Source: Ascidia mentula
Lineage: Eukaryota > Chordata > Ascidiacea > Phlebobranchia > Ascidiidae
Assembly: GCA_947561715.1 (NCBI GenBank)
Contig: OX387199.1
Coordinates: forward strand, 21,271,001-21,335,000
DNA: 64,000 bases
Direction of reading: 5' to 3'
Below are positions 1 through 64,000 of this stretch, piece after piece (position 1 is the first letter of the stretch; the number at the start of each line of letters is the position of its first letter). The translations under genes and the position numbers were made by a program. The notes beneath the pieces were generated by a model, which was not told the DNA's origin, did not search any database, and was given only the letters and a program-made list of their open reading frames with translations.

Positions 1-3000
1 ATCGGTTTTTTGAAAACAACTCAATATACTGAATGGAAAACTACCCCTACTACGTTCAAAAAACCTAACTTTCAATTTACAAAATGCTAATATGCGCTTG
101 CCTCACATCCAAGCTGGTGCTCCGCTACACCATTGAACAATTCCACAACATTGCGACATACGTGAATATGACAAATGCCGTCGGTAAAAAGAGGAACTAA
201 TGTTGTAATGGTGTTGGTCGTGGAATGAATACAACGTTATAATGATGACGTAACGCTAATTGGTGGAGGCATTTAGTGTTAAATGGGCCGTTGGAAATGG
301 TTGAAGCAAAATCTAATTTGCTTCCGGCTCTGAAAACCCTGCTTGAGCTTCAAAGCACACAAGGTAACTTGCGATATAATTATTTTTGCACGGCTTACGT
401 TTTCACATTACATGATCCAAAAATAGTTAGTAATTTTTTAATTTAGGTAATGTGTCGATGAAATATGACTTTGCGTTACACGACATAAACAACCCAATAA
501 AAGTAAGTCTGCAGCAAACCTCGATTAGTGGCCCGATACAGTACATCTTTAATACATTTGTCAACGTAGGAATAGTCGCTGACTAGAACGACATACGCGA
601 CACAGACACACTAATCTGTTAAACCTAACAGTATTCGTTTTAGAAACTTGCCATTTTACCAAGTTGAAAGACGCGTAATCGCGAAAAATCATAATTGATC
701 GCATTAGTTATGTTTGTCGGTGCTTCGAAAAGTTGCGGAATGATAAAGAAATACACATAAAATAATCGTGACCTTCTCGGTGCCAAATGAACTACTAAAG
801 CACACTTATCGTAGAGGGATTGATAGACTGTCGTGCCTCACCACCAAACCTTACAAGTAATCTCTGCGCTATCGTCATCGACGCTCCATAACGAAGCAAC
901 AAAGTCGGCAATATTGTATATTTAAAAACCCTTAATTCGTATTTCGAGGCGCTGTTTACAATGCGTTAATATATGGTTAGATGTTGCATTTCAATGCTGG
1001 TTCGCTACTTTGGAAAGCTAACGAAAACGAAAAGACCAAAATCACGTGGTTGCTCTCAAGTTATTTGTGCAATTTATACACAAAGTTACGCATTTTTCAA
1101 ACCTTCTCCAAACCACACACAAACGAGAGAGCGTCAATTAAACCTAACCTTAAATAACTAGGCAGTGAGTTCTTTCATAATTGCACAACGTTATTCAGAC
1201 CCTTATTTGTTCTGATTTGTTTGGGAATTTCTACAAAACACTTTGAAAATTCTGAGAATACAGAGGCTGGCCAAAACTGTTGTTAACATTGTCATGTTTC
1301 ATGTACGAAAATCATTTCGGCAAGAACTTATCTCATTATCAGTTTGAATGACGCGGTTGGTGCAGCTCCATCATTGTATGGATCCAACCTGACTGACGTC
1401 AAAGACTTTAAAAATATTCTAGAATCATTTTGCAGTTTGGTTATCGTTTTTTTAAAAACAACTCAAGATGCTGAAAGGAAAACTACACTAACTATATTTG
1501 GAAAACCAAATTTTTAATTTACAAAATTCTAATATACGTTTGCCTCACATCCAAGCTTGTACACTTGTACACCATTGAACAATTCCACAACATTGCGACA
1601 TAAGAAAATATGACAACTGCCGTCGGTAAAAACGGGAACTAATGTTGTGATGGTGTTGGTCGTGGAATGAATACAACGTTGTAATTATGACGTAACGGTA
1701 ATTGGTGGAGGCATTAAGTGTTATATGGGCCGTTGGAAATAGTTGAAGCAAAATCTAATTTGCTTCCGGATCTAAAAACCCTGCTTGAACTTCAAAGCAC
1801 ACAAGGTAACTTGCGATATAATTATTTTTGCACGGCTTACGTTTTCACATTGCATGATCTAAAAATAGTCAGTAATTATTGTAATCTAGGTGAAGTGTCG
1901 ATAAAATATGACCTAGTGTTACACGACATATAAACAACCCAATAAAAGTAAGTCTGCAGCAAACCTCGATTAGTGGCCCGATACAGTACATCTTTAATAC
2001 ATTTGTCAACGTAGGAATAGTCGCTGACTAGAACGACATACGCGACACAGACACACTAATCTGTTAAACCTAACAGTATTCGTTTCAGAAACTTGCCATT
2101 TTACCAAGTTGAAGGACGCGTAATCGCGAAAAATCATAATTGATCGCATTAGTTATGTTTGTCGGTGCTTCGAAAAGTTGCGGAATGATAAAGAAATACA
2201 CATAAAATAATCGTGACCTTCTTGGTGCCAAATGAACTACAAAAGCACACTTATCGTAGAGGGATTGATAGACTAACGTACTTCACCAAACCTTACAAGT
2301 AATCTCTGTGCTATCGTCATCGACGCTCCATAACGAAGCAACAAAGTGGGCAATATTGTATATTTAAAAACCCTTAATTCGTATTTCGAGGCGCTGTTTA
2401 CAATGCGTTAATATATGGTTAGATGTTGCATTTCAATGCTGGTTGGCTACTTTGGAAAGCTAACCAAAACGAAAAGACCAAAATCACGTGGTTGCTCTCA
2501 AGTTATTTGTGCAATTTATACACAAAGTTACGCATTTTTCAAACCTTTTCCAAACCACAACAAACGAGAGAGCGTCAATTAAACCTAACCTTAAATAACT
2601 AGGCAGTGAGTTCTTTCATAATTGCACAACGTTATTCAGACCCTTATTTGATCTGATTTGTTTTGGATTTTTTGCAAAACATTTCAAAAATTCTGAGAAT
2701 ACTGAGGCTGGCCAAAACTGTTAACATTGTCGTGTTTCATGTACGAAAAACATTTCGGCAAGAACTTATCCCATCATCAGTTTGAATGACGCGGTTGGTG
2801 CAGCTCCATCATTGTATGGATCTAACCTGACTGACGTCAAAGACTTCAAAATATTCTTGGAACATTTTGCAGTTTTGTCATCGGTTTTTTAAAAACAACT
2901 CAATATACTGAATGGAAAACTACCCCTACTACGTTCAAAAAACCTAACTTTCAATTTACAAAATTCTAATATGCGCTTGCCTCACATCCAAGCTGGTGCT

Positions 3001-3089
3001 CCGCTACACCATTGAACAATTCCACAACATTGCGACATACGTGAATATGACAAATGCCGTCGGTAAAAAGAGGAACTAATGTTGTAATG

Positions 3090-3160
3090 TGTATAAGCTG
3101 CAGACAGATGGCCACTGTTTCGACCTAAAAGGTCTCATCAGTGCAGCTAATGTTGTAATG
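3090..3160 (-). mobile_element. 57-bp ribozyme-only insertion with 14-bp target duplication
   Basis: Only this monomer of the array carries these extra 71 bp. The sequence CTAATGTTGTAATG occurs at 3,076-3,089 and again at 3,147-3,160, while every other monomer has it once. The 57 bp between the copies (3,090-3,146) are foreign and consist almost entirely of a hammerhead ribozyme on the minus strand. This is the signature of insertion by a staggered cut. The edges are ambiguous by a base or two because the ribozyme stem I ends in the same AG/CT as the target. No poly(A) tail is seen. Confidence 0.88.
3096..3148 (-). ncRNA. Hammerhead ribozyme, complete type I fold
   Basis: Read on the minus strand. 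Stem I is AGCUGCA paired with UGCAGCU (7 bp, perfect). Next come core CUGAUGA, stem II GACCU/AGGUC closed by UUU, core GAA, stem III ACAG/CUGU with a 7-nt loop, then C17 at the cleavage site. All invariant nucleotides (C3 U4 G5 A6, G8 A9, G12 A13 A14, the A15.1-U16.1 pair, H17) are present. Self-cleavage is predicted between the bases complementary to 3,103 and 3,102. Stem I is open to the flanks, which defines type I. In animals such ribozymes are known from Penelope-like elements, satellites and retrozymes. Activity here is inferred, not shown. Confidence 0.9.
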
Positions 3161-6100
3161 GTGTTGGTCGTGGAATGAATACAACGTTATAATGATGACG
3201 TAACGTTAATTGGTGGAGGCATTAAGTGTTAAATGGGCCGTTGGAAATGGTTGAAGCAAAATCTAATTTGCTTCCGGCTCTGAAAACCCTGCTTGAACTT
3301 CAAAGCACACAAGGTAACATGCGATATAATTATTTTTGCACGGCTTACGTTTTCACATTACATGATCCAAAAATAGTTAGTAATTTTTTAATTTAGGTAA
3401 TGTGTCGATGAAATATGACTTTGCGTTACACGACATAAACAACCCAATAAAAGTAAGTCTGCAGCAAACCTCGATTAGTGGCCCGATACAGTACATCTTT
3501 AACACATCTGTCAACGTAGGAATAGTCGCTGACTAGAACGACATACGCGACACAGACATCCTGATCTGTTAAACCTAACAGTATTCGTTTCAGAAACTCG
3601 CCATTTTACCAAGTTGAAGGGCGCGTAATCGCGAAAAATCATAATTGATCGCATTAGTTATGTTTGTCGGTGCTTCGAAAAGTTGCGGAATGATAAAGAA
3701 ATACACATAAAATAATCGTGACTTTCTCGGTACCAAATGAACTACTAAAGCACACTTATTGTAGAGGGATTGATAGACTGTCGTGCCTCACCACCAAACC
3801 TTACAAGTAATCTCTGCGCTATCGTCATCGACGCTCCATAACGAAGCAACAAAGTGGGCAATATTGTATATTTAAAAACCCTTAATTCGTATTTCGAGAC
3901 GCTGTTTACAATGCGTTAATATATGGTTAGATGTTGCATTTCAATGCTGGTTGGCTACTTTGGAAAGCTAACGAAAACGAAAAGACCAAAATCACGTGGT
4001 TGCTCTCAAGTTATTTGTGCAATTTATACACAAAGTTACGCATTTTTCAAACCTTCTCCAAACCACACACAAACGAGAGAGCGTCAATTAAACCTAACCT
4101 TAAATAATTAGGCAGTGAGTTCTTTCATAATTGCACAACGTTATTCAGACCCTTATTTGTTCTGATTTGTTTGGGAATTTCTACAAAACACTTTGAAAAT
4201 TCTGAGAATACAGAGGCTGGCCAAAACTGTTGTTAACATTGTCATGTTTCATGTACGAAAATCATTTCGGCAAGAACTTATCTTATTATCAGTTTGAATG
4301 ACGCGGTTGGTGCAGCTCCATCATTGTATGGATCCAACCTGACTGACGTCAAAGACTTTAAAAATATTCTAGAATCATTTTGCAGTTTGGTTATCGTTTT
4401 TTTAAAAACAACTCAAGATGCTGAAAGGAAAACTACACTAACTACATTTGGAAAACCAAATTTTTAATTTACAAAATTCTAATATACGCTTGCCTCACAT
4501 CCAAGCTTGTACACTTGTACACCATTGAACAATTCCACAACATTTCGACATAAGAAAATATGACAACTGCCGTCGGTAAAAAGAGGAACTAATGTAGTGA
4601 TGGTGTTGGTCGTGGAATGAATACAACGTTGTAATTATGACGTAACGGTAATTGGTGGAGGCATTGCGTGTTAAATGGGCCGTTGGAAATGGTTGAAGCA
4701 AAATCTAATTTGCTTCCGGCTCTGAAAACCCTGCTTGAACTTCAAAGCACACAAGGTAACTTGCGATATAATTATTTTTGCACGGCTTACGTTTTCACAT
4801 TGCATGATCTAAAAATAGTTAGTAATTTTTGTAATCTAGGTGAAGTGTCGATAAAATATGACCTAGTGTTACACGACATAAACAACCCAATAAAAGTAAG
4901 TCTGCAGCAAACCTCGATTAGTGGCCCGATACAGTACATCTTTAATACATCTGTCAACGTAGGAATAGTCGCTGACTAGAACGACATACGCGACACAGAC
5001 ATCCTGATCTGTTAAACCTAACAGTATTCGTTTCAGAAACTCGCCATTTTACCAAGTTGAAGGACGCATAATCGCGAAAAATCATAATTGATCGCATTAG
5101 TTATGTTTGTCGGTGCTTCGAAAAGTTGCGGAATGATAAAGAAATACACATAAAATAATCGTGACTTTCTCGGTACCAAATGAACTACTAAAGCACACTT
5201 ATCGTAGAGGGATTGATAGACTGTCGTGCCTCACCACCAAACCTTACAAGTAATCTCTGCGCTATCGTCATCGACGCTCCATAACGAAGCAACAAAGTCT
5301 GCAATATTGTATATTAAAAAAACCCTTAATTCGTATTTCGAGGCGCTGTTTACAATGCGTTAATATATGGTTAGATGTTGCATTTCAATGCTGGTTGGCT
5401 ACTTTGGAAAGCTAACGAAAACGAAAAGACCAAAATCACGTGGTTGCTCTCAAGTTATTTGTGCAATTTATACACAAAGTTATGCATTTTTCAAACCTTC
5501 TCCAAACCACACACAAACGAGAGAGTGTTAATTAAACCTAACCTTAAAAACTAGGAGGCAGTGAGTTCTTTCATAATTGCACAACGTTATTCAGACCCTT
5601 ATTTGTTCTGATTTGTTTTGGATTTTTTGCAAAACACTTTGAAAATTCTGAGAATACTGAGGCTGGCCAAAACTGTTGTTAACATTGTCATGTTTTATGT
5701 ACGAAAAACATTTCGGCAAGAACATATCCCATTATCAGTTTGAATGACGCGGTTGGTGCAGCTCCATCATTGTATGGATCTAACCTGACTGACGTCAAAG
5801 ACTTCAAAATATTCTTGGAACATTTTGCAGTTTTGTCATCGGTTTTTTGAAAACAACTCAATAAACTGAATGGAAAACTACCCCTACTACGTTCAAAAAA
5901 CCTAACTTTCAATTTACAAAATGCTAATATGCGCTTGCCTCACATCCAAGCTGGTGCTCCGCTACACCATTGAACAATTCCACAACATTGCGACATACGT
6001 GAATATGACAAATGCCGTCGGTAAAAAGAGGAACTAATGTTGTAATGGTGTTGGTCGTGGAATGAATACAACGTTATAATGATGACGTAACGCTAATTGG

Positions 6101-9100
6101 TGGAGGCATTAAGTGTTAAATGGGCCGTTGGAAATGGTTGAAGCAAAATCTAATTTGCTTCCGGCTCTGAAAACCCTGCTTGAATTTCAAAGCACACAAG
6201 GTAACTTGCGATATAATTATTTTTGCACGGCTTACGTTTTCACATTACATGATCTAAAAATAGTTAGTAATTTTTTAATTTAGGTAATGTGTCGATGAAA
6301 TATGACTTTGCGTTACACGACATAAACAACCCAATAAAAGTAAGTCTGCAGCAAACCTCGATTAGTGGCCCGATACAGTACATCTTTAATACATTTGTCA
6401 ACGTAGGAATAGTCGCTGACTAGAACGACATACGCGACACAGACATCCTGATCTGTTAAACCTAACAGTATTCGTTTTAGAAACTCGCCATTTTACCAAG
6501 TTGAAGGACGCGTAATCGCGAAAAATCATAATTGATCGCATTAGTTATGTTTGTCGGTGCTTCGAAAAGTTGCGGAATGATAAAGAAATACACATTATAT
6601 AATCGTGACCTTCTCGGTGCCAAATGAACTACTAAAGCACACTTATTGTAGAGGGATTGATAGACTGTCGTGCCTCACCACCAAACCTTACAAGTAATCT
6701 CTGTGCTATCGTCATCGACGCTCCATAACGAAGCAACAAAGTGGGCAATATTGTATATTTAAAAACCCTTAATTCGTATTTCGAGACGCTGTTTACAATG
6801 CGTTAATATATGGTTAGATGTTGCATTTCAATGCTGGTTCGCTACTTTGGAAAGCTAACGAAAACGAAAAGACCAAAATCACGTGGTTGCTCTCAAGTTA
6901 TTTGTGCAATTTATACACAAAGTTACGCATTTTTCAAACCTTCTCCAAACCACACACAAACGAGAGAGCGTCAATTAAACCTAACCTTAAATAATTAGGC
7001 AGTGAGTTCTTTCATAATTGCACAACGTTATTCTGACCCTTATTTGTTCTGATTTGTTTGGGAATTTCTACAAAACACTTTGAAAATTCTGAGAATACTG
7101 AGGCTGGCCAAAACTGTTGTTAACATTGTCATGTTTCATGTACGAAAAACATTTCGGCAAGAACTTATCTCATCATCAGTTTGAATGACGCGGTTGGTGT
7201 AGCTCCATCATTGTTTGGATCTAACCTGACTGACGTCAAAGACTTTAAAAATATTCTAGAATCATTTTGCAGTTTGGTCATCGGTTTTTTAAAAACAACT
7301 CAAGATGCTGAAAGGAAAACTACACTAACTACATTTGGAAAACCAAATTTTTAATTTACAAAATTCTAATATACGCTTGCCTCACATCCAAACTTGTACA
7401 CTTGTACACCATTGAACAATTCCACAACATTGCGACATAAGACAATATGACAACTGCCGTCGGTAAAAAGAGGAACTAATGTAGTGATGGTGTTGGTCGT
7501 GGAATGAATACAACGTTGTAATTATGACGTAACGGTAATTGGTGGAGGCATTGCGTGTTAAATGCGCCGTTGGAAATGGTTGAAGCAAAATCTAATTTGC
7601 TTCCGTCTCTGAAAACCCTGCTTGAACTTCAAAGCACACAAGGTAACTTGCGATATAATTATTTTTGCACGGCTTACGTTTTCACATTGCATGATCTAAA
7701 AATAGTTAGTAATTTTTGTAATCTAGGTGAAGTGTCGATAAAATATGACCTAGTGTTACACGACATAAACAACCCAATAAAAGTAAGTCTGCAGCAAACC
7801 TCGATTAGTGGCCCGATACAGTACATCTTTAATACATTTGTCAATGTAGGAATAGTCGCTGACTAGAACGACATACGCGACACAGACACACTAATCTGTT
7901 AAACCTAACAGTATTCGTTTTAGAAACTCGCCATTTTACCAAGTTGAAGGACGCGTAATCGCGAAAAATCATAATTGATCGCATTAGTTATGTTTGTCGG
8001 TGCTTCGAAAAGTTGCGGAATGATAAAGAAATACACATAAAATAATCGTGACCTTCTCGGTGCCAAATGAACTACAAAAGCACACTTATCGTAGAGGGAT
8101 TGATAGACTGTCGTGCCTCACCAAACCTTACAAGTAATCTCTGCGCTATCGTCATCGACGCTCCATAACGAAGCAACAAAGTCGGCAATATTGTATATTT
8201 AAAAACCCTTAATTCGTATTTCGAGGCGCTGTTTACAATGCGTTAATATATGGTTAGATGTTGCATTTCAATGCTGGTTGGCTACTTTGGAAAGCTAACG
8301 AAAACGAAAAGACCAAAATCACGTGGTTGCTCTCAAGTTATTTGTGCAATTTATACACAAAGTTACGCATTTTTCAAACCTTCTCCAAACCACACACAAA
8401 CGAGAGAGCGTCAATTAAACCTAACCTTAAATAACTAGGCAGTGAGTTCTTTCATAATTGCACAACGTTATTCAGACCCTTATTTGTTCTGATTTGTTTG
8501 GGAATTTCTACAAAACACTTTGAAAATTCTGAGAATACAGAGGCTGGCCAAAACTGTTGTTAACATTGTCATGTTTCATGTACGAAAATCATTTCGGCAA
8601 GAACTTATCTCATTATCAGTTTGAATGACGCGGTTGGTGCAGCTCCATCATTGTATGGATCCAACCTGACTGACGTCAAAGACTTTAAAAATATTCTAGA
8701 ATCATTTTGCAGTTTGGTTATCGTTTTTTTAAAAACAACTCAAGATGCTGAAAGGAAAACTACACTAACTACATTTGGAAAACCAAATTTTTAATTTACA
8801 AAATTCTAATATACGCTTGCCTCACATCCAAGCTTGTACACTTGTACAACATTGAACAATTCCACAACATTGCGACATAAGAAAATATGACAACTGCCGT
8901 CGGTAAAAAGAGGAACTAATGTAGTGATGGTGTTGGTCGTGGAATGAATACAACGTTGTAATTATGACGTAACGGTAATTGGTGGAGACATTGCGTGTTA
9001 AATGGGCCGTTGGTAAATGGTTGAAACAAAATCTAATTTGCTTCCGGCTCTGAAACCCCTGCTTGGCGTTCAAAGCACACAAAGTAACTTGCGAAACACT

Positions 9101-9608
9101 GTTTTTGCACGGCTTACCTTTTCGCATTACATGATCCAAAAATAGTTATGAAGTTATTAATCCGGGTGATGTGTCGATAAAATATGACCTTGTGTTACAC
9201 GACATAAACAACCCAATTAAAGGAGGTCTACAGCAAACCTCGATTAGTGGCAAGATACAATACATCTTTAATACATTTGTCAACGTAGGAATAGTCGCTG
9301 GCAAGAACGGAGTACGCGACACAGACATCCTGATCTATTAAACCTAACAGTATTCGTTTTAGAAACTCGCCATTTTAGCAAGGTGACGGACGCGTAATCG
9401 CGAAGGATCATAATTGATCGCATTAGTTATGTTTGTCGGTGCTTCGAAAAGCTGCGGAATAATAAAATACACATTATACTACTGTGAACCTCTCGGTACC
9501 AAATGAACTACTGAAGCTCACTTATCGTAGAGGGGTGGATAGACTACCGTGCTTCAACAAACCTTACTTGTGATCTCTGCACTATCGTCATCGACGCTCC
9601 ATAACGAA

Positions 9609-10139
9609 TGCCACAGTTAGTGCAGATCCATCATTGTATATTTCATTGTATGGAGCTGAGCTGACTGACTAAAGCTGAAACTTATTACATTTGAGAAACG
9701 TTTCTGTTTACAAATTCAGTAACGCTTGTCCCTCGTGCAAGATTGTGCACCTCTACACCATCGCAAACCCATATTTTAATAGTTCTATTCGAAGGAACTA
9801 AGGCATATGGGACGCTAAACCTTAGACAACATTGCAACACAAGACAAACGCCGTCGGTGAAAAAGGGAACTAATGTTGTGGTGACGTAGGTCGTGAACGT
9901 TGTAACTGAGACGTGAAGGTATTTAGGAGAAGCGTTGTGGGTTACATAGGCCGTTGGAAATTGCTGAAACTAAATCTAATTTGCTTTCGGCTCTAAAACC
10001 CCCTGCTTGGCGTTCAAAGCACACAAAGTAACATTAGATATAATGATTTTTGCACACCTGACGTTTTGACATTTCTTGATCTGAATAAAGTTGATAAGTA
10101 TCAATACCTGATGAAGGCAGACGAAACGTCGTAAAATAC
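9609..10139 (+). repeat. Divergent A-type sequence left of B segment 1
   Basis: Recognisably homologous to the family A unit (for example the run of GGGAACTAATGTTGT, a GGCCGTTGGAAAT block, then GCACACAAAGTAAC) but with many substitutions and indels. It leads without a break into the 42-nt hammerhead-like motif and then B segment 1. The same divergent form precedes the other three B segments. Confidence 0.8.
10098..10139 (+). ncRNA. Hammerhead-like motif at left edge of B segment 1
   Basis: Stem I in two parts, GUAU/AUAC outer and UAC/GUA inner, with a CAA/AA internal loop. Then CUGAUGA, eight nucleotides with poor stem II pairing (GGC against GAC), GAAAC, GUC as minimal stem III plus C17. 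The position is conserved in all four B units. The weak stem II and the extra A after the core argue for a degenerate or non-canonical ribozyme. Confidence 0.4.
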
Positions 10140-12412
10140 AGAACGTATATTTAATGCCAGAAGAGAAGTACATTATAAATTGCAATATGCCTGGCAGCAA
10201 CAATAACAAATACAACAATAATCTTCTTCGTCATCTTCCAATGATTTACTTCACTATAATCTATATTAAAGCTATAAAGGAAAAACATAACTAAATAAAT
10301 CGACGTAGGTGTACTTATTTGTTTAGTGTTCACCTCATACCCTATGAATATCACATCGCTTTGACATTACCAAGTGTTGGTGCCCATACTTTGCAGGACG
10401 AAGAAATTGACGTTGTGTCACAGGATTGGGCTCTTGCTACGTTCTCAATTCTCTTTCGAAAGTTGTCGTTTAAACAGTGTATGTAAGCCAAATAATTGGC
10501 ACCGAAAAAAACGCAGCTTAAAACAGGAACAATACGTATAAATAATTCACAGAATATTGGCATCATTTTGATATGTTTTGGAGAAAAGACAGTCACTTAC
10601 ATCAGTGATGGGCTGGACGGTTGATTACGAAACTACAACTTGAAACTTTTCAGAAAACAACACGTACACCAAGGTAAAACCTTTTCTTGGCGTAGAACGC
10701 GTCCTTAACACCCTTTCTAAACTTGGTTATAAAACAATCGATCTCATTAAAATTTCCATGTTAAATCGCTGTTTTCTAGACGCGTATTTCCATCACCCAG
10801 CAACGGTTTTCAAAAAGTATTTTGCACGGGGACGCAAACAGACATTGAATGTGATTCAGACTTCTATTGTATAGTGTAGGGAAGCTTAACGTCAAAGTCA
10901 TTGCGATTACGGTTTCGCAAGAAGCGACTTGATCAACGTTTAGTCCTCGCATAATGCGCAATCCACACAAGCGTAGGGCGACGAGTTTCGTGAGCGCAAC
11001 AAAACTAACAGAATAATAGAAAACCCTGAATCCGCACACCGTGGGACTGCATAATCGTCCACCCACTCTTGCGCGCTAACTCACAAGGCACGGTGTGGAA
11101 GAAAAATTCCAACTTATTCACGTGCTCTTTACAGAAACTATATAAGAAACAACAAATCCATGGTCATACCAACATGTCATTCGTTTTGTATTCTTTCTAT
11201 GACTTGACGTTTACTTCACGGATCTTACTTCACAATTCCCGGTTCAGACGTTTAAAATCATAAATTAACGAATCATTGGTGTAAACCCGAGGCGAAATTA
11301 GAATCCAATTCTAAGGAAAAACTTTATCCAATCGTTGGATTTACAAGAAGTGGCAGAAAATTCCAGGTTAAGACGTTTCTTACCCAGTGGGAAATTACAC
11401 CTGTCGAAGGTTTGTCCTGCGGTAAGCTCCTACGCTAAAATGCGACCAAAACCCACCTTTTACCCGTGAGTCTAAAAATGGCAACGCGTATTGTACGTTT
11501 TCACTAATTAGATCTCTACCAACTTTAAGCAACATAACATTGTTAAAATATACTTATTCTCTGTTTACTGTATTAACCACTAGAGCATGTGACACCGTGA
11601 TTTCATATCTCAGTCGTTTAGCGTGCAGTGACAGAATAGCTGGTTAATCGTTCATGCGCAACGTAGGCAAATCACTTGTTCAATGTAAAGTTTTAATAAA
11701 AAAATTAGGACCTTTACTTTGATAAGGACGGTGCAAAATCATTTTGTTTGAATGGGTTTGTATCTGATGATTCTTTTCGCGCCGTTTGGAAGGGTTAAGC
11801 GCGTAGAATGCTCTGCTTTAAATTGTTTGCCAGCGAATCTTGTTTTCGCAACTTCTGTCATAATACGCATATCATATTCATAACCGGGTGTGTTGTTTTT
11901 TAAAAATAATTTTGGTATCTTTAGAAAGGTCAGTATATGGACTTTTACGTGCAAAAAAATCATGCTGCTGCCTCGTAGGGTGGACTGAATCCGTAAAATC
12001 ATACATAAGAAAGGATAACTTCGCGTAGTTGCCATTTTCCGCAAATAAACATGATTTGACATTTGACATTAACAATTGTTGAGGGAATTAGGATTTGTCG
12101 CACAATTTGATGAAGGAAAGCATTTGTTGACCATTGTTACCGAATATGCTGTAAAGTACATGCAACAAACAATATACAGGCGCTTATGGAGGGAAGGACT
12201 TATTTGTCGCGGAATTTAACGGAGGGAAAGATAGGTCGCTCAATTCGATGGAGGAAGGGATTTGTTAACCATCAAATGTCAAACGTCATGAACGAACAAA
12301 AGGTATATGCAACAAAAAAAATGTGGTGGCGTTGATGTAAGAAAGGATTTTTTCGGAATAAACTGGAATTACAGGAACATTTACATCCCGATCCTGAGTT
12401 GCAGAGACATCC
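10140..12412 (+). repeat. Family B segment 1
   Basis: A ~2.27-kb segment replacing the middle of an A-like unit: A-type sequence stops just after the hammerhead-like motif and resumes at ATCTCTGCACTATCG. Copies lie at 18,646-20,085, 24,782-26,890 and 30,892-33,155. Open frames of 60-107 codons on the minus strand, some hydrophobic, recur in the copies, but none resembles a known protein and their ends shift between copies. Inverted, more diverged pieces occur in the right half of the window (46,995-47,640 and others). Confidence 0.9.
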
Positions 12413-13543
12413 ATCTCTGCACTATCGTCGTCGACGCTCGATAACGAAGCAAAAAGTTGGCAATATTGTATATTTAAAAACCCTTAATTCGTATTTCGAG
12501 ACGCTGTTTATACTGCGGTTACACGTGGGTAGATGTTGCATTCCAACGCTGGTTGTCTACTTTGAAAAGCTAACGAAAAGATTAAGAAAAAAATTAGTCT
12601 CCGGAGTTTGAGACGACAAACCTAAGAATTCCACAACATTGCGACACAAGTCTGTATAACCAATGTCGTCGGTGAAAAAGGGAACTAATGTTGTTACAGG
12701 CGTTGATCGTGGAGTGCATACAACGCTGTAGTTGGGGCGTGAAGGTATTTGGTGGAGGCATTGTGGGTTACATGCGCCGTTGCAAAACTGTAAAACAGCC
12801 TGATTGGCTTTGAAGGCGCATGAAGTTCGTTCTCACACAGTTTATCACCGTGATTACCACAATATGTCACTCATGGAGCGACAAAGAAAACAAATCGTAG
12901 CTAACCCTGCGAACACGACAGAACAGAAGAATTACGGAATAGTGAAATACACATTATATGAACGTGACCTTCTTGGTGCAAAATGAACTACTGAAGCTCA
13001 CTTATCGTAGAGGGGTGGATAGACTACCGTGCTTCACCAAACCTTACATGTGATCTCTGCACTATTGTCATCGACGCTTTAAAAGCGAAGCAACAAGTAG
13101 GCAGTATTGTATATTTAAAAACCCTGGATTCGTATTTCGGTGCGCTGTTTACACTGCATTTACATGTGGGAAGATGTTACATTCCAATTCAAGTTGACTA
13201 GACCGGAAAGCTTACGAAAACATTAAGACCAAAATCACTTACCAAAACCACACACAAACGAGAGAGAGCCAATTAAACCTAAACTTAAATAAGTAGACAG
13301 TGCGCTCTTTTATAATTCGTACAACGTTACTCTGGCCATTTTTTGTTCTGATGGCTTTGGGAATATTTGCAGAACATTTTGTAAATATTCTTGAATCAAT
13401 TTGCAGTTTTGGAATCAATAAACTAACCCAAGATACTGGACGGAAAACTACACTTACTACATTTGAGAAACTTAGTTTACAAAATTTTAATAAACGCATG
13501 TCTCTCACGCAAGTTTGTACACCCCTACACCATCGCAAACAAT
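12413..13543 (+). repeat. A-type unit between B segment 1 and the gypsy element
   Basis: A-like sequence resumes with GTCGTCGACGCT and ATATTTAAAAACCCTTAATTCG. It includes a segment (about 12,780-12,990) also found at 27,250-27,450. It ends at ACCATCGCAAAC, where the LTR element begins. The paralogue at 26,891-28,007 has the same order. Confidence 0.8.
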
Positions 13544-16500
13544 TGTTTATTAGTTATGTAACGAATTTTATTTACTCCAGTTATTGTTATTGTTTGTATT
13601 TCATTGTTTTCACCTTTCTTCCTGTCACCTTGTAATTTCACTGTTTTCTTTCGTTGGTACCACTTTATTTAATATATTGTTTTACCCACGCATATTGCTT
13701 TTAAGTCTCGCACTTCACTTATTTTCACCACACTATTTTATTACCTTCGTCTCCCCTCCCTTTCCTATTATTTAACGCTCCGCTTATTTTTGTATGCCCC
13801 GGATGTGCCGGCGTCGCGTTGGTAACACCTCTAGTACAGTATTGTGTGTGAGCAATCGGGATCTTGGCCAGTAACGTTTCGTATTGTTTTTAATCGTCTT
13901 AATTTAACACGACGTCCAATAAGTTAAATCAGCCTGGGTTACTTTGGCTTTGTGGTGAGCCGTTAATGCAGGGTTCTTGGCAGTATCAGAATTAGGGAGG
14001 CAGTTTTGTGAAAAGTACCGAATTAGGTAGAAGGGTTAATTGGGGAATAATATCGCCACCCAAAAACACCTAACCGCTTAATTGCAAAGCTGCCGAAATA
14101 ATTCCGTAACAACTTGGCGAGCACGCCAGGACCCTGTCACCACACCCGGCTGGTTTTACAGGGAAGACTCCCTACGTGTATTTTGTTTTATGATATTTTA
14201 AAGGTTGGTTTTTCTTAAAAATGGCTTTTAATGTTTTAATGCAACCTCCGCCTTTACGGTCGGGAGATGACCTAGGACCGTATTTTAATGTATTTGAGTC
14301 ACATTGTACGAGCGTCGAGGCCTCAGAAGAAATGAAACCACACATGTTCCTGGCAAGCGTTGACAACGACTTGAAATGGACAATACAAGAAAAGACGCAA
14401 ACTTGTTCGAGGTTTCCTACAAGGACCTCAAAGAACGCGCATTGCGCCAAAGGGCTACTGGTCAACACGCAGAGCGTCAACGCGCCGAGCTGGTAAGGCG
14501 CGTGCAATTACCTGGCGAATCCGCACGTGAATTCGTTTACGCCCTACAGACACTGCTGGGCGATGGTGCCTACAGAAACTCCGCTGACGCTGCCCTTAAA
14601 AATGAGGTTCTGTACGCTACCTTACTGCAAGGCTTGCAAGACCGGCGCCTCGCGGACACTATCCCGAATACCATCAAATATGAGCGATCATTCAGAGCCG
14701 CAGCTCAACTCGTTGTCAATACACAAACACCGAGCTTTGTCCAAGTCGCTGCGGTAAACACAAAAGCATCAGAGGTGGGATTAGTGCTAAAAAAGTTAGA
14801 AGACATGGAGAAACGTTCCAAGAAAAAGAAGCACAACTCGAGGACACCTTATCGAAGTCAAAGCTCAATTGGATGCCATAAAGCGCAAACGACCACAGTA
14901 CAACAACGTGCGAACACGGACTTGCTATGGTTGCGGTGGACGACTGCCCGCACACGGGTATGCGCGCAAGGGACGTCAACACGAGACGTCAAAACATACC
15001 ACGTACGCCTTCGTTTTCCAGATTGATTCCTCGCGCACCGGAGATAAAATGTCACTACGACCAAAAACGTATAGCTCGAGATGCACCAAAATGTTTGGCG
15101 CCAAAGTCGGTGCAAAAATCCGCTACACCCGCCGCGCCGTTGCGGTTTGTCAACTTATTGGTCGGCCAGACGAGGATCTGTGCGTTGTTGGACACCGGCT
15201 CCAGTGTCTGCTTGATTAATACCCTAAAGTGGCATTCCTTAAGCGCCGAGCAGCACGACCAGGTAAACAGGTGCTCAAAGAAGAACTTAGTCGGGGCCGA
15301 CGGACAGCAATTGGCGGTAAAAGGCTGCGTCGAGCTTCCCCTCCGAGTGGGAGGATTGATGACTCACGCGAGTTTTTACATTCTAGACAATCTTACGCAC
15401 GACCTTATTCTAGGATTAGATTTCCTCCAGTCAAACAAATGCCAGATCTGCTACGAAGCCAACGTGCTAACAACAGGGGATGCAAGCGTGCTACTCTCGC
15501 ATTCTCCGGTGCCGTTGCCACAACCTTCCGAGGTGTACGTCGTCGACGATGTCACCATCCCCGCGTTTACCGAGGTATGTGTAACAGCAAACTTTTGCCA
15601 AAAGCCGCACACCAGGGAAACCCCTTTTCTAACTGAGAAGATAGACGGGTTTGTGGAAAAAAATGGGTTGTTGACGGCTAAGAGTATGACGATGGCGCAG
15701 AGTAACACTGTTGGGGTCTATGGCGCGAATTTGGGGGACGAAGCGGTATAAATACCAAGCGGGTCAAGGATCGCCCAGGCATCGCCTGTTTAGGTTATGC
15801 CTTTGGCAATGTCGAATGTCCAATGTCTGGCGCATGTGTGGTAGTCGATGGATCGTCGGCGAAATGTAAACACCCGGATTGTTTTGGCGGCTGCGCAGAA
15901 ATTTGTTCGGTGTCGCCACACAAAACAGCGGATTACGGTGACCCGTTTAAGTGCATTATAGAGCAAGCTCAGATCGGAAACCACCTAACTGAAGAACAAA
16001 GAGAAGAGCTGTTTGCCTTTCTTCGCGCCAACCAGGACGCCTTCTCAACATCTGACGTTGACCTGGGACGCACGGACGTGGTGCGTCACGTGATCGACAC
16101 AGGAAATAACGCTCCAGTGCGACAGCCACCCCGCCGCATGCCCCACAACAACAAGGCGAAAGTGGAAGAGATTTTGGCAGAAATGGACAAACAAGGACTG
16201 ATTCGGCCGTCTAAATCGCCGTGGAGCAGTCCGATCGTGTTGGTTCGGAAGAAATCCGGTGAGACTCGTTTTTGTGTCGATTATCGCAAGCTAAACGAGC
16301 TAACTAAAAAGAACAGATATCCGATCCCCCGGATAGATGACAGCCTAGACCAAATGTCGAACGCGGCGTATTTTTCTACGCTAGACCTGAAATCTGGCTC
16401 TTTGGCAGGTCGCTATCAATGCCCCTTCGCAAGAGAAAACTGCGTTTACCAGTCACGTCGGCCTGTTTGAATTTAACGTAATGCCTATGGGTCTATGTAA

Positions 16501-16876
16501 TTCGGCAGCGACCTTTCAACGCTTAATGCGCATGGTATAAAGCGGAATCGAGTGGCGGGGTGCCTTAGCGTATCTGGATGACATTATTGTTTACTCCAAT
16601 ACTTTCGAGCAACACTTAAATCGACTAGCTGACGTTCTAGAGAGAATTCAAGCCGCGAGGCTGTTAAAGCCGTCTAAGTGTTCGCTTTTCAAAGAGGAGG
16701 TGGCTTTTTTAGGTCACGTATTGTCGAATGACGGAATACGATGCGACCCCAACAAAGTACAGTCGGTTTCCCACACCGCGTAATGTGAAGGAGATCCGGC
16801 AGTTTTTAGGCCTAACATCTTACTATCGCAAATTTATTCGTGACTATGCAAAGATCGCAGGTCCCTTCCACAGGCA
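13544..16876 (+). mobile_element. Ty3/gypsy LTR retrotransposon, broken, lacks its 3' end
   Basis: A fossil element. A probable 5' LTR at 13,544-14,111 starts TGTT and ends AACA, followed by a leader. Gag begins near 14,221 (MAFNVLMQPPPLR). A zinc-knuckle-like CYGCGG lies near 14,920, the aspartic protease motif LLDTGSS near 15,190, and reverse transcriptase from about 16,100, with LVRKKSGETRFCVDYRKLNE near 16,240 and the catalytic YLDD near 16,570. The remaining pol and the 3' LTR are absent; A-type satellite resumes at about 16,877. It carries several breaks. The insertion predates duplication of the satellite segment, because the copy at 28,008 has identical edges on both sides. LTR dating is impossible with one LTR. 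Confidence 0.9.
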
Positions 16877-18645
16877 AACTTCAAACCTTCTCCAAACCCC
16901 ATACAAATGTGAGAGAGTCAATTAAACCTAACCTTAAATAACTAGGCTGTGATCTCTTTCATAATTGCACAACGTTATTCAGACCCTTATTTGTTCTGAT
17001 TTGTTTTGGATTTTTTGCAAAACTCTTTGGAAATTCTGAGAATACTGAGGCTTGCCAAAACTGTTATTAACATTGTCATGTTTCATGTACGAAAAACATT
17101 TCGGCAAGAACTTATCTCATTATCAGTTTGAATGACGCGGTTGGTGCAGCTCCATCATTGTATGGATCTAACCTGACTGACGTCAAAGACTTTAAAAATA
17201 TTCTTGAATCATTTTGCAATTTTGTCATCGGTTTTTCAAAAACAACTAAAAATGCTCAAAGGAAAACTACACTAACAACATTTGGAAAACCAAATTTTCA
17301 ATTTACAAAATTCTAATATGCGCTTGCCTCACATCCAAGCTTGTACACCTGCACACCATTGAACAATTCCACAACATTGCGACATAAGACAATATGACAA
17401 CTGCCGTCGGTAAAAACGGGAACTAATGTTGTGATGGTGTTGGTCGTGGAATGAATACAACGTTATAATTGTGACGTAAAGGTAATTGTGGAGGCATTAA
17501 GTGTTAAATGGGCCGTTGGAAATGGTTGAAACAAAATCTAATTTGCTTCCGGCTCTGAAACCCCTGCTTGGCGTTCTAAGCACACAAAGTAACTTGCTAA
17601 ATAATTATTTTTGCACGGCTTACCTTTTCGCATTACATGATCCAAAAATAGTTATGAAGTTATTAATCCGGGTGATGTGTCGATAAAATATGACCTTGTG
17701 TTACACGACATAAACAACCCAATTAAAGGAGGTCTACAGCAAACCTCGATTAGTGGCAAGATACAATACATCTTTAATACATTTGTCAACGTAGGAATAG
17801 TCGCTGGCAAGAACGGAGTACGCGACACAGATATCCTGATCTATTAAACCTAACAGTATTCGTTTTAGAAACTCGCCATTTTGGCAAGGTGAAGGACGCG
17901 TAATCGCGAAGGATCATAATTGATCGCATTAGTTATGTTTGTCGGTGCTTCGAAAAGCTGCGGAATAATAAAATACACATTATACTACTGTGAACCTCTC
18001 GGTACCAAATGAACTACTGAAGCTCACTTACCGTAGAGGGGTGGATAGACTACCGTGCTTCAACAAACCTTACTTGTGATCTCTGCACTATCGTCATCGA
18101 CGCTCCATAACGAATGCCACAGTTAGTGCAGATCCATCATTGTATATTTCATTGTATGGAGCTGAGCTGACTGACTAAAGCTGAAACTTATTACATTTGA
18201 GAAACGTTTCTGTTTACAAATTCAGTAACGCTTGTCCCTCGTGCAAGATTGTGCACCTCTACACCATCGCAAACCCATATTTTAATAGTTCTTTTCGAAG
18301 GAACTAAGGCATATGGGACGCTAAACCTTAGACAACATTGCAACACAAGACAAACGCCGTCGGCGAAAAAGGGAACTAATGTTGTGATGACGTAGGTCGT
18401 GAACGTTGTAACTGAGGCGTGAAGGTATTTGGGAGAAGCGTTGTGTGTTACATAGGCCGTTGGAAATTGCTGAAACTAAATCTAATTTGCTTTCGGCTCT
18501 AAAACCCCCTGCTTGGCGTTCAAAGCACACAAAGTAACATGAGATATAATGATTTTTGCACACCTGACGTTTTGACATTTCTTGATCTGAATGAAGTTGA
18601 TAAGTATCAATACCTGATGAAGGCAGACGAAACGTCGTAAAATAC
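16877..18645 (+). repeat. A-type units between the gypsy element and B segment 2
   Basis: Resumes within the A unit at TTCAAACCTTCTCCAAAC and runs through a CAAAAATGCTCAAAGG subtype into the divergent A form (from about 17,540), ending in the hammerhead-like motif at 18,604-18,645. No gene recognised. Confidence 0.85.
18604..18645 (+). ncRNA. Hammerhead-like motif at left edge of B segment 2
   Basis: Identical in sequence to the motif at 10,098: two-part stem I, CUGAUGA, weak stem II, GAAACGUC. Confidence 0.4.
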
Positions 18646-20085
18646 AGAACGTATATTTAATGCCAGAAGAGAAGTACATTATAAATTGCAATATGCCTGG
18701 CAGCAACAATAACAAATCCAACAATAATCTTCTTCGTCATCTTCCAATGATTTACTTCACTATAATCTATATTAAAGCTATAAAGGAAAAACATAACTAA
18801 ATAAATCGACGTAGGTGTACTTATTTGTTTAGTGTTCACCTCATACCCTATGAATATCACATCGCTTTGACATTACCAAGTGTTGGTGCCCATACTTTGC
18901 AGGACGAAGAAATTGACGTTGTGTCACAGGATTGGGATCTTGCTACGTTCTCAATTCTTTTTCGAAAGTTGTCGTTTAAACAATGTATGTAAGCCAAATA
19001 ATTGGCACCGAAAAAAACGCAGCTTAAAACAGAAACAATACGTATAAATAATTCACAGAACATTGGCATCATTTTGATATGTTTTGGAGAAAAAACAGTC
19101 ACTTACATCAGTGATGGACTGGACGGTTGATTACGAAACTACAACTTGAAACTTTTTAGAAAACGAAGAACACGTCTTTACCTCCCTTTCTAGACTTGGT
19201 TATAAAACAATCGATCTCATTAAAATTTCTATGTTTAATCGCTGTTTTCTTGACGGGTATTTCCATCACCCAGCAACGATTTTTAAAAGAATTTTGCACG
19301 GGGACGCAAACAGACATTGAATGTGATTCAGACTTCCATAGTATAGTCTAGGGAGGCTTAACTCCAAAGTCATTGCGATTACGGTTTCGCAAGAAGCGAC
19401 TTGATCAACGTTTAGACCTCGCATAATGCGCAATCCACACAAGCGTAGGGCGACGAGTTTCGTGAGCGCAACAAAACTAACAGAATGATAGAAAACCCTG
19501 AATCCGCACACCGTGGGAGTGCATAATCGTCCACCCACTCTTGCGCGCTAACTCACAAGGCACGGTGTGGAAGAAAAATTCCAACTTATTCACGTGCTCT
19601 TTGCAGAAACTATATAAGAAACAACAAATCTATGGTCATACCAACATGTCATTCGTTTTGTCTTCTTTCTATGACTTGACGTTTACTTCACGGATCTTAC
19701 TTCACAATTCCCGGTTCAGACGTTTAAAATTATAAATTAACGAATCATTGGTGTAAACCCGAGGCGAAATTAAAATCCAATTCTAAGGAAAAACTTTATT
19801 CAATCGTTGGATTTACAAGAAGTGGCAGAAAATTCCCGGTTAAGACATTTCTCACCCAGTGGGAAGTTACACCTGTCAAAGGTTTGTCCTGCGGTAAGCT
19901 CTTACGCTAAAATGCGACCAAAACCCACCTTTTACCCGTGAGTCTAAAAATGGCAACGCGTATTGCACGTTTTCACTAATTAGATCTCTACCAACTTTAA
20001 GCAATATAACATTGTTAAAATATACTTATTCACTGTTTATTGTATTAACCACTAGAGCATGTGATACCGTCATTTCTAATTTCAA
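18646..20085 (+). repeat. Family B segment 2, shortened on the right
   Basis: Matches B segment 1 from its left edge to about 11,620, then jumps near 20,085 directly into A-type sequence (a TTTATACACAAGG stretch). The right ~0.8 kb of the B segment is missing. Confidence 0.88.
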
Positions 20086-21757
20086 ATCATTTGTACAATT
20101 TATACACAAGGTTGCGCATTCTTCAAACCTTTTCCAAACCAAACACAAACGTGAGAGAGTCAATTAAAACTAAACATAAATAACTATAAATTGAGCTCTT
20201 TTATAATTGCACAACGTTATTCAGACCCTTATTTGTTCTGATTTGTTTTGGATTTTTTGCAAAACACTTTGAAAATTCTGAGAATACAGAGTCTGGCAAA
20301 AACTGTTGTTAACATTGACATGTTTCATGTACGAAAAACATTTCGGCAAGAACTTATGCCATCATCAGTTTGAATGACGCGGTTGGTGCAGCTCCATCAT
20401 TGTATGGATCTAACCTGACTGACGTCAAAGACTTCAAAATATTCTTGGAACATTTTGCAGTTTTGTCATCGGTTTTTTGAAAACAACTCAATAAACTGAA
20501 TGGAAAACTACACTTACTACGTTCAAAAAACCTAACTTTCAATTTACAAAATGCTAATATACGCTTGCATCACATCCAAGCTGGTGCTCCGCTACACTAT
20601 TGAACAATTCCGCAACATTGCGGCATACGTGAATATGACAAATGCCGTCGGTAAAAAGAGGAACTAATGCTGTGAAGTTGTTGGTCGTGGAATGAATACA
20701 AATTTGTAATTATGACGTAACGGTAATTGGTGGAGGCATTGAGTGTTAAATGGGCCGTTGGAAATGGTTGAAGCAAAATCTAATTTGCTTCCGGCTCTGA
20801 AAACCCTGCTTGAACTTCAAAGCACACAAGGTAATTTGCGATATAATTATTTTTGCACGGCTTACGTTTTGACATTGCATGATCTAAAAATATTTAGTAA
20901 TTTTTGTAATCTAGGTGAAGTGTCGATAAAATATGACCTAGTGTTACACGACATAAACAACCCAATAAAAGTAAGTCTGCAGCAAACCTCGATTAGTGGC
21001 CCGATACAGTACATCTTTAATACATTTGTCAACGTAGGAATAGTCGCTGACTAGAACGACATACGCGACACAGACACACTAATCTGTTAAACCTAACAGT
21101 ATTCGTTTCAGAAACTTGCCATTTTACCAAGTTGAAGGACGCGTAATCGCGAAAAATCATAATTGATCGCATTAGTTATGTTTGTCGGTGCTTCGAAAAG
21201 TTACGGAATGATAAAGAAATACACATAAAATAATCGTGACCTACACGGTGCCAAATGAACTACTGAAGCTCACTTATCGTAGAGGGATTGATAGACTGTC
21301 GTGCCTCACCAAACCTTACAAGTAATCTCTGCGCTATCGTCATCGACGCTCCATAACGAAGCAAGAAAGTCGGCAATATTGTATATTTAAAAACCCTTAA
21401 TTCGTATTTCGAGGCGCTGTTTACAATGCGTTAATATATGGTTAGATGTTGCATTTGAATGCTGGTTGGCTACTTTGGAAAGCTAACGAAAACGAAAAGA
21501 CCAAAATCACGTGGTTGCTCTCAAGTTATTTGTGCAATTTATACACAAAGTTACGCATTTTTCAAACCTTCTCCAAACCACACACAAACGAGAGAGTGTC
21601 AATTAAACCTAACCTTAAAAACTAGGAGTCAGTGAGTTCTTTCATAATTGCACAACGTTATTCAGACCCTTATTTGTTCTGATTTGTTTGGGAATTTCTA
21701 CAAAACACTTCGAAAATTCTGAGAATACTGAGTCTGGCCAAAACTATAGTTAACATT

Positions 21758-21819
21758 GTCATGTTTTATGTACGAAAAACATTTCGGCAAGAACTTATGC
21801 CATCATCAGTTTGAATGAC
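21758..21819 (-). ncRNA. Hammerhead-like motif of family A, second copy
   Basis: Same architecture as the copy at 23,140: CUGAUGA, extra U, perfect GGCA/UGCC stem II, GAAA, and a two-part stem I with the outer helix GUCAU/AUGAC. It lies at the equivalent place of the adjacent satellite monomer. Confidence 0.42.
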
Positions 21820-23139
21820 GCGGTATGTGTAGCTCCATCATTGTATGGATCTAACCTGACTGACGTCAAAGACTTCAAAATATTCTTGGAACATTTTGCA
21901 GTTTTGTCATCGGTTTTTCAAAAACAACTCAATATACTGAATGGAAAACTACCCCTACTACGTTCAAAAAACCTAACTTTCAATTTACAAAATGCTAATA
22001 TACGCTTGCCTCACATCCAAGCTGGTGCTCCGCTACACCATTGAACAATTCCACAACATGGCGGTATACGTGAATATGACAAATGCCGTGGGTAAAAAGA
22101 GGAACTAATGTTGTGATGGTGTTGGTCGTGGAATGAATACAAATTTGTAATTATGACGTAACGCTAATTGGTGGAGGCATTGAGTGTTAAATGGGCCGTT
22201 GGAAATGGTTGAAGCAAAATCTAATTTGCTTCCGGCTCTGAAAACCCTGCTTGAACTTCAAAGCACACAAGGTAACTTGCGATATAATTATTTTTGCACG
22301 GCTTACGTTTTCACATTACATGATCTAAAAGTAGTTAGTAATTTTTTAATTTAGGTAATGTGTCGATGAAATATGACTTTGCGTTACACGACATATACAA
22401 CCCAATAAAAGTAAGTCTGCAGCAAACCTCGATTAGTGGCCCGATACAGTACATTTTTAACACATCTGTCAACGTAGGAATAGTCGCTGACTAGAACGAC
22501 ATACGCGACACAGACACACTAATCTGTTAAACCTAACAGTATTCGTTTCAGAAACTTGCCATTTTACCAAGTTGAAGGACGCGTAATCGCGAAAAATCAT
22601 AATTGATCGCATTAGTTATGTTTGTCGGTGCTTCGAAAAGTTGCGAAATGATAAAGAAATACACATTATATAATCGTGACCTTCTCGGTGCCAAATGAAC
22701 TACTAAAGCACACTTATTGTAGAAGGATTGATAGACTGTCGTGCCTCACCAAACCTTACAAGTAATCTCTGCGCTATCGTCATCGACGCTGTATAACGAA
22801 GCAACAAAGTTGGCAATATTGTATATTTAAAAACCCTTAATTCGTACTTCGAGGCGCTGTTTACAATGCGTTAATATATGGTTAGATGTTGCATTTCAAT
22901 GCTCTCAAGTTATTTGTGCAATTTATACACAAAGTTACGCATTTTTCAAACCTTCTCCAAACCACACACAAACGAGAGAGTGTCAATTAAACCTAACCTT
23001 AAATAACTAGGCAGTGAGTTCTTTCATAATTGCACAACGTTATTCAGACCCTTATTTGTTCTGATTTGTTTGGGAATTTCTACAAAACACTTCGAAAATT
23101 CTGAGAATACTGAGTCTGGCCAAAACTATAGTTAACATT

Positions 23140-23201
23140 GTCATGTTTTATGTACGAAAAACATTTCGGCAAGAACTTATGCCATCATCAGTTTGAATGA
23201 C
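23140..23201 (-). ncRNA. Hammerhead-like motif of family A (best-preserved copy)
   Basis: Minus strand: an outer stem I helix GUCAU/AUGAC, an internal loop, an inner AAA/UUU, then CUGAUGA, one extra U, stem II GGCA/UGCC with an 8-nt loop, then GAAA, and a minimal stem III (AU/GU). The equivalent at 21,758-21,819 has the same stem II, as does the core at 20,341-20,368. Monomers near 2,750 and 7,160 keep the core but have weaker stem II pairing. Those near 1,310, 4,260 and 8,590 have CUGAUAA and look dead. The unpaired U between A9 and stem II and the very short stem III depart from the canonical fold, so it may be a relic or need dimerisation. Confidence 0.45.
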
Positions 23202-24739
23202 GCGGTTGGTGTAGCTCCATCATTGTATGGATCTAACCTGACTGACGTCAAAGACTTTAAAAATATTCTTGAATCATTTTTGCAGTTTGGTCATCGGTTT
23301 TTTAAAAACAACTCAAGATGCTGAAAGGAAAACTACACTAACTACATTTGGAAAACCAAATTTTTAATTTACAAAATGCTATTATACGCCTGCCTCACAT
23401 CCAAGCTTGTACACCTGTACACCATTGAACAATTCCACAACATTGCGACATAAGACAATATGACAACTGCCGTCGGAAAAAGAGGAACTAATGTTGTGAT
23501 GGTGTTGGTCGTGGAATGAATACAACGTTATGATTGTGACGTAAAGGTAATTGGTGGAGGCATTAAGTGTTAAATGGGCCGTTGGAAATAGTTGAAACAA
23601 AATCTAATTTGCTTCCGGCTCTGAAACCCCTGCTTGGCGTTCAAAGCACACAAAGTAACTTGCGAGACACTATTTTTGCACGGCTTACGTTTTAACATTA
23701 CATAATCTAAATATAGTTAGTAATTTTTTAATTTAGGTAATGTGTCGATGAAATATGACTTTGCGTTACACGACATAAACAACCCAACAAAAGTAAGTAT
23801 GCAGCAAACCTCGATTAGTGGCCCGATACAGTACATCTTTAATACATTTGTCAACGCAGGAATAGTCGCTGACTAGAACGACATACGCGACAGAGACATC
23901 CTGATCTGTTAAACCTAACAGTATTCGTTTTAGAAACTCGCCATTTTAGCAAGGTGAAGGGCGCGTAATCGCGAAGGATCATAATTGATCGCATTAGTTA
24001 TGTTTGTCGGTGCCTCGAAAAGATGCAGAATAATAAAATACACATTATGTAATCGTGACCCTGTCGGTGCCAAATGAACTACTGAAGCTTACTTATCTTA
24101 GAGGGGTGGATGGACTACCGTGCTTCAGCAAACCTTACATGTGATCTCTGCACTTTCGTCATCGACGCTCATTAACGAATAAGGCGGTATGTGCAGCTCC
24201 ATCACTGTATGGATCTAACCTGACTGAGGTCGAAGACTTTAAAAATATTTCTGACTCATTTTGCAGTTTTGTCATCGTTTTTTGCATTGTATTAAGCTGA
24301 GCTGACTGACTAAACCTGAAACTGATTACATTTGAGAACCGTTTCAGTTTACAAATTCAATTAACGCTTGTCCCTCATGCAAGATTGCGCACCTCTACAC
24401 CAACCCAACCCCTAATCTTTATAATTCTATTCGAAGGAACTAAGGCATATTGGACGCTAAACCTTAGACAACACTGCAACACAAGACAAACGCCGTCGGT
24501 GAAAAAGGGAACTAATGTTGTGATGACGTAGGTCGTGAACGTTGTAACTGAGGCGTGAAGGTATTTGGGAGAAGCGTTGTGGGTTACATAGGACGCTGGG
24601 AATTGCTGAAACTAAATCTAATTTGCTTTCGGCTCTAAAACCCCCTGCTTGGCGTTCAAAGCACACAAAGTAACATGAGATATAATGATTTTTGCACACC
24701 TGACGTTTTGACATTTCTTGATCTGAATGAAATTGATAA

Positions 24740-24781
24740 GTATCAATACCTGATGAAGGCAGACGAAACGTCGTAAAATAC
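24740..24781 (+). ncRNA. Hammerhead-like motif at left edge of B segment 3
   Basis: Same 42-nt motif as at 10,098, at the same place relative to the B segment. Confidence 0.4.
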
Positions 24782-26890
24782 AGAACGTATATTTAATGCC
24801 AGAAGAGAAGTACATTATAAATTGCAATATGCCTGGCAGCAACAATAACAAATCCAACAATAATCTTCTTCGTCATCTTCCAATGATTTACTTCACTATA
24901 ATCTATATTAAAGCTATTAAGGAAAAACATAACTAAATAAATCGACGTAGGTGTACTTATTTGTTTAGTGTTCACCTCAATCCCTATGAATATCACATCG
25001 CTTTGACATTACCAAGTGTTGGTGCCCATACTTTGCAGGACGAAGAAATTGACGTTGTGTCACAGGATTGGGATCTTGCTACGTTCTCAATTCTTTTTCG
25101 AAAGTTGTCGTTTAAACAGTGTATGTAAGCCAAATAATTGGCACCGAAAAAAACGCAGCTTAAAACAGGAACAATACGTATAAATACTTCACAGAATATT
25201 GGCATCATTTTGATATGTTTTGGAGAAAAAACAGTCACTTACATCAGTGATGGGCTGGACGGTTGATTACGAAACTACAACTTGAAACTTTTTAGAAAAC
25301 AACACGTACACCAAGGTAAAACCTTTTCTGGGCGTAGAACGCGTCTTTACCACCCTTTCTAAACTTGGTTATAAAACAACCGATCTCATTAAAATTTCTA
25401 TGTTAAATCGCTGTTTTCTAGACGGGTATTCCTATCACCCAGCAACGATTTTCAAAAAGTATTTTGCACGGGGACGCAAACAGACATTGAATGTAATTCA
25501 GACTTCTATAGTAGTCTAGGGAAGCTTAACTCCAAAGTCATTGCGATCACGCTTCCGCAAGAAGCGACTTGATCAACGTTTAGACCTCGCATAATGCTCA
25601 ATCCACACACGCGTAGGGCGACGAGTTTCGTGAGCGCAACAAAACTAACAGAATGACAGAAAACCCTGAATCCACACACCGTGGGAGTGCATAATCGTCC
25701 ACCCACTCTTGCGCGCTAACTCACAAGGCACGGTGTGGAAGAAAACTTCCAACTTTTTCACGTGCTCTTTGCAGAAACTATTTAAGAAACAACAAATCTA
25801 TGGTCATACCAACATGTCATTCGTTTTGTCTTCTTTCTATGACTTGACGTTTACATCACGGATCTTACTTCACAATTCCCGGTTCAGACGTTTAAAATTA
25901 TAAATTAACGAATCTTTGGTGTAAACCCGAGGCGAAATTAGAATCCAATTCTAAGGAAAAACTTTATCCAATCGTTGGATTTACAAGAAGTGGCAGAAAA
26001 TTCCCGGTTAAGACGTTTCTTACCCAGTGGGAAATTACACCTGTCGAAGGTTGTCCTGCGGTAAGCTCCTACGCTAAAATGCGACATAAACCCACCTTTT
26101 ACCCGTGAGTCTAAAAATGGCAACGCGTATTGTACATTTTCAATAATTAGATCTCTACCAACTTTAAGCTACATAACATTGTTAAAATATACTTATTCTC
26201 TGTTTACTGTATTAACCACTAGAGCATGTGACACCGTGATTTCATATCTCAGTCGTTTAGCGTGCAGTGACAGAATAGCAGGTTAATCGCTCATGCGCAA
26301 CGTATGCAAATTACTTGTTCAATGTAAAGTTTTAATAAAAAAATTAGGACGGTGCAAAATCATTTTGTTTGACGAGAAAAATGGGTTTGTTTCTGATAAT
26401 TCTTTTCGCGCCGTTTGAAAGGGTTAAGCGCGTAGAATGCTCTGCTTTAAAATGTTTGCCAGCGAATCTTGTTTTCGCAACTTATGTCATAATACGCATA
26501 TCATATTCATAACCGGGGTGCAAATAAACATGATTTGACGTTTGACATTAACAATTGTTGAGGGAATTAGGATTTGTCGCACAATTTGATGAAGGAAAGC
26601 ATTTTTTGACCATTGTTACCGAATATACTGTAAAGTACATGCAACAAACAATATACAGGCGCTTATGGAGGGAAGGACTTATATGTCGCGGAATTTAACG
26701 GAGGGAAAGATGGGTCGCTCAATTTGATGGAGGAAAGGATTTGTTAACCATCAAATGTCAAACGTTATGAACGAACAAAAGGTATATGCAACAAAAAATT
26801 GTGGTGGCGTTGATGTAAGAAAGGATTTTTTCGGAATAAACTGGAAATACAGGAACATTTACATCCCGATCCTGAGTTGCAGAGACATCC
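24782..26890 (+). repeat. Family B segment 3
   Basis: Matches B segment 1 end to end, apart from a gap of roughly 140 bp near 26,518 and small indels. A-type sequence resumes at ATCTCTGCACTATCG. Confidence 0.9.
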
Positions 26891-28007
26891 ATCTCTGCAC
26901 TATCGTCATCGACGCTCCATAACGAAGCAAAAAAGTTGGCAATATTGTATATTTGAAAAACCTTAATTCGTATTTCGAAGCGTTGTTTACACTGCGGCTA
27001 CATCTGGGTAGATGTTGCATTCCAATGCTGCTTACGTCGGAAAGCTAACGAAAAGATTAAGAACAAAATTAGTCTCCGGAGACGACAAACCTAAGAATTC
27101 CACAACATTGCGACACAAGTCTGTATAACCAATGTCGTCGGTGAAAAAGGGAACTAATGTTGTTATAGGCGTTGATCGTGGAGTGCATACAACGCTGTAG
27201 TTGGGGCGTGAAGGTATTTGGTGGAGGCATTGTGGGTTACATGCGCCGTTGCAAAACTGTGAAACAGCCTGATTGGCTTTGAAGGCGCATGAAGTACGTT
27301 CTCACACAGTTTATCACCGTGATTACCATAATATGTCACTCATGGAGCGACAAAGAAAACAAATCGTAGCTAACCCTGCGAACACGACAGAACAGAAGAA
27401 TTACGGAATAGTGAAATACACATTATATAAACGTGACCTTCTTGGTGCCAAATGAACTACTGAAGCTCACTTATCGTAGAGGGGTAGATGGACTACCGTG
27501 CTTCACCAAACCTTACATGTGATCTCTGCACTATCGTCATCGACGCTCCAAAGCGAAGCAACAAGTAGGCAGTATTGTATATTTAAAAACCCTGGATACG
27601 TATTTCGGTGCGCTGTTTACACTGCGTTTACATGTGGGAAGATGTTACATTCCAATTCAAGTTGACTAGACCGGAAAGCTTACGAAAACATTAAGACCAA
27701 AATCACTTCCCCGAAACACACACAAGAGAGAGCCAATTAAACCTAAACTTAAATAAGTAGACAGTGCGCTCTTTTATAATTCGTACAACGTTACTCTGGC
27801 CATTTTTTGTTCTGATGGCTTTGGGAATATTTGCAGAACATTTTGTAAATATTCTTGAATCAATTTGCAGTTTTGGAATCAATAAACTAACCCAAGATAC
27901 TGGACGGAAAACTACACTTACTACATTTGAGAAACTTAGTTTACAAAATTTTAATAAACGCATGTCTCTCACGCAAGTTTGTACACCCCTACACCATCGT
28001 AAACAAT
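26891..28007 (+). repeat. A-type unit between B segment 3 and the second gypsy copy
   Basis: Paralogue of 12,413-13,543 with a few percent divergence. It ends at the same gypsy insertion point. Confidence 0.82.
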
Positions 28008-29070
28008 TGTTTATTAGTTATGTAACGAATTTTATTTACTCCACGTCACCTTTTACTTTTGTTAGTTATTGTTATTGTTTGTATTTCATTGTTTTCACCT
28101 TTCTTCCTGTCACCTTGTAATTTCACTGTTTTCTTTCGTTGGTACCACTTCATTTAATATATTGTTTTACCCACGCATATTGCTTTTAAGTCTCGCACTT
28201 CACTTATTTTCACCACACTATTTTATTACCTTCGTCTCCCCTCCCTTTCCTATTATTTAACGCTCCGCTTATTTTTGTATGCCCCGGATGTGCCGGCGTC
28301 GCGTTGGTAACACCTCTAGTACAGTGTTGTGTGTGTGCAATCGGGATCTTGGCCAGTAACGTTTCGTATTGTTTTTAATCGTCTTAATTTAACACGACGT
28401 CCAATAAGTTAAATCAGCCTGGGTTACTTTGGCTTTGTGGTGAGCCGTTAATGCAGGGTTCTTGGCAGTATCAGAATTAGGGAGGCAGTTTTGTGAAAAG
28501 TACCGAATTAGGTAGAAGGGTTAATTGGGGAATAATATCGCCACCCAAAAACACCTAACCGCTTAATTGCAAAGCTGCCGAAATAATTCCGTAACAACTT
28601 GGCGAGCACGCCAGGACCCTGTCACCACACCCGGCTGGTTTTACAGGGAAGACTCCCTACGTGTATTTTGTTTTATGATATTTTAAAGGTTGGTTTTTCT
28701 TAAAAATGGCTTTTAATGTTTTAATGCAACCTCCGCCTTTACGGCCGGGAGATGACCTAGGACAGTATTTTAATGTATTTGAGTCATATTGTACGAGCGT
28801 CGAGGCCTCAGAAGAAATGAAACGACACCTGTTCCTGGCAAGCATTGTCAACGACTTGAAATGGACAATAAAAGAAAAGACGCAAACTTGTTCGAGGTTT
28901 CCTACAAGGACCTCAAAGAACGCGTATTGCGCCAAAGGGCTACTGGTCAACACGCAGAGCGTCAACGCGCCGAGCTGGTAAGGCGCGTGCAATTACCTGG
29001 CGAATCCGCACGTGAATTCGTTTACGACCTACAGACCTACGATGGTGCCTCCGCAGGTCCCCTCCACAGG
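28008..29070 (+). mobile_element. Ty3/gypsy element, reduced second copy of the same insertion
   Basis: A fossil. It shares the left edge, the LTR (28,008-28,596), the leader and the start of gag with the element at 13,544, and ends at the same right-hand junction with satellite A. Nearly all of pol is gone. The shared edges on both sides show that it descends from one insertion copied by satellite duplication, not from a second insertion. Confidence 0.88.
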
Positions 29071-30891
29071 CAAACTTCAAACCTTCTCCAAACCACATAC
29101 AAACGTGAGAGAGTCAATTAAACCTAACCTTAAATAACTAGGCAGTGAGCTCTTTCATAATTGCACAACGTTATTCAGACCCTTATTTGATCTGATTTGT
29201 TTTGGATTTTTTGCAAAACACTTTGGAAATTCTGAGAATACTGAGTCTGGCCAAAACTGTTGTTAACATTGTCATGTTTCATGTCCGAAAAACGTTTCGG
29301 CAAGAACTTATCTCATCATCAGTTTGAATGACGCGGTATGTGTAGCTCCATCATTGTATGGATCTAACCTGACTGACGTCAAAGACTTTAAAAATATTCT
29401 TGAATCATTTTGCAATTTTGTCATCGGTTTTTCAAAAACAACTCAAGATGCTGAAAGGAAAACTACACTAACAACATTTGGAAAACCAAATTTTCAATTT
29501 ACAAAATTCTAATACACGCTTGCCTCACATCCAAGCTTGTACACCTGTACACCATTGAACAATTCCACAACATTGCGACTTAAGACAATATGACAACTGC
29601 CGTCGGTAAAAAGGGAAACTAATGTTGTGATGGTGTTGGTCGTGGAATGAATACAACGTTATAATTGTGACGTAAAGGTAATTGTGGAGGCATTAAGTGT
29701 TAAATGGGCCGTTGGAAATGGTTGAAACAAAATCTAATTTGCTTCCGGCTCTGAAACCCCTGCTTGGCGTTCTAAGCACACAAAGTAACTTGCGAAATAA
29801 TTATATTTGCACGGCTTACGTTTTCACATTACATGATCTAAAAATAGTTATGAAGTTTTTAATCTAGGTAATGTGTCGATAAAATATGACCTTGTGTTAC
29901 ACGACATAAACAACCCAATAAAAGGAAGTCTACAGCAAACCTCGATTAGTGGCAAGATACAATACATCTTTAATACATTTGTCAACGTAGGAATAATCGC
30001 TGGCTAGAACGGCGTACGCGACACAGACATCCTGATCTGTTAAACCTTACAGTATTAGTTTTAGAAACTCGCCATTTTAGCAAGGTGAAGGACGCGTAAT
30101 CGCGAAGGATCATAATTGATCGCATTAGTCATGTTTGTCGGTGCTTCGAAAATTTGCGGAATAACAAATTACACATTATACTACTGTGACCCTCTCGGTG
30201 CCAAATGAAATACTGAAGCTTACTTATCGTAGAGGGGTGGATGGACTACCGTGCTTCACCAAACCTTACATGTGATCTCTGCACTATCGTCATCGACGCT
30301 CCATAACGAATGACGCGGTATGTGCAGCTCCATCATTGTATGGATCTAACCTGACTGACGTCAAAGACTTTAAAAATATTCTTGAATCATTTTGCAGTTT
30401 TGTCATCGGTTTTTTTTCATTGTATGGAGCTGAGCTGACTGACTAAAGCTGAAACTTATTACATTTGAGAAACGTTTCAGTTTACAAATTCAATTAACGC
30501 TTGTCAATCATGCAAGATTGCACACCTCTACACCATCGCAAACCCATATTTTAATAGTTCTATTCGAAGGAACTAAGGCATATGGGACGCTAAACCTTAG
30601 ACAACATTGCAACACAAGACAAACGCCGTCGGTGAAAAACGGAACTATTGTTGTGATGACGTAGGTCGTGAACGTTGTAACTGAGGCGTGAAGGTATTTA
30701 GGAGAAGCGTTGTGGGTTACATAGGACGCTGGAAATTGCTGAAACTAAAACCCCCTGCATGGCGTTCAAAGCACACAAAGTAACATGAGATATAATGATT
30801 TTTGCACACCTGACGTTTTGACATTTCTTGATCTGAATGAAATTGATAAGTATCAATACCTGATGAAGGCAGACGAAACGTCGTAAAATAC
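29071..30891 (+). repeat. A-type units between the second gypsy copy and B segment 4
   Basis: Parallels 16,877-18,645. It includes a patch near 30,310-30,410 (GTGCAGCTCCATCATTGTAT onward) of standard A sequence inside the divergent form. It ends in the hammerhead-like motif at 30,850-30,891. Confidence 0.85.
30850..30891 (+). ncRNA. Hammerhead-like motif at left edge of B segment 4
   Basis: Fourth identical 42-nt motif, again immediately left of a B segment. Confidence 0.4.
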
Positions 30892-33155
30892 AGAACGTAT
30901 ATTTAATGCCAGAAGAGAAGTACATTATAAATTGCAATATGCCTGGCAGCAACAATAACAAATACAACAATAATCTTCTTCGTCATCTTCCAATGATTTA
31001 CTTCACTATAATCTATATTAAAGCTATTAAGGAAAAACATAACTAAATAAATCGACGTAGGTGTACTTATTTGTTTAGTGTTCACCTCAATCCCTATGAA
31101 TATCACATCGCTTTGACATTACCAAGTGTTGGTGCCCATACTTTGCAGGACGAAGAAATTGACGTTGTGTCACAGGATTGGGCTCTTGCTACGTTCTCAA
31201 TTCTTTTTCGAAAGTTGTCGTTTAAACAGTGTATGTAAGCCAAATAATTGGCACCGAAAAAAACGCAGCTTAAAACAGGAACAATACGTATAAATAATTC
31301 ACAGAACATTGGCATCATTTTGATATGTTTTGAAGAAAAGACAGAGTGATGGACTGGACGGTTGATTACGAAACTACAACTTGAAACTTTTTAGAAAACA
31401 ACACGTACACCAAGGTATAACCTTTTCTGGACGTAGAACGCGTCCTTACCACCCTTTCTAGACTTGGTTATAAAACAATCGATCTCATTAAAATTTCTAT
31501 GTTTAATCGCTGTTTTCTAGACGGGTATTCCCATCACCCAGCAACGGTTTTCAAAAAGTATTTTGCACGGGGACGCAAACAGACATTGAATGTGATTCAG
31601 ACTTCTATAGTAGTCTAGGGAAGCTTAACTCCAAAGTCATTGCGATCACGCTTTCGCAAGAAGCGACTTCATCAACGTTTAGACCTCGCATAATGCGCAA
31701 TCCACACAAGCGTAGGGCGACGAGTTTCGTGAGCGCAACAAAATTAACAGAATGATAGAAAACCCTGAATCCACTTACCGTGGGAGTGCATAATCGTCCA
31801 CCCACTCTTGCGCGCTAACTCACAAGGCACGGTGTGGAAGAAAAATTCCAACTTATTCACGTGCTCTTTGCAGAAACTATATAAGAAACAACAAATCTAT
31901 GGTCATACCAACATGTCATTCGTTTTGTCTTCTTTCTATGACTTGACGTTAACTTCACGGATCTTACTTCACAATACCCGGTTCAGACGTTTAAAATTAT
32001 AAATTAACGAATCATTGGTGTAAACCCGAGGCGAAATTAGAATCCAATTCTAAGGAAAAACTTTATCCAATCGTTGGATTTACAAGAAGTGGCAGAAAAT
32101 TCCCGGTTAAGACGTTTCTTACCCAGTGGGAGATTACACCTGTCGAAGGTTGTCCTGCGGTAAGCTCCTACGCTAAAATGCGACCAAAACCCAGCTTTTA
32201 CCCGTGAGTTTAAAAATGGCAACGCGTATTGTACGTTTTCAATAATTACATGTCTACCAACTTTAAGCAACATAACATTGTTAAAATATACTTATTCACT
32301 GTTTACTGTATTAACCACTAGAGCATGTGACACCGTCATTTCTAATCTCAATCGTTTAGCGGGCAATGACAGAATAGCAGGTTAATCGTTCATGCGCAAC
32401 GTAGGCAAATCACTTGTTCAATGTAAAGTTTTCATAAAAAAATTAAACCTTTACTTTGATAAGGACGGTGCAAAATCATTTTGTTTGACGAAAAAAATGG
32501 GTTTGTATCTGATGATTCTTTTCGCGCCGTTTGAAAGGGTTAAACGCGTAGAATGCTCTGCTTTAAAATGTTTGCCAGCGAATCTTGTTTTCGCAACTTA
32601 TGTCATAATACACATATCATATTCATAACCGAGTGTGATGTATTTAATAAATAATTTTGGTATCTTCAGAAAGGTCAGTGTATGGACTTTTTCGTGCAAA
32701 AAAATCATGCTGCTGCCTCGTAGGGTGGACTGAATCCGTAAAATCATACATAAGAAAGGATAACTTCGCGTAGTTGCCTTTTTCCGCAAAAAAACATGAT
32801 TTGACATTTGACATTAACAATTGTTGAGGGAATTAGGATTTGTCGCACAATTCGATGAAGGAAAGCATTTGTTGACCATTGTTACCGAATATACTGTAAA
32901 GTACATGCAGCAAACAATGTACAGGCGCTTATGGAGGGAAGGACTTATTTGTCGCGGAATTTAACGGAGGGAAAGATGGGTCGCTCAATTCGATGGAGGA
33001 AGGGATTTGTTAACCATCAAATTTCAAACGTTATGAACGAACAAAAGGTATATGCAACAAAAAAATGTGGTGGCGTTGATGTAAGAAAGGATTTTTTCGG
33101 AATAAACTGGAAATACAGGAACATTTACATCCCGATCCTGAGTTGCAGAGACATC
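30892..33155 (+). repeat. Family B segment 4
   Basis: Full-length copy of the B segment. A-type sequence resumes at ATCTCTGCACTATCG and ends the whole satellite domain near 33,370. Confidence 0.9.
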
Positions 33156-33370
33156 CATCTCTGCACTATCGTCATCGACGCTCCATAACGAAGCAACAAA
33201 GTTGGCAATATTGTATATTTAAAAACCCTTAATTCGTATTTCGAGGCGTTGTTTATACTGCGGTTACATCTGGGTAGATGTTGCATTCCAATGCTGCTTA
33301 CGTCGGAAAGCTAACGAAAACATTATTAGACCAAAATCACGTGATTGCTCACGAACATTAATTGTCAGGA
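33156..33370 (+). repeat. Last A-type fragment of the satellite domain
   Basis: A ~200-bp piece of the A unit (ATATTTAAAAACCCTTAATTCG and the following TAGATGTTGCATTCCAATGC). The sequence then becomes unlike the array. Up to 33,470 there are faint echoes of the A/B hammerhead-like region. Confidence 0.75.
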
Positions 33371-36150
33371 CATTACTTGATCTAAATAAAGTTAGAAATG
33401 TTCTCATCCTGAAAAATGTCGGAAAAGTGATTTCTGTTGTCACTGGCATATACAACCCAATAGTAGCTTGTCTTCTGCAACTATCTTGCTTTAAGCAAAT
33501 GAAAAAAATCAAACTATATACATCTACTATGTGTTGCGTTGTACTTTCGTACGACTGGACTTTCAAACGGTTTCAACCAAAGCTTTTCAAAGACAGAATA
33601 TCGTTGTAAAGACACAATATCCCATGCAGAGATTACCTCCTGTATGTGCACCACATATTTAGCGCAATACGTCCCTCATGGCACAATATACCTATAGAGA
33701 CACGCGCCACCATGTTTCCTGTTGTGTTACACCACTCGATTCAACGGGTATAAAATACTTTTAAGAAATAAAGTTGATCTGGTCAAAAATTAAATTTAAA
33801 CCTTCAAAACTTTACATTCTGGGTAAATAGAGTAAAACGCAGCGTAAGGGCACTGAGATGCAGTTACGATCATCGGAGCCTGTTTTATGGTCGTTGTAAC
33901 GAAGCGCTGTTTGAGAAACTATCGCCCCGACAATTACGACAAAAGAATTCAGTTTAACGATGCGACGAAGAGGTAGAACAAACTTCACATCCAATAGTGA
34001 TGCTTTAACATTTAGGAGCTCTGGATCAACTGGAGGTAGCCTTTTGGTTGATCATTCGCTCATGTTGACATGGAGAAACTTCTGCAGCGCTCCGAAGTCT
34101 GAAAAGACAACATACAGCATTCAAGTGACATTTACGCGTAGAAACAATAAACTTGTTGGCGATAAGAATGTAACAAACAAAAACACTCTAGACGAAAAAG
34201 GGGGAAAATTAATGCCATTAAAACAATAAACAATATAAGTAAAGTTGCTATGCTTGTATGGGAGATGTAAAAAAGTCAGGTGTCGTTTAAAAAGATATTT
34301 CATGTAAACTTGTCTTCAGTGTGAACACTGTGCTTCGGTTCGACTGAATAAACATACCTTTGCAAAAGTTTCAAAACGTTTTTATTACAAGATATAAGTT
34401 ATGTTGCATATAGGAGCAACGAAAACTATGATTATAACGTATGTGATGCACTCAAATTCACGTATTTGGAAAATCGAAGAATCCATCAGTTTTGAAAATA
34501 TTTGTTGTTGCTTATGAACCTGGTTTGTGGGATAAGTGAATATCTCTTCTTCCATTCAATGGTTTAATGTACAATGTAGTTGGGGGTAGAATGAGAGGAA
34601 GGATAGCTTTATGGCCAACACATTTGCAGAAACAATAAAAGCATTAGCTTTCTGCCTTCCCACAGAGTAAACGGTGGAACCCTTTAAAACATATGTCAAC
34701 AGGCAAAGCGAAAGTAATTCACTGCACAAAAATGGTACAAAAGGTAGTTGAGCCATTAAAAGGATTTGGAAACGCCCACAGTGGAATGAGCTAAGTCCAC
34801 ACTGCGCGGGGCAATGTATTTTATAGCAAAGCAAACATTCCCGATGTCAGTAGCGACTCTCAATTGCTACACGCATCATGTGATGCCAAAACTATTCTTT
34901 AGCCATGAAATACATTAACACACGGCATATGTGCCATGAACTACTGTGTTGTTGTGCCTTGTAAATTTAACATATACTTTAAGGATTATTGAGTGTTTGT
35001 TTATTATTTCAATGAAGTAGGGAAGAATTGTATGAATGAAACTGTGTTAATTTGGTAAAAATAAATATTTCTCAACTGACATGCAAAAGTTAAAACTTGA
35101 AAGCAAATAAAGCCCATTTTTATCTTACTGCTGAGAACGGCATGAAAATCTTCCGTACTACCCGCAGTGCCAAGTCAACAATGCGCAGGGTAATATATTA
35201 TATAGCAAAGCAAACGTTTCCGTGTCCAAAAACTAAACGCATATCAAAAGCCTTAGATTTTTGTTATTACCTTTCTTTCATGTCTAACGTTATTAATGTT
35301 GGTGTGGTATTGAGGAAAATCGCCCAAACCGATCTCACCAGCTCCGCAATACAATTATTTTATCTGTAGTGATTTGCCTACGATGTTCAATCGCACTGGA
35401 AAATTTTTTAATGAGCGACTTATTCTTCAGACCGCAGATAACGCCACTCAATATAACACACTGCGTATCTATAAATTGCATTGTGGGTGATTCATGATAA
35501 ATCCAAGTCGTGGATTACATTTCACATTTGCAAATTCTTGTCATTAGCCTGCGTCTAATGGGCTGTTTTAACCGTACCAATGCTACCAAGTACAAAGGCT
35601 CGTTTAATTGTATCTCATTGGAATTGTTGAACAAATGTCAAATGTCGAACCTATTTGTATTTGTATACTCCACCTTAACACACGAAATAGTTACTCACAA
35701 GTTATGCTAATCGCGTTGATTTTTTTTGTCCCAGTTGGATATTAGCGCTATGGTGTCCGCACGTAATTGCCTCCCGCGACTATGGAAACAGAAAGTTTTC
35801 TATACCGAGATGTAGGAATCACGGCAACAAGGTTCTGTTCGAACAAACACATGGTCATCTCAACGCATGCAAACGATAACACTACGATCTACGACGTTTT
35901 CGAGTGCACGAACAAAAATATACATAGTTGAAAGACGTTCCATCGCAGTCAACTCCACTGGTTCTTACTATTTAGCGACCTCATTCGAGTACGTGGAGTT
36001 GAGCAACATTTCACGGCAAATGAACAACTCAGACAAGAGTCATCAGGATAAAAGATCCACTAAAAGAGCGGAAGGTCACTACAATTAATTAACTTGAACG
36101 GTCATCGAACAACAAACGAAATTTTCCTCACGGATGAACATTCATCATTC
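33371..36150. other. No gene recognised; one short direct repeat
   Basis: AT-rich sequence with only short open frames. The frame at 33,960-34,229 (plus, starts MRRRGRTNFTSNSDALTF) has a somewhat protein-like composition but matches nothing I know. A ~60-bp direct repeat links 34,790-34,850 and 35,165-35,225, sharing TATAGCAAAGCAAAC and a TGCGC-rich start. I cannot support a gene here. Confidence 0.4.
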
Positions 36151-36527
36151 ATACTGTTGCGCTGCCCTTGACAGTGCGGGTGGGCGTGACTCCTGCGCCC
36201 GGACTGTGCAACAGAGAAATTTCTACAATAGTCGCAACGCGCAACCCACTTCCGTGAAAACGAACAAATCCGTTTTATTTTGGAGCTGCGGTTTCTACAT
36301 AAACAGTTGAAGAATTAGCGACCAAAAACAAACAGAGAAATAAGCAAATTCTGCTTACCTAAATATTATAGTACCAGAGTCACAAATTTCGGGAGGTTTC
36401 AGAACAGCCAGTCAGTAGAAAACAGTTGCACTTAAATTATCCTTTTGCAAATATATAAATTCACAATAGGTCAGCAGCACTGGCAGGCAATAACAAGTCT
36501 ACAGCACTGACAGGCAGCAGTGTTCCA

Positions 36528-37950
36528 CTAAGACAAAGATTCGTGTGACGCAACAACGGCACATTGAGTTGACTTAAAAAGGCACGAGTAACGTTCAATG
36601 ATTCTATCCGTAGGGTGCTTCAACTGATGTACGTCAACAGTACAGGAGGCTACAGCCTTCCCCATCGGATTAAATTCCTCCGGAACATCAGCAGCATTTA
36701 GCGGTTGCGATGGCCAGTTGGTTTCTGACTCCAGGAGAAACATTGGACCTTTTAACCAGCGACTCGAATTGACAAGGGCATCAGCGGGCAGACCTCTGGA
36801 GGCATCATCTGCGGGATTTAATTTTGTAGGAACGTGTATCCAATTCGTAATGTCCGCCAGTCGCTCAATCACTGCCAGGCGATTGGCGACAAAAACTGGA
36901 AACCGTTTGGTTGCATTTCGAATGCTTAACAGAACAGCAGTGGAATCACTTCAGAAAACTGAAGTTTCAATGGGCAAGTCTAGTTCCTTTCTCATGAGGC
37001 GATCCAACCTCGCAGCGAGCACAGCAACGGTGAGCTCCAGCCGAGGGATCGTCTTCGTGTTCAACGGGGCAAGTCGGGATTTTCCAATCAGAAAAGAACA
37101 CATCACTGTCCTGTTATTGTCTTCGATGCAAAGATATGACACGGCGCCATACGCATACTTAGATGCGTTAGCGAAATGATGCAGTTGATACTTCAATGGA
37201 GGTTTCAGTTTCCAAGACCTGAAGCAACTTGGAACGACAACATTGCTTAAGTGAGGCAACTCAGCAAGCCACCTCTTCCAGTAATCGGAAATCCAATCCG
37301 GAATGTCGTCATCCCAATTTAGTTCCAATCTGCACAAGTCCTGCAGCAATAACTTGGCCCTTAGAATCACGGGAGATACGAAACCCAGAGGGTCGTAAAG
37401 TGAACTGACAGCTGAAAGGATTCCTCTACGCGTGTTTCCCTTGATGTGGGTATGTCGAATACTGATGTCCCGTCGCCAAAAACGCTCTTCCACAAACACG
37501 CTATCTCCCGTTGGAACATGACTTGCGCAACCTTCAGAAGACGGACATGTGCTTGGCTCCTTGCAGACGAACCAAGTGCGGGACCAAAGAGTGACCAGCC
37601 AAGAGATGTCTTTACAGCACAAGGGGTCCCCTGCGGTCCAGAACGTGTATACATTGTACGTTGAAGGCTGCAGGAGTATAAGCTCCGATCAGTATCGGCA
37701 CAGTTCCCCCTTCCAAACGACGCAGGGGCAACTCCTGGAGGTGATTGGACTCGGCAAGCTTTTTCGCATCTGGGATCCTATTCGGCGACACGGGAATTTT
37801 GTCGATGGATAGCACTTCCGGCAACAACAACGGCTCTCCGTCATCGAGCGGCATGACTGTGAAAGATACAGTGGAGCCTTGGTACACTCGCGATTGATCT
37901 GTCAAAGTGCTCAGACAATTTTTTCGATCCTTGGATTGCAGACCAAGTTT
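36528..37950 (-). mobile_element. BEL/Pao retrotransposon pol remnant, broken
   Basis: A fossil on the minus strand, read right to left. First is a retropepsin-region piece (LIGAYTPAAFN near 37,690), then VKTSLGWSLFGP (about 37,600). Next comes the region after the reverse transcriptase, with LSAVSSLYDPLGFVSPVILR (about 37,400) and IPRLELTVAVLAARLDRLM (about 37,020). Last is the RNase H tail with WIHVPTKLNPADDASRGL (about 36,820). These are hallmarks of the BEL/Pao family, which is confined to animals. Most of the reverse transcriptase, the integrase and gag were not seen, and there are several breaks. A TGTTGC...GCAACA-bounded stretch at 36,155-36,213 could be part of an LTR, but this is uncertain. 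Confidence 0.88.
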
Positions 37951-38682
37951 ATCAATCAGATCTTGTTCGCAAAATTCCCAACCTTTTTTTCTCCAATTTA
38001 CACCCTGGAAGTCTTGGAAGATTAAACCCTCACTAATTTTGCAAAATAATAATAAGGAAAGAGAGGTTTTGAAATACGTACCCGAACGTACAGTGAAAAG
38101 TTCGCAAATATCTTGCTTACAAAATTACCCCCAAGTTATGTCAAATTTACCCCCGGTTGGGCACCACTGGTTCAGGGTATCAATATTCTTTTGTGTGTAA
38201 ACAAGCGCTTTCCCGTCCTGCTGTATACTGTGAATGTTTTTATTGCCAGTTGTACGCAACAGCTTCTGAAAGCGTTGTTTGGAACCAACCTTGTGAGCCA
38301 GAGAGGATAGTCTGCGGATAATTTATCGGGAAGCAAATCCTCCCTCGTATCACCGAGAACCAACAGTAACTCCAACGAATTCAAAACTTCATTTTACCAC
38401 CAGGTTCGATTCTCAACCCAGTCACACTAAATAAAAACAAATTGAGGACAACTTAAATAAATAATATTATTGCCTCCACATTGCTTATCATATGATTATT
38501 GTAACACGGGGCCTGACGGCACTATTGGTTGAAAATTACTTGGCCATAGTGTTTCCACCTTGTTTTCTCCGTAAAGTTGCACCAAGTTTGGTGCCCAACG
38601 GATGACGGTGATTGTATAGTCACCACAAAGTGGAAGTCTTTGCTTGGCCGTTTGGTCAGCAAAGTCGTCTGAAAGTCACACC
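37951..38682. other. No gene recognised
   Basis: The flank of the BEL/Pao remnant. A 70-codon minus-strand frame (38,172-38,384, starts MNSLELLLVLGDTREDLL) might be a further worn piece of the same element, but I see no diagnostic motif. Confidence 0.3.
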
Positions 38683-38735
38683 AGCTGCACTGATGAAACC
38701 TTATAGATCAAAACAGTGGCCATCTGTATGCAATT
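38683..38735 (+). ncRNA. Decayed hammerhead ribozyme, relative of the 3,096 copy
   Basis: Same length (53 nt) and clearly homologous: AGCTGCA, CTGATGA, then a stem II remnant, then ACAGTGGCCATCTGT identical to the intact copy, and TGCA of stem I; TTTACACA follows, as TTATACACA does there. Stem II no longer pairs well and the GAAA core reads AAAA, so G12 is lost and cleavage is not expected. It lies on the plus strand. Confidence 0.78.
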
Positions 38736-41156
38736 TACACAATTCGTATGATAGGCTCCACTTTGCTTAACAGAGAATGACGTTCTATGCAGTATCGTCA
38801 GCAGGTGGGCAGGAACAAAAAGTCGTTGTCAGAAACTTTGCCGGTTGTCGAACTTCTCGTTTACAATTTCTTGGCACTGTGGAGTTTTTGTCACTCACAA
38901 AGTCATTTTAACTCAGGTCTTATCAGGGATCGTTTGGATTGAATTTAAACTCTAGAATCTAAAACAGTTCGCTGTTTCGTTCAGTTTGGTCTTTATTATC
39001 GACCATAAAAATGATGCTATGGCGTTCAACATTAAGGTGAAAATTAAGGAATCAAAGAGACATTTGAACTGTGAAGTTTTCAAGTTCGCAACAAACGCAG
39101 TATGTTTAACACTTGTTGCGTTTTAATGCGTGTTCTTCTGTAAACTCCGTAATCCGACACCAATCAGGTAAACAATTTTGTATTAAGATGGCTGAAACGT
39201 ACGGCAGCAGTCCAAATGAAACCACAAGCAGAAATGGAATGGAATGGAATAATCATGCAAGCCAATGTGGCCCATATAAAGCATGAACACAAGTCACAAG
39301 TACCCGCTAGGCATGTCAGGGCGGACCAACAGGTTGCGGCACTTTATAGTCCTTTATTGTTTTAGAGCCAGGGCGGTCGTTGTTTAAAGGTCTGTAATTA
39401 TTACTCTACCACGTTTAGTTTGACCTTTGTACGTGGAAACCCGGTCACGAATATAAACAGTTCCAATATTACAATTTTCATATTAATATACACTGTGTTC
39501 GCTACACACTCAACAAAAGTGCACACGTTGATCTCTATCGCCGCTGGTGCCACCAGTTTTATATTTGTATTGCCACTATGTGCTCTGTCGTCGTGTTGTT
39601 TTAAATGCGAGCCAGATGACTCTTCGACCTCAAAAACAATGCGTTTGTGTGTGAATTGGACGACTGGGGTTATTAATTTGGTTGGTGAGAATTTGTCGGT
39701 TAACTTGTTCATTAAATAACCGCATACAAGCAATAGGAGAACAACAGACACAAACAGAAGAGAGATATTCGTAACTCCCTTTCAATCCGTTGCATCACCG
39801 GATTCTCTCATCTCCATTCATTAGCCAAATCGCATCCTTTAGTATGTATGACACTATGGTATCACAATATGATAGGAGAATACTATATGAAAACATTTCT
39901 TAATTTGCTACGAGAATATAATGCCTGGTAAAGCAATAAATTTAGAAATAGAAATAAAATTAGAGACAAAAGGTCAATAGTTGTTATGTCACAAGTGCCA
40001 ACCTTTGGACTGGACTAACAGGCACGTAAGTGTTTACCCAAGTCCCAGTTGAAATGTATGCAGAAGATAGCATTCAGGCAAATATGTAACGTTACATCAA
40101 CTACATGCGGCAGCATGAGCAAAATAATTATGATTTACATGGCTTTGTGGTTTCAAAAATTTTGTATACTTTTCAAATATTGTCTAATTGTGCTTTTAGT
40201 TTTAAATGTTTCAAACGGTTTCTTCGCAAACGCAACTCTCATCTCATCAGTTACAAAAAATTTAAAGGTATGGAAAAAGCGAACCCCGATTTCACAAATA
40301 CTGTGATAGATTATAACTTCTAAACAAAAACCAATGAGTTGCGCAATGTTTTTGACCATATTCATATATTCTTCGCTATTTCAGATTCAACTGAGTCCGA
40401 CGTTGACCCGACAACAAATCAAACGAAAGGAAAATAAACGAACATTTACAAATTGTCGTTATTCCTCATATTTTCTCCAAACATTCTTGCATTTTGTTTT
40501 CTTGAAACGCCTACGTCACTGTCGATGACGATTTTTATGCGTAGCAGAATTATTCTAGCACGCGCGAATAAAATGGTTCACACGGTTTACAATCTTTTGA
40601 AAACTTTGGGCACCCCTGATATCAGTAATACTTCTACCATTGTATTTATAGACAATCTTTTGAGTGTGGGTAACAAAATACAATGAATTCTTAGGCTAAA
40701 AAGCCGATGGTGTAAGAAGGAAACCCTCCAGATGATACCAAGTTCTTTTAAGTTTTAAACCATCACTTGGGCGCGAAGCACTGAGTAATGTACATACTTC
40801 TTCGTAGCATCGTCGCGCTTTACCCTGCTGTAAAATTTTAAAGGTTTATAATTAATTATTGACCAGAACAACCATAGCCTATGTAAATAGTTCGATGCGT
40901 TTGCTGTGTGAGGACTAGCTTATGTAAGTTTGCATCAAAGTGCTGCTGACCAGATTTCATCGGTAAGCAACATCTATTTGGAGCAGTTTTTGCTTCGATA
41001 GACACCCAGAAAATTAATAAATTTTTTGCTTCCTACCAGGTTATACGGGTGAGGTTTTACTATTGTTTGTAATTGCGTGGTCAGGGAGGTTAAGTCGTGA
41101 GGCCTGCAAAAATGTCACGATCAGTTTGCAACCAAACCAAAAACACCATTACCTGC
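38736..41156. other. No gene firmly recognised; weak exon-like frames
   Basis: Short frames only. 39,401-39,751 is open on both strands; the minus frame starts with a hydrophobic MSVVLLLLVCGYLM that could be a signal peptide. At 40,049-40,306 (plus) there is a hydrophobic run KYCLIVLLVLNVSNGFF. A frame at 40,453-40,686 ends the same neighbourhood, with a possible splice acceptor TATTTCAG before 40,386. None matches a family I can name. Confidence 0.25.
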
Positions 41157-41311
41157 AGGGTTTGGTGAAGTACGATAGTCTATCAACCCCTCTACGATAA
41201 GTGAAGTTCAGGAGTTCATTCGGCACCGAAAAGGTCACGATTATATAAAGTGTATTTGATTATTCCGCAACTTTTCGAAGCACCGACTAACATAACTAAT
41301 GTGATCGATTT
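41157..41311 (-). repeat. Inverted family A fragment 5' of atlastin copy 1
   Basis: The reverse complement of this stretch matches the A unit from TTAGTTATGTTTGTCGGTGC through the CGAAAAGTTGCGGAAT block to CTTATCGTAGAGGG. About 150 bp, noticeably diverged from the array copies. Confidence 0.85.
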
Positions 41312-41678
41312 ACTGATGAGTTTAGCAGAACAGGCAATCTATGTCGCGATGTCATTCTGGCCAGTTTGTAGCAGGTTTAAACAAAAGTAAACAGTCAGTT
41401 ATTTGCATTTGAACGGCGCAGTTTGCACTTTGACCATTTTGAGGTTTAGGTGATCATACGTATTGTAGCATGAGTAGGCTACAAGCCCCTATAAAAAAAA
41501 ATTGTTGGAAATTCCCATGCGGCTAAAATAATTCCCTTTTGCATGACAACTATATGCGGATGCATCGGAAATGTGGATGACTTTTGTAAAAATTTAACAA
41601 TATAAATGTTAAACTGTGCAACCATGCAAGTTCTCAATTTATTTTAAATTGTTTGTTTGTAGTCACGCCAGTACATAT

Positions 41679-41913
41679 GGCTTCGTCCGGCGTCACTGCG
41701 CTACGTTGGGAGGGCTTCTACATATGGGCGGTTGTGGGGATTTCGATCCTCAAAGTTTGCTTCTTGTGTTTAACTGGGCGTTACCTTGCCAACTTTGTCA
41801 TGGCGGCCGTGATCTTCACGCGCAAGAGGCCAAACCAACAAACTCTGATAAAACGTTATTTCTCCCACTATTTAACCTACTTTACAGAATATGATAAAAT
41901 TGAAAGTCTAACA
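41679..41913 (+). CDS. Possible small membrane protein or exon, unrecognised
   Basis: Frame starting MASSGVTALRWEGFYIW, with a long hydrophobic stretch (about residues 13-47, including WAVVGISILKVCFLCLTG) and a basic, aromatic tail ending near 41,913. A splice-acceptor-like TTGTTTGTTTGTAG ends at about 41,662. GC content is visibly higher than the surroundings, which suggests coding sequence, but another frame is open here too. It lies ~390 bp upstream of atlastin-like copy 1 on the same strand. Function unknown. Confidence 0.25.
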
Positions 41914-42266
41914 TGAGGTTAAACTCTCCAAGTCGTGGCATCCCAGCATTACAAAATATTGTAGCGACTACTGCGTATTTATCGAACCGTGACATGCGTC
42001 GATTGATTTTTTCTACATGTGTCTCGTTTTATGTTAATTTTTGAAGTGCCCGTCATTCTGATTTGTTGGCGCCTGAATAAACACCGCCACAGGTGTAAAT
42101 TCGGAAGAATAAACCTATTTTTTTGTGTGATAACGAAAAGTATTTTATCTCTGGAAGGACATTTTTTTGTTAGAAAATTTGTGCCTTGATGAAGACTAAT
42201 TAACTATTACTTGGGTTGTTCTGTTAGGGAACCTCCAAAAATTATCTTCATTGTAATAAGTAGCAA

Positions 42267-42275
42267 TATTTATAA
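42267..42275 (+). promoter_or_regulatory. TATA-like element before atlastin copy 1
   Basis: TATTTATAA, 27 bp upstream of the ATG, inside a ~150-bp 5' flank shared with copy 2 (TATTTATA at 63,422-63,429). This close to the start codon it could be a core promoter only if the 5' leader is very short. Speculative. Confidence 0.25.
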
Positions 42276-42302
42276 GGAATATCTGTACCCTTTTCTGTTG
42301 AA

Positions 42303-43351
42303 ATGTCTTCTGTGGACGGGGGTAAGTAATATCTGTCAGTTTATTGGTTGACCCAAATAAAGCAAAAACTGTTTCGGTTATTTCAAGCATATGTTTTTAT
42401 TTAAGAATACAGCGGTACTGGACCAAAGCACAAAGCTATACAAATAGTCCGACCGAGTTCCCAACAGGACAACATTTTTGAAATCGATGCTGATGAACTT
42501 GAACGAATATTTGGACAACCAGATGTGGTCAACACACCGGTTGCAATCTATTCAATCGCTGGAGTTTTCAGGGGAGGAAAATCACTTATGTTGAATTTCT
42601 TCCTCCGTTATCTGAGGGCGGAAAGAAATAAAAAAGTACAAATAAATAAAAAAATTAACCGTTTTAAATGTCGTTTGTAACAGTCAGATTCATGGCTTGA
42701 TTCCAAAGAAGATGAACTGGTGGCAGGATTTCCATGGCGAGGTGGTAACGAGGGACACACACAAGGAATTTGGATTTGGGATGAGCCGTTTTTTATTGAT
42801 ACACCACATACACAAGTAATGATCAAAGTTGATGGTTGTGGGAAAACGCTTTCCAACTTGCTGCCTTTCGGCCTTTTGTAAAGTTCCATATATATTTGTA
42901 GCAGCAAATAGCAAACACACGAGCATTCGTATTAAAAGTTGTTAACAGACCTGAACCACTACCTACTAGGTTTGTTAAAAATGACTAATAACGACGAAAT
43001 AATTTCCTATTTTTTTATTTTTGTGAACGTGAAAAAAAAAGTAATGAAAAGAAGTAACGCAAAACATTAAAACAAAACCGTTTGATTTTTGAGAGCCACT
43101 GTTTTGGAATATTTGCAGTTTTGCTGCGGTTATGCTCTTTCGCAGGGTAAATACAAATGGTAAATTTTTAGGTGGCCTTATTTCTTATGGATTCTCAAGG
43201 GTCTTTTGATAATCAAGACTCTGTGAAAGGCTGTTCCTTTATATTTGCACTCAGCACTTTGATGAGCTCCGTTCAAATCTATAATGTGTACAGACAAATT
43301 GGAGGAAACGATTTACAGCATCTTCAGGTAAGTCACATACAGCATCTTCAG
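42303..43351 (+). CDS. Atlastin/GBP-type dynamin-like GTPase, N-terminal exons, copy 1
   Basis: Exons by splice signals and homology: 42,303-42,321, 42,406-42,635, 42,684-42,815, 43,172-43,327 (or to 43,351). All introns are GT...AG (84, 48 and 356 bp). Exon 1 gives MSSVDG; the split codon makes Glu. Exon 2 carries the P-loop AGVFRGGKS (atlastin: GAFRKGKS). Exon 3 carries GFPWRGGNEGHTQGIWIW, close to the atlastin GFSWRGGSERETTGIQIW. Exon 4 carries LFLMDSQGSFDNQ (G3, atlastin LLMDTQGTFD) and ends NDLQHLQ. Atlastins tether and fuse endoplasmic reticulum membranes. The rest of the G domain (including the RD motif), the three-helix bundle and the membrane anchors were not found downstream, so the gene may be truncated or continue through long introns. 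Exons 1-4 are open. Confidence 0.85.
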
Positions 43352-43359
43352 GTAAGTCA
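43316..43359 (+). promoter_or_regulatory. Tandemly duplicated 5' splice site of exon 4
   Basis: CAGCATCTTCAGGTAAGTCACA occurs twice with a 24-bp period (43,316 and 43,340). Both copies have a consensus donor CAG|GTAAGT, at 43,328 and 43,352. Because 24 is divisible by three, use of the second donor would add eight in-frame residues, VSHIQHLQ. Confidence 0.8.
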
Positions 43360-43394
43360 CAGTGGCGATATTAAGTGAATTAAGTGCATAAAGG

Positions 43395-44535
43395 TGGTTT
43401 ATATTTCTGGAACTCCAAAAGGAGCAAAAGACGTTCAGCGCCCGTATACGATCTTGATTTATTAACCGAAATAATAAATTCGCCTATTGGCATTTTCAGT
43501 TTTTGTCTAAAAGTATAGCAATAAAATAATACCAAAACAAAAAACTTAACAGTAAGTCCACTTTCGGGATTGCTAAGACAAAAACCGAAGCGTATAAAAA
43601 CAATTAAACTTTTCCTGGGACAAGCCGCTGTGGTAACACGGACGCAAGAAAACGCCGAGAGACTGCACGCACACAGAATACAAAACAGTGACGGAAATAA
43701 AGACAAAATAAATTAATGAACGCAAAGATAGTCATTTTTTACAAGGTAGAAACATGGGCTGAATATGTATTGACGCCCTGAGGTTGCTTAGCCATTTATC
43801 TTCACAAATGTAACTATAGGATGTTCTTGGACAAAAATTACCGTAAAACAATTTGCAATGTCCGGTTTGTTTTTGAATAAGATGGGGTGTTTATTTTGAT
43901 AGTGTTTTACCAGCGCCATCTTGTCAACTTTGGCATCTTTAAAACAACCTGTTCGCCATGTAGAACGGTGTGAATTCCACCTCGTGCTAAAACGATTTTT
44001 AATTTAGCCAATATATTGTTCTTGTGGTGCAGGAAGCCACGTAAATTCCGTAATTTTTTTAATGTAGGTTTTATCGCAAGGAGATGGTGTGGTGGAAAGG
44101 GTTGTGATGCAGGTGGCAAAGTGTATCGTCGTCTTTTTTCTTCTTCCGCCGCATAATGCGCATTTCCCGCAAAGGCCGAGAATACCTATCAACCTGTGTG
44201 TTTCCGAGTGCAAATGCACGGTGGTTAATGAAAATGGCGCAAAGTGCTTTTGGTCGCTTGAGGGTGATGGACGATGCAGGTTTAACGTGTTATCACAGCG
44301 GCTTGTCGCAGGAAAAGTTTTATCGTTTTTCATTGATTCGGTTTTTGTCTTGGCAGTCCCAAAAGTAGACTTACTGTTTTGTTTGATGTGGTTCTTATTT
44401 TTTATTTTATTGCTCTTCTTTTTAGACAGAAACTAAGGATGTCAATAGGCAAAATTAATATTTCTGTTAATAAATCAATATTTTATACTGGCACTGATCG
44501 TTTTTATTCCTTTTGAAGTTCTGGGAATATAATAT
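43395..44535. repeat. Imperfect inverted repeat, ~250-bp arms
   Basis: The reverse complement of 43,395-43,640 aligns with 44,286-44,535 at roughly three quarters identity, sharing CACAGCGGCTTGTC, TCGGTTTTTGTCTT and GTTAATAAATCAA. The spacer is ~645 bp. Both arms hold similar open stretches (VFVLAVPKVDLL against VFVLAIPKVDLL), possibly a worn gene or element copied in inverted order. A frame at 44,089-44,436 contains a cysteine-containing stretch NLCVSECKCTVVNENGAKC and a hydrophobic end, not recognised. Confidence 0.7.
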
Positions 44536-45127
44536 TGATTCGTAAACACATATCCGTCGGTCACCGACTTGCACAGACTGATTCCTGCAGTCACTTTTGA
44601 CATTTTCTCTATTAAATGTTGTTTAGCTATTTACACAATACGCAACTTTAATGTTACGACCGCTTGTGAGCAGCCTGGTCCTGCGCTGTCGTCCCACTAG
44701 GCAAAAACGCGCCCACCCAACTTCATAACCAACAGGACAATCCACTCCTGGTCGTCTTGTGTAATTAGGTTGCGTAGCGGTTTTTCTGCAACCACAACAA
44801 TCATAAATAGCAGATTGGCACGTCACAATATACGTAGTGAAACAATTAATCCTTAATTTCAAATATACAAGACTCGGAAATTATGTCGCCGAGTCAAAGC
44901 ACTTCACAAGTTCAAAACAAAAAGAAACGTACCAACTGTGGGCTGACCCAGGTCTGTACTAGCCTGCGGCTAGTGGTTTCACCAACGTTCAATTCAGATA
45001 ATGTTTTAACCCTTATTTTGACTATAAACCAGATATATAGTTAGCATTTTAACAGCAGTACAATTCAACAGCAGCACAATCTCGCCCACAACATGTCGTC
45101 CAAAAGACAGCCACATGCGCGGATGAA
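44536..45127. other. No gene recognised
   Basis: AT-rich spacer. A minus-strand frame at 44,623-44,862 (contains GVDCPVGYEVGWARFC) is cysteine-containing but matches no family I know. Confidence 0.3.
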
Positions 45128-45381
45128 TACAATGAGTGCATGCAAGAAAAGCGTCGGGGTAATAAAGGACTGAGCAGGCAGAAGGGAAACAGCAGCAGCA
45201 ACAACGCGCAACAAGCCGGAGGCATGTCGCGTGACAACAACATGGGAGCACAGCAGCGACGTCATCATTAACGATGTGTCAGGCTGTAGTACGGACCTAG
45301 ATGTTGAGTCCTGTTGCTGTTTCCCTTCTGCCTGCTCAGTCCTTTATTACCCCGACGCCTTTCTTGCATGCACTCATTGTA
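45128..45381. repeat. Near-perfect inverted repeat, 67-bp arms, 120-bp spacer
   Basis: 45,128-45,194 and 45,315-45,381 are reverse complements with one visible mismatch (both contain TAATAAAGGACTGAGCAGGC or its complement). The near identity implies recent origin. The right arm ends inside stem I of the hammerhead-like motif at 45,375-45,429; the left arm has no ribozyme core beside it. The arrangement recalls inverted terminal fragments of Penelope-like elements or a foldback element. Confidence 0.9.
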
Positions 45382-45429
45382 GTACTGATGATGAACGCAG
45401 TGTTCGAAACGTTTACTAATACGTGAATG
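45375..45429 (+). ncRNA. Hammerhead-like ribozyme motif beside the inverted repeat
   Basis: Stem I has inner UAGUA/UACUA (5 bp), an internal loop of 1 and 7 nt, and outer CAUU/AAUG. Core CUGAUGA (45,385-45,391) is followed by one extra U, stem II GAAC/GUUC with loop GCAGU, GAA, minimal stem III AC/GU without a loop, and U17 (45,413). Stem I and II pairing is convincing. The loopless stem III, as in some animal repeats, would need a dimer to act. Confidence 0.55.
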
Positions 45430-46994
45430 TGTTTCACCTCTTACATTGTTCACCCTTAATGAGAGGGACGTTGCCTGTTTCTTTGATGGTTAAATGAACA
45501 GGGCGGTGTACAAGTAGTTGCATGCGTACCATATCTGCTGTAGTAATAACACATGTCGGAAGGTGGCGCTTGTGAGAAACGAGGACGTTGGTAGTCCTGT
45601 CTGCCATAAAAATTTGACGTCATAAATAATCTCGGCTAGGAGGTAGCAAAACAGCAACGGTTTGAGCTGTTTTCAAGGCCTGTAGTTCTTTGGTCATTTC
45701 GCTTAGACGCCTCTCCATATTGTCATTTATGAACATTTGAGTGCTGGCCATAATGTTTTACGTCAGTTAGTATGAATTTTGTCAGTTAGTATGAATGATG
45801 AATGTTCGTCCGTTCTAAACGAGTTGACGTGAGTCTGGGAAGTGCACGTAGCTAATTGTAACAGGTTGATGTCGGGACAAAGAAATTGCGTGTTAAAAAT
45901 AGATCAATAATACTGCGAACTGTTTTCTAATATGACCTGGTAGATGCACCAGACAGTGTTACAGGGTACACTGCTTCCGCCGCGACGGCTGTTTTGCAAG
46001 CTGTATTTTGTCATTATGTTCTATTCTGAGATATTCGATACCAGGAAACGCGATGTCACGTCTGACAATTGATTGATTTCACAGCCTAAAGCAATAAACG
46101 TCCATTTATAATCGGAAAAATCGGAAAAGAAGAATATCTGCATAAAGGAAGTCATAGCCGAATGATTTCTGCCTAGTCCTTTTTTAATATTACTATGCTG
46201 TGTTGGATGATGCTTGTGCGATCACTGCTTATAGTAACAACTACGACTTACTATCAAATTTTTGGAGGAAGTGAGACGCCAAGTTCATTATTTCGCCTTT
46301 ACGTCTGCGAGTTGAGATAACGAAGCCATACCAACAATAACAAGGCTATTGCAGCACAAGAGAAAACCGCGTAGTGATGCGATAAAACGGAAAAGTTTCG
46401 GATTCGGCCTTAATGACGTCATAAATTTGCATATTGGTCGTTTATGTTTTCGCTGTAGCAACATAACTTTGTTCTGATGTCGTATTTTTGCGTTAATTTT
46501 GCCGAACAAACCAATAACGTTTTTTTTTGCCATTATAAGGTAACGCAGTAAAAATATGATTGGAAAACAAAGTTCCGTAAAGGGCAGCCATTACATAGTA
46601 TTTTATATTACTTAAGCACATGTATTTGGTGTTGGATTTTCATGATAACTGCATTAATTACATGAAAAACATTACCGAGCAATGAACACGACAATAATAT
46701 TTACCAAATAGTATTTAAGTGTTTTAACCGAAATCCATCAAAACTGTAAATAGCATAGATAAGAAATTTGTAGACAGGTGACACAATGCTCTGTTGCAAA
46801 ATCGATTCTTAATTTCATGAAAAAAAAGCGAATCACATCGTGTGACGTATAGGAAGTAAGTCATGTGTCTGTGGGTTGTGAGATTGTTTTACTTGGATTG
46901 GGCAATATTACCCATGATGCGTTAATTTATAATTTTCATTTGAGATTCGTGAGATAAAGGTAAAGTCATAGAAAGAAGACAAGACAAATGACAT
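45430..46994. other. No gene recognised
   Basis: AT-rich. A short motif GTATGAATGATGAATGTTC near 45,789 also occurs inverted near 36,137-36,155, beside the BEL/Pao remnant. The open minus frame at 46,288-46,533 (81 codons, basic) has no recognisable domain. Confidence 0.3.
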
Positions 46995-47640
46995 GTTGGT
47001 ACGACCACAGACTTGTTGTTTCCCATAGTTTCCGCAAAGACCACGATGTGCGCAAGAACGTGAATAAGCTGGATTTTTCCTTCATACAGTGCACCACACC
47101 GTGCCTTTGTGGGTTAGCGCGCAAGAGTGGGTGGACGATTATACTCTCCCACCGTGTGTGGATTCAGGGTTTTCTATTATTCTGTTTTAATGTGATCGAT
47201 CGTTTTGAAGTTAAGTTTAGAACAGTTGGTATACCCGTCATGCCTTGGTGAACGTGTTGCTTTGTTGAAAGTAAGTGTGAAGTTGAACAAAATGTACGGT
47301 CCAGCTCATCACTGACTTAAGTTACTGTATTTTGTCAGTGTTCTGTAAATTTTTCGTATTGTACATATTTACGTTCTGTTCGTTTTTATCGAGACCCAAT
47401 GTGGGTGTCATTTTGTTTGGCATACACACACTATTTAAACTGAGGAAGATCATATTTACTCCTGTGTAGAGATTGAAGTAGTATCACTGAACAGGTACAG
47501 CTACGTCTATATATTTAATTATGTTGTTCCATAATAGCATTGATATAGATATTAATGAAATAAATCATTGGAAGATGAGAAAGAAGATTATTTTAGCATT
47601 TGTGCTAAAACACACTTGATTTTTGCATGTGCTCTTGCAG
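46995..47640 (-). repeat. Inverted, diverged family B piece
   Basis: The reverse complement matches B segment 1 around 10,200-11,180: the GTGGACGATTATACTCTCCCAC block, the GACCACGATGTGCGCAAGAACGTG block and the ATCATTGGAAGATGAGAAAG block all have counterparts. Order is kept and divergence is much higher than among the array copies. Confidence 0.8.
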
Positions 47641-48313
47641 GAGACATTAAAAAGGTAACATTTAAAAATAGTTCTATTACAAGAGGTATATAAAACGTAT
47701 ACGTGTATACACTTGTATGTCGAGCCTTTTGAAACACGCAAATTAATTCATTTTTAATTTGGCGAATGCGGCGTGGCGTTGCTAATCGTGCGTTTATTTG
47801 TCTTCCAACAAGGGTCATTTATTTGGGATGGCTTCTTGTAAACGAGACTTCCCAGGGTTAGCTTCTCGATAACCACGTTTGGTTCTGAGATGGTTAATTT
47901 TAAAATGCAATCTGTTATTTTTATTGCCTATTACGCAAATTATGCACTGTATGTATTAAAGAAAGGCGCAACACCGTATAAGAGTTATCTTATGTTTGCC
48001 TTTAGTGTCTTAATCAGAATAAAAGCACGTGACACAACAGAAACTGAAAATTTATATGACTAAAATCTATGTGAGGGCAGTGAACAGGAAATCGAATGCG
48101 GCGAAAACGAAATACATAATGTTGTGATATATTGACGCAATGCTGAAAATACATCACTGCAGTGTCACCTTCTTATGTGACGCTATTTAACGTGATGGAT
48201 TGCAAAATAATTAGTGACAGTAAGGAGAAAATGGCAGATATCATGCGTCATCGGTCGCTAAATGAGGCAGCAATTGCGAGTAGTTCTTCCGATTGCGACA
48301 TCATTAGTATATT

Positions 48314-48434
48314 AGTGGTTTTATATTAATATAGCAGTGGTTTTATATTTTTATATAAGTGGTTTTATATTAATATATAATTGATTTTATAATAATATAT
48401 AAGTGGTTTTATATTAATATATCAGTGGTATTAC
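48314..48434 (+). repeat. AT-rich minisatellite, ~22-24 bp unit, five copies
   Basis: AGTGGTTTTATATTAATATA repeats with small changes. The equivalent places in the next two C units (about 52,620 and 57,228) have only one copy, so it expanded in this unit alone. Confidence 0.9.
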
Positions 48435-48933
48435 ACAGCCTGCAAGAAATCATGTATACCGTTTGGTCCAGCTTGGCTTAAAGCGTTCCATTGCGCCACC
48501 ATAATAAATGTAGCAACGTTTTCACATACTTAAAAAGAAGATGATTCTTTGAACACGTGTTTATTTGTAGTTTATCGCTCTATGCTGTTTTATATTTGCT
48601 GTTGATTCAATTACACCCAGGAAGAATAGGTTGCAAATTTGCCTGTGCGACATTAAGGATCTAACTAAGCCACGAACAAAAGTCTGCGAATTTCTATTAC
48701 TTATTAAACATTGTACACCAATGCTGTGTTGCTAATACTATTTCATCTTTCAATTTCTCTTAACACCCTCTTTTCTTACAAGAGTTATTCAAACTTTACA
48801 ATCATTGTCACTTACATGTGACACACAGTTCTCCGATCTCGTACAACGGTGAAAGAGTTCTTATCATAATACTTGTTGTTGACACTGGTTTGACAAGTAT
48901 ATAGTGGATAATGATCATGGTTGTCTGTTTTGC

Positions 48934-48998
48934 ACCTTTATACGTGTACATCCTGATGAAGGCTATGTTATACAACAGAAACGTTGGTATTAACAAAC
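48934..48998 (+). ncRNA. Hammerhead-like motif of family C, unit 1
   Basis: CUGAUGA at 48,953-48,959, an extra A, stem II UGUU/AACA with loop AUAC, GAAACGUU. Stem I inner pairing AUC/GGU includes a wobble. More worn than the unit 3 copy. Confidence 0.35.
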
Positions 48999-50479
48999 AT
49001 TATTGCCATATGGGGCTTTCTGCAGTGATAATGGCAACAGCATCAGAGATGAATTGCTGTCAATTAGCGTCAGAGACTATTTCCCGGCTTAAGTTGACTG
49101 TATTGATTGGAACCCTTCACCTTAGCAACAAAACCACAACTATACGTAGCAAGGCACGCGCCGCAAAATATCATGCATCACTTTTCCAGCTGCAGTGTTT
49201 AACAAGCTCTTTTATTAAAAGCAAAACTTTACAACAGAGATAAACCACACACGTGTCGCTTTTTTTCCTTTTGTGCAGCAGAATGGTCTGCGCGAAAAAA
49301 GAATTAAAAGTTTGGGTACATAGGCTTCTTCGCACACACACGGTTAGCCAGCTTTTATAAATTCCTTCTTACAAAATCATATATTTGTAAGGGGTTTATT
49401 TACGGAAGTGTCTTCGGAATCTTAGGAATGAACAGTGACCAATCGATGGGTCCCCAGTATTTTTATAGACATTTGTTATAGACTCTTAAAAGTTCGAGGT
49501 CTTCAAAATTGTAATCATTAATTTGGGAGTTTCGTCAGTGATTGATTGGGGGCGAGGAAGAATGTATGTTGGGTAACAACCGAGCACAGCACAAACTAGT
49601 CATTGAAACAAGACAACAGTCCATCTATCATCAGCACTTGTGGTTTGTTTAACTGTAGTGCAGAGGTTTGTGTTAAAAATGTTTTATTTATCAAAAAAGA
49701 ACAAAGGCTTCTAAGAGAAGTCCTTTTGTATTGGATCTTCATGGTGTAGAATTTAACAGATTTGCTTTCGTTTAAGAGATGTGTAAAATATCTATGTTAG
49801 AGACGGTTACATTACGCTATTGCTCTCTCTGTGGCAATTAGGATCGTATTCTAAAAGGGTCTTCCTAACTGAAAATAGAAAAAAAAATCAGTACAACTCG
49901 TGTTTCTGACCTAAATCAATGGTTGTTTACGCATTGTGCAAATTGTGTTTTGTGCTACACGCGCAGAAATGGCGATTTGTCGATAGAGGTTAAAAAGTTG
50001 TGGAGTTACCAAATTGCTCCCACAGGTCAATTGTCGTCAACTCGCGGCAAAATATAAATAATTAGATTTTGCGGGGTGTGTCGTCACAGAAAATAAAGTT
50101 CCCAGCACCAAAAGCTAGACTAAAGACAGTGAATAAGAAATAAACAATGTTGTGATTTGTGGTGGCATGCTAAAAACACATTACTGTAGTGCAACCTTTT
50201 TATGTGACGTATAATCGGCTTTAAAGTGACTCATTGTAAATGAATGAGAGACGGTAAGGAGTAAATGGCAGGTAAAGTGTTGCAACAAAGCACGCGTATA
50301 CACGTAGTTCTTCCACCTGCGAAATTATCATTATTATATTTGTGGTTTTACTTCTTCACGTTTCCCTCAAAAGCTCATGTTTATCGTCCTGTGTTGTTTT
50401 ATGTCCGTTGTTGATTTCAATTACACCTAGGAAATGATAGGTTGCAAACTGATCTGTGCGATATTAATCTTCGACGCTA

Positions 50480-50684
50480 GCATTGTACTCGTAATAATTG
50501 CACGGTCAACAGCATCAACATTCTCATACATTTACCCCATGTCCTCCATCTTGAAACCATCCCTGACCTGCTTCTCCCAATCTTCACCGAGGTAATACAC
50601 TTCATACCCGAGAAGTTTTGATGTTTCTTGCATTGATGTTTTGCCAGTTTTGGCCACACCCGCAACCAACACTTTACTCTTGTT
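50480..50684 (-). pseudogene. Sulfotransferase-like N-terminal exon, copy 1
   Basis: Minus strand. KVLVAGVAKTGKTSMQE is a P-loop-like start (PAPS-binding loop of sulfotransferases: K/RTGTTS), followed by LLGYEVYYLGEDWEKQV, then RDGFKMEDMG and YENVDAV. This order fits the Sulfotransfer_4-type family (P-loop, GYxVYD, DW, MYxxVDAV), judged by memory of the family. An in-frame TAA at 50,534-50,532 interrupts it. The ~200-bp size corresponds only to the N-terminal quarter of such an enzyme. Four related copies lie further right. Confidence 0.5.
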
Positions 50685-51239
50685 GCAACTTGATCTTGTT
50701 ATTGTGGTTAGTCACTTGTGGCAAGCACAATGGATTTGCATCATTCTTATCAAAGTAAATTTATATTTTGTTTGTAAAATATTACATTGAGCGAATGATT
50801 TAACTAGTTTGCTGGATATTTTGTCACTGTTTGCCAAACAATTGACATTAGGAAGGATAGCGCCACATATTTTTGTGATTAATTGCAGTAAACAGTAAAA
50901 ATGTTGAGCAATGTGTCGGAAGCTGGTAAACATCAACATTGAAAAAGTATTCTGTAGACGTTGTCATTATTTAGTATCTTGGAAGAAAAGATGGTGTTTG
51001 GTGGAATTAAAATTGATGAAAGCAAACTACATACGTAGGAAATTTGTAGACTAGTGTAACATTGCTGTGTTGCAAAATCGATTCTTAATTTCATAGAAAA
51101 AAACAAAACCCATGTTTTGACCTACAGGAAGCAAGTCGCGTGTTTTTGGGTGGTGTGATTCTTCCACATGAAGAACGCAACACTACCCACGATTTTTGAC
51201 CTTCGACGTTTATTGATTTGCTAAATATGCGTTGTATCA

Positions 51240-51450
51240 GTAATAATTGCACGGATTGTCAACAACAGCGTCAACTTTCTCAAACATTCGCCTCATGTCC
51301 CCATCTTGAAACCATCCCTAACATTCTTGCCCAATCATCACCGAAGTTCTCCATAATATCATGCACTCTGTACCCGTGAAGTTTTAATGCTTCTTTCATT
51401 GATGTTGTGTCAGTTTTGGCCACGCCCGCGACCAACACTTTTCCTCATGT
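51240..51450 (-). pseudogene. Sulfotransferase-like N-terminal exon, copy 2
   Basis: Minus strand. VLVAGVAKTDTTSMKEALKL, then GYRVHDIMENFGDDW, then FKM.DMRRMFEKVDAV and NPCNYY. At least three frame changes are seen relative to the other copies: one at the run of A before the P-loop, one between the DW and RDGFKM motifs, and one at the ED of KMEDM. TG of the P-loop reads TD. The sulfotransferase assignment rests on motif order. Confidence 0.5.
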
Positions 51451-51534
51451 TGCGACTTGGTCATGTGTTTGGTCACATTCGAGTTTCGATGTTAACTATT
51501 GAAAAATGTGCAGATCCGTGAGGATAAAGGTAAA

Positions 51535-52170
51535 GGCATAGAAAGAGAAGACAAGACAAATGGCATATTGGTATGACCATAGACTTGCGGTTCCCCATAG
51601 TATCCGTAAACAGCACGATGTCCGCAAGGACGTGAATAAGCTGGATTTTTCCTTCACGCAGTGCACTACACCGTGCTTTGAGAGTAAGCGAGAGTGAGTG
51701 GGTGGACGATTATACACTCCCACGGTGTGTGGTTTCAGGGTTTTCACTTTTTCTGTTAGGTTCGGTGCGTTCACGAAACTCGTCGTCCATATATCACGTT
51801 TGTGTGGATTTCGTATAATGCGAGGTTTAAACGTTGGCCATGTCGCTAACCATGTTCTTGGGCAAGATTGATTGCAATACTTTGGAGTTAAGCTTGTCCG
51901 AAATACTGTGGATGTTGGGATAACAATGTAGGATTTTGCCCACGCTTTTTGCACTTGGAGTCCAGTAATCGTTGAATAAGATTTGTAAAGTTTTTTAATA
52001 CCGTAACGTACACTTGTAAGTCGGCCCTTTTTAAACACGCAAATTTATTCACGTTTACAAAGCTGCATTTACGTTTACATTGGTAAATGAGGTGTGGCGT
52101 TGCCATTCGTAAGTTTGTTTGTTTTCCAACAAGGGTCATTTATTTGGGATGGCTTCCTATAAACGAGACT
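51535..52170 (-). repeat. Inverted family B piece plus C unit start
   Basis: 51,540-51,900 parallels 46,980-47,270 and, reversed, B sequence near 10,880-11,180 (GGTGGACGATTATACACTCCC). The remainder to 52,170 parallels 47,640-47,850. Confidence 0.75.
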
Positions 52171-53152
52171 TCCTGTGGTTAGCTTATTGATAACCACGTT
52201 TAGTTCTGAGTTGGTAAATTTTCAAGTGCATTCTGTTATTTTTTGATTGCTTACGACAAAAATTATGTACTGTATATGTATTGAAGAAAGACGCAATACC
52301 GTATAAGAGTTACCTCATGTTTTGCTCTGGAGTCTCAATCAGAAAAAAACCACGTGCCACAACGGAAACGAACAATTCTTATCACTAAAATCTTTGTGAA
52401 GGCAACAAGAAATTGAATGCGGCGAAAAACGAAATAAACAATTTTGTGATACACCGGTGCGATGCTAAAATTACAACACTGCAGTTCTTCTGTGACGCAT
52501 TTTAAAGTGATGGATTGTAAATTAATTAGTGACAGTAAGGAGATATGGCAGGTTTCATGCGTCATCGGTCGCTAAATGTGGCAACAAAGTACGAGTAGTC
52601 CTTCCTCCTGCAAAATCATTATTATATAAGTAGTTTTATATTTATATATCAGTGGGGGTTTTACCCAGTCTGCAAGAGGTCACGTACCATGTGGCCCAAC
52701 TTGACTTAAAGCCTCCCATTGCGCCATGGTAATAAATATAGCAACGTTTTCACAAACTTAAAAAGATGATGATTCCTTGAACAAGTTTCATTTGTAGTTT
52801 ATCGCTCTGTGTTGTTTTATGTTAGTTGTTGATTCAAATACTTCTGGTAAAAGATAGATTCCACCCGATATTTAGGGTTTGTCTAAACCAAAAACCAAAA
52901 ACTGTAATTTCTATTTTTTTTAAACATTGTACACCAATACTCTGTGGCCAATTATATTTCATCTTTCAATTTCTCCTAACATATTAGTTTATTGATATAG
53001 GGTATTTGCAAATGTCCAATCACTTGCACTGTCAGTGACATGTGACACACAGTTCTCCGATGAAATCGAGTTCTTATCTTAATACGATACGTGTTGTTGA
53101 CATTTGTTTGACAAGTGAATGGTAGATTATAATCGTAGTTGTATGTTTTGCA

Positions 53153-53216
53153 CCTTTATACGTGTACATCCTGACAAAGGCTGTTGCATATTCACCGAAA
53201 CGTTAATATTAATAAA
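53153..53216 (+). ncRNA. Hammerhead-like motif of family C, unit 2, decayed
   Basis: Aligned with the copies at 48,934 and 57,811, but the core reads CTGACAA, losing G8. GAAACGTT is kept. Confidence 0.3.
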
Positions 53217-53228
53217 CATCATTGTCAT

Positions 53229-53930
53229 AAGAGGCTTTTTGCAGTGATAATGGCAGCCGCATCAGTGATGAATTGCTGTCAATTGACGTCAGAGACTATT
53301 TCCCGGCTTAAGTTGACTGTATTGCTTTTAACCCCACACCTTAGCAACAAAATCATAACTATACGTAGCAAGGCAGTCGCCGCTTAATATCATGCACCAC
53401 TTCTCCAGCTGTAGTGCTTACTAAGCTCTTTCATTAAAAAGCAAAATTGTACAACAAAGATAAACGAATCACGTGTCGCTTTTTCCGTTTGTGCAGCACT
53501 TGCGTTTGCGCGAAGAAAGAAATGAAAGTTTGGTTGATGTAGGCTTCTTCGCAACAAACACACTTGGCAAGCTTTGATGAACTCCTTCTTACAAAATGGA
53601 ATATTTGTAAAGGGTTTGCCAACTGAGGGTGTTCAGAATCTTACAGATGAACAGTGACCAATCCATGGGTGCACAGTATATTTGTAGACATTTGCACTCT
53701 CTCTAATGTTCAATAAAAAGAGGTCTTTAAGATTTTATTCATTAATTTGGGAGTTTCATCAGTGATTGATTGGGGACGAGGAAGAAGGTACGTTGGGTCG
53801 GAGCCGTGTACAGCACAAGCTAGTCATTAAAACAAGTCAACAGTTCATCTATCACCAGCACTTGTGGTTTGTTTAACTGCAGTGTAGAGCTTTGTGTTAA
53901 AAATGTTATATTTATCAAAGAGGAACACAG
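53229..53930 (+). repeat. Recent ~700-bp duplication, left copy
   Basis: Nearly identical to 55,506-56,205, far more so than to the equivalent parts of the other C units. Both contain GCAGTCGCCGCTTAATATCA and GAGGAAGAAGGTACGTTGGG. Confidence 0.85.
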
Positions 53931-55505
53931 GTTTCTAAGAAAAGTCCTTTTGTGTTGGATCTATAAAATTTCACAGTTTTGCTTTAGTATTAGAGTTGTG
54001 TAAAATATCTATGTTAGAGAAGGTTACAGTATACGCTCTTGCTATCAGTGTGGAAAAATACGATCGTGTTATTATGAGGTCTTCCCAAAAATCACTACAA
54101 CTCGTGTTTCTAACCTAATTCAATGGTTGTTTATACATTGTGCAAATTGTCTGATACGGTACACGCGCAGAAATAGCGATTTGTCGATAGAGGTTACAAT
54201 GTTGTGGAGTTACCAAATTGCTGACTCAGACCAGATGTGGTCAACTCGCTGCAAAACATAAATAATTTAATTTTGACGTTTGTGAAGTTCATAACCTGGT
54301 TAAACAATGCGGTATTTCATTAGGTGTTGTTCAAGTTTATTTTTGCTTTAAATTTACCGCAATCGACCACTGAGGTATTTTTCGCTATAAATTTGGTGAA
54401 GAAATGTCAAAAACATCAAATAAGTCACCACAAAGTTGAGGTTAAAGGTGTGACATCACACTTCAAACGTCTTCAAGTTATGTCACTGAGTCCCTGAGCG
54501 AAGAAACACACGATCCTATCTTGTTGTTGCCGCTGTACCTCTTTTTTGCCGATAATCAGAGACAAATAAGACGTTGGTTTGTGAAACCGTATCTTCAATA
54601 TAAGGCGCTTTTCATAAGGAAACGAGCCTGAGAATCCCTTGTATGACGTCATATTCGCTGCTGCGAAAAAGGTTTACGATTGTTGGTGGCCGCTACTTTT
54701 TGTGCTGTCTTGACCGTGTCACATACACTTTTAAATAGAAAAAAACATGCGTCATCACAGAAAATTGAAGCTCCAGCACTAAAAGATACATTGAAGACAG
54801 TGGATAAGAATTAAACAATGCTGTGATGCGTTGGCACCATGCTAAAAACATATTACTGTAGTGCAACCTTCTGATGTGACGTAAAATCTGATTTAAAGTG
54901 ACTCATTGTAAATGAATGAGAGGCGGTAAGGAGTAAATGGCAGGTAAAGTGTTGCAACAAAGCACGCGTAGTTCTTCCATCTGCGACATTATTATTATCA
55001 CAACACTAACGTAGTCATTAAAAGAAGTCAAAGTCAATTTACCATCAATCAATGTTATTTTTTTTGTAAGTGCAGTGCACAGGCTTGTGTTAAAACAGGC
55101 TTCATTTATTCATCTATTAGAGTTGTGTAAAAAGGTTACAGTACGCTTGCTCTTAGTGTGGCAATTAGGTTTTTATTATTGTTAACATTCTGATTGGTGA
55201 ATGTTATGGTGGGCAAGTGAATGGTAGATAAGAATCATGGTTGTCTGTTTTGCAACCGAAACTTTGATATTTTGACATTAATGCCCAGGGGAGTCTCTTG
55301 AAAGACACTACAAATTTGCAGTGATAATGGCAGCAGCATGTGGTGATTTGCTGTCAATTAGCGTCAGAGACTATTTCCCGGCTTAGTGAATTGCTTTAAA
55401 CCCTTCACCTTAGCAACAACATCATAACTAAACGTCCTGGTCAGTGAATACGATATCTAGCGCTTTTTCAGATATTTGCTGCACTTGCTCTCCGTGTGGC
55501 TTTCA

Positions 55506-56205
55506 TAAGAGGCTTTTTGCAATGATAATGGCAGCAGCATCAGTGATGAATTGCTGTCAATTGACGTCAGAGACTATTTCCCGGCTTAAGTTGACTGTAT
55601 TGCTTTTAACCCCACACCTTAGCAACAAAATCATAACTATACGTAGCAAGGCAGTCGCCGCTTAATATCATGCACCACTTCTCCAGCTGTAGTGCTTACT
55701 AAGCTCATTCATTAAAAAGCAAAATTGTACAACAAAGATATACGAATCACGTGTCGCTTTTTCCGTTTTTGCAGCACTTGCGTTTGCGCGAAGAAAGAAA
55801 TGAAAGTTTGGTTGATGTAGGCTTCTTCGCAACAAACAGTTGGCAAGCTTTGATGAATTCCCTCTTACAAAATGGAATATTTGTAAAGGGTGTGCCAACT
55901 GAAGGTGTTCAGAATCTTACAGATGAACAGTGACCAATCCATGGGTGCACAGTATATTTGTAGACATTTGCACTCTCTCTAATGTTCAATAAAAAGAGGT
56001 TTTTACGATTTTATTCATTAATTTGGGAGTTTCATCAGTGATTGATTGGGGACGAGGAAGAAGGTACGTTGGGTCGGAGCCGTGTACAGCACAAGCTAGT
56101 CATTAAAACAAGTCAACAGTTCATCTATCATCAGCACTTGTTGTTTGTTTAACTGCAGTGTAGAGCTTTGTGCTAAAAATGTTTTATTTATCAAAAAAGA
56201 ACAAA
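55506..56205 (+). repeat. Recent ~700-bp duplication, right copy
   Basis: Partner of 53,229-53,930 at a distance of 2,277 bp. An additional shorter, more diverged copy of its beginning lies at 55,315-55,430. Confidence 0.85.
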
Positions 56206-56389
56206 GGCTTCTAAGAACAGTCCTTTTGTATTGGACATGTTGTAGAATTTACATGTTGTAGAATTTAACAGATTTGCTTTAGCATTAGAGTTGTGTAAAA
56301 TATCTATGTAAAAGAAGGTTAAAATATACGCACTTGCTCTCAGTTTGACAATTAGGATCGTGTTATTAAATGGTCTTCCCAATCGACAA

Positions 56390-56640
56390 TGTATTCCATA
56401 TTTCCTGCAAACAGCACGATGTCCGCAAGGACGTGAATAAGCTGGATTTTTTTCCACACGGTACACTGCACCGTGCCTTGTGAGTAAGCGAGCGAGAGTG
56501 GGTGGACGATTAGAAACAATCATGGTGTGTGGATTTAGGGTTTTAACTTTTTTTGTTTGTTTCGGTGCGTTCACGAAGCTTGTCGCCCGACGCTAACGTT
56601 GGTCATGTCGCTAGCCATGTTCTTGGGAAAGATTAATCGC
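56390..56640 (-). repeat. Inverted family B piece
   Basis: Reverse complement resembles B around 10,930-11,130 (CCGCAAGGACGTGAATAAGC, GGGTGGACGATT). Third occurrence of this piece at the C unit boundary. Confidence 0.75.
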
Positions 56641-57810
56641 AATGAGTTGCGACTCAAGCTTTTCTAGTCTAAAGTGGAAGTCGGGATCACATTGTAGGGT
56701 TTGTGACCACGCGTTTTACATGTGTTTTTGCAGGCCAGCAATCGTTAGATAACATTTATAAAGGTTTTAACACGACCACCTGTCGACCTTTCCAAACACG
56801 CAAATGGATTCATGTTTACATCGATGAGTGTGGTGTGGCGTTGCCATTCGTACGTCTGTTTGTTTTCTAACAAGGGTCACGCAACACCGTATGAGAGTTA
56901 CCTCATGTTTGCCTCTGGAGTCTTATTCAGAAAAAAAGCATGTGTCACAACAGAAACTAACATTTCTTATCACTAAAATCTATGTGAAGGCAGTGAACAG
57001 GAAATTGAATACGGCCAAAAACGAAATACATAATGTTGTGATACATTGGCGCAATGCTAAAAATACATCACTGCAGTGTCACCTTCTTATGTGACGCTAT
57101 TTAACGTGATGGATTGCAAATTAATTAGTGACAGTAAGGAGAAAATGGCAGGAATCATGCGTCATCGGTTGCCAAATGTGGCAACAAAGTACGATTAGTC
57201 CTTCCTCCTGCGAAATTATTAGTATATCAGTGGTTTTATATTAACATAACAGTGGGTTTTACGCAGTTGCAAGAGGTCATGTACCATGTTGTCCAACTTG
57301 ACATGAAGCGTTCCATTGAGCCATTGTAATAAATATAGCAACGTTTTCACATACTTAAAACGAAGATGATTTTTTGAACAAGAGTTTATTTGTAGTTTAT
57401 CGCTCTGTTATGTTGTTCGTTGTTGATTCAATTATATCTGGTAAAAGATAGGTTGCAAACTAATCTGTGCGATATTTAGGTTTTGTCTAAACCACAAACA
57501 AAAAACAGTAACTTCTATTACTTTTGAACATCGTACACCAATACTCAAACATCTTAGTTTATTGATATAGACTATTTGCAAATGTCCAATCACTTTCACT
57601 TTCACTGTCAGTTTCATCTTTCAATTTCTCCTCTTTTATTGCAAGAGTTATTCAAAAATTACAATCATTGTCAGTGACATGTGACACACAGTTCTCCGAT
57701 CCCACACAGTTCTCCGATGAAATCGAGTTAGGTTCTTAACACAATGCGAGTTGTTGACATTTGTTTTACAAGTGAATGGTAGATTATAATTGTAGTTGTT
57801 TGTTTTGCAC

Positions 57811-57873
57811 CTTTATACGTGCACATCCTGATGAAGGCTGTTGCATATCAACCGAAACGTTGATATTAATAAG
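57811..57873 (+). ncRNA. Hammerhead-like motif of family C, unit 3 (best copy)
   Basis: Outer stem I CUUUAU/AUAAG with one bulge, an internal loop, inner AUC/GAU. Core CUGAUGA (57,828-57,834), an extra A, stem II with GUUG/CAAC plus an outer G-C and loop CAUAU, GAAAC, GUU as minimal stem III plus U17. Plausible but non-canonical. Confidence 0.42.
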
Positions 57874-59934
57874 CATTGTTGTCATAAGAGGCTTTTTGAC
57901 GCATAATCAGTGATGAATTGCTGTCAATTAGCGTCAGAGATTATTTCCCGGATTAAGTTGACTGTATTGCTTTGAAACCTTCACTTTAGCAACAAAATCA
58001 TAACTTTACGTTGCAAGGCACAATATCATGAATCACTTTTCCAGCTGTAGGGTTTACCAAGCTCTTTTATTAAAAGCAAAATTTTACAACAGAGACAAAC
58101 GCAGCACGTGTCGCTTTTTTCCGTTTGTGCAGGACAAAGGATTACGCGAAAAAAGATTTGAAAGTTTGGTACTTTGCACACACACTGTTGGCCAGCTTTG
58201 ATGAACTCCTTCTTACAAAATAATATATTTATAAAGAGTTTATCAACTGAGGGTCTACAGAATCTTAGGGATGAACAATGACCAATCGATGGGTGCACAG
58301 TATATTTGTAGACATTTGCACTCTCTCAAAAATTCGAGGTCTTCAAAATTTTAATCAATAATTGGGGGCGAGGAGGAAGTTACGTTGGGTCACAACCGAG
58401 CACAGCACAAACTAGTCATTAAAACAAGACAACAGTTCATCTCTCATCGGCGATTGTGATTTGTTTATGCCGTGTAGAGCTTAGTGTTAAGTTTTTAATT
58501 TTTTGAAAAGAAACACCGGTTACTAAGAAAAGTCCTATTGTGTTGGATCTACTATGGTTAGAATTTAACAGTTTTGCTTTATTATTGGAGTTGAGTAAAG
58601 TATCTAGGTTAGAGAAGTTTATAGTATACGCCCTTGCTCTCAGTGTGGAAATTAGTATCGTGTTCTGAAGGGGTCGTCCTAACCGAAAATAGAAAAAAAA
58701 CACTACAACTCGTGTTTCTAACCTAAATCAATGGTTGTTTACACATTGTGCAAATTGACTGTTGCGGTACACGCGCAGAAATGGCGATTTGTCGATAGAG
58801 GTTACAACGTTGTGGAGCTACCAAATTTCTGTCACAGGCTAGTTGTGGTCAACACCCGGAAAAAGATTATGATTAAATTTTGAAATTTGCAAAGATGATG
58901 CGTTAAACGATGCGGTATTTCATTAGTTGGTGTGCAAGTTCAGTCCACCGCAAATCATGCAATATATTTCGTAAAGATATGTCAGAAACGTCAGATTACG
59001 TCCCCACAAAGTTGAGGTTAAGGATGTGACTCCAAATGATGCCACTGAGTCACTGAGCGAAGAACACACGATTCCCACCTTATTAAAGTACATGATAATA
59101 TCGTTGCTTCTGTAGCACTTGATTTAAGAGTCAGAGACACATAAGCCTTTCAGAAACAAATAAGTTTTTGGTGTGTGACATCACGGCGGCGTATTTGTGT
59201 GTGACGTGACAACTTGTCATGACCTTTGTGGTAGCGTAATTTGGGTGATCTCCTATATTTTCTATACAAGGAGATATTCGTATGAAAACGTGTCATTTTT
59301 CTCAAAAGAATTCCTCCTATGACGTCATATTCGCTACAGCGATAAAGGTGTGCGAGTGGTAGCCGCTATTTTCAGTGCAGTTTTTTACCTTTTTTAGTTG
59401 ACATACAACCGAAAACTGGAAATATGTTTGTTGTGGATGTACATTTAGTTTACGCAAAGTTGCCATGATCGTGTCGCATGCAATTTTAAGTAGAAAAAAT
59501 ATGTGTGTTTCATCACAGAAAATACAAGTTCCCAGCGCCAAAAGCTAGACTAAAGACAGTGAATAAGAAATAAACAATGTTGTGATTTGTGGTGACATGT
59601 TAAAATCACTTTACTGTAGTGCAACCTTTTTATGTGACGTATAATCGGCGAAAAAGATTTAAAGTGACGGATCGCAAATGAATGAGAGACGGTAATTATA
59701 AAATGGCAGGTAAAGTGTGGCAACGACGCACAAGTAGTTCTTCCACCTGCGACATTATTATTATGGTTTTACTTCTTCAAGTGTCCCGCAAAAGCTCATG
59801 TTTATCGTCCTGTGTTGTTTATGTTCGTTGTTGATACAATTAGACCCAGGAAGCGATAGGTTGCAAATTAATGTGTGCGACATTAATCTTCGACGTTTAT
59901 TGACTTGCTAACTATGCGTTGTACCAGTAATAGT

Positions 59935-60035
59935 TGCACGAAATGTTAATAACATTCTCATACATTAGCCTCATGCCCTCCATCTTGAAACCATCCCTGA
60001 CTTTCTTCTCCAAATTTTCACCGAGGTAATATTCT
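59935..60035 (-). pseudogene. Sulfotransferase-like exon, copy 3 (fragment)
   Basis: Only the second half of the exon is present: KVRDGFKMEGMRLMYENV in one frame, then sequence of the common 3' flank. The P-loop half is missing; the sequence switches near 60,035 to a piece related to 50,870-50,900. Confidence 0.45.
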
Positions 60036-60424
60036 TGTGATTAATTGCAGTAAACAGTAAAAAAGTTGAGCAATGTTTTGTTGCTTGAAGTTGGTAAACA
60101 TCACTATTGAAAACGTAAAGTGCCGCCACACCACTGTTGGCGTTGCCATTGTTTAGACTTTTGGAAGAAAAAATGGTTTCTGGTGGCATTAAAAATTGAT
60201 GAAAGCAAACTACGTAGGTAGAAAACTTGGAGAGAGGTGTAATAATGCTGTGCTGCAAAATCGATTCTTAATTTCATGGAAAAAAAACGTATCGCATGGT
60301 GTGACGTACAGGAAGCAAGTCACGTGACTGTGGGTGTTGAGATTCTTCTACATGGAGAACGCAACACTACCCACGATGTTTAATCTTCGACGTTTATTGA
60401 TTTGCTAAATATGCGTTGTACCAG

Positions 60425-60530
60425 TAATAGATGCTCGGACTGTCAACAACAACGTCAACATTTTTATATATTCGCCTGAGGTCCACATCTTGAAACCATC
60501 CCTGACTTGCATTTTCCAATCTTCAACGAA
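60425..60530 (-). pseudogene. Sulfotransferase-like exon, copy 4 (fragment)
   Basis: Contains EDWKMQVRDGFKMWTSGEYI-type coding remnants (minus strand), equivalent to the second half of copy 1. The P-loop half is absent. Confidence 0.4.
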
Positions 60531-61084
60531 TCATAAAAATTGTTTCCGGTAAAATGTTGCTCACGTAACTATCGAAAACGTTGTGCCCAAGAAACTTCAT
60601 GACCGGAAATTTTCTGCCACTAGTAAATTTAATGTTTTAGAATTATTTTGATTTTGTAATGAACTCGAGTTGGACTCAAGTAAACGAACCAGAACATGTT
60701 CCTTGCGTACTTAACGCGGCTTACTTTTGCACCTATCACCAGCAATAGGGTTTATGGCGAACAAACCAACAAATTGTTGACTTAAGATAAAAAACGCTTT
60801 ACTGGAAATAAAATTTTTTATGAAGACGTCTTTAATTGTTTTGAACGAAGTTTGGTGAAAATTAATTGAAAAAAGCAGATTACACGGGAGGAACCGACAA
60901 ACATGTATCAAAGTTGTATCGCAAATACGGTTCTGTATTGCGTGGAGTGAATCGGTTTGCATGGTGTGACGAACAGGAAGCAAGTCACATGTTTGTGGTT
61001 GGTGTGATTCTTCTGTATGAAGAACGCAACACTGAAACCCACGAGTTTTAATCTTTCCTAAATATATATAGGTAATATTTCCAC

Positions 61085-61287
61085 AGACTGTCACCAACAA
61101 CGTTAACATTTTTATACATCCGCCTCATGTCCTCCATCTTGAAACCATCCCAGAGTTGCTTCCCCCAATCTTCTCCAAGGCAATAAAAGTTCTCCATGAA
61201 ATCATACACTCCTTACCCGAGAAGTTTTAATGCTTCTCCCATTCATGTTGTGCTAGTTTTGGTCACGCCCGCAACTAACACTTTCAT
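61085..61287 (-). pseudogene. Sulfotransferase-like N-terminal exon, copy 5
   Basis: Starts at an ATG (61,287-61,285): MKVLVAGVTKTSTT, a stop, MGEALKLLG, a stop, GVYDFMENFYCLGEDWGKQL, then WDGFKMEDMRRMYKNV. Apart from the two stops the frame is intact, and it is the best guide to the exon's true start. The P-loop is altered (TS instead of TG). Confidence 0.5.
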
Positions 61288-61339
61288 TTTGTTGCAACTT
61301 GATATTGTTATTGTGGTTGGTCATAGTTGGGTTTGGATG

Positions 61340-61530
61340 CTAAATTTCGATACATGAAACGAAGCAAAATAATTCATCACGCACAAACACTTTTTATTCC
61401 CAGGACAGTAGTTTTGCACCGTCCTTATCAAAGTAAATATGTTATTTTTTTATAAAACTTTGCATTGAACGAATGATTTACCTTGGTTGCGCATTACCAA
61501 TTAACCTGACATTTTGTCATTGCTCGCTAA
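61340..61530 (-). repeat. Inverted family B piece
   Basis: The reverse complement matches B near 11,640-11,740 (CTTTGATAAGGACGGTGCAAAA and the preceding AATGTAAAGTTTT block). Confidence 0.75.
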
Positions 61531-62250
61531 ACTAATAACATTAGAAAGGATGGTGTCACAAGTTATTGTGGTTAATTACAGTAAACATTGAATCAGTCTT
61601 CCTATGTTGCGATACTATGTTGCTTGAAGTAAGGTGGCGCTGCAAAACCTGATCGGTAAGCCAAGTTGTGTAAATAGCTGTCATTACACAAGACTTTTAC
61701 GTTGTCAAAGCTCGTGTATTTGGTGTTGGACTTCCATGATAACTACGTTAATTTCATCAAACACATTACCAAGCAATGAACGCGACACCGATATTTACCA
61801 AATAGTGTTTAGGTGTTTTGACCGAAATCCAATAAAAATACTCGTAAAATTGATAAAAACAAGCAAATCGTACAAGTATAAAACTTTCGGAAAACAGGAG
61901 TCTCAAAGTTGTTTTGCAAAAACTGTTGTTTATTGCATGGAGTAAATCGGTTCGCTTTGTGTGACGTACAGGAAGCAAGTCACATGTTTGTGGGTGGTGT
62001 GATTCTTCCACATAGAGAACGCAACACTACCCACGATTTTTATTCTTCGATGTTTATTGATTTACTAAATATGTGTTGTACCAGTAATAGTTGCACTGAC
62101 TACCAAAAATCTTTTTTTTGATTGTTAATAATTACAGTAATCAGTGAATTAGTTTAGGATTTGTATGTTGCTTGAAATTGGTGGATATGTAATCACTAAT
62201 AACCTACTGCCTCCACACAGCTGAAGGCGTGGTCATTTTATAGAAACATT

Positions 62251-62760
62251 GAGGACAAGGTGGGTTTTGGTCACATTTTAGCGAAGGATCTTACGCAGGA
62301 CAAACCTTCGACAGGTGTAATTTACCACTAGATAAGAAACGTCATAACCGGAAATTCGAATAGAAACTTCTGTGAATGACTTGTGATTCCCATTAGTTTT
62401 TGCAAACAGCACGATGTCCACAAGGACGTGAATAAGCTGATTTTCCCCCACACAGTGTACTACACCGTGCCTTGTGAGTAAACGGGAGAGGGTGGGTGAA
62501 GGCTTATGCAGTATCATGGTGTGTGGATTCAGTTTTCCATTATTTTGTTAGTTTTGTTTCGCTCACGAAACTCGTCGCCTTTCGCATCTGTGGATTGCGC
62601 TTTATGCGAGGTATAAACTGTCTATCGATTTTTTTTTTGCTGGTTTGGTCATGCTGACCATGTTCTTGGGGAAGAGTAATCGCAAAGATTTAGGAGTTCA
62701 GCTTCTGTTGATTGATTCAGTGGTACGCGACAGCATTCCAGGTATTACGCGAGCACCGTA
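62251..62760 (-). repeat. Inverted family B piece
   Basis: The reverse complement resembles B over about 10,880-11,470: TTACACCTGTCGAAGGTTTG, then the conserved ACGTCCTTGTGGACATCGTG and GGTGTAGTACACTGTGTG blocks. The middle is shortened. Confidence 0.75.
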
Positions 62761-62959
62761 ATTTGCGAATCTAGTTCGAATTTAAAAATCATATCACAGA
62801 GGCAATACATTGTCACAAAGGCCAAGACCCACCCCACATTCGGATGAATGTTTGCTTCCCGCAAAACATGCATTGACTCAACATGTGAGCAACAACAAAA
62901 TACCCTATCCTTCATTTTCTTTAATGGGTCACGAATCTCACCTTTTGTAAGTCACGTAA

Positions 62960-63135
62960 CTCAACGTACTGAACTTTATTCACGTCATTTTGGTCTTAGT
63001 GTTTTTGTTTACTTTCCGATGTAGCCAACCAGCATTAAAATGCAACATCTACCCACATATAAACGCAATATAAACAGCGCCTCGAAATACGAATTCAGGG
63101 TTTTTAAATAAACAATATTGCCAACTTTGTTGCAC
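62960..63135 (-). repeat. Inverted family A fragment 5' of atlastin copy 2
   Basis: The reverse complement matches the A unit: AACAAAGTTGGCAATATTG, TTTAAAAACCC, GAATTCGTATTTCGAGGCGC, TAGATGTTGCATTTTAATGC. It is a different part of the unit from the fragment at 41,157. Confidence 0.85.
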
Positions 63136-63457
63136 TGTACAGAGAATCAGTTATCGTACGAAGTTAGGCTTGGTTGCGCGGGTCGGTGGGAGACTAAAGG
63201 CTACTGCTGTGCACATAACAGTTCCAAACTCTATTGCATGGTAGTCAACTATTTAAACGAAAAAATCTGAGAATATTTAAATACTACGAAATGATTCTTT
63301 GAGTATTTTATTTCAGGATTTTTTGTTAGAAATTTTGAGCCTTGCTGAAGAATAACTAACTATTACATAGCTTCTTTTTATAGGGAATCCTTGAAATTAT
63401 CTTCCTTGTAACAAGTAGCAATATTTATAGAGATTATCTGCGCCTGATTCTGTTGCA

Positions 63458-63974
63458 ATGTCGTCTGCGGAAGGCGGTAAGTAGGTTCTCTTACATTGTT
63501 GGCGAACCCCAATGAAGCAAAAACTGTTTCGGTTATTTCAAGCATATGTTTTTTTCAAGAACACAGCGGTACTGGACAACAACACAAAGCTATACAAATA
63601 GTCCGACCGAGTTCCCAACAAGACAACATTTATGAAATCGATGCTGATGAACTTGAACGAATATTTGGACATTCAAGTGTGGCCAACAAACCGGTTGCAA
63701 TCTATTCAATCGCTGGAGTTTTTAGAGGAGGAAAATCACTGATGTTAAATTTCTTCCTCCGTTATTTGTGGGCGAAAAAAAATAATAAAGTAAAAATATA
63801 TCAAAAATTAGTGGTAACCGTTTTAAATGTCGCTTGTAACAGTCAGATTCATGGCTTGATTCCAAAGAAGATGAACTGGTGGCAGGATTTCCATGGCGAG
63901 GTGGTAACGAGGGACACACACAAGGAATTTGGATTTGGGATGAGCCGTTTTTCATTGATACACCACATACACAA
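63458..63974 (+). CDS. Atlastin/GBP-type dynamin-like GTPase, copy 2, cut by window end
   Basis: Exons 63,458-63,476, 63,560-63,789 and 63,843-63,974, with introns of 83 and 53 bp, splice positions and phases identical to copy 1. Starts MSSAEG, then EHSGTGQQHKAIQIVRPSS. The P-loop AGVFRGGKSLMLNFFLRYL is intact, and WLDSKEDELVAGFPWRGG follows the second intron. Exon 4 with the DSQG motif lies beyond the window. Differences from copy 1 are scattered over coding and intron sequence, and the reading frame is open in both. The ~150-bp 5' flank is also shared, so the duplication included the promoter region. Confidence 0.85.
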
Positions 63975-64000
63975 GTAATGATCAAATTTGATGGTTGTGG

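What the first reader, a model, noticed from the sequence alone, without database searches (positions are those of the whole stretch)
3076..3160. A complete hammerhead ribozyme inserted alone, with a 14-bp target-site duplication
Seen directly: one satellite monomer out of many carries 57 extra bp flanked by CTAATGTTGTAATG on both sides. The insert is essentially only a canonical type I hammerhead (7-bp stem I, intact CUGAUGA and GAA core, paired stems II and III, C17). Known animal carriers of hammerheads (Penelope-like elements, retrozymes of a few hundred nt) are much larger. A ribozyme-sized mobile insert would be a minimal retroelement or a severely shortened terminal fragment. The insert's ends lie in stem I rather than at the cleavage site, as expected if a circular or uncleaved RNA was copied.
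Basis: partly seen in the sequence, partly recalled or inferred. Interest (0 to 1): 0.92.

Follow-up and report, generated by a model that had tools for sequence, protein, structure and literature searches.

The report
Truncated retrozyme copy: bare hammerhead ribozyme
The 57-bp insert is a real copied-in hammerhead ribozyme, but it is the cut-short end of a known kind of tiny mobile element (a retrozyme) present in hundreds of copies, and the way those copies are inserted points to Penelope-like retrotransposons as the machinery that moves them.

Summary
In detail: 57 bp (3090-3146) between exact 14-bp repeats, absent from sister satellite monomers that show the single-copy empty site, and carrying a full hammerhead core on the minus strand (3148-3096). 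It is probably not a ribozyme-sized element in its own right. The same 3' end occurs at 977 places in this 196-Mb animal genome. In longer copies the hammerhead is the 3' end of a ~284-285-nt non-coding unit, sometimes tandem: a metazoan non-LTR retrozyme. An older, nearly full-length copy lies in this window at 38464-38772. The insert belongs to a continuum of 5'-truncated copies, one of them (50 nt, 12-bp duplication) shorter than the ribozyme.

The wider result is the insertion signature. Most sampled copies end at one of two 3' sites about 30 nt apart. Insertions with two inverted arms combined one of each in 17 of 17 cases of a contiguous sample, with 3' ends outward and duplications mostly of 12-15 bp. 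This resembles the published signature of Penelope-like elements, which this genome also holds in the same outward arrangement. It supports, without proving, that Penelope-like enzymes mobilise metazoan retrozymes, a link that the papers I read only propose.

The parts
3076..3089 (.). target-site duplication, left copy (CTAATGTTGTAATG)
   Evidence: exact repeat; single copy in sister monomers 148-273 and 5985-6110. 2 bp at each end are ambiguous with the element (TG of the 3' end, CT of stem I), so the unambiguous duplication is 10 bp
3090..3146 (-). 57-bp insert: 5'-truncated retrozyme copy consisting of the hammerhead plus the 3' terminal CTTATACA(CA)
   Evidence: window 3148-3088 is 100% identical to the last 61 nt of the 284-nt yardstick unit
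3147..3160 (.). target-site duplication, right copy
3096..3148 (-). hammerhead ribozyme: stem I 3142-3148/3096-3102, CUGAUGA 3135-3141, stem II 3130-3134/3122-3126, GAA 3119-3121, stem III 3115-3118/3104-3107, C17 3103, predicted cleavage between 3103 and 3102
   Evidence: read directly from the sequence and laid out; activity not tested
38464..38772 (+). older, nearly full-length copy of the same retrozyme, with a decayed hammerhead core and a tail-type 3' end
   Evidence: 91.0% identical over 312 columns to the yardstick unit; no duplication found (best repeat 7 bp, inside the element)
1995..3486 (.). satellite monomer that received the insert; ordinary spacing 1,443-1,445 bp
   Evidence: spacing

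Best explanation
The insert is a strongly 5'-truncated genomic copy of a metazoan non-LTR retrozyme, a ~284-285-nt non-coding retroelement with a type I hammerhead. Retrozyme RNA that was intact across the cleavage site (circle or uncleaved transcript) was reverse-transcribed at a staggered cut in the satellite monomer. Synthesis started at a fixed AC-rich site 15 nt 3' of the cleavage site (CUUAUACACA), copied back through the hammerhead and stopped after about 59-61 nt. The 5' junction formed at a two-base match (AG/CT), and filling the staggered cut made the 10-14-bp duplication. The enzyme was most likely that of a Penelope-like element. Shown: family, unit, fixed 3' ends, duplications, empty site, tandem and inverted forms. 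Inferred: circular template, enzyme identity, ribozyme activity.
For: Family: 977 places match the 3'-terminal 26-mer with at most 1 mismatch, reversed-pattern control 0; 668 exact copies of the 30-mer at the ribozyme's 5' side, control 0; 2,440 hammerhead-core matches, control 1. Unit: four head-to-tail hammerheads exactly 285 nt apart in L030 and about 285-nt spacing at C1:3332780-3334206. A longer copy in this window. Contiguous sample: 54 copies from C1:75506-14808050, where one search lists 56 places (identical units collapsed). 3' ends lie 0-6 nt past CTTATACACA in 25, 24-44 nt past it in 21, 14 nt in 2, and run on into further unit sequence in 6; exact duplications of 11 or more in 29 of 54, against 2.9% reaching 10 in mismatched pairings. 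5' ends range from 26 nt, the floor set by the search pattern, to several units. Penelope-type layout: of 27 tail-less ends, 21 have a duplication of 9 or more; 13 of these have an inverted second arm, and all 13 arms start at tail position 26-33, none at the tail-less site. Of 20 tail-type ends, 16 have a duplication; 9 have an inverted arm and all 9 start within 2 nt of the tail-less site. That is 17 different insertions, 17 mixed. Neighbouring opposite-strand copies within 1 kb: 3' ends outward 10, inward 0; GIY-YIG places within 6 kb: outward 17, inward 0 (from the listings). Partner: 121 GIY-YIG matches, frames up to 892 aa (150 of 382 candidates scored); at three of these a stretch like the reverse-transcriptase motif of L105 lies ~0.9 kb upstream in the same open frame (C71:19.83 Mb, C72:17.90 Mb, C70:5.90 Mb). 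Published Penelope features: optional 31-bp tail on one of the inverted terminal repeats, head-to-head arrangement most frequent (PMC3846280, passages); two start sites that delimit a 30-40-bp tail, AC-rich start, AT-rich targets, both strands cut and extended (PMC11167929, parts 1-3 of 4).
Against: Rfam models do not reach their cut-offs. None of the four GIY-YIG places on C1 below 5.97 Mb has a strict hammerhead-core match nearby; the nearest is 17 kb off. In vitro the Penelope protein showed no difference in start site between the two strands and did not need ribozyme cleavage (PMC11167929), which gives no direct support to a rule of one start per strand. PMC3846280 explains the head-to-head form by self-priming on an antisense template instead. 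6 of 27 tail-less and 4 of 20 tail-type ends lack a duplication of 9 or more. Other reverse transcriptases abound: 150 of 1,254 candidates scored, all 150 listed above cut-off. No RNA data were available.
Confidence: 0.85

Rival explanations
1. A minimal mobile element: the ribozyme alone, as a ~57-nt RNA or circle, is mobilised as a unit.
For: Several independent insertions with duplications hold little more than the ribozyme (window, L114, L112). In the 54-copy sample 5' ends at 58-62 nt look somewhat common: 9 rows, of which 3 are copies of one older locus and 1 (L104) is an internal jump.
Against: 5' ends are spread over the whole unit, including a 50-nt insert without a full core that has a 12-bp duplication (L069). 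Counts beside the edge are alike: departure from the unit just after GTGCAG 27, after GTGCAGCT 36, after GTGCAGCTG 25, against 668 copies of the stem sequence. Of those 36, I looked at 16 (all 14 with A or C next, 2 of 22 with T): 6 are full units with a point change, 4 are inverted or internal jumps, 1 is an older variant, and the rest are ribozyme-edge insertions (the window's insert and its duplicate, L019, L114, L034). The neighbouring positions were not broken down. No same-strand spacing near 57 appears among the places listed.
Confidence: 0.05
2. The short form arose by deletion inside a longer inserted copy.
For: Longer copies are the commoner form among the loci I held.
Against: The duplication directly abuts the short insert on both sides and the empty site is intact; an internal deletion ending exactly at the duplication would be a coincidence, repeated in L114.
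Confidence: 0.04
3. It is a 5'-truncated copy of an autonomous Penelope-like element with a hammerhead, not of a retrozyme.
For: GIY-YIG elements are present and share the outward layout.
Against: The sequence upstream of the hammerhead in longer copies is the 284-nt unit, tandem at 285 nt. The one Penelope remnant next to copies (L105) carries them as two separate insertions with their own 10- and 12-bp duplications.
Confidence: 0.06
4. The retrozyme is mobilised by a LINE rather than by a Penelope-like enzyme.
For: Variable 5' truncation, microhomology at the 5' junction and duplications also fit LINE-type insertion, and inverted copies can arise there by twin priming (recalled). Many other reverse transcriptases are present.
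Against: The copies end in CTTATACACA or its ~30-nt tail rather than a poly(A) run. Two fixed starts about 30 nt apart and mixed inverted arms match the Penelope tail described in print and are not a LINE trait that I know of (recalled).
Confidence: 0.12

Closest known systems
Metazoan non-LTR retrozymes (Cervera and de la Pena 2020, PMC7229834)
   Same: Type I hammerhead, non-coding tandem units within the reported ~170-400 nt, low G+C, duplications longer than 4 bp
   Different: The window copy is a single truncated fragment. Loop 1-loop 2 contacts of the hammerhead were not examined. The two 3' ends and the mixed inverted arms are not described in the parts of that paper I read (1-4 of 6)
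Penelope-like elements: Pen2a_Av of Adineta vaga (PMC3846280) and Poseidon of Anolis (PMC11167929)
   Same: Optional ~31-bp tail, inverted head-to-head arrangement with duplications, partial tandems, AC-rich start; the Anolis element also has a hammerhead near the start
   Different: Those are autonomous, with a reverse transcriptase and GIY-YIG ORF; the unit here is ~284 nt
Plant LTR retrozymes (PMC4918200, search listing only; details from PMC7229834 and passages of PMC7761336)
   Same: Non-autonomous, hammerhead-bearing; in plants, circular RNA intermediates
   Different: Type III hammerheads, LTRs and 4-bp duplications there; type I and mostly 12-15-bp duplications here

Membership tests
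Metazoan non-LTR retrozyme (parent family of the insert) | type I hammerhead | tested here: met
   core, three stems and C17 read directly; against: Rfam below cut-off; self-cleavage not testable
Metazoan non-LTR retrozyme (parent family of the insert) | tandem units of about 150-450 bp | tested here: met
   285-nt units in L030 and about 285-nt spacing at C1:3332-3334 kb; the window copy itself is single
Metazoan non-LTR retrozyme (parent family of the insert) | low G+C (below 50% in the text, below 45% in a figure legend) | tested here: met
   47.2% in the 284-nt yardstick: meets the 50% mark, not the 45% one
Metazoan non-LTR retrozyme (parent family of the insert) | duplications longer than 4 bp | tested here: met
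   exact duplications of 11-15 in 29 of 54
Metazoan non-LTR retrozyme (parent family of the insert) | no LTR, PBS or PPT | not tested
   none was searched for
Metazoan non-LTR retrozyme (parent family of the insert) | expressed as linear and circular RNA | not testable with these tools
   no RNA data
Metazoan non-LTR retrozyme (parent family of the insert) | loop 1-loop 2 tertiary contacts of canonical type I | not tested
   contacts not modelled
Penelope-like element | ORF with reverse transcriptase and GIY-YIG endonuclease in the element | tested here: not met
   a 284-nt unit has no room for it; so the element is not itself a Penelope-like element
Penelope-like element (insertion layout) | optional ~31-bp tail on one of two inverted arms | tested here: met
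   17 of 17 inverted insertions mixed; tail position 26-33 in 13 of 13. One counted arm (L094) is only 8 nt; one tail-type end (L105) has an 8-nt match to the tail site 7 nt inside the insert, which I read as chance
Penelope-like element (as mobiliser) | autonomous partner in the same genome | tested here: met
   121 GIY-YIG matches; at three places a stretch like L105's reverse-transcriptase motif lies upstream in the same frame. That the stretch is a Penelope reverse-transcriptase motif is recalled
Penelope-like element (as mobiliser) | partner shares the start/tail sequence of the retrozyme | tested here: inconclusive

The most novel reading that the evidence does not exclude
Metazoan retrozymes are parasites of Penelope-like elements, and each insertion records two reverse-transcription starts on small retrozyme RNA circles: a two-part enzyme cuts both target strands and starts one cDNA at the tail-less site and the other at the tail site. 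That gives inverted, outward-pointing, always mixed arms.
Probability: 0.45. Interest if true: 0.75.

Novelty: new member of a known kind. Interest (0 to 1): 0.5.

Why it matters
On its own the insert is a truncated copy. Its family matters more. Which enzyme moves animal retrozymes is left open in the papers I read, with Penelope-like elements named as a strong candidate (PMC7229834, discussion). Here many near-identical copies with clean target duplications carry a two-start, mixed-arm insertion layout that resembles Penelope's. That makes the question directly testable by counting in genomes, and by an in-vitro assay that already exists for a Penelope protein (PMC11167929).

Tried and rejected
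Rejected: the ribozyme-sized element (5' ends form a continuum, no convincing edge peak); internal deletion; L105 as a Penelope copy carrying this hammerhead (its two copies are separate insertions). Uninformative: Hammerhead_1 in the whole genome (controls rang nowhere); the general reverse-transcriptase family (150 of 1,254 candidates scored; I did not compare its places with the GIY-YIG ones). Weak: covariation.

Results and dropped rows that cut against or limit the reading. Arm identity: in L030 (0-1 differences of 160) and L078 (0-1 of 143) the arms match almost exactly, but in L007, L015, L018 and L092 they differ by 2/83, 1/80, 3/93 and 4/91, near the random-pair mean of 3.1%, so a shared RNA template is suggested only for the two multi-unit arrays. 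One inward pair appears if the neighbour limit is raised from 1 to 2 kb (outward 11, inward 1). The 54-copy sample is contiguous on C1, not random over the genome; both ends of one insertion count as two copies; the search pattern hides copies shorter than 26 nt. For one search I copied the 96 places on C1 of the 100 listed, and all 121. In one search, L061 (9-bp repeat, 1,085-bp insert) is probably a chance repeat; an arm was counted if its score was 8 or more at offset 0-3. The L114, L112, L019 and L034 duplications were read by eye. Not held: PMC4209133, PMC5785218, PMC8557442, so an earlier description of the tail in retrozymes cannot be excluded.

Full report
1. What is there. Between 3076 and 3160 one monomer of a ~1,443-bp satellite carries 57 extra bp (3090-3146) between two exact 14-bp repeats. 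Sister monomers hold the repeat once, in almost identical flanks (148-273 and 5985-6110), so the repeat is a true target-site duplication. Two bases at each end could belong to either side, so the unambiguous duplication is 10 bp. The minus strand from 3148 to 3096 lays out as a type I hammerhead with intact CUGAUGA, GAA and C17. The same insert sits in another monomer 4,390 bp upstream (L002), so it was probably copied along with the satellite.

2. Limits of the ribozyme call. No Rfam model reaches its gathering score; lax scores are 17.8 bits (Hammerhead_3) and 17.6 bits (RAGATH-1), far below the cut-offs. The hammerhead fold is 1.4 kcal/mol above the predicted minimum. Among 59 variants held, core letters are kept in 50-58 and stem cells pair in 845 of 944, with almost no compensatory change. 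The call rests on the exact core, the three stems and the company it keeps. Activity is untested.

3. The parent element. A 64-base query returned 41 matches, 40 of them 100% identical over 61-64 bases, from 775 first-look candidates of which 40 were scored. The 3'-terminal 26-mer has 977 places and the hammerhead-core pattern 2,440. In longer copies the ribozyme is the 3' end of a unit that recurs head to tail at 285 nt (L030). This window holds an older copy of nearly the whole unit at 38464-38772, 91.0% identical, with a decayed core. Unit size, tandem layout, G+C (47.2%), hammerhead type and long duplications place it with the metazoan non-LTR retrozymes of PMC7229834 (read: parts 1-4 of 6).

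4. How short copies arise. In 54 copies from C1:75506-14808050 (56 places listed there), 5' ends range from 26 nt, the floor of the search pattern, to several units. A 50-nt insert without a full ribozyme has a 12-bp duplication (L069). Ribozyme-only or nearly so: window; L114 (11-bp duplication); L112 (13 bp, plus a 16-nt inverted arm); L019 (imperfect); L034 (ribozyme plus tail, apparent 7 bp). Departures from the unit next to the ribozyme edge number 27, 36 and 25, against 668 copies of the stem sequence. Of the 36, I looked at 16: 6 are point changes in full units, 4 inverted or internal jumps, 1 an older variant (L072), and 5 ribozyme-edge insertions, two of them the window's insert and its duplicate. 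These counts show no peak but cannot exclude a small one; in the 54-copy sample 58-62 nt is mildly crowded.

5. The insertion layout. 3' ends fall mostly in two classes: 0-6 nt past CTTATACACA (25 of 54) and 24-44 nt past it (21 of 54); 2 lie at 14 nt and 6 run on into further unit sequence. Of 27 tail-less ends, 21 have an exact duplication of 9 or more; 13 of these have an inverted second arm, starting at tail position 26-33 each time. Of 20 tail-type ends, 16 have a duplication; 9 have an inverted arm, starting within 2 nt of the tail-less site each time. One of the arms is only 8 nt (L094), and one tail-type end (L105) has an 8-nt match to the tail site 7 nt inside its insert, which I read as chance because it lies in directly oriented unit sequence. 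The 30 loci, a sample biased towards the window's own end, add 6 further mixed insertions and none unmixed (25 ends, 16 with a duplication). Opposite-strand neighbours point their 3' ends outward in 10 of 10 pairs within 1 kb (11 of 12 within 2 kb), and GIY-YIG domains do the same in 17 of 17 pairs within 6 kb.

6. What that means. Penelope-like elements are described with an optional 31-bp tail at one of the inverted terminal repeats and a most frequently head-to-head layout (PMC3846280, passages). A purified Penelope protein cuts and extends both strands of an AT-rich target and starts at two sites that delimit this tail (PMC11167929, parts 1-3 of 4). The retrozyme copies here show a like layout. 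The simplest account is that Penelope-like enzymes made them. That is inference. In vitro the start sites did not differ between strands and ribozyme cleavage was not needed, and PMC3846280 prefers self-priming for the inverted form. Partner elements are present: 121 GIY-YIG matches, three of them with a reverse-transcriptase-like stretch ~0.9 kb upstream in the same frame (the motif is recalled). PMC7229834 names Penelope-like elements as a strong candidate. I did not find the tail evidence for retrozymes in print, but three likely papers were not held.

7. Template. The two usual ends lie beyond the cleavage site, so the copied RNA was intact across it. Units within one array are nearly identical (0-1 differences of 160 in the L030 and L078 arrays, random pairs 3.1%), and the arms match almost exactly in these two, as expected from one circular RNA; four other insertions do not show it. 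A multimeric transcript of a homogeneous array would look the same, so a circle is likely but not shown.

8. Verdict. The 'minimal element' reading is not supported; the 'shortened terminal fragment' reading is. The item is a new member of a known kind, with an unusually clear record of how its family is inserted.

Noticed in passing
window 38464-38772 (+): Older, nearly full-length copy of the same retrozyme with a decayed hammerhead and a tail-type 3' end; no duplication found.
   Followed up: yes
window 1-33350, with small pieces near 41.2 and 63.1 kb: Satellite of ~1,443-bp monomers, several complete between 550 and 9251, then broken and diverged pieces.
   Followed up: partly
window 14364-16470 (+) and 36951-38124 (-): Retrotransposon remnants: a weak reverse-transcriptase match at 15706-16470 (RVT_1, below its cut-off) and a Pao-type peptidase at 36951-37688 (PF05380, E 1.3e-42).
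   Followed up: partly
window 63481-63978 (+): Exon-like frame with a guanylate-binding-protein-type domain (PF02263).
   Followed up: no
window 48303-48433: 22-bp tandem repeat, 6 copies.
   Followed up: no
G000 C1:2.0-2.74 Mb (loci L049-L060, L072-L075): Older retrozyme subfamilies lie among repeated loci, many with kinase-like reading frames (named by eye); they may have been duplicated with the genes.
   Followed up: no
G000 C1:1924046/1926856 and 1953760/1956572: Same-strand hammerhead matches about 2.81 kb apart, close to the 2,870-bp period of GIY-YIG places on C67; whether these are Penelope terminal repeats or a local duplication is unknown.
   Followed up: no
G000 C70:19.95-21.0 Mb: Many same-strand matches to the L105 reverse-transcriptase stretch, most with stop codons inside, crowd at one end of C70.
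   Followed up: no
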